From assembly GCA_963921825.1 (NCBI GenBank), contig OY997592.1, forward strand, positions 22,571,432-22,635,431: DNA of 64,000 nucleotides, given 5' to 3'. The position numbers and the translations under genes are program-made. Origin of the DNA: Erodium maritimum (taxonomy: Eukaryota > Streptophyta > Magnoliopsida > Geraniales > Geraniaceae). The stretch's first letter is position 1. Each line of letters begins with the position of its first letter. A model generated the notes under the pieces. That model saw nothing but the letters and a program-made list of their open reading frames with translations, had not been told where the DNA came from and did not search any database. Shown here one piece after another: positions 1 to 64,000 of the stretch.

Positions 1-3000
1 GTCCCATTAAACACTGGCTCGCACCACCACAACATTCGGATCATCTCTATTCATCCCCCTGATTGGATATTTCGTTATGTTACACCTTTAATTCTTGTTC
101 ATCATAAAAATGAGGTGAGGGAACGATGCACTCCAAAATTAAGAACGTACTGGGGGTTTTAGGCCAGATTAGTAAATGATTTGTCCTAGGAATGTGAGGT
201 CTAGGAACGTGAGTTCTGACAAAACGAACGTTTGTTGCGATTTTTAATTGGAGTTGAAAATACTTCAAATATGAGATCTTTAGAAGCAATTTGTTCAAGG
301 ATACTTATCAGAACAAGAAACTAAAGAAAAAATAAATTTCCTACGTGATTAAAACATAAAGATACCAAAAATATTTAACCCTATAATAGGAAGCATAATT
401 ACTAAAAATTAACAAATATTTCTTAATCAATCCTTCAAAAAAAGCCTTTATTTAACTATCCGCTATCAAAATACATCGAAGAAGCTTAGGGATAATTGCC
501 CATGACCACTCAAAACGAGCTTCCATGACGAGCTAGTGAGTTGCCATGTTCGACGGACACCTAACAAACTCGATACGAACATCAACGAGCGTAGAAAATA
601 AATAGATACAATCCCCAAAGAAGCACCTCTTACTAATGAAATCTACCATATTGTTGTAGTCACTACGAATATAGGCCCATGTCATGTGATTAGTCTTGAG
701 TCAAACCAACTCTTTTCAAATCCTTATTGCTTTGACAATAGTAGGGTGTAACGCTCCTCACCCCCCCCCCCCTCCCCTAGGGCACCTTCCAAATAGGGTC
801 CCGATATGTCATCCCAGCCTACTTTTCCTCGTATCACCGAACACATCCCCATCAACGTCAACTGCACACTCCCCCTACCCCGGTTTAACCCAAGACACCA
901 TTACAGGCGTTGCATGTTCCGCCCTAAAAAAACTTTCTTTCTGTTCTTGAGCCATGAGCCACACATTATATATTTCCTATGCCCAGATCACTACTGAATC
1001 AGCTGGCCTTGCATCAACCTTCCATACCTAGTCATTCTTGCGTCTTCTCACCTCCCATTAAACAATGGCCTGCACCACCACAACCTTAGGATCATCTATA
1101 TTTATCCCCCTGGTTGGATTTTTCGTTATGCTACACCTTTAACTCTTTTTCATCATAAAGATGAGGTGAGGACTCCAAAATTTAGAACGTATTGGGGGGT
1201 TTTAGGCCAGATTAGTAAACGATTTGTTCTGGGAATGTGAGATCTAGGAATGTGAGTTCTGACAAAACGACTGTTTGCTGTTGTTTTTAGTTGGAGTTGA
1301 AAATACTTCAAATATGAGATCTTTGGGAACAATTTGTTCATGGATACTTATTATAAAAAAGAAACTAAAGAAAAACCAAATTCCTACGTGATTAAAGCAT
1401 AAAGATACCAAAAATATTTAACCCTATGGTAGGTAATATAATTACTAAAAAAATAACCAATATATGAATCCTTCAAAAAATGCCTTTATCTAACCATCCG
1501 CTGTCAAAATACATCGAAGAGACTCAAGAATAATTTCCCCTGACTACTCAAATCCAAACAAAAAACAATCTTCCATGACGAGCTAGTGAGCTACCATGTT
1601 CGATGAACACCTAACAAACTCGATACGAACATCAACGAGCGTAGAAAATAAATGGATAGAATCCCAAAAGAAGCACATCTTACAAAAGAACTCTACTATA
1701 TTGTTGTAGTCACGACGAATATAGGCTCATGTCATCTGATTAGTCTTGAGTCAAACCAACACTTCCCAGATCCTTACTGTTTCGACAATAGTAGGGTGCA
1801 AGGCTCCCCCCCCCCCCCTCAATGAGTCGGGTATGTACTCCATGTACCTTCCAGATAGAGTCCTGACATGTCATTTCCAGCCTACTTTTCCTCGAATCGC
1901 CGAACACCTACCTATCATCGTCAATTGCATACTCCCCCTCCCTCGGCTTAACCCAAGACACCACTACCGGCGTTGCCTTTTCCGCCCTGGTAAGCTATTC
2001 CTTCTATTCTTCAACCATGAGCCACACATTATATCTTTCATGTGCCCAGATCACTACTGAATCAGCTGACCTTGCATCCTCCTTTCATACCTAGTCATTC
2101 CTACGTCTTCACACCTCCCATTAAACACTGGCCCACACCGCCACAACCTTAGGATAATCCCTATTCATCCCCCTAATGGGATTTTTTGCTATGCCACACC
2201 TTTAACTCTTGTTCGTCATAAAAATGAGGTGAGAGAATGATGCAGTACAAAATTAAGAGCATATTTGGGGGTTTTAGGCCAGATTAGTAAACGATCTGTT
2301 CTGGGAATGTGACATCTATGAATATGAGTTCTTACAAAACGACTGTTTGCTGCGGTTTTTGATTGGAGTTGAAAATGCTTCAAATATGAGATCTTTGGAA
2401 TCAATTTGTTCATGGATACTTATCAGAAAAAGAAACTAAAGAAAAAGCAAATTTTCTATAAACATAAAGATTCTAAAAATATTTAACCATATAGTAGGCA
2501 ACATAATTACTAAAAATTAACCGACATTTCTTAATGAATCTTTTTAAAAGGCCTTTATTTAACTATCTTCTATCAATATACATCGAAGAGGCTCAGGGAT
2601 AATTTTACTTGACCATTCAAATCTAGACAAAAAAAATGAGCTTCCATGATGAGCTAGTGAGCTGTCATGTTCGATGAACACCTAAAAAACTCGATATGAA
2701 CATTAACGAGCATAGAAAATGAATGGATAAAATCCCAAAATAAACACCTCTTACGAATGAAATCTACCATAGTGTTGTAGTCACTACGCATATAGGCCCA
2801 TGTCATCTGATTAGTCTTGAGTCAAACTAACGTTACCCAGATCCTTATTGCTTCAACAATAGTAGGGTGTAAGGCTAAAAATGAGCTTCCATGATGAGCT
2901 AGTGAGCTGTCATGTTCGATGAACGCCTAAAAAACTCGATATGAACATTAACGAGCGTAGAAAATGAATGGATACAATCCCAAAATAAACACCTCTTACG

Positions 3001-3505
3001 AATGAAATCTACCATAGTGTTGTAGTCACTACAAATATAGGCCCATATCATCTGATTAGTCTTGAGTCAAACTAACGCTTCCCTGATCCTTATTGCTTCA
3101 ACAATAGTAGGGTGTAAGGCTCACCCCCCTCCCCCCCCCCCCCCCCCCCCCCCCAATGAGTCGAATATGGACTCTATGCCCTTCTAGAAAGAGTCCCGAC
3201 ATGTCATCCCCAACCTACTTGGCTCGTATCTCCGAACACCTCCCCATAAATGTGAATTGCACACTCCCCCTCACTCGGCTTAACCCAAAACACTACTACT
3301 AGCATTGCCTGATCCGCCTTGGTAAGCCTTTCCTCTGTTCTTAAGCCGTGAGCTACACATTATATCTCTCCTGCACCCGGATCACTACTAAATCAACTGA
3401 CCTTGCATCCGCATTCCATACCTAGTCATTATTGCTTCTTCACACCTCCCATTAAACATTGGCCCGTACCGCCACAACCTTAGGATCATCCCTATTCATC
3501 CCCCC
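1..3505. repeat. Tandem array of ~1.05-kb units
   Basis: The marker CCCATTAAAC recurs at positions 3, 1054, 2117 and 3448, and the sequence between markers aligns along its whole length, so three units lie head to tail and a fourth starts. Spacings are about 1051, 1063 and 1331 bp; the last is longer because of an internal duplication. Each unit contains a C homopolymer of different length at the same point (761-772, 1806-1819, 3131-3154). A short minus-strand open frame beginning MNKL recurs in the first three units (near 298, 1341 and 2413), but it decays differently in each and I do not call it a gene. No transposon termini or known protein were recognised. It may be a satellite-like locus or a tandemly amplified non-coding segment. 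Confidence 0.85.
2632..3121. repeat. 245-bp direct duplication inside the third unit
   Basis: Bases 2632-2876 and 2877-3121 are near-identical copies in direct orientation; for example CTTCCATGATGAGCTAGTGA occurs in both, 245 bp apart. The copy junction falls where the other units have their C homopolymer, beside a short shared ATGAG, which suggests slippage or microhomology-mediated duplication there. Confidence 0.85.
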
Positions 3506-3855
3506 TCCCAAGCTAAAAATGACAACCCTGACTGGTCTGGGCTAGACTCCCCCATCGCTCCCATACTTTCTGAGGTAGCAGGCGTAACACCAACGCATGC
3601 ATCTCGTCCTCTCTCTCTTGTCCGCACATCAGGTACGCTTCAGGGATGGCCAATCGTTACCTCCGTAGATTACAAGATACTGGCAGGTACTCTAATAAGT
3701 ACTTCTACGAGAAGTTCACAACTTTCGGTTGGTTTCAGACCACCTAAAAACCGAACCAGAATTATTTATCCTCCCCACCTTAGCATTGATATCGGGATGT
3801 CTTGATGTGCATCTACGGTGACTTAATCGAGTATTATATTTTCTCTTCTGGGTTC

Positions 3856-5430
3856 TCAAACCAAGCATCTCGGGATTAGGTCTACCCCAATTGTAAACTC
3901 AAAACCCGTTGAACCTTCTCCTCTGCCAGGCACGGTCTCAACTTCCCCACGTCGCATGCTTTCTCCCTTGTTGTCATGAGGTTCTGAACCAATAAATCTT
4001 TCATAGGCATGTGGCGGGTACGCACATAAGGATCCTCCCCTGGGAGTTAAGGCCAATCCATCACCTTCATGTCTGACCCAAAGCAATAAAACGTCTCACC
4101 CTACTCCGAATTAAGGAATGAATCCCCATGAGACTACTCCAAGTATAACTTGGAATACTTGGTGTGACCCGTTCTTGCAAGAAATTCAATATCGGGTAGT
4201 ACCTTCCCCTCATAACCCTATTAACAAGATCATCCTCATATACCGTTAGGCATCATGCATGCATTCATAGTAAAGCCGTGTTGAATTCCTTTAAGTTACA
4301 GAACCCCAATCCGCCCCGACACTCATAGACGATTCTTTTGTCCCAGCACTTCCATATCAGAGGGCGCCTTGCCTTTCCCGCACCGTGCCACCAATATTTG
4401 TCCATCTCTTATGGATATTATCAAGAATAGAATATGAGTCCGAAAGACACTCATAGTGTACATAGGGATAGCTTGTAAAATCGACTTGATAAGAATCTCC
4501 TTTCTCGCCCGGTAGAGCAAACGATCATGTCAACTATGGATGCGTTTCATAACCTAGTCTTGTGCAAAACTCAAACATTGTTTCTTGCTTCTTCTGATAA
4601 GGTTTCCCACTCCCCAAATCAGTCGATCCCTCTAAAACCTCTCGAATGTCGAGAAGGTTACAACATTTTTCCCTACTCTAGATCGATGTATTCGAGCTAA
4701 AACCAAGGAAGACTTATTGATGTTAATCACCTAACCCGATTGAAAATAAAACTACATCAGGAGCTCCTGGAGAACTTTTACTTCCCTCACCGTGGCCCTA
4801 CAAAATAGATAGCAGTCACCTGCAAAGAAATGGTGTGATATAGTCAGTAACCCTTGTGCCACCTTATACTCGTGTAACTCCCCTCGCCCCTCCCAAAACG
4901 CCATCATTATGGAAAAACCATCCATGCATAACAAAAATAGGTAGGGCGACAAAGGGTCCCCTTGATGCATACACTGAGCCGATATGATAGCCCATATAAC
5001 ATTGTCCCCTGCCTGCACCTCATATTGTACCGTCCTAAGACACCCGACCACCAACTTAAACCATCTATCCTCAAACCTACAATATAGCATCACCCGTAAA
5101 ATAAAGTCCAACTCCACTCTGTCATAGACCTTACTCATATCGAGCTTCAGCGCCAAAAACCCCACCTCCCCTTGTTTCTTCAGATGTAGGTAGTGTATGT
5201 TCTCGTGTGCGATAAGGACATTGTCATAAATGGATCTATGAGAGATAAAGGCTCCTTGGGTGGGAGAGATCAGGTCATGTAGTAACGGTTTCATCCGATT
5301 TGCGATTACCTTAGAGATCACCCGAAATCTCACATTATAAAGGGCTATAGGTCTGAGATCTGCCATCTTCGATGGATTTTCTTTCTTTGGGATAAGAACT
5401 ACCCCAAATTCTCAACATGTCCGCCAAACT
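3856..5430 (-). pseudogene. Degenerate LINE ORF2 fragment (RT and downstream region)
   Basis: Reading leftwards, the minus strand encodes an L1-type plant non-LTR retrotransposon reverse transcriptase. VVLIPKKENPSKMADLRPIALYN is followed by the RT fingers/palm region (5366-4752), including the block ending QGDPLSPYLFLLCMDG. Downstream of the RT come KEILIKSILQAIPMYTMSVF (near 4500) and GLGFCNLKEFNTALL (near 4310-4265), both typical of the region between RT and the zinc finger. The catalytic motif reads FAGD (near 4830) where the family has FADD, so one metal-binding Asp is replaced by Gly. Stops and frameshifts separate the blocks and there is no endonuclease part. The left part (3856-4090) is open but only weakly LINE-like. 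The right end abuts a PIF-type sequence at about 5430-5475. Confidence 0.8.
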
Positions 5431-5477
5431 CCTCGTCCGTTAACTCCAAACTCATCGACCGAGATGAAAGAGAAAAG

Positions 5478-6206
5478 GATGCGCGTTAAATGGAGCACAA
5501 AGGAGGATATATGTCTTGTTCGTGCTTGGTAATAGGAAAAATAGTTACTAGGAGGAAATCGGAAGAGAGGTTGCTCTCTTGCGGGGAAAAACCATCCGCT
5601 TTGGTCTTGGAATTGCAAGGACCACTAGGGAACGGTCAACCCACGAGTGATAAAGTTCCAAGGGTGCTGCACACATATAGAGAATGATCACCTAAGCGGG
5701 CGATCCGATGACCAAATTATGCAACTCACAGAAGCAATGTACAAGAGTGACAAAGAAAACGTCTTCGTTTGGAAGCATTAATGGTTACTAGTGAAAGATC
5801 AACCCAAGTGGATGGCCCGACACTTTGAAATACCTAATGCAACGATACCTGAACCCGTCGAACCAATTTCAAATGAATCGAGCAAGAGAATGCGGGAGAA
5901 CACACCTCTATCTCACAACGAGAGTGACCACACCACTAGAAGGAGCTTTGCTTCAGATATTTGGCTTATTGGTCAGAAGGCTTCCAGAGCTGCAAGGACC
6001 AAGGGAAAGGTAAAGTGTCAAGGGCCAAGGAAGCCGAAGCACGGGAGGTTGTAACAATTCAAAAGGATGCACATAAAGCAATTGTTAATGCGCTCGAATT
6101 AAAGCGCAAGCTCCTCGTCGACCTCCATCCATACTTTGAGCTATACAAAGAGGAGAGAGACAAGGACACTTCGGTCATTCCCCTTGAGGAGCATACTCTT
6201 CATTAG
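5478..6206 (+). pseudogene. PIF/Harbinger ORF1-like (Myb/SANT-like) pseudogene
   Basis: The plus strand gives WSTKEDICLVRAW at about 5500, then a block RSDDQIMQLTEAMYKSDKEN, a stop, WLLVKDQPKWMARHFE, IWLIGQKASRAARTKGKVK, and a charged C-terminal helix with LELKRKLLVDLHPYFELYKEERD. This order (SANT/trihelix-like domain, a 'DQPKW' block, a basic segment, a coiled tail) is that of the DNA-binding ORF1 protein of plant PIF/Harbinger transposons, often misannotated as 'glutathione S-transferase T3-like'. The reading shifts frame at least twice and has internal stops. No transposase ORF lies beside it. Confidence 0.65.
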
Positions 6207-6780
6207 GAAGTACTTTGGAATTTGGCGTTGAAGCTTGGCCAGTGACTTTTGTTGTTTCTCCTGCTAGTTGTGTCGTTGTTTTTCTCCCGCTAGTTACTAC
6301 CTTATTTTTCAGTTTATGTTGCTTGTTTTCCATAATTTGATGAAACTTTCTTTTGAATTTATGTTACATTATCAGTTCATTTGCGTTACATTTTGACCGA
6401 ATTTCATTAAAATTTAAATTTCAATCAACTCTCATTGAATTGTATGAAATTATTACCCAAACATATAAAATGACCAAAATGCACTTTGGGTCAGCCGATG
6501 GTTCGGTGTCATTTTCTTGAAAATCCAACCTATAAATACAACACCTTCCTTCCTCCAACATCACACAAATCAGCACCAACTTATCTCTTGTCATCATCCC
6601 TCTATTTTTCCACTAAATCTCCACCGAATCGTCATCCGAATGGATCCCCCTCTGTGCCTTGTGTGGCTTGAACTTGCACGGCCCGGGCTTAATATTTAGT
6701 ACTGTAAAACGGTATACAACCATTTTTCCCCTGCACGACCCAAAGGCAAGTGAAGGAACACTTGCAAAGGACATCCCTAA
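6207..6780. other. Non-coding stretch after the ORF1-like pseudogene
   Basis: This is an AT-rich 3' region. A TATA-like CCTATAAATAC at about 6529 is followed by a pyrimidine-rich leader and a short ATG frame at 6640 that stops after 20 codons. The arrangement resembles the intergenic and promoter region of a transposon, but I see no convincing gene. Confidence 0.4.
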
Positions 6781-6840
6781 ATGTAAAGCGATTCAATTCG
6801 ATCCACCGCGACTTACTCCATGCTCGGCAACCGGGTCAAA

Positions 6841-6969
6841 CCGATGGGATCGTTGAATGCGACGACTTACCAGGATCGTAGGACTCAACCATTCACCAAG
6901 TTTGAATGGTGTAACCTTATGAAAGACCATCCTATGTGGATCCATTATATTAATGAACTCTTTTTTTAA
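6841..6969 (+). pseudogene. Short ORF1-like fragment
   Basis: The frame starting at 6841 reads a 43-residue stretch ending at a stop at 6969 and containing FTKFEWCNLMKDHPMWIHY. It resembles the 'F-x-x-x-x-W-x-x-L-K-D-H-P-x-W' block of plant Myb/SANT-like and NAM-associated transposon ORF1 proteins. Nothing recognisable flanks it. This is probably a relic of a second copy of the 5478-6206 family. Confidence 0.35.
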
Positions 6970-7212
6970 GAGCGGTCTCACTGCCTTTAAATCTAGGTTT
7001 AGTTTTCGTTTTGCTGATCAAAAACTCGTGTAATGTCGCTTTAGGTTTTATAATAAATGAATAAGTTTACTTTTTATGTTTTTTTAATTTTATTCTATCA
7101 GTCTCTCTTGTCATCCTACATAATATTCATGGACTACAGATTAAATTGTTTCAGCCAGGTTAAAAGAGGAGAGGGAAAGTATTTTGTTCTTTCAGCCTCA
7201 ACTATCGTAGAA

Positions 7213-7585
7213 CACTACTGCTGGATCAGTCTTAGGCAATGGATCTTATACGTGGCCTAGGAGTTGATATCTGTTGGCCAAGTACTTGGCCAACAGATGC
7301 ATACGTCAGGTAAGATATATGGCCCAAGGTGCGTAACCCAAGTCCTTGACCAACAAATATTTGTATCCGTTGGTGAAGTTTACCACATGGCCCACGAATA
7401 GTATCTGTGACCTAACTTTTTAACATCAGCCACGGATTGGATACGTTGGTGAAGTTTACCACATGCCACACATGGCCCACGTAAGTTGTCACTTTACCCA
7501 CATATGCGACACCCGTGGGTAAAGTGGCCAAAATTTAGCCACATACTCGTTTCATCCATTGGCCAAGTGAAATTTTGTAGTAGTG
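7213..7585. mobile_element. Mini-CACTA element (non-autonomous)
   Basis: The element begins CACTACTGCTGG and ends ATTTTGTAGTAGTG, so both ends are CACTA-type. It is flanked by the 3-bp duplication GAA (7210-7212 and 7586-7588), the TSD length of the CACTA/En-Spm superfamily. The interior carries repeated subterminal words (GGCCAAGT, TTTACCACATG, CCCACG) in both orientations, as expected for transposase-binding regions. At 373 bp it has no coding capacity. Confidence 0.8.
7271..7296. repeat. 26-bp perfect palindrome
   Basis: The half-site CTGTTGGCCAAGT is immediately followed by its exact reverse complement, with no loop. It lies near the left end of the mini-CACTA and contains two copies of the subterminal word GGCCAAGT head to head, so it is probably part of the element's subterminal binding region. 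Confidence 0.85.
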
Positions 7586-8224
7586 GAAAATGCAAGACTG
7601 GCGTGGAGAATCAGGGTAGAGAAAAGGGGTTTGGGTTTAGGTTTATTTTTTGTAATTTTGGATAGATATTGAGATTATTTTTGTTATTTGACCAAAAAAA
7701 AACTTACATAAGTGGATGAGATAACATATGATGTTATTGAGTGCATAATAGTGTAGTCATATGTAATTTTGAGAAGTTAATATGTAGATATAAAAAAAAC
7801 ATGTATAGGTTAGTGTAACTCTATATAAATATCTCTTTGTGGAACTCTTTACAACTAATTTATCTTCTTGACTTTCATATATCATATCCATGACTGACCT
7901 AATAACTAACACATGAAATTTCAATCATGCTTGTCTAGTATCTTAGAACATTTAATCTATAATGAGACAAATGTCTTGACGCATACTCTTCTAAAGTCTT
8001 ACATATTATGGTTCTATTATTCCATGTAAAATAAGAATTAATACATGGTTGCAGGTGATCATAAACTATAATCAAGGATCAACCTGGAGCAAAACAAAAC
8101 TACATAAACGAAAACTTACACAACAAGTAAACTAAAAAAGCATACAGCAAAAACAAGTGCATAATTAGATAGACTTATCTGGATCACTTTGTCGATCCAC
8201 GAAAAAAGTCCTTAGTTTCATTTT

Positions 8225-8480
8225 CCCTTGAGAATGAAATACAACATCGCTGAAGAGACGAGGAATCGTTCCAAACGTGAAGCCTTTGTTCTTGTACGTT
8301 ACCAAGTAAAACAACTTCGTTCGCATCGTAAGTCGAATAGACCAATTTCATAAATGAACTCTTGAAAATTAGAACAATCAACTTGAAATGTCTGTTTGTC
8401 TATCCTTTCTTCAGAAGAGATTGCTGAGCTAAAAGCGCCTCCATCACAACCGAATCTTCCCAATAATCACGATGTTGGCT
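8225..8480 (-). pseudogene. LINE endonuclease-domain fragment
   Basis: On the minus strand one frame reads NFQEFIYEIGLFDLRCERSC, FTW, a stop, RTRTKASRLERFLVS. This matches the order in plant LINE ORF2 endonuclease domains, where a '...L-x-D-L-P-L-x-G-R-x-F-T-W...R-L-D-R-F-L-x-S' block is conserved. It is short, has an internal stop and lacks the catalytic N-terminal and DxN/H parts. The flank 7586-8224 is AT-rich and I see nothing in it. Confidence 0.5.
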
Positions 8481-10726
8481 CAGTAAATTCCAAAGATTTT
8501 TCTATACTAAATCCGATTAAGATATTGTTACCATGAATACTCAAACTTAGGGATGGAAATGGGTAGGGTTTGGGTCGGGTTGGTACATGTACCCTACCCG
8601 ATTTTCATACCTAATACGTGTACCCTAACCATACTCGGTCAATACCTTACGCAATCTCTACTCGTCCGGGTCGGGTATTACCTTACCCGACTCGTTCATA
8701 TGACATGTGAATTATAAGACAAAAAAATTGGGAAAAAGGTAACATTATATATAAATTTAAGTAGCCAAAAATATGAAACTTTAGAAATTTTCCACATATC
8801 AAGTCTCAACATACAACAATCCTTAAATAGAAGTAACAACCCATCATAAGTAATCCCTTTCAAAATTTTCTTTTCAATGATCAATAAATCCAAATAAAGT
8901 CTAGCTAGTAGTTATCCATACATAATGAATGATGTAAGAACCGCTCCCGGTCAACGCCAATCAAATCGGCGAAAAACAGGAAAATTTAAAATATTTGGGA
9001 TAGACACTTAAATGAACCTAAATTTGACCCCGAGGGTCATACCGGACTTAAGTTGGCCCCGATATCGACCAAAGTGAGTTCCGGGGGACTCAGGGAAACT
9101 TTCTGACCAATTTGGGAAAGGTTGACTTTTTGTTGGAAAAGTCAACCGAGCGATGTTTTGGTCCGTTCGAGGTCCGTTTTGGATCCAAAAAGCTTAGCTG
9201 TCGTCACAGCGGTCTTAGTTGATCCGTTTCCTTGTAGCCCGTGAAGTTTCGTAGTTTCTTGTAAAAAGTGCCCGTTCGGGACCCGAGATGGCCGAATTTC
9301 GCGAATCTGACTGAAAAATATCTAGAAGATGTTTTCCAAAAGGTGTGGGACCCACTTGCCACGTGTCACTAATGTGGTGGTGTTAGGTTACATTGAACAA
9401 AACAAAGAAGACTTGGATGGTAGTTTTGTAATTAAAAGATAGGTTTGGTTTTTAAAAACAAAGTATAAGGTATGGTTGTGTGGTGTGTTCGGCCATACAT
9501 AGGAAAAAGGGTGAGTTTGAAGAGAGAGAAAGGGGATAGAAAGAGGAGAGAAGGTGGAGAGAAAAGGAGAAGAAAGTTTAGGGTTTTGAGGTTTACCGAC
9601 GATCCAACCGACGGATCGTCTCAACGATCAAGGAATCGAGCTCCCACCGTCATTCCCTATGGTGAGTACCCTTTCGATTTTCGTTTTGGTACATTTAAAG
9701 TTTATATTTTGGGTTAAAACGAGTAAACTATGGGTGTGTTGAGGTGTGGGGTTCGTTGGAGACGTTTTGGAGCGAAGATTGAACGTTTTCCGGTGACCGG
9801 TGGCTCGGGGGAGCTCCGGCCACCGGGTATGGTGGCTGCCGGAGTTGGGGTGGTGGCTGGCCGGAGCTAGGACCGGCCACCACCATGGTAAACCGGCCCA
9901 AAACCGGCCCAACCACCCTCGGGTCTTAAGGGCTGGGTGGGGCCCACATGCTCGGGTCTCGGGTTTTCGTATTCGGGTGGTTTAGGACGTTCCCCAAGTA
10001 GTTAATCCACACCCGGAACGAATTTTAAAATTAAATTGTAAAAGTTGTAAATGACGGGCTTAGAAACTTTTAATGCGAATTAAATTGCTTCGGAAATTGA
10101 TTCCGTCGATTGCGTTGGAACCCTTGAATTATTCTAACACCGTAGAAACGAAAACGGGAATTTTTGGAGCCCCGAAAGGACGTTTTCCAATCCCGGGCAG
10201 ATTCGCCGGGTCAGGCAAAACGGGTCTTTCCGGGTCCATTATCGACAATGTCGGGTAATTGGGAAGTTTGGGAGTGATCGACATTGTCGGGGTTACTTTT
10301 GGGCGTCAAGTATATTAAAATACAGTTTATGCCTGCGAACTTAAAAGTATTTTAAATTGTGTTCTTATTAGATCGTGCCACCGACAGAGGAAAGGGAAAG
10401 CTAGGCGAGTGATCGTGATCAAGCCGGAGCTTGGTTGTGAGCTTTTGGAAAGCGTACGAGGTAGGGAAAAGTAGCCGGATGTCGGCCCTGACTAGGGAAA
10501 GTTAACAGTAGAAATGCATGTGACACTTGGGTGTCGTGGGTTAAGTAAGTTATCGAACAATAGAAAGGCAGGCGACACCGGGTGGTGTCGTATGATACGG
10601 GAACATATCGAACAATAGAAATGCATGTGACACTTAGTAGTGTCGTAGGAGCAGTGAACTTATCGATATTAGAATTACTGGAGGCATTTGGTTATGCCCG
10701 GAGGTTGATTGTTTAGTTTGTATCTT

Positions 10727-11045
10727 GGGTGGCCATGAGTGCCTGTGGGGTTGTTGAGCCCGTATTTTACTGTTGGTGTGTCTTGGGTGGCCATGAGTGC
10801 CCGTGGGGTTGTTACACCCGTATTTTAACTGTTGGTGTGTCTTGGATGGCCATGAGTGCCCGTGGAGTTGTTAAACCCGTATTTTACTGTTGGTGTGTCT
10901 TGGGTGGCTATGAGTGCCCATGGGGTTGTTGAACCCGTGTTTCACTGTTGGTGTCTTGGGTGGCCATGAGTGCCCGTGGGGTTGTTGAACCTGTGTTTCA
11001 CTGTTGGTGTCTTGGGTGGCCATGAGTGCCTGTGGAGTGTTAAAC
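10727..11045 (+). repeat. ~60-bp tandem repeats inside the solo LTR
   Basis: About six copies of a unit containing TTGGGTGGCCATGAGTGCC and GTTGTTGAACCCGT follow each other, then decay into a TTG microsatellite (11049-11070). The same array occurs inverted at 33094-33400 in another LTR of this family, so it is a family trait rather than a chance expansion. Confidence 0.85.
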
Positions 11046-11114
11046 CGGTGTTGTTGTTGTTGTTGTTGTTGAACTTTGCTTGTGATTGTGATTGTGGTTG
11101 CCTGAGGTTGGGGT

Positions 11115-11245
11115 GTGACAGGTCGACCGCCTGATCCGACTGCGTGCCGGGAAAAGTGCGACAGGTCGACCGCTTGATCCGACTATCGTGTCGGGAAAAG
11201 TGCGACAGGTCGACCGCCTGATCCGACCGTCGTGTCGGGAAAAGT
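11115..11245 (+). repeat. ~43-bp repeats, three copies
   Basis: Three copies of a unit with ACAGGTCGACCGC, TGATCCGAC and GGGAAAAGT follow each other within the solo LTR, differing at a few positions. Confidence 0.75.
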
Positions 11246-11846
11246 TGCGTGGGTACTGAGCAGCTGGAGTGCGATCCTTTGCGATCTTGTTTGGTGTGTG
11301 ATCCTTTGTGGTCTTGGGTGTTGCGTGGTTATCTTTCGTGTCTTTGGAGGAAGTCGTAATCGTTGTGTCTGGTCTACATTACGTGTCCGAGTGTTGAGTT
11401 GGTTGGGGAAAGTAACAGTTTGTGTGTCAGTCGGGTTACTTGAGTTGGGGATAGTAGTCCCCGGTGTTTGGGTCGTTGTTGGTGTTTTCGGCATTGTCTG
11501 CTAGTATGTCGTAGTCAGTCTGGTATCTGAGGTGGTGAGCGAACGCTCACCCCTAGCTGCTTTTCCTACAGGTACTGGTCGCGAGACGGACTAGGGGAGC
11601 TCTCGAAGCTTGAAGAGCTGGGAGCGGGAGTCCGGGTTTTCCTTTTGAGTTTAGCGACGTACGCCATGTCTTTTGTCCGCTTGTTTGGACGTACTTTTGA
11701 GTTGTAAATTATTATTTTGATTTAACTAAATGGTGATTTTAAGCGATTTATTTAAAAGGTTTGAAAATGGTTTTATTGTTTTACCGTTCGCGTTCCGGGT
11801 TCGGTTCTACTGAATTTGGGGCGTGACAAATGAAGTCTTTTCATCA

Positions 11847-12360
11847 CACTAGTACAGAAGCATATATTACCGACTCAATAATTGAGTCGGGAATGAATGT
11901 AATTGGGTGGGCCATATTCATTCCCGACCCACGGGTGGGTCGGGAATGATGAGTCGGGTATGAATATGTTTCTTGATTTATTCCCGACCCAAATAAATGA
12001 GTCAGTAATGAATATTCATTATCGACCAAGTTATTGGGTCAGGACTAAATATTCAACCCCAACTCTCACTAAAATTCATTACGACCCATTAATTAAGTCG
12101 GGATGTAATTCATTACCGACTCAACACATAGGTCGGTAATGAATTGCAATATGGACTTAATAAATGGGTCGGTAATGAAAATCATTCCTAACTTAATTAA
12201 TGGGTCAATAATGAATATCATTCTTGACTTAATTAATAGGTCGGTAATGATTTTCATTCCCGACTTAATAACTGAGCCGTTGTTGAGTTTCAATACTGAC
12301 CTATTGATTGAGTCAGGTAAGTTTGGGTCAGATTTAAAACAAATTTTGAAATTATGCACC
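11847..12360. repeat. CACTA left subterminal repeats
   Basis: Variants of ATTCCCGACYCA and its complement TGGGTCGGTAATGAA recur more than ten times in alternating orientation. In this superfamily such motifs are transposase-binding sites; the matching set at the other end is 16340-16499. Confidence 0.85.
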
Positions 12361-12456
12361 TAACCATGCAATATGATCAAATAAACCTGCAAATGAATAC
12401 AATCAATATAGTCTAACTTATCCAGAAATTGAAATTCATCATTACACATCAAAGTT

Positions 12457-14090
12457 TTTTTTTTTGATAAATGATGATTTATTGATAGACTTTGGAATAA
12501 AGATAATTACAAAGCCTGAGGACCGCTAAAAAGCTATCCCAAGTAACCTACAAAAGTGACTCTACCACAAACGGTAAGAGAATCTTCCTAAAAAAGCGAA
12601 ATAAACAACGAAGAGCGGGGAACAACAGCCAAATACAAGGAGATACTAATCGATAGAAGGAGGAACATCATCCTTGAACTCTATCTACAGTAACGTCCCT
12701 GTAGCGACAAAGTGTCTCCAAGCCTCGTTTTTACGTTGAGCCTCGAGCTTCTCGATTTCACTCATACAAAGTGAGCGAGTCGTCACCCAAAAAGGCTGGT
12801 GGGGTTTCTTCTTTCTTTTCTTTTTAACCTTCTGTATTGTTTCAGGAGACCACACTGGAAAGTTTTGATCGAAACATGACAAAAGGGAGGGAGTCGGTGA
12901 AACCCGAGTGTCTGACTTGGGGAGAACATTCTTCACCAAATCAGAACACGATGCAAGAGGGCAGGCAAAGACTGCATGGCTAGATGCAGGCCTAGTGTCC
13001 TCAGGCCCAGACTGCTGTTCTGGTTGGACAAACAAAGGCCCAAGAGTAGGTCCTACGTTTACAGGCCCATTTGCACTTAACAAAAAATGGGCTTGAGCCC
13101 TGCTGGCCCAAAGAAGAAACAGTCCCTTTAACCTCTGCAGATACGATCTCATTGACCGAAATAGAAGGGGATCGGGGATCGCACGCTTGTGTGGAATCGC
13201 GCGACGCAATCTAATCCAGAGATTGACTCCATCTGTGATCTTCGGCTTGCACGCTGGAAATCAGAGATCGAGTATCTTCAATCAACGATTTCGTCAGATC
13301 CTTATCCATCGCCGGCGAACAATCCACCGATGAGCGAGATCCCGCCGGCGAGCACGAGAGTTCAGGGACGCCAATCGCTACCATCTGATGATTGGGGGCC
13401 GGATCAGTGCTTGTTTGAACTAGGGAACCTGCTGGTTTGGAGGCCGGATTGGTGGCCGGAGTCGCACCAAGGTCACTGTGAAACCGATGAGAAGAAGGTC
13501 GAGCCAGAGCCACTAGAAGCTGGTAACCATTAAATTTAAATCCATTCAAGCTCTCTACTGCTTGTGACGCTGCTGAGTCAGTTGAGAAGGTGATGAAAAC
13601 GTAGTATCGTCCTCTTCTATTTCTACGGCGAGGAACGAAGCATGTTTGAATTTCATCGTAAGTACCAAAGAAATTCCTTACCCAAGCAACTGAGTTCTCA
13701 GGGAGATTACAGATAAAAATCTGATTTGAAATTACCTCTAATCCTTGTGAAGCTGAGTTTTTTTATACCAGTTTGGTTGACGGAGTAGCAACAACCGGGA
13801 ACTTTGCGAGGCCGGGGCTGCAATTGACAGAAGAGGTCGCCTTCGGAGAAGATGTCTCCTTCGGTGGATTAGATGCATCGTTTCCACCGGACCTATCCCG
13901 ACCATGTCTGCGACTTGGCGGTGGCTTCTTGTGGATCTCCTTCACCGGAACCGAAACAGGCTTCCTTGATACAACGGGGAACTTCTTTCGGTTCTTCCTC
14001 TTGACGTCCTTTTCAGCTCTAGAGGAGTCGTCCTTTACAGAATCCATAACTATTCTCGAGAGTTATGTGTTACCTCCACTTTAGCATGTT
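12457..14090 (-). mobile_element. LINE with ORF1 only (RRM type), bracketed by TSD
   Basis: A minus-strand insertion with an A-tail (plus-strand T run from 12457) is flanked by a perfect 17-bp duplication CATTACACATCAAAGTT (12440-12456 and 14091-14107). Its 5' end therefore lies at 14090, only 43 bp before the ORF1 ATG at 14047. ORF1 starts MDSVKDDSSRAEKDVKRKNR, a basic N-terminus. After one in-frame stop comes an RNA-recognition motif at about 13710-13510, with RNP2 IFICNL and RNP1 RGRYYVFITF. A Ser/Pro-rich tail follows and, after a stop and a frame change, a basic C-terminus ending at 12685. The 3' UTR runs directly to the A-tail. No endonuclease or reverse transcriptase is present in 1634 bp. 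RRM-containing ORF1 is known in plant LINEs (the BNR group of beet). Confidence 0.85.
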
Positions 14091-14107
14091 CATTACACAT
14101 CAAAGTT

Positions 14108-15777
14108 GTTCAAACAAATTTCATTCCAGTTCAACGTTGTGCCCCTTCTTTCGCAAACATTCCATAAGCGCTTCTACTTTGGCTGTCAAGTCCTTTTACA
14201 TTTTCAGGGGCTCTTGTTGGACGACCTTTTGGTGCTCCCTTTCCTCATTAAATTGAAAAAGTCATTGTTGTTGAACCTCAATAAGACGGGTTATACGCTC
14301 TATGCTTTGAATGGATTCAGCGGACGTAGAACTGGACCCGATCTTTTTCCCATTGACCGAGTGTTTCTTCCCGATTCCAGACTGAATACGTCCCTAAGAC
14401 TTACCCATATGCGTGATGATGGCCTCGATCTCCAAGTTCTCCTTCGCCATGGGCGTGAGTGGTGTGACATCAACACCCGACTCTTGCATGGAGTCTAAGG
14501 CATCAATGTAGTCTTGCTTGGGCACTAGGAACTTGAGATGATATTTAGTAATGATAACGGTTAACGCGAAAATATAATTTATTGGACTGAAACAATTAAG
14601 TGATAAAAATATTAACGCTCTTTCTCTGTTCGATTTGTGTTTATCGTATATTGGGAAATACTTCAATCCAGTATTGCAGTAGGGAGTTTGGGACTCGGCG
14701 GAATTTCCGGATTTGAAGGACTCTACCAAGCTGTACATGGGCCTACTGCCCCCCGCGTTTTCAAATCATTCCTTTGACGAGCCTTCTTTGCATGTTTCTC
14801 TCGATCCTACAATTTACAAAATCATCACATGTGAGACTATTTATTATTTAATTAAAATAAAAATAGTGTAAATCATATACCACGCCTATGGATGACTGCC
14901 AGTAAGCAAGAATCTTGGTCCGTTCGTTGGGACGACTTAGGAACTCCTGCATGGTGACAAGATAAGGGTCCTCGCCGAGCTTCAACTCCGCCGCCTTAAA
15001 CCAAGTCCACCACTCCTTGCACTCGTTTTTCCAATCTGAGTACTTTTCTTTCGCCTCCTTCTCTATACGATTCACGAGCGCTTTGAGAGCATCGACATCC
15101 TGAGGGAGCTCGTAAAGGGACTACAAAAAACAAGTTATATGACATTAGTTATTAACACAACATAAAAACTTAACAAAGTAATGCCACACAATATCAGCAT
15201 ATTGAACGATACTTACAACGAGTCGGTCCCATAAACTTACACGACTATCGGCCTCCAAATTTGTCCACCTTCCAACCACTGGGACATCGGTACGAACAAT
15301 GGACCTGATGTCCATCATGAGACGGTGAACCTTAAGCTCACACACGGGGGTATCATGCTCCATATCCCAAACTAATTGTATCTTTCTATTATTTTGACGG
15401 ACCCAATTCTCACTAGGTGCGGTCGTCACAAGTCTGCGCTTCCCACCCCTCTTCTTCATGGATTTTCCAACTATTTCAACAAGGGTCTCCTCATCAAGGG
15501 TGTCCTCATCAGGGGTCTCCTCATCAAGGGCCTCCTCAGTGTTTGGCATGAATTTTTTCTTCTTCCACCGGCGGATGTTAAGGGCTGTCTCCCAACCGGT
15601 CGGGATCGATTCCGTAGATTCGGTCTGTTGGAAGAGGACGCCCAAGGACCCCGGCCACTACTGGCTACCCCAAGATGTCCGAGCAGATGACGAAACCGGG
15701 GATCCTTGTTCTGTTGTATTGACCCCCAACCCGTGCGCCTTGAGGAAGTCGAAAATCGAAACGTGTTTCGGAGGCAT
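14108..15777 (-). pseudogene. CACTA ORF1 (plant Ptta/En/Spm-type protein), disrupted
   Basis: From an ATG at 15777 the minus strand reads MPPKHVSIFDFLKAHGLGV, then a stop near 15657. It continues in the same gene with an acidic run (EETPDEDTLDEETL) and RWTNLEADSRVSLWDRLV, which ends at a clean GTAAGT donor (~15217). A TTTTGTAG acceptor near 15122 leads to LYELPQDVDALKALVNRIEK and KYSDWKNECKEWWTWFKAAE, which ends at another GT donor near 14886. Later blocks (MQESGVDVTPLTP, SAESIQSIERITRLIEVQQQ) appear at 14500-14260. The N-...RW...L-x-x-R layout matches plant CACTA-borne 'Ptta/En/Spm' proteins. Stops and a frameshift make it a pseudogene. It sits between the LINE insertion and the right subterminal repeats. 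Confidence 0.6.
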
Positions 15778-16339
15778 CCTACAACTATAGAAATGTTGTA
15801 GCATATAGATTATCTATTAACATAGTCGGACACAATACAACAAACTATCAAACAAAAAAGAAATATGATGTTCTTTTTGCACAAACAAACTGCCAGACTA
15901 AAGCCTTGTTTGGACACTACCAAAGATACGTTAGACTTATCAAAAGTTCAATTAAAGATTATGCAAAAGTTGTTTCCTATTTTGTTTTATGGTTTTTGTT
16001 TCGGGTCTTTGACCCCTAGCTCATTTATGAGTTCCTATGTTATCATTGTCCTCATTGGCCTATTCCATCTTAGAATTGGTTTATTATTAATAAATTTTTC
16101 GAGCTTATCAAAAAAATTATTCAAAAGCTTAAACAATGCATCTCATTACTTCCTTGAACCTGTACAGTCGGGGTCTTTGTATTAGGAAATAAAAACATCT
16201 CAACTTCAAAATGGAACTTTACCTAAATTATAAAATATCAAAATCAAAAACCCCAAAATATTTTTTTTGTTCTTAAAATAAATAAATAACATATTAATTT
16301 CTTCAATTCATTGAAATATACTAACAGCAAGTTAATACA
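15778..16339. other. Internal CACTA spacer
   Basis: AT-rich sequence between the ORF1 start and the right subterminal repeats, probably the 5' region of the ORF1 gene. An open frame at 15865-16185 (+) has no recognisable similarity. Confidence 0.4.
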
Positions 16340-16703
16340 ACAGAAATGGGTTGGGAATAAAACTTTCATTCCCAACTCACTTTTAATGGGTCGGTAATGA
16401 AGTTTCATTATCGGTCCAATTAAACTGAGTCGGGAATGAAAGTTTCATTCCCGACTCACCTATTTAATTGGGTCAGGAATGAAACTTTCTGGTGTAGTGT
16501 CATTTCCAAGCCTCTGTTTCGTCTTATGGAAGTTGAACAATCAGCGGGGATCATTATTACAGACTTGCATTGTTGCATGCTTCTTTGCAATTGTGTGGTG
16601 TTTTGGTTTCATATATTATGAGTTAGGAATGTACAACTTCTAAATATTTTAATTGATTTATTATTAATTTTATTATTGTTAACTTATTTATGTATATAAT
16701 ATG

Positions 16704-16740
<37 letters not shown>

Positions 16741-18137
16741 AGGGAAGCAATCACGTGCGAACTCCTCCTAAAATGCGAACATGCGAACTCAACAACAACA
16801 TGACACGTGTCGCGCTTAGAAATGCTCATCTTTTTTTCCCCACCAAGTTTATTAATTTAATTTTTCCCGCTTCGTTTCAACTCCGATTTAATTTTTTTTT
16901 GCGCCAATATTCTTATTTTTTCAAGAGCTTTCTAACAAGTAGTGGATTGCATATATTTTGATGTGTTTTTGAATACGTGTGTGGATGTGTGAATATGAGT
17001 GCGAAAAAGTGTGATATGTTTTGCAAATTTAGTGTATATGGTTTGCGGATTTAGTGTATATGATTTGCAGATTTAGTGTATATGGTTTGCAGATTTAGTG
17101 TATATGGTTTGCGAATTTAGTGTGTTTTGCAAATTTAGTGTATATGGTTTGCAGATTTAGTGTAGATGGTTTGCGAATTTAGTGTATATGATTTGCGAAT
17201 TTAGTGTAATTTTCACACTTTACTAAAACTAAATCTTTGTCAAATAAATGAGACACTCATTGTAGAATATTGTAGGATGGAGGAAGTATATGTATACTAC
17301 TAAGACTTTAAATAACTTTATGATAAATGTTGGAGTCATAACTTGCATATAATTTTAAAACCTGGAATTGAAGTTAATCTTATTGGTTTATTAGAAGATT
17401 ATCTAATTTGAGGATGATAAATCTTGAATAAGCAACTTACTGTATATGGTAGGAAAGTTTAAATGGCATTAATATTTGTAAGCTTATATTCAAACATGGA
17501 GTTGAACCATATATATTATTTCGTATGCAACTTACTGTATATGGTAAGAAAGTTTAAATGATAAATCTTGAATAAGCAACTTACTGTATATGGTAGGAAA
17601 GTTTAAATGTCATTAATATTTGTAAGCTTATATTCAAACATGGAGTTGAACCATATATATCATATGTACATAAGTATGCAATACACTAAATTCGCAAACC
17701 ATATACACTAAATTCGCAAACCATATACACTAAATTCGCAAACCATATACACTAATCCGTAAACCATATACACTAAATCTGCAACCCTTATACACTAAAT
17801 TTGCAAACCATATACACTAAATCCGCAAACCATATACACTAAATTTGCAAAACACATCACACTTTTCGCACTCATATTCACACATCCACACACTTATTCA
17901 AAAACACATCAAAATATATGAGATCCACTACTTGTTAGAAAGCTCTTGAAAAAATAAGAATATTGGCGCAAGAAAAAATGAAATCGGAGTTGAAACGAAA
18001 CGGGAAAAATCGAATTAATAAACTTGATTATAAAAAATAAAAAATAAAGGGGGGCATTTTCTGAGCACGACACACGGTGCAATCTGGTTGAGTTCGCATG
18101 TTCACACCATAACTCATGGTTCGCACATGATTGATCT

Positions 18138-18140
<3 letters not shown>
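16741..18140. mobile_element. Inverted-repeat element M1 with ~450-bp arms
   Basis: The left end AGGGAAGCAATCACGTGCGA and the inverted right end AGGAGATCAATCATGTGCGA begin arms that pair for about 450 bp (16741-17220 with 17690-18140). Each arm carries about eight copies of a TTTGCRRATTTAGTGTATATGG word. The loop (17230-17680) contains a ~95-bp direct duplication (around 17420-17515 and 17565-17660). TA dinucleotide runs flank both ends, so the TSD is hidden. No coding capacity. It fits a fold-back or Mutator-type non-autonomous element; class uncertain. Confidence 0.7.
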
Positions 18141-18179
<39 letters not shown>

Positions 18180-18241
18180 TGGTATCAAATACAAACCATA
18201 ACTCATGGTTCGCACATGATTGATCTCTTATATATATATAC

Positions 18242-18276
<35 letters not shown>

Positions 18277-18298
18277 GGGTTGGTATCAAATACAAACC
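18107..18298. repeat. Duplicated element junction
   Basis: The segment running from ACCATAACTCATGG through the M1 right end, a TA run and GGGTTGGTATCAAATACAAACC occurs twice in tandem (about 18107-18194 and 18195-18298). This is a local duplication of the M1/M2 junction, probably by slippage in the TA tract. Confidence 0.75.
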
Positions 18299-18638
18299 AC
18301 CCCTTATTGTGCAAACTACGAACTCACCAGGTGCTGACACGTGGGCGAGCGCGCTGCTGGTGCGCGCGCACAGTGCTGACACGTGGCGCGCATAGTGCTA
18401 ATAGTTTGGGCGCACAGTGCTAATAGTTTGGCATTGTGCTAAACTATTAGCACTGTGCGCGCCAAAATATTAGCACCGTGCGCGCGCGTGGTCAACACGC
18501 TCACGCGCGTGGGCAGAGGCGCGCGCGAATCTGCCACGTGTCAGCATCGCGCGCGCTCTGCTGACGTCACTTTGACCGCATCCTGTGGCTTAGATTGGTT
18601 CGTAGTTTGCACAATAAGGATGGTTTTTACTGGATAGT

Positions 18639-18643
<5 letters not shown>
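18277..18643. mobile_element. Inverted-repeat element M2 (MITE-like), GC-rich core
   Basis: Left end GGGTTGGTATCAAATA and inverted right end GGGTAACTATCCAGTA lead into a shared CTTATTGTGCAAACTACGAA, giving arms of about 50 bp. The core is rich in CGCGCG and in ACACGTG/CACGTGT words and contains a perfect 19-bp hairpin. TA runs flank both sides. No coding capacity. Confidence 0.75.
18411..18459. repeat. 19-bp perfect hairpin in M2
   Basis: Arm 18411-18429 (CGCACAGTGCTAATAGTTT) pairs exactly with 18441-18459 across an 11-base loop at the centre of the element. Confidence 0.85.
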
Positions 18644-18676
<33 letters not shown>

Positions 18677-18680
<4 letters not shown>

Positions 18681-19050
18681 CAAACCAGGGGTTACGGTGC
18701 GAACCTGCTTGTGTAGTGTATCTGGTTTGCGGAAATAGTGTTCTCGGTTTGCAAACATAAACACTATTTTCGCAAACCATATTTTTCTCAAGATAAAATG
18801 CTGTTTTTTCAAACTTTTTTTCCGCAAACTGGGATGCTTATTTCCGCAAACCATGTTCGCTATTTCCGCAAACCAGATACACTATTTTCGCAAACCATAT
18901 ATTTTCTCAAGATAAAATGCTGTTTTTTCAAACTTTTTTTCCGCAAACTGGGATGCTTATTTCCGCAAACCATGTTCGCTATTTCTGCAAACCAGATTTG
19001 AGGTTCGCAGTTTCGCACCGTAAGGGAGGTTCGCACGTGATTGTCTCCCT
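18677..19050. mobile_element. Inverted-repeat element M3, related to M1
   Basis: The right end, read inverted, is AGGGAGACAATCACGTGCGA, almost the left end of M1. The left end shares TTACGGTGCGAACCTG with the inverted right end. The interior repeats the TTTCGCAAACCAGATACACT-type word of M1 and contains a ~120-bp direct duplication including CTCAAGATAAAATGCTG. TA runs flank it. Confidence 0.65.
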
Positions 19051-19329
19051 ATATATATATATGTATGTATGTATAAGATTGGGCCGGTTCAAGTCCAATA
19101 AGACCAAACCCGAACCCTACCCGTATCCGTTCAACGTATTTGATCAATGGATAATACCTAGTCCGATTAAAACATTACATGATCAATACTCTACCTAATC
19201 AGATCAAAAACATCAGGTTCAGACTATTTTACCATCCCTATTCAAACTTAACAAACTTGATACATCATATATTTAGATCTACCTGTATTGATCTTAAAGT
19301 TTAACATAAAAAGAACAAGAGCTCAGTTA

Positions 19330-21098
19330 GGCTATCCATAATGGCATCTAAACGGGGTATAATTGCATTGTCGAATCATACGGTGCGCAGGTTTCAGACG
19401 TCAAATCGAGTCGGTGTTGTCTGTTTATTGTCAAATCTTCAAAATCTCTTAATCGACGTCGAGGGATCCGAAGACTCGGGCGCCTGTCGAATCGACGGAT
19501 ACGGTCCCAGGCAAATCGGGCCTTGCGAATAAACTACTGATTCGTGGCAATGATTTTAAATGTTGAAATTATTTCGGCTCTTAAATATCCAACCCCGAAG
19601 CTTCTTCTTCACGAATCTTCTACAACTTCACCATCGTTTGGGCTCTGTAGTGCTTCCTAGTACCATTCTGATTCAGGCAACTTGTTGTCAACTTCCCAAC
19701 GTTTCGTCTACGTCCACCGATATCCCCCTCCACTTCATCTGCTTAAATGGTCGGGTCAAAGAGCTTGTGGTGCCCCCCCCCCCCGGATTCCACTTGGAAG
19801 ATGACGTTTAGCCAGCACCTAAAAGTCTAGAGAAAGTGCATGAAGAGTACTATCGGAGAAACCGCGGGTATGCGATTTCGTACCCGATTCTCAACATTAC
19901 GGTGAGGACGAAGAGGAGAAGCATTGGGGCCAAGATCCGGAATAATATGTCCCAACGCCACATGATCAACGAACTTTAGCGGCCACCCCTCTGCGTAGCC
20001 GAAACTCATACACGTTGGGTTCATCATCGCCATTCCTCAATGGAATAGAGTACGAAAGTCCACGACCTTGGGATACGGGAACGGGTTCGGGTCAATATTC
20101 TGCGTGCAAGGGTTACACTGAGAAGGCAGTCCCTACTTCACACCGTCCATGATCAACTCCACCAACGTATCGGGTGATCGTCCCACCACCACCTCCAGTT
20201 GAGCTAGAGTCCGAGACTCTGGCTCCTTCTCGTCGGTATCGGAAATGGACATGGGTATACGAGTTTTCCTTGGTTTCATCTTGGTTGAACAACTCCGAGA
20301 ACTCAAGCATTGGGGCTGACCAGTCGTCAGAGTGCTTTTGGCGGGCATCCACCGCGAATTCGTCGAGGTGACGAGCCGAGGAATTGGCCTAGAGCGAAGT
20401 GCAAAGAATTGCAAGCAACATTGGATAGTTACTAACTGGAAGGTGAAAATGTTCCAAGGTTCTTGGTCGAAGTTCAAGCACATATACCAATCCGGTAGAT
20501 CTGATGAACAGGTCACCGAGGATCTAGAGCGGGATTACATGGATAGATACAAGCACGTCTATGCTTGGAAGCACTGGTGGCAACTTATGCGAGATAAGCC
20601 ATGTTGGCAGCATCGTTTCGAGAACGAGTTTTCGGCCACAACCGGTGATTTCATTGGGAGTGAGACTCGGCGCATACCTAGAACTCCCGATCTTAGCGAC
20701 CCAATGTCTCAGATGGACATGTTAGCGGTCGATGCTGAAGATAGCGATGGAAGACGTCCTGGACCAGTTCATGGGAGCCGATATGGGTCGAACTGCCGCG
20801 AAGGCTAAGAAGATGCAGGGCCAAGGGGAGGCCAGCCTCAAGACAACCAAGTACTGGCCGCTAGCTTGCAGGCCATCGAGCACGAGCGGACCCTTCAGCA
20901 ACAGGGCTTGGAGTCCCTTATGCGAGAGTACCGCTTACTCCAGGAGATGGATACATCCAACATGGGCCCCGCAGGCAGCGGCTACTCATCGGTTGTTTCT
21001 AGAGGGTATGGCCAAGAGGATGTCGGGGATGGTCTGAGAAGTTGTTCTGTTTTTTGTTGTAAATACCAAAAAAAAATTATGTACTGAGATTTTAAATA
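19330..21098 (+). mobile_element. PIF/Harbinger-type element, left part with ORF1
   Basis: The segment starts GGCTATCCATAATGGC directly after TTA (19327-19329), the 3-bp target preferred by PIF/Harbinger elements. A leader and a TATA-like region precede an ORF1 pseudogene of this superfamily. I could not find the matching inverted right terminus before the Dof region, and no transposase ORF is present, so it is a truncated or deleted copy. Confidence 0.45.
20174..21087 (+). pseudogene. PIF/Harbinger ORF1 (Myb/SANT-like) pseudogene
   Basis: Reading starts near 20174 with WLNNSENSSIGADQSSECFW. It shifts frame near 20340 into a longer open stretch that carries KNCKQHWIVTNWKVKMFQGSW, FKHIYQSGRSDEQVTEDLER and HWWQLMRDKPCWQHRFENEF. 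It shifts again near 20830 into a coiled-coil tail (LAASLQAIEHERTLQQQGLE) with a stop at 21087. The order SANT domain, 'DKPxW' block, coiled coil is that of the DNA-binding accessory protein of plant PIF/Harbinger transposons. Two frameshifts make it non-functional, but most of the protein is readable, so it is younger than the 5478-6206 relic. Confidence 0.75.
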
Positions 21099-21588
21099 GG
21101 GTTTGCTCCATGTCCTAACCTCGTACTACACTTAATTGTCAAATCCGCACCCAAGCTTTGGAAAATTGTCAAATAGTAACGAATTTCAAAACTGAGTTAT
21201 TAAAAATCAAAAAGTATTGTTTAAATTGACTTTTTCCTTGAACAGTGAATCACGTGCTGCCCACGTGACTCATTTTATAATGGATCTTGCACGAGCTGAG
21301 GTCACGAAGAGATGAAATTCGAAGCTTGGACAGAAAAAGATGAAGTTCGAAGAGCTGAGATGAAGAGATTAGGTCACAAAGAGATGAAGTTAGGCCAAGT
21401 TAACATCCGTAGGAAGAACATATTTGAGGGTAAACTCGACTTTTCACTTGTCCAAGTTAACGTCCGTTTAAAATTAGAAACAATTGGCAATTTCAGTTAA
21501 TTGACCGTTACTACATGGCAATTTCAATTGTATAGGGTTTGGATTTAACAATTTCTGAAAGTTGGGCGTTAGGACATGGAGTAACCCC
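21099..21588. mobile_element. Mutator-type MITE with 9-bp TSD
   Basis: The left end GGGTTTGCTCCATGTCC and inverted right end GGGGTTACTCCATGTCC are flanked by a perfect 9-bp duplication TTTTAAATA (21090-21098 and 21589-21597), the TSD length of Mutator-like elements. The 490-bp interior has purine-rich repeats (GAGATGAAG, GTTCGAAG) and no gene. It inserted a few bases after the ORF1 stop at 21087. Confidence 0.85.
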
Positions 21589-21599
21589 TTTTAAATATT

Positions 21600-22775
21600 A
21601 ATCTACGTTTTTTATGTTTCGGGATGTTAGGGAGATTTATCGTTCTATCGCACAACGCTAACAACATTCCACCAGAGCTTTACACCAACACGACCAACAT
21701 TGCATCACAACCGTACAACAGAATTACGACTACATTAGGGAAGCGGAAGAGGATTTAACCGAGCTTCTTAGTCAAAAAATTATATTTTATTGTACTTTCC
21801 ATTGATGACTAAAATTTGTGGTCCGCAAACTTTTTAAACATTCAAACCCGTCAACAATGTAATAAAAAAACCAAGCCAAACACTACACATTGTGTATTTC
21901 AAGGCCAATCACGGTACGTTATTGTTATACAAAAAGAGTAGACTCAGCTCTCTAAACAAATCGTCGTCTATTGGAGTGAACAGTGACAACCTGATCTGAA
22001 GGAAAAAAAACGATTCAGACTAGAATAAAACTGATTCGATCTAATCCTATTAAAGATAGTCTTCACCGTATGGGCATGTAAATTATAGTGTTTTACTAGC
22101 AACAAGTTACCTCCAACTCCCTCGAAAATATCCTTCCGACCGACTCAATATCACCCAGACATATTCAAACACACTGCCTAAACCAACGTCATGCTAAGAA
22201 GATATTTATACATGGGAAAAGATATTTGGCACTCAAATAAGTTATTTTGCAATAATAATGATAGAAACGGAACACGAGGGCAATGTCACTCGCGGCTATC
22301 GGACACCACACGCTCCCGTACAGTACATGTACAGCATATCTCACATTCATACGACAACTACCAATCAAAACACGCAACGTGGCACCTCTTCCACCAGCCT
22401 CCCATCGGATAGAATAATAAGTGGCCGACAAGTGGACAATCTGATTTGTGGACAATATTCCTCCTCTCTCACCTCCGTACACGTGCCCCTCTCTCAACGA
22501 CCCGATTTCGGCTGTACGGTCCAACCCTCGTTAGTCAACCTTGCCAAACAGTTGGGATAGGGGTAGTTCAGTAAATTCGGATCAGTGGCATTGGTTTGGT
22601 GATATAGAGGATTGTGGGGGATAATATGGTCAAGTGAAGTTAGTAGAAAAATATTGAAAGAAGACATGGAAGGGGATATTTGTCAGTCCCTCTCTGCGCT
22701 GTCCCTCAACCTCTCTCAGAGTCTGATCTAGAAAAGTATTTCAATTCTGTACAATTCGCTTCGTTTCGAGAGGAT
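21600..22775 (+). promoter_or_regulatory. Upstream region of the Dof gene
   Basis: About 1.2 kb without a credible gene. The 21660-21760 part still looks like the coding tail of a transposon. Closer to the gene are a G-box-like TACACGTGCC (about 22477) and a CT-rich leader with several CTCTC runs (22684-22735), typical of a plant 5' UTR. A weak TATA-like GATATAGAGG lies near 22601. No promoter can be fixed from sequence alone. Confidence 0.35.
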
Positions 22776-23507
22776 ATGCAAGACATTGAATCCATGGGAG
22801 ACGGGAGGCGGATTTTCGGCGGCGCGGCGGACCGCCGTCTGCGGCCGCAGCACCACCAGGCGCTCAAGTGCCCGCGCTGCGACTCGGTGAACACTAAGTT
22901 CTGCTACTACAACAACTACAATCTCTCTCAGCCGCGCCACTTCTGCAAGGCCTGTCGCCGCTACTGGACCAGAGGCGGCGTCCTCCGCAATGTCCCCGTC
23001 GGAGGCGGATGCCGCAAGACCAAGCGCTCTTCCAAGCCCAAACCGCCGGAGCAGAACAAATCCACCTCCCATTCCAGCAGCGAGAGCTCGAGCCTGACGG
23101 CCGCCGCCACGGCGGAAACAGTATCGGAGCCGAAAGTGTCGATCGTCCAAAACACGACAAGTCCTAGCCTGGAGCAGGCTCTGTTGGAGCGAAGCTCCGA
23201 CTACGGGATGTTCTCGGAAATGGGAAACTTAACGAGCCTGATGACCAATCCGCCGACGTACGGACTCAACGATGCTGCCGACACTTCGCAATTCAGAATG
23301 AATCAGGACCAGCCGAAGGTATCGATGATCGGCGATGAAGACGGCGAGATCCAGGAGATGACGGGCGGGTTGCTGGATCACGACGGAGGATTTGGATCGT
23401 TGGATTGGGCGAGTGGCGGCGGCGCAGATCAGGGATTATTTGATCAGACCTACTGGAGCCATACGCAGTGTAACTACCAGGATCACCCTATTCTCTTCCT
23501 CCCGTAA
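22776..23507 (+). CDS. DOF5.4-like: Dof zinc-finger transcription factor, Dof5.4/OBP4-like
   Basis: An intact intronless frame of 243 codons. Residues ~30-82 form the Dof domain, a CX2C-X21-CX2C finger with Cys32, Cys35, Cys57 and Cys60 and the invariant [30 protein letters not shown] and CRK segments. Dof proteins act in the nucleus and bind AAAG-core sites. Several features match Arabidopsis Dof5.4 (OBP4), a regulator of cell growth and endoreduplication: the MQDIE start, a Ser-rich [12 protein letters not shown] after the finger, and a C-terminus with [20 protein letters not shown] and a final LP. That identity is from remembered family patterns, not a search. The frame stays open upstream to 22680, but only with a TTG; the ATG at 22776 fits the family's MQDI start. 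The second Dof copy (49820-50208) is broken, so this is the only functional candidate here. Confidence 0.95.
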
Positions 23508-23542
23508 CAACCTCTCAGTCTAATTAACTACATATATTACAA

Positions 23543-23548
23543 AATAAA
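23543..23548 (+). promoter_or_regulatory. Possible polyadenylation signal
   Basis: AATAAA lies 36 bases after the Dof stop. Further candidates (AATGAAAT near 23790, AATAAA near 23925) exist downstream, so the actual 3' end is uncertain. Confidence 0.35.
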
Positions 23549-23562
23549 ATGATAAAAATTTG

Positions 23563-23612
23563 AGACTTCCAGAAACCAAACCATATTTCAAAGTTCTGGT
23601 TTCTGGAAGTCT
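23563..23612 (+). repeat. 15-bp hairpin in the Dof 3' UTR
   Basis: Arm AGACTTCCAGAAACC (23563-23577) pairs perfectly with 23598-23612 around a 20-base loop. The homologous 3' flank of the pseudogene keeps the loop and part of the right arm (TTTGGTTTCTGA near 49730) but not the left arm. It would form in the mRNA if the transcript extends past 23612. Confidence 0.7.
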
Positions 23613-23919
23613 GGTGAGAATTTGAATTCGAATATGACTGCTCCTCCCTTCTTTGTAATTTTTCTTACGATTACTTTGTTTCTTTCTTTCGAGAGTGTGT
23701 GCTTGATCTACATATGTGTTCATATCCAACTAACTTTGAGTTAGTTTATTTATTTTTTGTTACCGTTTCTTGTTGATGTAATGAGATTAATGAAATATAG
23801 ACAGCATATTATTATAGTGTGATTGAATTGTAATTTATCCAAACATGATTTTGTATGATATTTATTTTTGTACAGTAAAATCAGTAATCAGTGTTTATTA
23901 ACAGTGATTGTAAGTGGAA

Positions 23920-24200
23920 ATTAAATAAAAATAAATGGGTACGGGCAAATAGAGTGGGCGTACTAGAGTCGGTGGTGGGTGGTGTTAATGGGTCACGTGA
24001 TAAGGTAGAAGACGGTTTATCCTGAAGCTATATATGTGCCGTCGATCGTGCTGGCGGATGGCTACTTGTTGACGTGGGCACATGGGTGGGGCCCTGTTTA
24101 GGTGGGTTGTTTGTTACTTGCTAGGGTCGGTGGGGCATGCGTCATGTGACGGTGGTCTCCACCTCATTCTTGCATTTTCTTTCAAGTTTGATAAGAGAGA
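23920..24200 (+). repeat. Downstream flank shared with the Dof pseudogene locus
   Basis: Blocks such as AATAAAAATAAATGG, AGAGTGGGCG, TTATCCTGAAGCTATATATG and GGATGGCTACTTGT reappear in the same order on the minus strand between 44440 and 44150. This marks the distal end of the duplicated segment. The rest of 23613-24285 is non-coding. Confidence 0.75.
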
Positions 24201-24285
24201 GCAATTGCCCGCTACTCCATTTTCAATTTCAGATTCGCCTTTTCTGCTCTTAACCTAAGAAAGAGACAGGAACAAAGAGTACGTA

Positions 24286-24780
24286 CAGTGGTTTGAACCG
24301 TTCCACGAACCGCGATTTAGCGGTTCGCGGTTTATGGGTCGCCCGGTGTGAAACGCGTTTCTGGAACCATGAACCGTGCACCATAATTGTGGTTCGCCGG
24401 TTCGCGCCTCACAATTTGCGCGACAGCCAATGGTGGCTCGACATGTGGCCTCGCCGGGTCAAAAAATATTCGACCGTTGGCAATGGTCGGATAACGATAA
24501 TTTTTTTTTATTATTCATTAAATCTGAATTTTCAACCCTATAAAAATCCCCAACTCCTTTCTCAAACCACCAACCAATCTTCAACTTCTCTATAACTTTT
24601 CTCCACTTTCACCCTTCCATTCCAACTTATTCTCTCTCAAAAGCCGATCAAAAATGTCTGACGACGAACTATGCGTTCTCATTCATCGGATAACGAACAA
24701 CGTAGGTCGGAAGATTTTCAATTCACCGTTGGGACCTTGGAAACTTCCGGGACTTGTTGACGCAACCCAGTGAGAATTCC
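24286..24780 (+). mobile_element. Possible hAT 5' remnant
   Basis: A CAGTG start runs into GGTTCGCGG-type GC-rich subterminal words, then a TATA box (CCTATAAAAATCC near 24538) and a pyrimidine-rich leader to an ATG at 24653. Its frame (MSDDELCVLIHR) stops after about 40 codons. The layout recalls the 5' end of a hAT transposon. I found no right terminus or TSD. The AT-rich stretch to 25085 shows nothing. Confidence 0.3.
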
Positions 24781-25085
24781 GCGTACCCCACGTACTTTCA
24801 AACTCTCAATTTATTTTAATTGGTCAAACCGTATAAGGGAATCGTATGCTGACTGTGCAAAATAGTGGTTCTCAGCCCCTGAATTTAACTGTGCTCCATA
24901 GTGGTAAGAACCAGATAGGGAACTGGATTGTGAGTGGATCTTGATTTGATGCTAAATTGATATTTTGCTGATTTTATTAAAATCAGATTTAAAACATTCT
25001 ATGTTATATAAAATTAAAATAAATTTGACAAAAATAATTAATAATAAATTAAATTAAAATAAATGGACTGAGTAAATTCTCTCTC

Positions 25086-25451
25086 AACTTGGAGAGCTTT
25101 TTCCTAGCCCTAGCCGCGCAACGCTATGATGCTCTCCTCTCCTTCCCCCACCGTCGTCGTGTCCTCTGATATAGTTGTGCCTCCGGTGATCGCTACTGCT
25201 CCTCTTCCTCTATCTTATACTCTACAACCCGTTGTCGGTGCTGGGAACAAGAGTCGTCGTCGGCGAAAACCAAAGCATACCCCCATGACTCCTTCATCGA
25301 CATCGCATGTCCTGCCACCGTCAAGTCCTCCTCGGGGTGGGAACCTATACGAGATCTCATCCTAGGTGGAATCAACCTCTCCAGTTCCGATCACAAAACC
25401 GAAACAGGGGAGACCTTTGCTTCGCCCTGGGGTAACTTCCTCCTCAAGTAA
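25086..25451 (+). pseudogene. LINE ORF1 5' fragment
   Basis: A leader TTCCTAGCCCTAGCCGC and an ATG at 25126 open a Ser/Pro/Thr-rich frame with a basic run (KSRRRRKPKHTPMTP) that stops at 25365. The next frame reads ITKPKQGRPLLRPG. Leader and protein resemble the start of the LINE at 55104 (CTAGCCCTAACCCTAGCC; KRGRPLKH). The LTR at 25452 cuts it off. Confidence 0.5.
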
Positions 25452-27461
25452 TGTAAGAACCGCCACTGGTCAACACCGGTCGAACCGGTTAAAGTTGGGA
25501 AAGTTGACTTTCCGCCGGAAAAAGTCAACCGATGACTCTGGGAGTCATTCGGGACCTTTCCGGGACCCAAAAAGCTTGGCATTCGTTACGGTTAACTTAG
25601 TTGGGTCGTTTCCTTTCAAATGAGTACTTTTGCGAAAAAGTCAAATCCGGGTCAAACAGGGTCAAATTAGGGGCTTTATCGAATTAATTCAAATGGGCTG
25701 AAATAATTATGGGTAGAGGTGGACCCCACATGGACACATGTCCATGAGTCTTGGAGGAGAAGAAAGTGGTGGAATAAGACCCATTTTCCCCCATTTTGGG
25801 GGCATAAGGGAAAAAGGGGCTCAAGGGCAAATATGGCATTTCTAATTTAGGTTAAAGGCCACCTAGGAGCAATTTTCAGCTCATTTTATCTCCCTTGGTC
25901 GAAATTAGCTAGAGAAGAGAGAGAGAGAGAACTCTATTGAAGGAGAAGGAGAAGAAGAGAAGAAAATGGGGCTCTTTTGCTTGATTCCACCACCAAAAGC
26001 CTTCAATTCTTCCATAATTCTCTTCCTTTCTTCATTTTCCAAGGTAAGCTCTCAATCAAATCTTCTTTTGATGAATTTTGGGTTGTGGGTTTGGTAGAAA
26101 TTGCATGAACTAGGCTTGGGTTTATGGGTTTGAGGTTCTTCATGTTTAAATGGATGATTTGTGGAGGAAAGTGGAGGATTATGTTGGAAATGGATTGGGT
26201 TTAGTTGTTTTGATGAAACCCAACTTTGGGTATTGAAGTTTTGGGATTTTTGGGACTGAATTTGGAGGTTAACAATAGAGTTTGGGAGGTTTAAATTCGT
26301 GGAGGCGAAGTTGAGGGAAGAAGAAGAAGAATGAGACAGTCAGACCCGTCACGGATCCGTGACGAGAACCGTGACGGAGCATGTCACGGCTCCGTGACGG
26401 AGACCGTGACGGCGCACGTCACGGTTCCGTGACGTCAACCGTGACGGTGCACGTCACGGTTCTGTGACCCGAACCGTGACGGAGCCCGTCAAGGCTCCGT
26501 GACCCATTCCGTGATGGATCAGAAATGGACCTCTTAGGTCCATTTTGGTTGTTGTCGAGTAATTATGAAGGTTATCTTTGACCGAACGTATTGGGGTTTA
26601 GGTTGGGTGTTATCTCTTTAAACCTTCCTTGAATTCTTATTAATTCTCGTGTTACTGTGAGATCTTAGACGTTGTTTTCGATCACGGCGGAGGAGGCTAC
26701 TAGGCGACTCGTGGTTGTTCGTGTTGGATAGCGGTTGAGGTAGGGAAAAGTAGCGAATACCGGTTAATTTACGAAAAGTTACTAGAATGCATATAGGATA
26801 TGAATAACCGGAATAATTGTAGAATCGCATGTAGGATGTGAATAACTAGCGTAGTCATATAAATATGGAACCACATGGGGGTTATGTCGTGCCCGTAGGT
26901 GTGGGACTTGCTGTGCTGTAGAACTACACGAGGGCCATGTCGGGTCGTAGGATTGTGTGATGTTTGCGCCTGTATGTGATTAATAGCTTTGTAATGTTTG
27001 GTCTATGTTATGTTCCGTTGTTAATTAAAAATTATGATATGTTATGAGAACGTGGTGAATGTTAGTGAGAATTACTGTCTTTGATATGATCGGGTGATAG
27101 ACCGATGTTGTGTGTTCTGGTATGACGTGTTGGTATGATATGTTCGGTATGATATGTCGGTATGATATGTTCCAAGGATGGTGTTTCGGTCCGATATCTA
27201 TACCGTAGAGGATTCCAGTATAGGATATCTAGGTCGAGGATGGTGTTCCGGGGTGATGTCTATACCGTAGAGGATTCCGGTATAGGATACATAGGCCGAT
27301 GCTGAGTGTTCCGGTATGGTATGTGTGGTGTGATTTGTACCCCGTGCTACGGGAAGATATCCGACCGATGTTGTGTGTTCCCGTCCGGTATGTTTGATAT
27401 GAGTTGTATCCCGATGCTGTGTGTTCCGGGAGGATATCTAGGACGATGTCGAGTTCGGTAC
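25452..27461 (+). mobile_element. Gypsy-like LTR (family B, copy 1), truncated by copy 2
   Basis: Starts TGTAAGAACCGCCACTGG after AGTAA and aligns with the LTR at 27462 from its first base, including TTTCCGGGACCCAAAAAGCTT and the later GGTATG / 'CCGGTATAGG' region. It stops abruptly at 27461, where copy 2 begins, and its 3' end is not found in the window. No coding region. Confidence 0.75.
26335..26520. repeat. GC-rich array of 16-bp palindromes in LTR copy 1
   Basis: GTCACGG-N-TCCGTGAC-type words alternate with GAACCGTGACGG five to six times, so each unit is self-complementary. The corresponding part of LTR copy 2 (28370-28610) has a different array built on CCGTGTC and TTCCGGGCC. Confidence 0.8.
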
Positions 27462-30445
27462 TGTAAGAACCGCCCTCGGTCGGACCAGTGAATTTTGGGC
27501 GAAGTTTGACTTTCGGTCGGAAAAGTCAACCGATGACTCCGGGAATCGTTCGGGACTTTCCGGGGCCCAAAAGGCTTAGCCGTCATCACGGTTAGCTTAG
27601 TTAGGCCATTTCCTTTCGTTTGACTGTAATGTTGGAAAAGTCAAATTTTGGTCAAACCCGAACTTTTTATCGACTAAATTAGATTATTTAGAGGTGTTGT
27701 ATTTTTAGCTAAGGACAAGTGGTCCCTACATGGACAATTTTCCCTATTAGCTTGAAGGGGAAGAAAAGAGGCTCAAAGTACCATTTTACCCCTCCCAAAT
27801 GTCCTTAAGTGGATAGAATTTTAAAGGGCTTTTGGTCATTCAACACCCTACGTCATTTAAAGCAATTGGATGAAACAAATCAGCTCATTCACAATTGTTA
27901 CAGCCGAAAATTGCTAAGGAGAGAAGAAGGGAAAAGCTTCATAACTTGAGCAAGAAGAAAGAGAGAAAATAGAGAAACTTTGGCTCATTTCCTCACCATT
28001 TCCTCTCCAAAAGCCTCCTATCTTCATCATCTACTAATCCTAAAGGTTTGTACACTCTTAACTTCTTATTTCAATAGCTTTCTAGTTTTGGGTTTTGTGG
28101 GTTTTGCTAGAACTTGAAGAACTTGCTTCCTTGGTTGTTAGATGTTGGTTTTGGAGAAGAATTAGTGAAGAATAAGTTGGTTTTTGTTGCGTTTGTTGAA
28201 GTTTTGATGGAACCCATTGAAGGTGTTGAAGTTTGGGCTTTGGTTTGACTAGTTTTGAGGAGGGATGGTGCTGGAAATGGGGTTTTGGTGGTGGTTTTCG
28301 CAGAATTCGAGCTGGGGAAGAAGGAGAGAAATTGTTCAGGTTCGGCACAGAAGGGGACCCGGAGAGGGCCAGGTACCGACACGGCACGCGGTGCGGAACG
28401 GGCCAGGTACCGGCATAGTATACGGCGCGGAACAGCCCCGACGCCAGCACGGTACCCCGCACAGTCCGTGTCTGATTCCGGGCCGGTGCGTTGCGCGGTC
28501 CGTGTCAGGCTCCGGGCCGGTCTGTGACGCGGTCCGTGTCTGGTTCCGGGCGGTCCGTGACACGCTCCGTGTCTGGTTCCGGGCCGGACTGTGGTACGGG
28601 TCGGGTCGGATTCCGGGCCTGATTTCCAGAACTGTGGGCCATCCGAATTGGGCCTAGTTCGGGCCCAATCCATTCTTTGGCCCTAGTGTTGTAATCAGAG
28701 CGTTTTTGGGTAGATTATTTTAAAGACCGTCTTTGTTTAGTTATTAATTTTAGCATTGTTTGTGATCCAAGACTGTGGACCCGAGCTCGAGGAAAGAAGA
28801 AGACTTTGGGACCCATGAGAAGACGGAGAGGAAGCTAGCCCAGACGTCATCAGCTAGTAGTATTTTTTAGCTTGGAGTTCGAGGTAGGGAAAGTACTAAA
28901 CTCCTCGTTTAAAGAACGCTTTAGTATGCCTATAGGATAATAATAACCCAAAAAGGTCCTAGTTTGCATATAGGATGTGATTCACTAGAATAATCGTTTT
29001 TCAATTACAATAATAATCGGACGAGCCTAGTATGCATGTAGGATGTGATTCACTAGTTTAATCGCTTTCAATACTTGGGAAATTGTCGTGCTGGTAGAAT
29101 GGACTTGACGAGCCTTAGGATTGTTTGTGATTGCCTCACATGTCGTGCTTGCTCAGTCTTTAGGTTAAGATAAGAGTCAACCTAAACAAGATAAATTGTG
29201 ATGATTGTGTTGTGAATTGTTGATCTGTTTTATGATTGAATGAGTGTTTGAATCATTGATTGAATGAACGTTTGAATGATTGATTGAATGAATGTTTGAA
29301 TGTAAATTGATTGTGCCAAATGGTATGATCGGGTGAGTAATAGACCGATGGGACGTGGTTGGTAAGTATGCCGGTAAGTCTAATTGTTAATATGAGTTCT
29401 TTGTGGCTTGTTGAAGTAAGATTGTGAGTTACTAAGCTATGGTTGTATTGTAATTGTTTGGTATGTTACTCTCTTGTGTGTGACCTAAGAGGAGTTGGGT
29501 TCCGGTATAGTACCTACACCGAGGGGGTATGCCGGTGTGGGGTAGTACCTAAGCCGAGGGATTGTGTTCACCCCGATGTGAATCCCGGGAAGACGCCTAG
29601 GCCGAAGGGAATTCCGGTATGACGTGAGATTGTTTGCCCTGCGGGGATTATTACTTGTCGTTTCACCCCGAGAAGATGCGTTCCTGCGGGAGCATTGCAG
29701 GAAAAATACCCTGTTCCGCCCCGATGATCTATGATCCTTTGGGGACATTTCCGAGAATCCCGACGATATGTGTCTCTTCAGGGATGTTTCTGGTAGCCTC
29801 GACGCATGTGTCTCCTCTGGACCGAGGGGAAATCCGACAAGACACAATGACTACTATGGATCGGAGTATTGTGGTTTAAGTTATAAATGTGACGTTTAAA
29901 TGTTCTCCTTAGTTGTTTTTATTAAAGTTTACATCGCCTCTCCTTGATCGCCCTGAATTACTATTGTACTTAAGCATTGATTTTTTTCTTATTATTTTCT
30001 ATTTATAGCATCTAGTTGATTAATCGTATTATTTGGAACTTGTAGATAACTGTGCAAATTCGGGTTTTATTACTAAAGTGGAGGTTTCGTTTACTTTATT
30101 ATTTTTCCCTACTGAGCGTAAGCTCACCCTTTTCCTGTTTACTGTTGTACAGGTTATCCTATTGAGTAGGCTGTGTGGACATTTCAAGGCTCTGGAGCTC
30201 TTGGAGAGTCCGGGTGGAGTTGATGTTAGAGACGTACTTTACCGTTGTATTGAACCTTGTTTTATTTTGTTTATTCTGAGCTTTTGACTTGTAACATTGG
30301 TTTTGGATCCTGTTTTATCGAGGTTATCTGATTGGAACTAAATTTGGAGATTTAAACTTGTTTAAGTTTACTTTTATCTTTACTATTTAATAGTTATTTT
30401 AGCTCACGTCTCGAGTCCGGTCAAAACCGGATTTGGGGCGTGACA
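27462..30445 (+). mobile_element. 5' LTR of a gypsy-like retrotransposon (family B, copy 2)
   Basis: A 2984-bp LTR starts TGTAAGAACCGCCCTCGG and ends TTTGGGGCGTGACA, followed after three bases by a tRNA-Met primer-binding site, so it is a 5' LTR. The termini and primer type fit Tekay/Del-like Ty3/gypsy elements; this is an inference because no pol is attached. Open frames in its GC-rich middle (28082-28673, both strands) arise from CCG/CGG-rich repeats and are not genes. Confidence 0.85.
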
Positions 30446-30448
30446 ATT

Positions 30449-30461
30449 TGGTATCAGAGCC
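30449..30461 (+). promoter_or_regulatory. Primer-binding site (initiator tRNA-Met)
   Basis: TGGTATCAGAGCC lies three bases (ATT) after the LTR end; it is complementary to the 3' end of plant initiator tRNA-Met. Confidence 0.9.
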
Positions 30462-30740
30462 AGGTTTCATTTTGAAAATCGTTTTCAAAACCTCGGACCG
30501 CACGTCAACTAGGTGGTTAGAGTTAGGTGGTCTAAGTCGTAGAACACGGTGACGCAAGTCGGAAATATCCTATGCGTACAGTCGAAACGACAAAAGTCTC
30601 GATTGTTGAAGTGGGTTGTTTAATTTTTGACTTCTTTATGTTTTGTTGTCTGCTTGCTTGACTTGTATCTTATGCTCCATTTGCTATATGCCTCAGTTGA
30701 TCTGTGATGCCGACCGGTTGAGATCGAGGTTGGTTTAACG

Positions 30741-32259
30741 AGCGATGATCGAGCTGTTATGAATTGGTTGTTTTGGTAAATCGTTTGTTAAGTGGGTTGC
30801 CGTCTTGATTGGTTGTTATTAAATTGGTGAATATTGAATTGTTGACTTGATTGGGTGTTAATAGAGTAATGGTGGAAACCCGAGTGGTACTTACGATACT
30901 TTACAGTGATGCGCACTTTTGATGGTTGTGGTGTGCCTTATATGCTAGATGCCGTGTGCATTTGTTCATTAAATGTCCCGCTTAAGCGGATGGTTAGTGG
31001 AATATACGAACGGGTCATGCCAAAATTTCTGTAAAACTGAAGTGTTTGCGTTATCACGAGTTGACTCAGGGGCGCCACTATAGTCGAACATGATAGGAGG
31101 ATGTCAAGTGGTTACCACGAGATTCGGGGACGCCTGAATCGGGTTGTAACGACGCGAGATCGACATGAATGTTATGATAGAACGATAAAGTGGTGAGAAC
31201 TTGTGGAAAGGAATTAATACTGGAAATTGCGGAATTGTTTGTGTAACAGCGATGATCGAGCTGTTATGAATTGGTTGTTTTGGTAAATCGTTTGTTAAGT
31301 GGGTTTCCGTCTTGATTGGCTGTTATTAAATTGGTGAATATTGAATTGTTGACTTGATTGGGTGTTAATAGAGTAATGGTGGAAACCCGAGTGGTACTTA
31401 CGATACTTTACAGTGATGCGCACTTTTGATGGTTGTGGTGTGCCTTATATGCTAGATGCCGTGTGCATTTGTTCATTAAATGTCCCGCTTAAGCGGATGG
31501 TTAGTGGAATATACGAACGGGTCATGCCAAAATTTCTGTAAAACTGAAGTGTTTGCGTTATCACGAGTTGACTCAGGGGCGCCACTATAGTCGAACATGA
31601 TAGGAGGATGTCAAGTGGTTACCACGAGATTCGGGGACGCCTGAATCGGGTTGTAACGACGCGAGATCGACATGAATGTTATGATAGAACGATAAAGTGG
31701 TGAGAACTTGTGGAAAGGAATTAATACTGGAAATTGCGGAATTGTTTGTGTAACAGCGATGATCGAGCTGTTATGAATTGGTTGTTTTGGTAAATCGTTT
31801 GTTAAGTGGGTTTCCGTCTTGATTGGCTGTTATTAAATTGGTGAATATTGAATTGTTGACTTGATTGGGTGTTAATAGAGTAATGGTGGAAACCCGAGTG
31901 GTACTTACGATACTTTACAGTGATGCGCACTTTTGATGGTTGTGGTGTGCCTTATATGCTAGATGCCGTGTGCATTTGTTCATTAAATGTCCCGCTTAAG
32001 CGGATGGTTAGTGGAATATACGAACGGGTCATGCCAAAATTTCTGTAAAACTGAAGTGTTTGCGTTATCACGAGTTGACTCAGGGGCGCCACTATAGTCG
32101 AACATGATAGGAGGATGTCAAGTGGTTACCACGAGATTCGGGGACGCCTGAATCGGGTTGTAACGACGCGAGATCGACATGAATGTTATGATAGAACGAT
32201 AAAGTGGTGAGAACTTGTGGAAAGGAATTAATACTGGAAATTGCGGAATTGTTTGTGTT
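30741..32259. repeat. Three tandem copies of a 507-bp leader segment
   Basis: Copies start at 30741, 31248 and 31755 (each with AGCGATGATCGAGCTGTTAT), exactly 507 bp apart. The second and third look identical, and the first differs at a few bases (for example GGGTTGCC versus GGGTTTCC). The unit contains the palindrome CCGCTTAAGCGG. The related minus-strand element has this region once (about 35720-36220), so the amplification is specific to this copy. Confidence 0.95.
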
Positions 32260-32270
32260 ACGATTTAAGA

Positions 32271-32299
32271 CCCCCCCCCCCCCCCCCCCCCCCCCCCCC
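32271..32299. repeat. 29-base C homopolymer at an element junction
   Basis: A run of 29 C separates the gypsy-like leader repeats from a copia pol fragment. Confidence 0.9.
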
Positions 32300-32329
32300 G
32301 CGCGATAGGGATTAAGATATGTAGAGATA

Positions 32330-33093
32330 GCACAAACAAGGCATTGAGTAGGTTCTCAATCCTAGATTCAAAGAAAGGACTCTTACACTAGTCATGACAT
32401 TCATCTCGGCAAGACTCAGTGTCTTAAGACACCTGATGAGCTGAAAAGGATGATGCGAATCTCATGCGCCTAAGGGTAGGATCGATCATATATGCCATGA
32501 CATGTACGAGACCGAACGTCTTGTAAGCCTTATGTTGTACCAGTAGACATCAGTCTAACCCGGGGGAAAGATGATGTTGAACTAGTCGTCGAATGATGAG
32601 TAGACGCTAGATTTCCAAGACAAATCTAGATGACTTTAGAAGTCAGTCATGATAAGTGTTTACGCTGAATGACGGAGCTTTAGCTAGGAAAGCGTAAAGG
32701 AAGATACCGTCACTGAATCTACGATAGAGGCCAAGTACATGGATGTTGTAGAAGCAACTAAGGAGGCTATGTGGATTTGGAAATTCACGGCATGGTTGGG
32801 TGTAATTCAAAACTCATCCAGCCCGGTGAATCCATTTTGCGACAACACAAGGGCCATTACGCAAGCTAAAAGCCCAGATCGCATAAAAAATCCAAACATG
32901 TACTACGGCGTATCCACCTCATCAGAGAAATAGTGAACCGAGGTGAAGTGAAGATAACCTATATTGCAACGGATGATAACATAGCCAACCCTTTGACTAA
33001 GGCAGTGTCGCTGCCTAAACATGTTAGACATGTAAAGTCGATGGGGACATATTGGAGTTTAGATTGGAACTAGGGCAAGTGGGAGATTGTTAG
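32330..33093 (+). pseudogene. Ty1/copia pol 3' end (RT tail, RNase H) and PPT
   Basis: Degenerate copia RT is seen as RVGSIIYAMTCTRPNV. RNase H follows with ESTIEAKYMDVVEATKEAMW, NPFCDNTRAITQAKSPD and, after a frameshift near 32910, HLIREIVNRGEVKITYIATD, DNIANPLTKAVSLPKH and a stop after MGTYWSLDWN. About 20 bases later comes a polypurine tract (AAGTGGGAGA, 33077-33086) and TGTTAG, the usual start of a copia 3' LTR. The LTR does not continue; family-A LTR sequence begins at 33094. Confidence 0.85.
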
Positions 33094-35238
33094 TCACGGC
33101 CTCCCAAGACACACCAACCATAACTCACGGGCTCAACAACCCCACGGGCACTCACGGCCTCCCAAGACACACCAACCATAACTCACGGGCTCAATAACCC
33201 CAAGGGCACTCACGGCCTCCCAAGACAACCAACCATAACTCACGGGATCAACAACCCCACGGGCACTCACGGCCTCCCAAGACACACCAACAGTAAAGAC
33301 ACGTGTTCAACAACCCCACGGCACTCATGGCCACCCAAACTCAACAGTAAAACACGGGCTCTCATGGCCACCCAAGACACAACATACACAAACAACCTCC
33401 GGCATAACCAATGCCTCTAACAGTCCTAATATCAACAGTTTCACAAACAACCTCCGGGCATGGTCATATGCCTCCAGTACTCATAATCTCGATAAGTTCG
33501 CAATCAACCTCTGAGCATGGTCATATGCCTCCAGTAGTTCTAATAACGCTAAGTTCTCTGCTCCTACGACACTACTAAGTGTCACATGCATTCCCAATAT
33601 TCGCTACGTTCCCGTATCATGCCTTTCTAATATTCGATAACTTACTTAACCCACGAAACTCCGGTGTCACATGCAATTCTACTGTTAACTTTCCCTAGTC
33701 AGGGCCGAGATCCGGCTACTTTTCCCTACCTCGTGCATGTTCTCCAAAAGTGCCCAAATAAGCCCCGGCGTGATCTCCGTCACTCGTCTAGCTTTCCTTT
33801 GCCTCGGTCCGCAACACAATTTTAAAAGAACACAATGCTGAATTTTAATGAATTTGACGCCCAAAAGCAACCCCGGTAAAGTTGATCACTCCCAAACTTC
33901 CCAATTACTCGACATTGTCGATATTGGACCCGGAAAGGCCCGATTCGCCCGACATGGCGAATCTGCCCGGGTTTTGAAAACGCCCTTTCGGGGCTCCGAA
34001 AATTCCCGTTTTCGTTTCTACGGTCTTAGAATAATTCAAAGGTTCCTAGGCACTCGACGAAATCGAATTCCGACTTCCGAGTCAATTAATTAACGTTTAA
34101 AGTTTCTAAACCCGATAATTACAACTTTTCCAATTTAATTCCAAATTTCAATTCGGTTGTGGATAAATTACTTGGGGAACGTCCTAAACCACTTGAACAC
34201 GAAACCCGAACACCCGAGCACGTGGGCCCCACCCGGCCAACTTTGGCCGTGGGTGGCTAGGGCCAAAATGGGGCCGGTTCACCATGGTGGTGGCTGGTCC
34301 TATCTCCAGCCAGCCACTCTACAAGGCCGGCCAGCCACCGTGCACGGTGGCCGGAGCTCCCCCGAGCCTCCGGTCACCGGAAAACGATCATCCTTTCGCT
34401 CCAAAACACCTCCAACGAACCCCACACCTCAACTCAACCACAAACCACTAGTTTCTAACCAAACCCTCACATTTCAAACTTAACATAAAGAAAATCGATT
34501 AGGTGCTCACCGTAGAGAAAGTCGATGTGAGCTCGATTCTTTTATCGTTGAGACGATCCACCGGACGGATGATCGAGAATCACCAAAACTCTACAACACC
34601 ACCTCTCTTTTATCTCTTCTTCCTTCTCTCCTCTTTCTCTTTCTAAAAACACCAAAACCCCCCTTTTTGAACAACATGGCCGAACATCACTTGGTCTTCC
34701 TTTTTGTTTTAATTCAAACCACACAATTTTATCATAATTGCAAAACTAACCCTCAACTTCTCATCTTTTGTTTTTGTCCCCAAAACCTAACACCACCACT
34801 TGGTTGACAAGTGGTAAGTGGGTCCCACACCTTTTGGAAAATATCTCCTAGATATTTTCAGTCAGATTCGCGAAATTCGGCCGTCTCGGGCCCCGAACGG
34901 GCACTTTTTTCAAGAAATTACGAAACTTCACGGGCTACAAGGAAACGGCTCAACTAAGACCGTTGCGACGACGGCTAAGCTTTTTGGATCCAAAACGGTC
35001 CTCGAATGGACCAAAACGTCGCTCGGTTGACTTTTCCATCGAAAAGTCAACATTTCCCAAATTGATCAGAAAGTTGCCCTGAGTTCCCCGGAACTTACTT
35101 TGGTCGATAACGGGGTAAACTTACGTCCGGTATGACCCTCGGAGTCAATTTTAGGTTTAAATAAGTGTCTGCTGAATTTTTTTAAATTTTCCTATTTTTC
35201 GCAGATTTGACTGGCGTTGACCGGGAATGGGTATTACA
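33094..35238 (-). mobile_element. Truncated family-A LTR, inverted
   Basis: Read on the minus strand from 35238 (TGTAATACCCATTCCCGG) it matches the solo LTR at 8933 base by base, including GACCAAAGTAAGTTCCGGGG and the ~60-bp tandem array. It breaks off inside that array at 33094, so about 0.8 kb of its 3' part is missing. Confidence 0.85.
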
Positions 35239-36464
35239 ATTGCCGTCTGGGCTGTCTCAGCCCTCTCGTGCCCCTCAGCAGGTGCACACTAGGCAATAGT
35301 CGCCCCTGCTGATCTAGCGGTCGTTGATCGTCCTCGGCCTATAGCGGGTCGTCCCCTCGTGCCTCGCGGAGCATAAGTCTGTGCCATGCCGTAATTCCTC
35401 TGCACGGATAACGCACTGGTTCAGTTTCGTAACTCGGAAAGAACAACGCGCCTAGAATAACTAGCGCCACACACGGCCCACAACAGCAGTATTAGTACTA
35501 GTAGTAAACTCAATAGTATAGTCACACAATAGCACCCAGCAGAGAAGTTCGCATACTAGTGCATCACACATATCATATATACAAGCAGCGGTTACACACA
35601 AATTCGCACTCAGCAGCATATTCACACCCAAGTCACACAGAACACCGTTCACACCACACCGCAATTCTATAAAGTACATCATACACTCAATTTCGAATTC
35701 TTAACACGTCCTCTTTCTAACATAACATTCGTGTTGATCTCTCGTCGTTACAACTCGAATCAGGCGTCCCCGAATTGCGTTGTAATCACTCGACATCCCT
35801 CCATTCACGTTCAGATACAGTGGCCCCTATAGCTGAATCGTGATGGTACATACACTTCAGTTTCTGTAGAAAATCGGGCATGACCCGTTCGTAAGTTAAT
35901 TTAACCATCCACTTATGCGGGACAACCAATTACCACCTGCACACAGTACTCAGTCACAATTATAACACATAGCAATTGATCTCAACTTTTACACCGCGGT
36001 CTCAGAAATTTCACTCTTACCGCCTGGTCAAGTCCGTACTTGGAAAACAGTTCAACTCCAACAATAACCACAAACCACACAAGTTCACCAAAAGTCCACA
36101 GCACTTAGACCGGACATTTCACCAATCAACCAACGTCCGACCAAGGCGACAACTCACTTAACAATTATTTCACCAATACACACACGTCATAACCAGCTCG
36201 AGCATCGCTCATTAACTAATCTCGATCTCAACTGATCGACATCATGGATCCATCCAAGCATACAACCACAGGGAATAAAATAAAAATCAAGTAAGGCAAT
36301 ACTTAAACAACGCACTTTAACAACAGAGACTCTTGTCGTTTCGACTCTACGCGTAGGATATTTCCGACTTGCGTCACCGAGCAATATGACTTTAACCACC
36401 TAACTCTAACCACCTAACTGACATACGGTCCGTGGTTTTGAAAAATCATTTCAAAATGAAACAA
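35239..36464 (-). mobile_element. Internal leader/gag remnant of the minus-strand gypsy-like element
   Basis: Between the truncated LTR and the primer site lies sequence homologous to the 507-bp leader unit (GGGCATGACCCGTTCG, GAATCAGGCGTCCCCGAATT, read on +). A possible gag/zinc-knuckle coding tail is at 35240-35400, too decayed to annotate. No pol genes remain. Confidence 0.6.
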
Positions 36465-36477
36465 GGCTCTGATACCA
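36465..36477 (-). promoter_or_regulatory. Primer-binding site (initiator tRNA-Met), minus strand
   Basis: GGCTCTGATACCA is the reverse complement of TGGTATCAGAGCC and is separated by three bases from the LTR end at 36481, mirroring the 30449 site. Confidence 0.9.
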
Positions 36478-36480
36478 AAT

Positions 36481-39234
36481 TGTCACGGCCCAAATCCGGT
36501 TTTGACCGGACTCGAGACGTGAACTTGAACAATAAACAATTTAAGTAAAACAATTAAAATAAGCATTAAACGAAACTCTGAATTAATAATCTGTAAGTCG
36601 GAAATCGAATAATAGCAGTGTTTAGTTTGAAAAACACAGTACGTCTCTAGACCTACTAGACAAGACCCTCGCCAGCTCCAAAGCTCAGCTGTGTCCTGCT
36701 AGCACAAATCCCGCTCAACACCTGAAACGCAACAATGTAAGGGGTGAGCTTTCGCCCAGTAGAGAAATTAGTTAAGGTAATGAATATCGGCTCACTACCA
36801 CGAGTAACCGTCCAATTAGGGCATACTAGTACAGCATAAATAACGGCCAATCTGGGATTCATAGCCTAACTTGCAACACACTCAAACGACCGCGTTCAAG
36901 CAATAAAACATTGGCCAAACAGCACACGTATTACACACAAAAGCAACCAACACGCGTCCTGTACCGCAGTCCCCGAACTCCATCATGTCATACCGGAAAG
37001 TCATCGTATCATCTCGGACAGCCCCTCAATCCAGAGGAGACACATGCGTCAGGGCGACTGGAAACTTTCTCTAGGAACGCATCTCATCGGGGGGGGGGGG
37101 GGGGGGAATGTCCCCAAATGACCATAGATCATCGGGGTAGAAACACGACCGGTAGGCCCAACCACGACCCGTAGGCCCAATATGATATGGCCCGTCGGCT
37201 CCGACCCGTCGGTCCAATACGACCCGTAGGCCCAACACGACCCGTAGGCCCAATCACAATATGGCCCGTCGGTCCGACCCGTCGTCCCAATACGACCCGT
37301 AGGCCCAACACAAACCGTCGGCCTAGATGTCCTACACTGGCATACCCCCTCGATGTAGGCATCGTACCGGAATAACACACCAGGGGACCGCGCATACGTG
37401 GGACCACATCGTCGGCAGAGGTACTACCCTACACCGGCACATCCCCTCGGTGTAGGTACCGTACCGGAATACAATCCTTTTGGAACACACATCAAGATAA
37501 TAACACGCATCGTAATGCCATAGATCAAATACGGCTCACCAACCCCACAATCTTACCATAATCACACGATACGTCGGTCTATCACTCACCCGACCATATC
37601 ACATCCAATGATTCAAATCATAACAGTCACGGCACACTTGCCCAAGCATAGCAACAACATGTTACACCGAATACACTAATTCTTGACTCTTAAACTTATC
37701 GACACTAGGTCACACAGCACGCATCTCAAACAATAACAGGCAATTCAATCAGCACACAACCTACGGCTCGACATGGCCAATCTACCAGCACGGCAATTTC
37801 CCAAGTATTGAAAGGGGCTAAGCTAGTGAGTCACATCCTACATGTTACTAAGACTAGTCCGGTTATTTAATTATTGTCTAACATGCATACTAGTAACTTT
37901 CAGTAATTAAACCGGTATTCGCTACTTTCCCTACCTCAAGAAGAACCAACAGCTACGTCTCCTAGCTGCTGACGTCTGGGCCTACCTTCGGTCTTCTCCT
38001 TACTCGGGGTAAAAGTCTGGTTTTAACACAAAAAGGGACGGTCATCAGTCCCGGTCCAGTCCGTAACAGTCCTCTACTTTTGTTACCAGGTAAGTCCTTA
38101 ATTTTTCCGATTCGTCCTTGAATTTATATGATTTAGGTCCGATTGATTAATTAATTAATTATTAAATTGTCTTGACCCGGATCCGACCTAGATCCAGGCC
38201 CAACCCGGATCCGGACCCGGTCTGAACCCGGAACCGGACCTGACCCGGATACGGCCCAAACCCGGTCCCAGATCCGACCTAGACCCGGTCCAGACCTGAT
38301 TCCAGACCCGACCTGACCTAGGCATGGCCCGAGGCCTGGTCCGGCCCGAGGTCCAACCTGGGCCCAAGGCCCGCTCCGTCTCATCCAGTTTTGGCCCAAG
38401 GCCTGCTCCATCTGAGTTCTCGATCACGGGAGAGAGATGGGGGAGTTAGGGTTTTGCTCCGGCCCCGACACGACGGCGGACGGTGGTAGGGAAGCCCGGA
38501 TAACGTCTGGCAAGGGCTGGGAGAGGCGGAGGAGCTGTGGCGAGACCAAGGTCATGGCGGCGGTGGCTGGAAAGCGACCCTAAAGCCCCTCCGTCCAGAT
38601 CTGACGAGGGTGCGAAGGTTCGCCGGCGATGGAGTTTCTGGCCGGCGTCGTACAGTCCGCGCCCGTCTACGATGCCGCCAGAGAGAGAGAGGTCCGGTGG
38701 AGTCATCGGGGAAACAGAACTAGACGCGCAAGGTACGAACCCGCGTGATTCCTCGTCTCTTGCGCGATTCGCGCTCGGGGGAGATGAACCAGGCCGAGCA
38801 CTTCCGGCGGCGATGTTCTGTCTCTGACGCGGTGGTGGCGACGGTAACTCGAGGTCCGCCTCGTGCCGGAGAGGGCTCGATTCGAGGCCGGAATGGGAGG
38901 ACGGCGACAGTAAAACGCGACGAGGGAGAGAGGTGGAGAAGGCGAGATCTGAGAGGTGAGAGAGATGGAGACGAGGGCGGCGTGCCTTGGGTTTTTTGCG
39001 CGCACTCAAGGAGAAGAAGCGAGATAGGCTTGAGGGGATAGCGGCTTGGGCCCGGTGCTGGCTTGGGCTCAGCGTTCTGGGCTTGAGTCAGCTCGGCCCA
39101 GGTCTGATTCAACTCCTTTTTTTCTTTTCTTTTTTTTCTGTTGCGGTTGTTCCAAAACTTTAACCCGCTGTCCAACCGCGACGTACCAACGAACAAATTT
39201 AAATCTTAATCCTTTTTAACCGGCGGTCTTTACA
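36481..39234 (-). mobile_element. 5' LTR of a gypsy-like retrotransposon (family C), inverted
   Basis: Minus-strand LTR of 2754 bp starting TGTAAAGACCGCCGG at 39234 and ending GGATTTGGGCCGTGACA at 36481, directly followed by the primer site. Its terminal ~60 bp match family B, but its start and middle differ. It contains a 'CCCGTAGGCCCAA' array (37140-37320), a GACCCGGATCC array (38170-38380), an 18-base G run (37089-37106) and a CT-rich GC-rich segment (38446-39060) with long but repeat-driven open frames. It inserted into a PIF transposase gene: coding sequence resumes at 39235. Confidence 0.8.
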
Positions 39235-39650
39235 ATTCGTATTGCGGCAGTGCATTTTTGGTGCGTTGATAACCCCTAGTGTCCCACAACGTCCCGCTTC
39301 TGAGCGAAGTAATCGTCATGGTCCTTCACCTTTTCCATCACCCGTTTAAAAAGTGGTCGGCACATACGGAATTGGCGCCTAAACGTATCGGGACCATACG
39401 TGGGCTGCTCGGCAAAATAATCTTGCATCAGTCGGTCGTGGGCTTCAAGATGACCTCTATGAATCTCTCATCGATAAGGATCTCCACGTTCGATCCTCTA
39501 CTTCAGTGCGTTGATCCTTGGCATCGATCTCTCTATGACTCTCTCAACCCTTCGTTGGAGTCGTCCTTCTACTAAACGCATTTGGGCTTCCATCTGGTCA
39601 TACGATGGACCCTCCTCGTCAGACAGTCTGTATCGAAATGTAGGAGAGAA
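39235..39650 (-). pseudogene. PIF/Harbinger transposase, N-terminal part, cut by an LTR
   Basis: The minus strand reads LMQDYFAEQPTYGPDTFRRQ, FRMCRPLFKRVMEKVKDHDD, YFAQKRDVVGH, a stop, GLSTHQKCTAAI, which is the conserved N-terminal block of plant PIF/Harbinger transposases ('ALP1-like'). The upstream reading (SDEEGPSYDQMEAQMRLVEG) has further stops. Translation ends exactly where the family-C LTR begins, so the DDE catalytic part is missing here. Confidence 0.8.
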
Positions 39651-39908
39651 TTTTTTGACTTTTAGAGAGAAAAATGAGAGGACATTATTGGGGTATGGAA
39701 GAAAGGGGCGATATTTGTAGATGAAAGTTGTGTGTCTAAATGAATTTTTTCAAAATGTTACCGTTATCCAATCGTTACCAACGGTTTATTTTTTTATTCT
39801 TCTTCACAATTTTCATTTTTTTGTACTCATGGTGTCTTTATGTGCCTATTTTGTATTGTTACCTTTAGATTTTTTTCGCCCCTTTCCTCCCGCATTGTTC
39901 AAAGTTCA

Positions 39909-42900
39909 ACTCTTCTTTTATAGCCCTGATTCCTAAATGTGGTACTCCAGTGACTTTTGGGGACTTCAGGCCTATTAGTCTAATGGGGGGTCCCTACAAA
40001 ATACTTACTAAATTGCTCTCTTTGAGACTCAAAGAAGTGATTGGCCCTTTGGTAGGGTTTGAACAGACAGGTTTTCTAGCTGGAAGGCAAATTCTTGATG
40101 GAGTACTTGCTGCAAATGAAGTGGTTCAGGAGATTAAACAAACCAGGGTCAAGGTTATTATATTCAAAGCAGGTTTTGAAAAGGCCTTTGATAATATCCA
40201 CTGGGACTATATGATGAAGCTGTTGCACAGACTTGGTTTTGGGGCTCTTTGGAGACTTTGGATGATTTCTTGCTTTAGAGCACACATGTCAGTTCTTATC
40301 AATGGTTCACTCTCTCCTGATTTTCCAATGTTTAGAGGTTTAAGACAAGGCTGCTCCATCTCTCCACTTCTATTTGCCTTAGCTGCTGAAGGTCTGAATC
40401 AGATCATAAAGGCTGGACTCAATCAATCTCAGTTTAATGGAATTTAAATAGGTCTTAATGGTCCCCAAATATCCCACCTTAAATTTGCAGATGACTCCAT
40501 TTTCTTCATCCAAGCTTCACCTCAAGGAGCAACAAATTTAAAGCATGCTCTTGAAATGTTCAAACTTGCTGCAGGATTGAAAGTAAACTTTAGCAAATCT
40601 ACATTGATACCACTGAACCTATCCCAAGAAGAAACCCTTGGTTATGTTGAAATTCTCTCTTGTACTGTGGAAGCACTCCCATTCAAGTATCTGGGCTTTA
40701 GCTTAGGCTCTAATCCCAGGAGATTGATTACCTGGAAGGCTATCATAGAAAAATTCAAGAACTCCCTTGGACTTTGGCAAGCCAAAACCTTGTCCTTTGG
40801 TGGTAGGATCACTCTGATCAAATCCACCCTCAGTGCACTACCTCTCTATTTCCTCTCACTCCTTAAAGCTCCTAAATCAGTCATCAAAACCATGAAAGCT
40901 TGACAGAGAAGATTTCTTTGGCATGGAGCTGCCCCAGCAAGAGTTTTCTGTAAAGTTAAATGGAATCAGGTCTGCAAACATAAATCAGATGGAGGGTTGG
41001 GTATAAAAAACTTGGAATTGATGAATCTAGCTCTTTTGGCAAAATGGTGGTGGAGGTTTGCAATTGAAGACAACTCCCTTTGGAAACTGATCATCTGTGC
41101 AAGATATGGAGGTGGATCTAAGGACTGGGACTTGACAAATTTGAATGAATTGGGGGGTAGTAGCTTCTTTACTCATATCATCTCTTTGGCCAAAGATCCT
41201 AACTTTGCAGACTGGTTTGGAAACAAAGGTCTCTCTTGGACCTTGAGGAGGGGTACTAGGATCTTCTTTTGGGAAGATGTTTGGTGGGGGGAGCTGCCTT
41301 TTAAATCTCTCTTTCCTAGGATCTATCTACTGGCCAAGAGTAAGAAGGCTATCATTGCTGATCTCTGGGAAGACAACAACTGGAACCTTGATCTGAGAAG
41401 AGATGCTAGAGGCTGGGAACTCCTTGAATGGGGGTGTATCTGTGCTATTCTTAATGTCACTAGATTAACTCAGTTGGATGACAAATTATCCTGGTCTGGA
41501 GATGATAAAGGATTCAGTGTTCACAAAATGTATGCTTTACTTGCAGCTCAAGCAACCTCCTCCTTGAAGTGGACAAAACACCTTTGGATCTCTGGGATAC
41601 CCTCCAAGATATCTGCCTTTTTTTGGTTAGCCTGCCTTGAGGCTATACCCTCTAAATGTTTCCTAGAAGGAAGGGGAATGCCTTTAACCTTACAAAACAT
41701 CATTTGTCCTCAATGCTCTTGGGATAATGAGGATAGTGCTCACATACTTCTCCATTGCAGCAAAGCCTGGGTGCTTCTATCCCTAATTATCACTTGGTGG
41801 GGGATATCTTGGGCATGTCCTTCTGATATTAGAGCTATCTTTAACTATTGGCCCTATCTTGTCTCCTCCAAGTTCAGAAGATCCTGGTGTAAAATTCTTC
41901 AATCAGCTCTCTGGTAGTTATGGCTCTCAAGAAACAATTTTATCTTCAAAGGTCAACAAGAATCACCTCATGTACTATTTTCCAAGGTCATCAACACCAC
42001 CTACAGTTGGGAATGGGCCTCCTTTGACAGCTCTTATCATTTTCCTCTGCTGGGATGGATCACCAGTCCTATGGACTTCATTAAATTTTGATTTATGGGT
42101 TCTCTTGGGTTGGGATTGGGGTTTGGGTTTCTGGGCTGGTTTTACGGGGAGTGGCATGTGAGTTTGGTAAGGTTCTTGTTGTTTTGCTTTGTTGTGCTTC
42201 CTTGTGTGTGGGTTCTTCTTTCCCCTCCTCTTTCATCTTCTCCTCTTGTCTGAGGGTAGACTTTTTCCTAGGTTTTGAGTGCTGCTCTTTCTCTGTTCTC
42301 TCTTGTTCCTTCTTTTCAGGTTGCTAAGCTACCATTAGCTCCTGCTCAAGTCTTGTTTCTTCCGGAGGTAGTTCTGCTTCTTCGACCATTGTTACTAAAA
42401 TCATTGCTACTCTCCTGCCCTCAAAAATCATTGCTACTCTCCTGCCCTCAAAAATCATTGCTACTCTCCTGCCCTCAAAAAGCTTATACCTCAACCTGTA
42501 AGCTACTTCCTCAGTACTGGCCACTCCACCTTGCTCCTGCTCAATCCCTTTTGCTCCTTACTTCTTCTCCCTAGCCTCTCTACTGCCCCCACACACTCTG
42601 CTGCTCTCCACTTTTACATCTCACCACACCCGTTCACCTCTCTTTGCCTTCAAATCTTGCATTTCCTGTGAAGGCTGTCAATATTGATGCATTCATTACA
42701 CTAAGCTGCCATTTTGGTTACTTACACTACTTCAAGCTTCTTACTTGCACCGCAAGTCACTTCTTTTGTATATAAGTTGGACTTTTGTGTTTGTTTTTTG
42801 ATGCTCCTCCCTCTTATTTGGGTTCTTGGGAGCTTTTCTGTTGTTTGGTTGTTGCAATCTCTAGGGAGATTGCCTTCTTTTGTAACCCTTTTCTACCTCA

Positions 42901-42940
42901 GAAGAGGATAATCTACATATGCTTTCGCCGATCCAAAAAA
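39909..42940 (+). mobile_element. 5'-truncated LINE, nearly open
   Basis: A 3-kb non-LTR element comprises the 3' two-thirds of ORF2, a 3' UTR with three 27-bp repeats (about 42395-42478) and an A-tail at about 42935. The candidate TSD is AAAGTTCA (39901-39908 and 42941-42948). It is short, but it restores a smooth pre-insertion reading of the flanks. The host sequence on both sides is AT-rich DNA next to the PIF transposase start. Confidence 0.8.
39911..42091 (+). pseudogene. LINE ORF2: reverse transcriptase to zinc finger
   Basis: One continuous frame without frameshifts runs from NSSFIALIPK to a stop at 42091, broken only by in-frame stops at 40445 (TAA), 40901 (TGA) and 41915 (TAG). RT blocks in order are GDFRPISLMGGPYK, EQTGFLAGRQILDG, KAFDNIHWDYMMKLL, RGLRQGCSISPLLF and the catalytic KFADDSIFF (Asp codons at 40490 and 40493). 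The thumb/connection follows (LPFKYLGFSLGSN, GGLGIKNLELMNLALLAKWW), then a zf-RVT domain at about 41570-41800 (WISGIPSKISAFFWLACLEA; CPQC...HILLHC). It makes cDNA for an L1-type plant LINE. The endonuclease part is lost by 5' truncation. Confidence 0.9.
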
Positions 42941-42948
42941 AAAGTTCA

Positions 42949-44050
42949 GTTAAATTTCCCGCCTTTGTACTATAATACTACTTTCTGGTCGTTTTTTACG
43001 TCCAGATCAATACTTTACTGTTATATACAATTTGTTGCCCGTGTTAGTTACATGTACGTATTGTTTGGAATATACCTTAACCATATTTTATCCGTTATTC
43101 TTTACATATTTGTGATCATAATGCTTGTCTTAGGTGTGAACCTACCACGCTAATAGAGTTTAAAGATAGGTAGGAAAATATATATTCGAGATTAAGGGAT
43201 ATAAGTAGGCAGATGGGCTATCTACGATTTTCATTTCCTATATCCGTAATCCGCCCACACAAACACATGTTGTCTAAACTTCGATCCACAATCCACTTAA
43301 TCATTTCATTCATGAATAAAATATGTGTTGAAAAATGGATAAGGTTATTATAAAATGAGATTTGATTCGTTCATAAACCATCTATAATACAGACGACTTC
43401 CGAACTTGAAATCCTGTTATCTATACTCGTTAACTCGGTTTGGTTATAAGAAAGTAGGCCCACTATCTAATATAAAATGAACATAAAATATAAAATGAAA
43501 ACTAATTAAAACCATTAGATTAAAGAAGATCTGATGGTTAAGAATTTAAACCATTTAAATGATTTATTAATAGATTAAATCACTAAAAGGATATATTTGG
43601 AATAAATATTTTCTCTCCCATGGTAGACGCATATACTGCTAACTGTCAAAAAAAACCAACGATAACTACCTGTATAATTAAAGTTTTTTTTTTTTGAAAT
43701 ACTGTATAATTAAAGTTTATTTCCCCCTTTTCAGCTACTTTTTGAGTATTCACAATAATGAAAATTTGGCATAAAAATATAAGTGGACCTTGAATATAAA
43801 GAACATGGGTGGTATATGGTTTTATTGTTTATGTGTATACAATAGTTACATTGTTTTTAATCATTTAATTCAATATTAGAATCTGAATCACATTGAAATG
43901 ATTGTCTTTTATAATAGGATCTAATGATTGAAAACAGTTTTTATTTTATATTTCAAAATATAGTTTGTATTGGATAATGCTTCTAGTCAGTAAAGATTAA
44001 GAGGATATATTTACAAAAGAACAAATTAGAGTGCAATAGAGGTGGATTCG
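42949..44050. other. AT-rich intergenic stretch
   Basis: No gene recognised. It holds one tiny retrotransposition-like insertion at 43670-43718 and otherwise AT-rich unique-looking sequence. Confidence 0.5.
43670..43718 (-). repeat. Minimal A-tail insertion with 17-bp TSD
   Basis: CTGTATAATTAAAGTTT occurs at 43670-43686 and again at 43702-43718. Between them are only 15 bases, a T run plus GAAATA. This looks like an extremely 5'-truncated, minus-strand LINE insertion consisting of little more than the poly(A) tail. Confidence 0.7.
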
Positions 44051-44440
44051 AAAGTAGAGTGAAAATAGGAATGTGGGCATTAAGAAGAACCGCAATGGGT
44101 GTTTCCATGAATGCCTGAAAAACATGGTGGGATGGATCCAGCGGAGGAATTGCAAGATGATGGGGAGAGCAGCTTCACTGCGCACATGAGATTGGGCCCA
44201 CGCATCCTAACAAGTCACCTAAACGAGGCCCAGCATGTGTCCAGGTCATCACCCCACAAGTAGCCATCTACCAGCACGTATATGTAGCTCCAGGACAAAC
44301 CTATCTCCTACCACCTTCCACGTGGATCCATCACAACCGGTCCCTACTTCCAAACCCATGCGCCCACTCTACTTCCCGTACGCATCCGTCCATTTATTCT
44401 TATTTATTTTGGTAATAGCAGCCAGCCGCTTATCATTGTT
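44050..44440 (-). repeat. Downstream flank of the Dof pseudogene, displaced
   Basis: Read on the minus strand, this matches the sequence 0.4-0.7 kb after the intact Dof gene: AGAGTGGGCG, TGTCCTGGAGCTACATATA, GATGGCTACTTGT and the TCTCATGTG block follow in the same order. It is the distal end of the pseudogene copy, separated from the CDS at 49820 by about 5 kb of retroelements. Confidence 0.75.
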
Positions 44441-44464
44441 ATTAGAAAAAACTAGCATACTACA

Positions 44465-46183
44465 ATTGTATTGATCATAACAAATCGGTAAAAAAACTTT
44501 TTTTTGCTCTTTGTAAGGGTTTTTAAACCCATAGCACAGGCGTCGCGTCGCTGTTTCTTCGGACCAAGATCCGGTCCATTTCTACTATAATGGCGCCGGT
44601 CTACCCCCAACCAGTGACAGTTTTAGCTTTTCTAGTGAGGGGGGCACCAATTTTTTTTTGTATATAACGGAATAACGTTAATAATATAAGTTAAAAAATA
44701 TTAACATTACATACAAAAAAATAACAAAGTACTATTTATTACAAAATGTGACGTTGATATATCGTATTTTAAAAATATTGTAAAATATTTTTATTGCGAA
44801 TAGAACAAAAAATATATTTCTCGATATATACGATCATGCTATCATCCATTAATTGGCCTCTCATTCGATTTTTGAACCAAATCTCGATGAAGGATGATAC
44901 ACATAGCCTAAAATATCCTCGCCACATACGTAGAAGCGACTAGTAAGATAAGTGTCAATGTAATCAACAAATAAATTAATTGTTGCACATAATTTCTTTT
45001 TATCTTTACCATTTTTCAGTAGGAACACCAATACCTTTCATATTTTTGAAATCCTCTACGACAATTTTGTTCACAGTCAAACTCAAAACTTAAATTTATA
45101 TAGTCTCAATTTTTAATAATATTTTTAATAAGAATGTTTTTTAAAAAATAAAATTTACAATTAAAAAATAAAAATATAAAACGATCAAGAAATAAAATAC
45201 AAAAACATTATAAAAAATCTTATTCTTAAAATATTTTCAATGTACACTTGGACTAAATAAGATTAATTAGGAAACAAAATTTAGAAATGAAGTTATAATA
45301 TTTATTACAAAGAAACTATACACGCCTCTGTTGTTAAATTCCTTAAATATTTAGTTAGAATAAATAAGCTTTAATTATGAAATAAGTATAACAGAAACCT
45401 GAGGGGGCGCGTGTGGAATAAAAGTAAACAATTATAACTAATATTTCTCATTTTTTTTAAATATAACTAATGGTTTTCATTTTTGGGAAAGTTGAGGGGG
45501 GCACGTGCCCCCCCTAGGCCAAACGTAGGTCCGCCACTGCCCCCAGCCCTCACTCCATATTCCTCCGCCCGCATCCACAACAACGATTCCGTTGAAATCA
45601 CCCTCCCAACCTCGATCATCGCCCCCACTGTCTCGTTCCCCTTCGTAGGTCCTCAGGGGAAGCCATCAAGACCGTCACCCCCTGCTCAGCACCTGCCCCA
45701 TCCGAAGCCGACGTCGGTATCTCCACCCCCTTGGCCTCCTCCGAGGCCTCCTCCTCGGTCTCTGATCGATTGATTCTTGTTTACTTTCTTTGTTCTGTTT
45801 TATTTTGCAAGCTTAACGATCAATAAGCGACGATTCAGGGTTTTTTCCCAAGAAATCAATTGGAAGGCATCTCTCAGAATATCATGTCCTTCCTTCACCA
45901 CTAACGAACACAGGTTAGGTTTTACATCAGAAGAAAAACGTCGCCCTCGGGGGACCCATCGGTATACAGACCCTACCTTGAGCAGTGTTCATCTGTCTCT
46001 CCTAGTTTTAGCTCTAAGTCGCCTTTATGGCACCCTATTGAATACCGTCAGTGACATTTATAGTATGAAAAGAAATGCGACACCTTTGTGTCTTTTATCT
46101 GTTCTTCGTGGTCAGGGATTTATTCATGTGCACTCAGATGTATTTTAACTTAAATTAATGAAACAACTCCATCGGTTTTACTC
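44465..46183 (+). mobile_element. Short retroelement with 19-bp TSD, split by a hAT element
   Basis: A perfect 19-bp duplication AAAAAACTAGCATACTACA flanks the segment (44446-44464 and 46184-46202), and the segment ends in an A-rich tail. Without the nested hAT it is about 0.79 kb. It has an ATG at 44591 (MAPVYPQ...) that continues past the hAT with a Pro/Ser-rich frame, then a non-coding 3' part with a TTAATGAAACAACTCC end. A similar but older copy follows at 46310-46650. It is most likely a short non-autonomous LINE derivative or large SINE-like element; no known domain is visible. Confidence 0.75.
44612..45539. mobile_element. Non-autonomous hAT element
   Basis: Left end CAGTGACAG, right end (inverted) CAGTGGCGGACCTACG, flanked by 8-mers CCCCCAAC and CCCCCAGC (seven of eight identical). 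Both subterminal regions carry GGGGGGCAC. The AT-rich 928-bp interior has no coding capacity. It lies inside the retroelement at 44465-46183 and is therefore younger. Confidence 0.8.
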
Positions 46184-46202
46184 AAAAAACTAGCATACTA
46201 CA

Positions 46203-46758
46203 CGAGTGAAACTTAATATTTTGACATAATTCTCTTTCGTGGGGAGAGTTTTGTTAGGTTTTTGCGAAGGTTCTTTCAAGTCATTGTTAGTCATGATGTT
46301 TTTGATCTTATTTGTTATCAACGACGTGTCCTCTAGTCTTGTATCGGTCTTTCTGTATTATTTATGGTTTTGTCGATTGGATTCTCTCTTCGGCATTGGT
46401 TTTCGTTATTGGCGTCGTCGTCGCCAACGCTTCAGGCCTATACCCCTTATCGGCCTCCACCCTCATGACTCCTCCATCGACGCATCCACTTCCTTAGCCG
46501 CCACCGATGCATCCTCAATCCCTATCTCGAATTTAGATCAAGCTATTCGTTTGAGTCTGTTTTAGTTTTTTTCCTTTTTGCAAGGTCAATAATTTATGAG
46601 CAGAGATTCATGGGCTTTTATCGTGAGGGAACCTTGAATTACATATATCCTCTTATTACTATTGTTGGGTTCAGTTTCGATCTCACTCCTCAGGCGAAAA
46701 GAGTCCTCCATATGGGATCAAGCATCGCTTAGGCACCGCCTTGAGCGGTTCTCCCCAA
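46203..46758 (+). pseudogene. Older LINE-like remnants, plus strand
   Basis: Two pieces are visible. Positions 46310-46650 resemble the retroelement at 44465 (Ser/Pro-rich frame, then TTTTTGCAAGGTCAATAA). Positions 46670-46758 (GTTCAGTTTCGATCTCACTC...GGGATCAAGCATCGCTTAGG) match the ORF1 end of the LINE at 55104 (near 56715-56800). Both are degenerate. Confidence 0.5.
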
Positions 46759-49250
46759 TTTTTTTTTATAATCAAGGAATTTATTGATTACGATGTATAA
46801 TGTAAAGTTACACAACACGGAACCGATCATATAAGCAGAGATCAGGTTTGGAACAAAAGAGACCACAAAAACCAATACTACAAAGCAACACACCACCTAC
46901 AAAAACGACAAGCCAATCCATATGCACCTCTACAGAATCATGAACTTCCATAAAAGCATTTGGATTTGCCAACCAATCTACAACTAGAGCCTCCGAATGG
47001 AGACGGCTACCATATGAAGCTTGCAACCCACAAATCCCAAGTCTTCTAACGTAAATTTTTGAAAAAAGGAGTTGAAAATCATGCTCTCGCTTGTAGACAA
47101 AACACATATTCTCCTCTTCTCTTATAATCTTACTGCATTAAAATCACCTGCCATAACCGCCAACTCACTTAAGCTTTCTAGTTTTTTGGATAGGCTACCC
47201 AAGCTTTCTAGTGCTTTCAGTAAATCCGCCCGCAACGTCAGACGCTCCATTGGGGAATTAGGATCGAAAACAAAATGATCTCCATATCATGTTACAACAA
47301 ACGTCCATACCAAAGAAGAGGATTTTCGATGGCTCTCGTATTGTCCATGCTGAACACAGATTTCTTCCTCAATGGATGCATCCCTTTGGAGCTCCTGAAG
47401 TTGAAATGAGCATAAAAGCCTAACCGATCGAAAGGCCACAACTCCTTCATAATTTTCCAATCAATTCCTCTACTTTGAATTCCTAAAAGAACACACAATC
47501 CGGTTTTTCTTTCACCATTACACTTTTGATGCTTCTCCTCTTGTGAGGAGAGTTTGCTCTTCTCAGATTCCACGAGAGGGGTTTCCTCTGATATCACTGA
47601 TTGAAAGCTTCGGCACCCCCATCTGTGCCGATCATTGTATCTTCCCATTTCCCTTCGTAATCATTGATATCCTCACCCACCGAAATTACAGTACCAGACA
47701 ACTCCATGCCTAGCTTTTCAAACTGAGCAAGTACAAACTCACCTAAAGCAATGGCCTTAGTGCCCACTCTTTTTACATAATCCCAAACTTCTCTGCTCCT
47801 TTCCCTACTTTGATTTGGAGTGATCGCCTGGGTTTGATACGTGACCACTGCCTTCGCTTTGTGTTTGCGATTGCTTCTCCTTCCTTTTTCCCAAGAAAAG
47901 AAGTAGCTTCCAAGTCCCTAGAGCCCGTTTCTTTATTTGTATCAGTCCCAACCACGTTTTGGCTTAAAGCCATAATCGTTCTTTCTGAAGAAATGGAATC
48001 AGAAGAGATTTGAATTCTCGGGTCAACGATACAATTTGCCAAGGAAGAATCCCCAAAATCCCTACAATTTCTCTTTAAAAGCCCACCATCACTACATTCC
48101 ACAACTGGTCTCTGCCACGTTCCATCCAAATTCGACAACAGTTTAGCTGGAACTGCTACCGTCGACACCACTTTTAGTTTCGTTTGGAAAAAGGTTTCTT
48201 CGATCAGCAGATCAATCTGTATGGTTTTTGACTTGGTTCAACTCTGAATAAGCATAAAAACTTTTCCAAAATATGTATCACTCTCTCCTTCACGAATTAT
48301 CTTTAATACCTTACCCACAGAAGAACCTAAAGCTTCAAAGGTTTCAGAATTCCATTCGTGAAATGGCACACCTTCCACTGAAAACCATTGATGAAAGCCA
48401 TCGTTGTGGAGGCTTGAAGTGTCCCCTTCAAGTATCTGAAACCAACGTTGAAACCATTTCCAGCTAGTTTCCTTCATCGCCTAGAGGAACTCAGAGTCTG
48501 CACAATTGAGGAGGAAAACTTTGTTTCCGAAATCCCTGATAACCACATCGAACACCTCTTCTCTATCTAAAGCTTATCTGATCATTTTGGCCTCAAAGTT
48601 TCTGTGTGTTACTCCCATCACACCTTTCTTTAACATTTGAACCTTTTCTACTATGCAATGACCCTTGACCTTCGATGGAGAAATAGTTTCGGGGGTGAGT
48701 GTGCGAACCGCACGCCCCGTGCGATTCGAGGGTTTTTGCTGCGTACCAACTCGAAATCCTTCTTCTCTCTCCCAGACAACCAGTAATCTCTTGCCAATAC
48801 TCTTCCGTTGAGATTTTGAATCATTGTTAACGCTTCAACCCTTGTTTTAGCTTGTATGAATCCAAATCGATCGCCCTTGGTGTTCGTTCTAGGGCCCAGA
48901 TAACCTCGCTCCACCCTACCGAACTCCTCGAAGGTTTGAATTAGCCATCTCTTCTTGGATGCAATCAGAATGCCACAAACAAACAACTTCGTTCTTTACT
49001 CCGGAGAATCAGGCCTCACTGGTGTTGATGAGATCTCCTCCGATCTCGGTGGTGTCACCACCTACGAAGCCAGCCTATGAACTCTGATCCCTTTAGCCAG
49101 TATGTCCTTGTAAAGAGGTGAGGGACAGGAGTCCCTCTTCGCCGATCCACTGTCGTCAACTGCCTCTCCGATGACTCCTTTTGCAGGTCCTCCTTCGCTC
49201 TCCATTTTTCTCTCTAACGGCGATTAGTGAAGGACTGTTATTGAGAACCA
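46759..49250 (-). mobile_element. LINE with ORF1 only (RRM plus DUF4283-like)
   Basis: The minus strand starts with an ATG at 49205 (MESEGGPAKGVIGE) and shows an RRM at about 48990-48760 (RNP2 LFVCGI, RNP1 GDRFGFIQ). A DUF4283-like block follows at 48477-48238 (FSVEGVPFHEWNSETFEALG), then a long acidic/Ser-rich region and a C-terminal part to about 46808, all broken by stops and frameshifts. It ends in a T run (46759-46767, an A-tail on the minus strand). There is no endonuclease or RT in about 2.5 kb. Exact 5' boundary and TSD are unclear (CCAATTTT/CCAATCTT-like flanks). It lies inside the flank of the Dof pseudogene. Confidence 0.75.
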
Positions 49251-49269
49251 ATCTTAATTTGTTAGTTTA

Positions 49270-49545
49270 AGTTTTATTAAGAGTATCACTATTGAGTTTA
49301 GGTTCGGTCGCACTCCACACGATAAAAAGAATCATCTTTATGGGATCAAACATCGTTCATGCACTACCTTGAGCAATCCTCGTCAATTTTATAGTTTAAT
49401 TTTTATTCTTCTACTGTATATGGCTCATTACAAATCGTCTTAAACAATTAATTTGTCTCAGAGTTTTTTGTTAAAGGATTTTCTGGGCCCCCAAATGATG
49501 TAATGATTATTTTTCATTATTAATAAAATGCACTTTTTAGTATAT
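49270..49545 (+). mobile_element. LINE 3' end, plus strand
   Basis: Matches the ORF1 C-terminus and 3' UTR of the LINE at 55104: GTTCGGTCGCACTCC...GGATCAAACATCG, then GTCTCAGAGTTTTTTG, GGGCCCCCAAATGATG and TTATTAATAAAATG. It is heavily 5'-truncated. Confidence 0.65.
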
Positions 49546-49680
49546 AAAAAATTACCATACGACAGAATTCAAAATTCCAAATCACTCCCATTAATTATAA
49601 GATGGTTTCTAATTTTTTTAGTACATAAACAACCAACAGTAAACAACATCATCACTCAACCACAATAAGGAAAATAGTGT

Positions 49681-49819
49681 TTTTGCTCTTAAATTACAAA
49701 GAAGAGAGGAGCAGTACTCATATTGAAATTCAGAAACCAAAACTTTGAAATATAGTTGGGTTTTTCAATCGTTTTCATTTTAATTTTGTAAATATACGGT
49801 GAGAGTGAGGAGGTGGTAT
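49681..49819 (-). repeat. 3' UTR homologous to the intact Dof gene
   Basis: On the minus strand, CAAAATTAAAATGA, ATATTTCAAAGTTTTGGTTTCTG and CTGCTCCTCTCTTCTTTGTAAT align with 23537-23663. This shows that the copy is a genomic duplication including untranslated sequence. Confidence 0.85.
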
Positions 49820-50208
49820 TTACGGGAGGAAGAGAGTAGGATCGTTCCACCAGTACGTGTATGTGTCAGGGAACGATCCGAATCCACCGTCGCCTGTCAA
49901 CTCCAGCATCGGATCACTTGATGAGCTCGCCTGCTGCTCCAAGCTAGGGCTTGTTGTCAACACCTGCGGCGGCGCTGATACGGTTGAAGCCGCTGTGAGG
50001 CTGGAACTCTCGGTGCTCGATTTAGGCTTGGAGGAGCGTTTGGTCTTGCCGCCGACGGGGACACTGCGGAGGACGCCGCCTCTGGTCCAGTTGCGGCGGC
50101 AGGCCTTGGCTGAGAGAGATTGTAGTTGTTGTAGTAGCAGAACTTGGTGTTCACCGAGTCGCAACGCGGGCACTTGACCGCCGCCTCCATCGACTCAGTG
50201 TCTTGCAT
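49820..50208 (-). pseudogene. Dof transcription factor pseudogene
   Basis: Begins [20 protein letters not shown] (ATG at 50208) and follows the intact Dof gene to NLSQP. There a 13-bp deletion near 50110 shifts the frame and removes the H-F-C of the finger, including the third zinc ligand. The rest reads on in another frame ([20 protein letters not shown]), again lacking three residues (G-C-R) after VPVGG. A shortened tail follows ([31 protein letters not shown]) and the same ending LFLP with stop at 49820. Tyr of RYWT is Asn. A TATA-like CTCTATATATGC lies about 130 bp upstream. With a broken finger it cannot make a Dof protein. Confidence 0.92.
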
Positions 50209-50968
50209 TTCCGAGTGGAATTTAATATAATAATATACCGGCGGTAGGAGGAGTGTGGGGCCCATGGTGTCTGGGATCCAACCGACTGGGGAGAGGCCGA
50301 CGGTGGATGGGCCAATCTGCTTAGATTGTGAGAGGTCCTCAACGTTGGACCCATTGCATATATAGAGCTACATGGCTTCGCCTCCAATCAAGGATTCCTT
50401 ACTATTTTCTACTTGTATTCATGGATAGTTTGGGAGGTAGCCCACCGTCCCATGTGCGTGTCTCTACCTCTCTCTTCGCCTGCGGATAGTACATCTCAAT
50501 AACGAATATTCATTTCAATCTTACTTTAAACTACACCTCTCCCACTTCTTTTTTTTCTTTTTTCTTTTATGGGATTCATTTTCAATTATCAACGGTAAAT
50601 TTAGACCCTTATTTTGATGACGTCATTCCATCGATGTACACAATCTGTTCTTGTCGGTCCCAACTGGTGATTACTCCCTCCTTCAACGTGACATGTTATT
50701 GTTGCCTGAATAGTTTCAACATTTTAACCGCGGATTTCGAGTGCGAATTCTGGGAGGAGTCCGGAGTCGTGATTCAAACAGGGTCATAATCATTGTTTGT
50801 GAGCTCCGTTTTCAAAATCGGTATTTAAACACTGTCCACCGGAGTCTCCGGAATCCAATGCAGGTATTCTGAACTTAGTCTTTTTCAAGTGTTAACTTGA
50901 TAGTTGAGTTGTACTCCGGTGTATGGGATGAATTTCGTGTTTGGGAGGAATTAAAACTGTTTTTCGTC
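50209..50968. other. Region between Dof pseudogene and LINE ORF2
   Basis: The first ~200 bp are the former promoter side of the pseudogene. The rest holds a CT-rich stretch and, from about 50700, the leader of the LINE ORF2. I see no clear homology to the promoter of the intact gene and no gene. Confidence 0.4.
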
Positions 50969-53900
50969 AATGAAATTCCTAGTTTGGAATTATCGGGGCT
51001 TAGAGAAATTGTTACAATTGAGCATCTAAAGGGGGTTATAGGATGTCCTCGTCCACATGTCATTTTCCTATGAGTGACTATAGCACCAACCGATTGTTTA
51101 GGTATGTTGAAACTTCAACTCGGTTTTCAAGGGTGGTGTGAGGTTCCTGTGGATGGTCATCAAGGAGGTCTAATGCTCCTTTGGACGGAAGAGGTGCAGG
51201 TGAAAATTTTAGGCACAGGTAACCGTCACATAGATGCACATATCCTAGACACAAGTTTGGATGAGTTTTTTCCTAACGAGCATCTATGGTGAAACCAACA
51301 TAGTGCTTCGTTGGAAGACATGTGATCTCCTAAGGTTCCTAACCAATACGGATCGAAGGGAAGATAAATAAGATATTATAGGGGATTTTAATGACATCCT
51401 TCATCAGCAGGAAAAGAGGGGACATTACTCGTACCCGGAGGCATTGATAATGGCCTTACGAAATGTCGTAGGATATCCCGGTCTCTATGATCTGTCGCTT
51501 CAGGGGTACGAGTATACATGGCTCGACATGAGTGAACCGAACACCAGGATAGAGGTCCAATTGGAGAGGGCCTTACTTCCAGGCCCTCTTACGGATAAAT
51601 GGCCTTAGGCGCACCAGGATAATGTGGGGATCTCCACGCATGATCATCTTCCTATTCTTCTGGATACAAAACCTCAGACAAAGTTATCGGTGATTCGGCC
51701 ATTTCGATTCAAGAATATATGGGCGGGGGACCCAAGGTGCAAACATCTCATCCAATCCGTCTGGGGATAATCAAGGGGTCACATCATCCTTACTAAAACG
51801 TTGAAGACGGGCTCCACTTGGGAGGTGTACTACGCCCTCTTACGCCAAATCCATGGATACAAGAAGGAAATAATTTTCCTCAATGGAAAAGGCGATATCT
51901 CAAGTATCAAACGGCGGTGGGCGTTGCAGATTCTCTATGACAGCTTGTTACACAGAAATGTCGAATTATGATGGCAGCGGGCTAAACAACACTGATTGTC
52001 CGATGATGATCGAAACACGAAATTTATCCACGCCTCAGCCTACCAACGATGTTGGAGCAATAGTGTGAAAGAGCTTAAGGTTGTTGATGAAATAGTCCTC
52101 ACTTGGGTAACAAGGGTAGGAGATCACATCCTATCCTTCTATCAGGCTCTCTCCCGAAGATCGGAGGGTTCGGGGACCTCCTGGCTCCCTAATATTTCTT
52201 ACACGATTATAGAAGCACAGAACGTGACCCTATTCACACTAGTCTCCTTGAAGGAATTCTGGAAAGCTACTTTTGTTATGGGTCCCAATAAATCTAATGG
52301 ACCGGATGGCCTTAACCCCTTCCTCTACCAGAAATACTGAATTACGGTGGGATAAGATGTGACTACTTGTGTCAGTATGATTTTCGAATGAGGATAGGTT
52401 CCCCAATCGCTCAACGTTACGACTTTGCTCCTCATTCTGAAGGTGGCCTCCATTTCGAGTGTCAAGGATCTCCGACCCGTTGTCCTCTACAATGTATTAC
52501 TCAAAGTAGTTTCCAAGGAGGCTGTCAACCGACTCAAACCCCTTATGAAAGGTATTATCTCCTTCTCGCATGGAGCTTTCGTTCCTAGGCGTTCTATTCA
52601 GGATAACATTATGTTTTTCTTTGAAATGCTTCATCACATGAAATGTAAGAAGAAAGGTCGGGAAGGCTAGGTTGCTTTAAAACTCGACATGAGCAAGGCT
52701 TAACACATAGTTGAGTGGCAGTTTCTGTTGCACATGATACGGGGCTTCGGATTCTGCAATGGTTGGATCTCCCTCGTGCGAAGGAGCACTTATTCGGTAA
52801 CTTACAATTTGGTGGCAGGTGGCCGATAGACTGGTTTTGTTCAACCCAAAAGAGGCATTCGCCAAGGTAACCCCTTTCTCATTATTTATTCCTTTTCTTC
52901 ATAGAAGGGCTGGCCCATTTACTTCAATCTACGGAAGGTCAATGCCTTACTCACGGTGTCACCACCACGCCTATGGCACTCATTCTTCGTAGATGACTAT
53001 TATGCTTACTACAAGTCAACCCATTCGGAAAAAGGAAGGATCAAAAATTACCTACTGATTTTTGAGGAAGTGTCACACGGGTGGCGAACCTACAAAAATA
53101 CTCATTCTTCTTTAGTATGAACACCCATCTGGATGCTAGGGGTGAAGGTGTACGATTATTAGGTATTCGGGAACTAAAGGATCACTCACCGTACTTGGTC
53201 TTACCCAATCAAATGGGTTGAAGTAGAAACACAGCATCCAATACATCCTCGATCGTATCCTGTGTCGAATCAATCGATGGGACCGAAAGATGCTGAACGG
53301 AGCGGGTAAGGAAGTTATAGTTAAGTCGTTCCTTCAGTCTATTCCTACGTACGCCATGAGAGTGATGCGTCTCCCACGGGGATTAATGGACAAAATTAAT
53401 GTGGATCTTGCACGCTTATTGTGGAGTTCCTCTAGGGGAGCGATAAACCGATAATTTGACAGTCATAGTCAGTATTGTCTAGACCGAAGGAGATAGGGGT
53501 TGGGATTTCGGAACTTGCTGAATTTCAATATCACACAATTAGGGAAACAATTATGGAAGATTGATACGGAGGAAACTAGCTTGGTTGCTCACATCTTGAA
53601 AGTCGGGTACTACCTGGATTTCTCAGCTTTAGAGGCTAATAAGGGTACTAACCAAAGTTTCATTTGGAAAAGTATCATGGCAGCACATGATCTAGTCAAA
53701 CAAGGGGCCAAAAAGTCTCTCGGGCCGAAAAAAACAACCTTTATCCTCCTCCATCCTTGGTTGATAGGATTAGATCCCTGGATCTCCTCAACTGGTGAAT
53801 CTCTTGAACACAAGCATGTGGTAGTACTCATGACGTCAAGCACAAGACAATGGAATGAAGAGGTAATCCAAGACCTCTACAATGAACAAGACAACGGTCC

Positions 53901-54640
53901 CTATTAGTGTCTCGGCTTCCTCGGACTCATGGTATTGGGCGGGTGAATCCTTAGGCCATTACTCGATCAGATCGGCATACGATTTACTCAACCACGCCCA
54001 CCTTATACATAGCCCCCCTCGGATATTTGGAATATGATCTGGAAACTTGATGTGCTCACAAAGATATGTACATTCCTCTAGCACATGTGTGCATGTTGTC
54101 TTCAAATGGAAACCCAGTTACGAACCCACGGGGTGGAGATGTTGGACTCATGTCCTTTATACCAGGCTGGAATCAAGTCGGAGGTCCATCTTCTATCTCG
54201 TGCCCGGTCGCGGAAGAATGTTGGAAACTCAGGGGCTTGATTCTACCCACCCAAGAAGACGATATGGTAGAGTGGCTTTGGGAGATCCTAACAATTAACC
54301 CAGCCTCTCAGGGAGCGTGGTGAGGTGTCTACTCTGGGTACTGTGGAAAGCCAGAAATAGAAAAAGGTTGGGAAGATATCACCCTGTTTGCTATGGCTAT
54401 TAAACATCCTTTAGTCCTTCACATCGTCGGTTGGTAGGAAGCACAATCACGCCATAAAAATATTCAAGCATGACCAGACCTAGCAACACATGGGGTGGCT
54501 ACTCATTGGTATCTCCCCGCCTTAGGGAGCCTTGTCCATTAATACGGATGAGGAACTCTTCGTCTCTTCGGGTCAGGTAGGAACAAGCTGGGTATGCGTG
54601 GACGACAATGACCCTTTATTAAGGGAACACTCTACATTGT
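50969..54640 (+). pseudogene. Degenerate LINE ORF2 (EN, RT, zinc finger, RNase H traces)
   Basis: ORF2 begins MKFLVWNYRGL at 50969, the usual start of plant LINE endonuclease domains, and continues with IIGDFNDILHQQEKRG, GYEYTWLD and a RIEVQLERAL block. RT blocks follow (FVMGPNKSNGPDGLNPFLYQ, VKDLRPVVLYNVLLKVVSKE, GAFVPRRSIQDNI, LDMSKA, FFVDDYYAYY where the family has F-A-D-D). Then come GFRNLLNFNITQLGKQLW (53500-53907), zinc-finger remnants near 54050-54200 (ICTFL...RTHGVEMLDSCPLY) and a weak RNase H-like tail. Many stops and frameshifts. It resembles the minus-strand LINE at 3856-5430 (shared LRPxxLYNV). Confidence 0.85.
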
Positions 54641-55082
54641 CTATTTATACAAACATGACATTTCTAACAAATTAGTAAATATAATTGAACATTAATTAGC
54701 AATTAATATTATTAACTTTGTATTTCGGATTATTCTTCGTGTCTGTCTTTGTTCTCCACAATCAAGATTAGAAATATAAGATATAGATGAAAAATGATTT
54801 TTTAAAGCAGGTTAGAATTTGAGAAGAAAAACTGCATTAAAATAATAGAGAACTTGGCGAAGAAAGATTGGAAGTGCTTGAGGATGAATCTAAACCTACG
54901 CTATCTTCATATTTATAAATGATTTGAAAGAGAAAAAAAATACAAAAATAATAAAGTTAAGAAGAAAGAAAATATCATTTTAGAAACAAAATCCTACTAT
55001 GTCGAAAAATAAAATTCCACTTGTTTTTGAAACAAAATTTGGCTTGAATATAATAATATAAAAAACACTTCGGCTCACATAT
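54641..55082. other. AT-rich intergenic stretch
   Basis: AT-rich sequence with A and AAGAAA runs; no gene or element boundary seen. Confidence 0.4.
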
Positions 55083-55099
55083 AAAAAGTTGTTTCTCGT

Positions 55100-56973
55100 A
55101 CTTGTAATTCCTTTCACGCTCTCTAATTTGTGTGCCTCTCTCTAGATATCGATCTAGCCCTAACCCTAGCCTCTACCATGTCGTCTTCTCCCCGCCTGCA
55201 ACTACCTTGACTGTTGTGCCACCTCCAACTGCCCTCGACATGTCACCTCCATTGTCTGTCGAGAAGCACTTCCCTACCCCCTCATAATGCCCCCCCAAAC
55301 CCCCTTCTGGTTCTGTACGCCCGATATGGGTTAGGAAGAAACGCAACCCTAAAGCATCTTCCTCTGTATCGTCGATCACGTCGCCTTCATCATCGGTCCT
55401 GTTTCTCCCACCTAGCCTTCCATATATAGTCAAGGCGGTGGTGGTTTTCTATCCTATGCTTGCACCACTAGACACGACCCAGCGAAGCTGAAGCGTGGTC
55501 GCCCTCTGAAGCATCTCAGTCATGTACTGTCACAGGTGATGATTGTGATGTCTCCAACCCCTGATGGTCCTGTTTCGGGGGTCATGGCGATTGTTAGGGC
55601 TCCGGATCAATCTATCTCAATGGTATCGGCGGATGAAGTTTCGACTAGGTCTCCAACTCCACCTATCCCATTATCGCCAATGGGGGATCTCTAGGCTGAT
55701 TTCTCTACATGCCACCTCATCGAGGAAGTAGAGATGGAGATTGTGATTTCGTATACCCCAGCGGACCAACAGGCAATGGCCCGGCTTCAATTTGGTATGG
55801 TGGGTCGACTGTTATCCCCCAACCCGCCCCAAAAGGACTCCATCCTCACGATCATTACACGTGCATGGGGCCGATCGGCCTCAGGTTTGGTAGTCAAGGA
55901 CCTGGAACCAGGTTCCTTTTCCTTCTATTTCCCATCCCATGAGGTTATGGCTTGGGACTGTAGTAATGACCCATGATGCTTCAATGGCCACCCACTACTA
56001 CTTGGAGAGATTGTGGATCTGATGGCTTGGAACCTGTCTAGGTTAGACGCATCCAGTTATGGTTGCACGCTCGAGGAGTTCATCGTCCTTTCCGGCGTAC
56101 CATGATTATGAGGTTCAGAGATTTCTTGAACTAATGAGGGTTACCCCCACCTATGAGCGCTTCTCATCCTTTTTCTTTAATTGTGGACGAACTGGACATA
56201 TGGTCCAGGATTATGATCGGGAGGTACCACGAACGCCCAAGTTTGATGACTCGATCTTGGAGTTCAAGGCGGGCAAGTTGGAGAAGACATGCACCACGGA
56301 TTGCGGTATGACCACACCACCACCACCACCACCACTAGGGTTCGCATTACTAACCTCGGACATGATACATAAGGATGGGTCGTCTCGGGGTAAGGGCCCA
56401 CTTGTAGCCTCAGACACAATACATAACCCATATTTCGGGGTTAAGGGTCGTATCGGGGTCGTCCTTACCCTCGCGGGGCTGGGTACTCTTCATAGGTAGG
56501 CCTCCTTGGGTCTGTCCCATATGTGAAGCTGTTAGACCCACTTGGAATGTCACCAGGCTCATCGGGCCAGAAGAGTGACACTGCGGGGGAGTCGCGTGAA
56601 AATCAGGCGAGAGTTGGGAAACAATCCCACCATGAAGGATGATAGGAAGCCATGGATTCGGGGACCTATTTTGGGAGGGTTCCCTGGCTCAAGCCTTCCC
56701 TCCCGATCAGACTATCAGGTTCAAGTTCGATCGCCCACTTCACGACAAAAAGAGTTCTTGGAGAGTAGGGATCAAGCAGCGTTTAGGCACTACTTTGAGC
56801 GGTTCTTGGCAGTTTGAGCTTTTTTAGTTTTAAGTATTGTTTTAGTTTTACTTACTGGTTATCAACACTGTCGCCTATTGCAGGACCGGTAATCTTGTCT
56901 CAAAGTTTTCTGGTCATAGACTTTTGGGGGGCTTTGACCGTTATAATGACTCTTTATTATCGCTTATTCTAAA
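55100..56973 (+). mobile_element. LINE with ORF1 only (DUF4283 type)
   Basis: Flanked by a 17-bp direct repeat with two mismatches (AAAAAGTTGTTTCTCGT at 55083-55099, AAAAAGTTTTTTCCCGT at 56974-56990), ending in an A run. After a CTAGCCCTAACCCTAGCC leader, ORF1 fragments read VRKKRNPKASSSVSSI, then a DUF4283 domain (MVGRLLSPNPPQKDSILTII, TRAWGRSASGLVVKDLEPGS, FSFYFPSHEVMAWDCSNDP). A zinc knuckle follows (FFNCGRTGHMVQDYD, the last Cys replaced by Tyr), and the C-terminus is RFKFDRPLHDKKSSWRVGIK. The 3' UTR follows directly. There is no EN/RT. Several stops, so an old copy. The interval to 57250 is non-coding. Confidence 0.75.
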
Positions 56974-57924
56974 AAAAAGTTTTTTCCCGTTGTAATTAAA
57001 GTTTTATCTGGGCTTTAATACTTCGACTCACATTTTTTCTTCAAAATATGACCTTTGATCATCTTGTGGCCTTAGTCCACCGCCTAAATTTTCTAGGGGT
57101 AGGGATGGCCCTAACATCGACAAGCTAGGGTTAAGGTTAAACGGGTTTAAAGAGCACATGGTACGAGAGCATGGAGAAGGGATATTTCATAAAATATGCT
57201 TCATAATGGTGTAATTTTGTTTACTATGCCAGTATGGTTCAAAATTTAAAAAAATATGTTTTTCAATTGTTTTAGTACAATAATACCTTATTATAATTTA
57301 AAAAATATAATTCATAGTTTATTAATTCATTTAAATCTATTTTCACAATAAATATTCAGTTTTTAAATAAAATATTTTATAAATTGTTAAAACTATACTT
57401 TATTTTCGTAAAAATCAAATTATTTTGATAAATATTTTTAAAAAGATAATTCAACGATAATTTTTCAAACAAAAATATTATACTTCATTATTTTCTTTCA
57501 GTTTTATTAATTATTAAATTCCTATTTTAATTCCTATTTTTTCAAATCGGATTATTTTGATAAATATAATTTGAAAGATAATTCAATTTTATAAAAATCA
57601 AATTTATTAGTTACTACATTCATATTTTACTTTTAATATAATTTGAAAAATAAATTAAAATCTGAATTTCATAATTAATAAAATATGAATGTAGTAACTA
57701 ATAAAATTAAAAAAATATTATTTTTATAAAAATCAATTTTATTTTTTACTAAATTCATATTTTACTTTTGATATAATTTGAAAAATAAATTAAAATCTTA
57801 TTTTCATAATTAATAAAATATATTATAAATTTAATTATCTTTCTAAAATTATTATCAGAGTATTCTGTTTTTTTAAATAAACTCAAATCTAATTTTTATA
57901 ATTACTAATATTAACAAAATAAGG

Positions 57925-59065
57925 AAAGGGCGAAGGTCTTGTTGGGGGAACCATGGTCTTTTGGGGACTTTTTAGTGCTGTTTACTGATCTGAGAGCTCA
58001 CATGCAAGCTAGGGATCTCGACTGTCATCATTTCTTTGTATGGGCAAGGGTATCCAATCTGCCGGTGGGGGCGTGGACGAAGGAGGTGGGTTTCAAGGTG
58101 GGGAATACATTGGGAGTCTGCCAAGCGGTGGACGTGGATAAGTCGGGTCTCTGCTGGGGAGACTTCATGAAGATCAGGATTAGGGCGGACATCAGAGTAC
58201 CACTGCAAAGCCAAATATGGTTTCGGCTATCAGAATCACATGTACGAACCCTTCTCTATGTGTCTTATGAACACCTTTTGGACCACTGTTTTGGCTGCAG
58301 TTGTGCGGGCCATCTATTCTCAGCCTGTCCGGTAGCCGAGGGTGTTAGGGGTCCATCGTTACGAGCACCAACGGACCCGAGATCAGCCTTGGAGAAGGCG
58401 AAACATGGGAAGGCTACGCCGCGGACAAACTGGACATATATGGGAGGAACCGGGGGAGTGACAACCAAACCTGCTAGACCACAGACGCCTCCTCAGGATC
58501 AAGAAGGAAGGACGTATAGGGGTCAGGCGGACCGTCAAGAGGAGGTATCAGTAGGATGGCTTCCTAGGGATCCTACATCGTCGTTGTTAGGGAAGAAAAG
58601 GCTGGAGAGGGACGGGGAACCTGAGGAATCAGAGGGATCGACGGCATCCGATGGGGCATCACAAGCACCCCCGCCTCCAGGAATGAGTCTCTGGAGTCTT
58701 AGGGAGGGGTTGGTCGACTGCACCACTTCCCTGGCAGAATGGTGGCAACGGTTCTGCCAACAGTCGACATGATTATCCCCTACCAGTTCGGGGTCAGTAC
58801 TCCCGCGTTTAGGAGCCCTACAAATATCAGTCAAGGGAGGACGACGCACGCTGACTTCCTGGGGGAGATATCGGTCCACCACTATAATCTCTCCACTTGG
58901 TCTGCTCGATCAGTGTATGTTGGTTGGAGCATGATGTATCGGTGTCTTTGGATGCTACCGCAGTCCCCCCCCCCCCCCCCCCCCTTTATGCCCATGAGTA
59001 ACATTTACTTTTCAGTTATTGCTTTCCAATATTATTTTAGTTTCTTGGTTTGTATGGTGGTAGTA
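57925..59065 (+). mobile_element. 5'-truncated LINE ORF1 copy
   Basis: Aligns with the LINE at 60741 from AAGGAAAGGG (61930 there) to the 3' UTR, and ends in the loop of the inverted repeat. It contains a 20-base C run (58965-58984) where the other copy has CAATCCCACATCCCCGACCGC. The 5' half of ORF1 is missing and no A-tail TSD is visible. Confidence 0.7.
57939..58772 (+). pseudogene. LINE ORF1 C-terminal part (DUF4283 tail, zinc knuckle)
   Basis: An uninterrupted frame of 277 codons starts with the end of the DUF4283 domain (LLGEPWSFGDFLVLFTDLRA) and continues VWARVSNLPVGAWTKEVGFK and VDKSGLCWGDFMKIRIRADI. A zinc knuckle of the CCHC_4 type follows (YEHLLDHCFGCSCAGHLFSA, C), then a long Arg/Glu/Pro-rich tail with GKKRLERDGEPEESEGS. 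It probably binds LINE RNA. It lacks a start because the element is 5'-truncated, and the 61699 copy encodes the same protein. Confidence 0.7.
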
Positions 59066-59411
59066 GTTAAATTTATAAAAAAACATATTACTTTGATAAA
59101 TAATTTTTAAAGATAATTAAATTTATAATATATTTTATTAATTATGAAAATAAGATTTTAGTTTATTTTTAAATTTAAAATTTAAAAAATAAAATAAGAA
59201 TTTAATAACTAATAAAATTGTATAAAATATATTTTATTTTAAAATCGAAATTATTTTTCAAATGTTACCGTTATAAAATTGAATTATCTTTCAAATTATA
59301 TTTATCGAAATAATCTGATTTAAAAAATAGGAGTTTAATAATTAATAAAACTGAAAAAAATAATAATGAAGTATAATATTTTTGTTTGAACAATTATAGT
59401 TGAATTATATA

Positions 59412-60672
59412 GGGTAAACTACAAATACATACCCCAAACTTGTCACGATTAACTAATACCTATCCTCATGTTTTTTTATAGATACATACTCAAATGTTCC
59501 GAAAATTAACGCAAAGCCCCTGCCGTCCAACTCCGTCAGTCTCATTTTTGTTAAATGACGAATGTACCCTCAACAAACTTTGAATATTACATAACCATCC
59601 TATTTTGTTATTTATTTAGTTTTTTTTTTAAAATAAACTCCCTCTCTCTCCTTCCTCTGTCGCCCTCTCTCTCTGCCCTCTCTCTCATTTCTCTTTCTCC
59701 TCCCCATCTCTCCTCTCTCTCCTCCCTCCACTGTCGCCCTTCTCTCCTCCCTCCACCGCCCCTCTCTCTTCCCTCCGTCGCTGCCTCTCTCTCCTCCCTG
59801 GGCCGCCGCCCCTCTCTCCTCCCTCCACTTCCCCTCTCACCTCCCTCTCTCTCCTCCCTCCACCGCCCCTCTCTCCTCCCTCTCTCTCCTCTCCCTCTCT
59901 CCTCTCTCCGTTGCGCCCCTCTCTCCGCGACCCACACATCTCACCTAGCTCCTTCTCTCCTTCTGCCTCAGTCTGGCCTCAAACCCATTCCGACCTTACA
60001 GTCTCACCTCCTTCAGTTTCGTGTTATCGATTCAATTTCCCCGAGAAAATTGTTGGATCCGTTAGAAAGGGGCGGTGGATTTGAGCTCGGAGTCGGCGAG
60101 GAAGAGGGGTAGATCCACGAGGCGAGGAAGATGAAACTGATTTTTTATTTTTTTTATTTACTGTTATTCGTTTTTTTATATATATGCAATATTAATAAAT
60201 TTTTAATTAATAAAAAAGGATTTCTACAAAAATAATAAAATTACATTTAAAATAAATCAATGAAAATAAGAAATATTAATAAAATTACATTTATTTGATT
60301 ATATTACAAAAAGAAGTATTAAAAATAACTAAGATAAATAAAACATTTTATATTTATTAAAAAAATAGTTAGGAATTAAAAAAAAATCAATTTTTTATTA
60401 AATATATAAAACAGAATTAATAAAAAATGTTATAAGAAATGATTTTTGTAAACAATGGTATTTTCGTAAATATATGAAAGATAGAGTTGGATTTGGGGTT
60501 AAGGGTATTGTGGGTATTTTTGAAAAAATTAACAGAAAATGGATGGAAAATCAGACGGCATGGGCTTTGCGTTAATTTTCGGAACATTTGAGTATGTATT
60601 GGTTAAAAAAAAACATAAGGGTAGGTATCAGTTAATCGTGACAAGTTTGGGGTATGTATTTGTAGTTTACCC
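59412..60672. mobile_element. Mutator-like element with long TIRs and a CT-rich core
   Basis: The ends GGGTAAACTACAAATACATA are identical for the first 20 bases, and the arms stay similar for about 115 bp to GCCGTC. The flanking 9-mers are AATTATATA (59403-59411) and AGTTATATA (60673-60681), eight of nine identical. The core has a ~300-bp CTCTCC tract and a short unique GC-rich segment (59940-60130). No transposase. The long TIR and 9-bp TSD indicate a non-autonomous Mutator-like element, possibly one that captured host DNA. Confidence 0.85.
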
Positions 60673-60740
60673 AGTTATATATTTTGAAATATTTATCAAA
60701 ATAATTAGATTTTTAAGAAAATAAAATAGAATTTTAAAAA

Positions 60741-63145
60741 AAACAGTGGATACGCAGCCGTGCTTTCTCTTCTAGGGTTTTGCAGGTTTTGCGAAGGTAG
60801 CCGTCTTCCATGGATCTCTCGATGACGATGGCGAGTGGAGAAGGCGGTGTGGCAGATGAAGTCCATTGGGGGCCGTGTCTGGTGGAGTCCGGTGAACGGG
60901 AAGGGTCTCCGGTGGCGGGGGACGACCTCGGTCGCGGATGGGTGGAGCCGGAGGAGGGGACGCAGCAGGGCTCTGAGCCTTCGGCGGAGGTGACGCCGGT
61001 GGAGGAGGTGACGCCGGTGGAGGAGGCCACGCCGGTGATATCAGATGGGCTTTGGTCGGGGAGGGCTTCGGGTCTCCCGGAGATGCAGTTCTCGGCCGCA
61101 CCAGTGGAGGAGGAGGGCTGGGTGGTGGTCGTCGTCTCCGATCCGGGCCGCCCACCCTCCGTCGCACGGCGGCGAAGGGCCCCAGGCCGCGCCGGCCGGG
61201 CGTTGGTGTGGGCCGGAGCAGGGTGGGGCAGGACGGTGCTGCTGCCGGTGAGGAGGTGGTGCATGGCGCGGGCGGCAGTCCGGTGGTGATCTCGTCGGAC
61301 TCGGTGACCGGGACGGATGAGAGGACGGGGTCACCGGAATCGGAGTCGGAGCTGGCGGCGAGGGCGGTGCCGGAGGAGGTGACTTGGCGGCGAAGACAGA
61401 GGAAGGAACCCATGGCGGCTAGGGTTTCGCCACCTCGGGCCAGGGAGGATGCGGGCTTGGGCCGAGGGCTCATGTCCGATGCCCGTAGGGCTGTTCATCC
61501 GCGGCCTGGGCTGGGCCCTCATCCGGGCTAGACCCGGGGAGGCGTGGGAGATGTGGCGACTTGGGCCGCCCGTTATGGAGCGGGTCGAGGTGCACATGGT
61601 GGACCGGGGGCGGATCCGAGGGCTGGGACGGGTCGGGTGCCTGGTTCGGTTATCAGGGGAGACCCACCAGTGGATAATGGAACTGATAGGGGGAACAGGT
61701 GGAGCTGGACCGTCAGATGGGGGCTATGCGGATCAGGGAAGTCGTGGTCCTAGTTCAGGAGGTTACGGGCAGGGGGAACTTATATAAGTATGCGCTGGCA
61801 GCCAAGGTCCTGACCTCCAGGAATGTCTTATGGAAGTCAGTGGTGGCACGCATGGAGGACGTCTGGGGTATGAAGGTGGAGGCGAAACCATTGGAAGGTG
61901 GTCTAGTGGCTTTTTTCTTCAGGACGGCTAAGGAAAGGGAAAGAGTTCTGCTGGGGGAACCCTGGTCTTTCAGGGACTCTTTGGTCCTGTTTACGGATCT
62001 GAGAGTGCACATGCAGGTTAGTGACCTGCAGTTCCACCATTTCTCGGTTTGGGCACAAGTGTCCAATCTTCCAATTGGGGCCTGGACGAGGGATGTGGGG
62101 TTTAGAGTTGGCAATGCACTGGGCGTCTGTCAGGGCGTAGATGTCGACAAGGATGGGCTATGTTGGGGGGACTTTATGAAGGTCCGGATCAGGGCAGATA
62201 TCAGGATTCCCCTGCAGAGTCAGCTTTGGTTCCGCCTCTCTGTCTCGCAGGTACGGGCCCGTTTGATTATTTCTTATGAGTATTTACCTGAACATTGCTT
62301 CGGTTGCTGCTGCGCGGGTCACCTCTTTCCGGTCTGTCCGGTTGTGGGGAGCTCGAGGGGAGTATCCCTGAGGGCACCAGGGGACCCGCGGTCGGCAATA
62401 GAGAAGGCGAAGCACGGGAAGGCCATCCCTGGAACGAACTGGACCTACTTAGGGGGGTCGGACAGAGGTGTCCGATCTAAAGAGGCCCCACGAACACCAG
62501 GGCGGAAGGAGGACCGGGGTTGTGGGGGCGCAGTCAAGCAGGGGTTGAGGAGGATCGGGACGCCTGGATGGCAAGGGATCTGGCACCGTCACTATCGGGG
62601 AATAAGAGGCTAGTGCGGGAGGAGGAGCCAGAAGAGGAAGAAGACTCGGCGGCGTCCAATGAGGTTTCACCTACAGCGGCGGGGGGCTCCAAGCACCCTC
62701 GCCTCCAGGAATGAGTCCGGCAGGGGCCAGGGAGGGTTTGGTCGGCTGTACCTTCTCCCTGGTGTATAGGTGGCATTGGTATCACCAACAGCTGACGTGT
62801 TACTATCCTACCACTTCGGGGTCAGCATTCCCGCGTTCAGGAGCCCTACCACTATCAAGCAAGGGAGGACGACGCACGCTGACATACCGGGGGAGTAATT
62901 GGTCCACCGTTGTTTACTTATCCTCTGATCTGCTCGGTCAGTCTCTTTTGGTTGGGGTATACTGTATCGGTATCCCCGGATGCTACCGCAATCCCACATC
63001 CCCGACCGCAATTATGCTACAGAGCACATTTACGCTTTATGCACTTGTCTTTCCAATTATTCTAGTTTGGTTTATGTACGGTGATTTCCCTCTGTGGAGT
63101 CCCAAGTTATTTTACATTAATGAATATCTCCATTTCCTCTAAAAA
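60741..63145 (+). mobile_element. LINE with ORF1 only, 17-bp TSD
   Basis: A 2.4-kb insertion between perfect copies of AAATAGAATTTTAAAAA (60724-60740 and 63146-63162), ending in an A run. It starts with a short leader (AGCCGTGCTTTCTCTTCTAG) about 65 bases before an ATG and ends with a 3' UTR (TTTTACATTAATGAATATC) and tail. It carries ORF1 only; no endonuclease or reverse transcriptase fits between the ORF1 end (~62710) and the tail. It interrupts the right arm of the AT-rich inverted repeat. Confidence 0.9.
60810..62713 (+). pseudogene. LINE ORF1 protein (DUF4283, CCHC knuckle), frameshifted
   Basis: The ATG at 60810 (CCATGG context) opens MDLSMTMASGEGGVADEVHW and an acidic Glu/Pro-rich N-terminus with repeated EEVTPVEE. 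The frame then shifts to one with SSDSVTGTDERTGSPESESE and again to one reading VHMVDRGRIRGLGRVGCLVR. From 61699 a 304-codon stretch carries DUF4283 (LTSRNVLWKSVVARMEDVWG, VLLGEPWSFRDSLVLFTDLR), WAQVSNLPIGAWTRDVGFRV and a CCHC_4 knuckle (YEYLPEHCFGCCCAGHLFPV, C). In the known family, ORF1 is an RNA-binding chaperone of the LINE. At least three frameshifts disable this copy. GC content is far higher than in the surrounding AT-rich arms. Confidence 0.8.
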
Positions 63146-63284
63146 AAATAGAATTTTAAAAACATTTTTTTTTCAGAACTGAATATTTATTTTGAAAATA
63201 GATTTAAATGAATTAAAAACTATGAATAATCTTGTTTAAATTAGAATGGGGTATTATGGTCCTAAATCAATTGAAAAACATATC

Positions 63285-63821
63285 ATACACGCAGCTATAC
63301 CCCAACCGCTTAAATATTACAAAATCACAGATCAGTATGAATATATGATACCGAGTGTTAGGGTACACTTGAACTGCTCAAATCCTTTCACACCCTATGT
63401 ATGTATGTGGTGCTGGTCTAGCTCTATCAAACAGAACTTGTATTATGCAACCAAGTTTTGTTTTCTCTCAGCATCCGTGTAGGTAATATATGTCTACGTA
63501 CATGAATTTTAGGGTACGATACGCGCTACAAAATCAGCAGAAACCAAATAAACCGGGGAAATAACTGAGGCAAACCAAACCCCCCAACTAAAAGAGCAGT
63601 TTGATCCCCGTAATGGCGTGTGGTAGCTTCTTTACACAAATTGAATTATTAAAGATGAAACCCGCTCTCAAAGCTGCTCCCAGGGATCCTATTCACCACG
63701 GTTGGGCAAAATTCTTCTTCCTCGAAACTAGTTGTCCGTGAGAAGAGAACAACCTCAAGTCCAAGTCTTGTGTAGAACAGCTATCATTGACCCCATATAT
63801 ATTTAACATACAGTACTCTAC
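63285..63821. other. Intergenic/3' UTR region before the EF-hand gene end
   Basis: No credible plus-strand gene; an open frame at 63246-63482 (+) is unlike known proteins. The right part (about 63560-63821) is presumably the 3' UTR of the minus-strand gene. Confidence 0.45.
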
Positions 63822-64000
63822 TTAGTGATCTGATGTTTCCAAACACTCTTCTGGATTGGCATAGAAGTAATCCTCTTCTTTGGGTTTGTCTACAATGGCC
63901 AACCTCTTCGTTGAGTTCCCCATACGATCTGCATGTGCTTCTTCCACGGCAGCAGAGAACTCATCCCAACTCAGTACTCCAGTTTTGTATTTGTCTATCA
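63822..64000 (-). CDS. C-terminal end of an EF-hand-like protein (partial)
   Basis: From the window edge the minus strand is open for about 59 codons to a TAA at 63822-63824. It starts inside an EF-hand loop, [12 protein letters not shown]: Asp at position 1, Thr at 5, Gly at 6, hydrophobic at 8, Glu at 12. Position 3 is Tyr rather than Asp or Asn, so calcium binding may be weak. An amphipathic helix ([20 protein letters not shown]) and an acidic, hydrophilic tail follow ([20 protein letters not shown]). Base composition and open frame look like a host gene rather than a transposon. I do not recognise the family; the rest of the gene lies beyond the window. Confidence 0.65.

Follow-up and report, generated by a model that had tools for sequence, protein, structure and literature searches.

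A large ORF1-only LINE family in Erodium maritimum, probably copied in trans, and the ORF2-only LINEs that accompany it

The ORF1 protein of LINEs is usually held to work in cis, on the RNA that encodes it. HAL1 (half-L1) of mammals is a LINE that has ORF1 but no ORF2 and depends on movement in trans. The family described here, called the 60741 family after its copy in the window, resembles HAL1 in having ORF1 and no ORF2 and, as we infer, in moving in trans. It differs from HAL1 in its plant host, its DUF4283/zinc-knuckle ORF1, the thousands of places at which its 3′ UTR occurs, and the ORF2-only LINEs found alongside it. Elements with ORF1 only (HAL1), elements with ORF2 only (ZfL2-2) and pairs that share a tail (SINEs with LINEs) are already known separately. 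What appears to be new, within the open-licence literature, is the presence of both halves of an L1-type LINE as separate, selected families in one genome. No plant pair of ORF1-only and ORF2-only LINEs was found in that literature, as carried by PMC.

ZfL2-2 of zebrafish, a member of the L2 clade, is an ORF2-only LINE whose tail is recognised by its own ORF2 protein, according to the accessible text of PMC4176376. The present genome likewise holds LINEs with ORF2 alone; unlike the zebrafish case, it also holds ORF1-only families, and no such partner is named for ZfL2-2 in that text. In SINE–LINE pairs, as far as the same source describes them (PMC4176376), the 3′ tail of the non-autonomous partner is similar to that of its helper; a comparable likeness is suggested here, mostly for one of two ORF1-only subfamilies, and the follower here has a protein-coding gene under selection. 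The poplar element Celine is presented in the accessible part of PMC11288735 as a 6.1-kb plant LINE with ORF1 (DUF4283), ORF2, and TSDs of at least 10 bp. The 60741 family shares with Celine the DUF4283 of ORF1 and the TSDs; both ORFs lie on one element in Celine, whereas ORF1 stands alone in the 60741 family. The ORF2-only LINEs, with RVT_1, zf-RVT and RVT_3, resemble Ta11 and other plant L1s that carry an RNase H domain, to judge from the available portion of PMC5348765.

The element, its insertion site and its family

The window is the whole stretch of 64,000 nucleotides analysed here, from contig OY997592.1 of Erodium maritimum. A 2.4-kb LINE occupies its positions 60741–63145. Its leader is followed by a broken ORF1, which has DUF4283 and a zinc knuckle, and then by the 3′ UTR and the A-tail. 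The flanking TSD, AAATAGAATTTTAAAAA at 60724–60740 and 63146–63162, is perfect over 17 bp (18 if an extra A is counted). The surrounding DNA pairs as an inverted repeat, the outer part joining 57319–57383 with 63155–63219 (86%) and the adjoining part joining 57384–57449 with 60675–60740 (85%). Because the halves of the arm pair on both sides of the element, the inverted-repeat arm runs on across it. The preliminary description had placed a 2.4-kb element between perfect 17-bp repeats that interrupt such an arm, and both the repeats and the arm pairing are located here. The features are as follows.

60724–60740, no strand: left 17-bp TSD copy; repeat match, interrupts the inverted-repeat arm
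60741–60809, + strand: 5′ leader of the ORF1-only element; many genome matches begin at query 12
60810–62714, + strand: ORF1, broken here, open in other copies
61849–62190, + strand: DUF4283 domain; Pfam E = 3.6e-15, pN/pS 0.19 jointly with the knuckle
62197–62340, + strand: zinc knuckle (zf-CCHC_4-like); E = 3.7e-4, under Pfam's cut-off
62715–63140, + strand: 3′ UTR directly after ORF1, containing the GGAGGACGACGCACGCTGAC motif; 3609 genome places
63112–63140, + strand: terminal tail, with weak likeness to the tails of type b ORF2-only LINEs
63141–63148, + strand: A-tail, overlapping the start of the right TSD
63146–63162, no strand: right 17-bp TSD copy
57920–59059, + strand: copy of F2, the second ORF1-only subfamily, cut at both ends; partial ORF1, then the same 3′ UTR

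The first 11 bases of the leader are absent from most copies, the conserved start being ACGCAGCC at 60752. ORF1 of this copy is disrupted by small deletions and one stop. Between the two ORF1-only copies lies a long-terminal-inverted-repeat element (59412–60672) with a CT-rich interior, its arms at 59412–59480 and 60604–60672 matching at 94%. The window also holds further LINE remnants: a zinc-knuckle frame at 56059–56496 with zf-CCHC_4 above the cut-off, RVT_1 and zf-RVT frames at 39950–41914, and an RVT_1 frame at 4755–5366 (− strand).

The wider family was sought in a genome of 763 Mb, match counts being taken from best-match lists. An unbroken match that begins in the leader or ORF1 and reaches at least query 2398 is present in 38 of 40 scored loci, the 60741 copy included; three of these 38 matches start inside ORF1. 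The two exceptions are C8:18051159, which stops at 2002, and C8:3161885, whose match skips about 216 query bases. Starting from the 3′ UTR, the end of ORF1 lies directly upstream in all 30 cut-outs, drawn from the best 40 matches listed, many of them the same elements as among the 40 scored loci. A TSD score of at least 13 is reached by 15 of 21 full copies, versus 0.7% of 420 mismatched flank pairs. A-tails, a common 3′ end and TSDs are present across many copies of the family, and the 20-base 3′ UTR motif GGAGGACGACGCACGCTGAC occurs, with at most one mismatch, at 3609 places genome-wide (reversed control, 0). The claim of a real ORF1-only LINE family with TSDs is thus borne out, at high copy number.

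The composition of the family can be set against that of known elements. Variable-length TSDs, the A-tail and the common 3′ end are those of a target-primed (LINE-type) retrotransposon. As in HAL1, ORF1 is present and ORF2 absent in replicating copies (38 of 40 and 30 of 30 loci). DUF4283 and the zinc knuckle of a plant L1 ORF1 are present, and the ORF2 (EN and RT) that a plant L1 carries on the same element is lacking.

No ORF2 was found between ORF1 and the family 3′ UTR among the copies listed; a rarer relative with two ORFs may exist beyond these best-match lists. Within C1:1–25.16 Mb, 3 of 3 ORF1 loci (those of the 72 loci of the open-frame survey that fall inside this region) are followed by the 3′ UTR motif at a distance of 234 bp, and 0 of 5 zf-RVT matches have it within 8 kb downstream. 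The six best-scoring Pfam DUF4283 matches of the same region have the motif downstream in 0 of 6 cases; these matches belong to other families.

The 57920–59059 copy, which is 68% identical to the 60741 element, begins inside ORF1 and is without the terminal tail kept in its relatives. It had been noticed earlier, near 57925–59065, as a related copy passing from ORF1 to the same 3′ UTR, and it does so, cut at both ends. The F2 subfamily as a whole keeps the order of the 60741 family, ORF1 followed by the 3′ UTR. Repeated loss of ORF2, which had been proposed, is not borne out within the DUF4283 group, where both subfamilies have one ORF1-to-3′ UTR order; this common order fits a single old event. 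Matches to F2 that cover its 3′ part only were considered as possible ORF2-bearing elements; of four such matches, the one read at length (L062) is a shorter F2 derivative of about 1.4 kb (L062:6239–7627), with the N-terminal part and the 3′ UTR and without DUF4283. L081 and L082, the two F2 matches read among those that end at or before query 736, each lead into other repeats and have no EN match.

An ordinary decayed LINE, of which the two window copies have one private ORF2 deletion in common, would account for the broken ORF1 of the 60741 copy. The same architecture in 38 of 40 scored loci, the selection on ORF1 described below and the existence of two diverged subfamilies leave this reading next to no probability. 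In the copies seen, the 38 loci exclude a private deletion common to the two window copies. The preliminary description would have been undone by an ORF2 always preceding the family 3′ UTR elsewhere, with one private deletion common to these two copies; among the copies listed this is not the case.

The ORF1 protein and its selection

The residues of the zinc knuckle, C-x2-C-x4-H-x4-C, are invariant in four of four aligned ORF1s. For the first half of DUF4283 an RRM-like fold is predicted, in a model of modest confidence. The ORF1 of this family had been called unrelated to the RRM type; given the predicted fold, that would hold at the level of sequence at most. The RRM-type ORF1 meant there is probably the open frame at 13214–13762 of the window (− strand), where an RRM-like pattern was seen as a text pattern alone.

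Purifying selection acts on ORF1. When every pair among 21 copies is compared, pN/pS is 0.19 across DUF4283 and the knuckle (codons 296–520), 0.28 in the C-terminal part of ORF1, and 0.52 and 0.78 in the two N-terminal parts. Shifted-frame controls for the DUF4283 part give 1.83 and 1.35, and treating the 3′ UTR as if it were coding yields 0.54–0.90. Between the subfamilies, pN/pS is 0.17 over 170 codons, with 30, 20 and 99 differences at codon positions 1, 2 and 3. The comparison of ORF1 dN/dS across copies that had been proposed therefore returns selection on the protein, 0.19 against 1.35–1.83 in the wrong frames, and the retention of ORF1 by selection is a further likeness to HAL1.

Among 210 pairs of copies within the family, the median dN/dS is 0.36, with 0.64–0.77 in the five closest pairs and 0.26–0.30 in the five most distant. 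Higher values in close pairs and lower values in distant ones are expected if inserted copies decay freely while the breeding lineages are constrained. Open copies are common, ORF1 being stop-free over at least 550 residues in 25 of 76 rows of the ORF1 search.

Retrocopies of a host gene carrying a DUF4283 domain would look alike, since they too would lack introns and have A-tails and TSDs. Most copies derived from a single parent gene would be dead, whereas open copies, 74–100% identical to each other's query, lie at scattered loci, and the subfamilies keep the same order. A host-gene origin is thus very improbable.

ORF2-only LINEs of the same genome

The preliminary description overlooked a second kind of element, the ORF2-only LINEs of the same genome. 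These consist of a leader of 460–510 bp that runs straight into ORF2 (EN, RT, zf-RVT and RNase H), with no ORF1, and they end about 20 bases past the stop codon, followed by poly(A). An element on C8 contains Exo_endo_phos, RVT_1, zf-RVT and RVT_3 (RNase H-like) domains and has a frame break of its own. The 3′ ends were read for 10 of 150 zf-RVT matches, each with an open frame of at least 925 aa, and then for 20 more. Of these 30 ends, 24 fall into three tail types, a, b and c, and the rest are others; among the 20 further ends, L084 and L095 have no recognisable tail.

The leaders are themselves repeated. The type b leader continues into ORF2 in 19 other loci, with two more split by insertions (40 of 113 candidates scored), and begins at query 69–74 in 16 of the 19. 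The type a leader continues into ORF2 in 34 other loci (40 of 346 candidates scored), beginning at query 27–34 in 25 of them. A zf-RVT match was found downstream of the leader in at least 12 of 22 type b and at least 21 of 35 type a loci; these are minimum counts, based on the 33 zf-RVT positions, out of 150, that were entered for their closeness to leaders. All but two of these 33 matches (31) sit 3.47–3.57 kb downstream of the leader.

Two type a elements (L075/L066 and L079/L072) have exact TSDs of 15 bp. For type b, 12 leader pairs were given, two of them without a scorable A-run, and 7 of the 10 scored reach a TSD score of at least 12. Among 90 mismatched null pairs the 95% point is 11 and the highest score 14; five of the ten lie above the null maximum and two passing scores (12 and 13) lie within the null range; a convincing TSD is missing in three of the ten. 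Individual elements are less complete: L073/L063 has a 9-bp repeat only, L077/L069 no TSD, L070 no A-tail, and L076 and L078 no EN at the expected place. Where EN segments were compared (39–122 codons), pN/pS is 0.03–0.15. Leaders that run into ORF2, TSDs and selection on EN together point to ORF2 without ORF1 as a replicating form for types a and b.

The leaders of the ORF2-only LINEs are poor in ATG (6 seen versus 26.4 expected), and CAT is also low (6 versus 11.3 expected). The poverty is uneven, with L079, one of five leaders, holding five of the six ATGs.

In many insertions the conserved 5′ end does not directly follow the left TSD: about 10–90 bases, mostly AT-rich and not shared, separate the two, both in ORF1-only elements (L039–L058) and in ORF2-only elements (L104–L123). 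Two close ORF2-only copies, L073 and C7:7184831, have part of this extra DNA in common, their match starting at query 55 rather than 70, as if it had come along from a source locus.

Candidate helpers and the comparison of tails

We favour, at a probability of about 60%, the reading that 60741–63145 is a member of a large family of ORF1-only LINEs and that target-primed reverse transcription copies the RNA of this family in trans. A genome that holds both ORF1-only and ORF2-only elements raises the prospect that the two kinds are partners. The copying is most likely done by the ORF2-only LINEs, possibly within a two-component LINE; we infer the trans movement, and any mutual need, from sequence. 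In such a mechanism, the ORF2 protein, most likely that of the ORF2-only LINEs, would recognise the 3′ tail and poly(A) of the ORF1-only RNA, nick AT-rich DNA and prime the copying of that RNA. The ORF1 protein would bind the RNA of its own element through the RRM-like domain and the zinc knuckle. Lineages with a working ORF1 would leave more copies, and the gene would be kept.

The tails may bear on which ORF2 protein would be used. The L062 tail, which belongs to F2, has a best score of 16 to type b, a score reached by 0 of 196 null comparisons (null maximum 12), and averages 13.6 over 17 type b tails versus 7.2 over three two-ORF or unclassified LINEs, a group with one proven two-ORF LINE tail. 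The L061 tail also fits type b best, with a maximum of 12 (null maximum 9.5), and the L060 tail fits type c best (11), under its own null maximum of 12. Ten further F2 loci were taken, and L126 and L131, without an A-run, were left out; type b is the best fit for six of the eight remaining tails and type c for one, and in the last the two-ORF L065 draws level. The 60741 family has a tail that averages 7.9 to type b (maximum 11) versus 6.3 to the LINEs with two ORFs or without a class (null 95% point 5.5, maximum 10). On these scores the likeness to type b ORF2-only LINEs appears good for F2, and weaker and suggestive for the 60741 family.

The weak tail match of the 60741 family could be held against the ORF2-only LINEs as helper, and a two-ORF L1, L074/L065, could take that role. 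This is the one conventional two-ORF LINE found, and its DUF4283 ORF1, 31% identical over 233 residues, makes it a distant two-ORF relative, the only one among the matches listed. If L1s of this kind moved the ORF1-only RNA, the ORF2-only LINEs would be unrelated to its movement. Such a two-ORF LINE does occur in the genome, and a tail of the L065 type fits the 60741 family just slightly worse than type b; F2 tails, however, are mostly closer to type b, as the L062 means and six of the eight further tails indicate, and we regard a two-ORF helper as unlikely. Between the leaders of the ORF1-only and ORF2-only halves, L073 and L074 gave no homology.

Copying by the ORF2-only LINEs, the preferred reading, has a narrower form, in which these LINEs are self-sufficient and never use ORF1, and the ORF1-only element is a HAL1-like parasite whose protein helps its own RNA only. 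The ORF2-only LINEs retain TSDs, a selected EN and a leader straight into ORF2, and ZfL2-2 of zebrafish, with ORF2 only, is described as retrotransposition-competent in the accessible text of PMC4176376. With no decisive evidence standing against it, one-way parasitism is a real possibility, at something under an even chance. In a bolder form, ORF1 would also serve the RNA of the ORF2-only LINEs; the result would be a true two-component LINE, with ORF1 and ORF2 on separate, mutually dependent families that share a 3′ tail. Each family would then need the other's protein, so that both would persist together; we offer this mutual dependence as a tentative and somewhat doubtful proposal.

With ORF1 and ORF2 on separately replicating elements, it becomes testable whether the action of ORF1 is in cis, in trans or both, and for what reason an element unable to copy itself retains a selected ORF1. 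The counting of "defective" LINEs in plant genomes may change as well.

A third ORF2 tail type, c, reads TTTAAATAAAA.CTCATATT..CTC and is found in L092, L093 and L102. It is the best fit for the F2 tails of L130 and L060.
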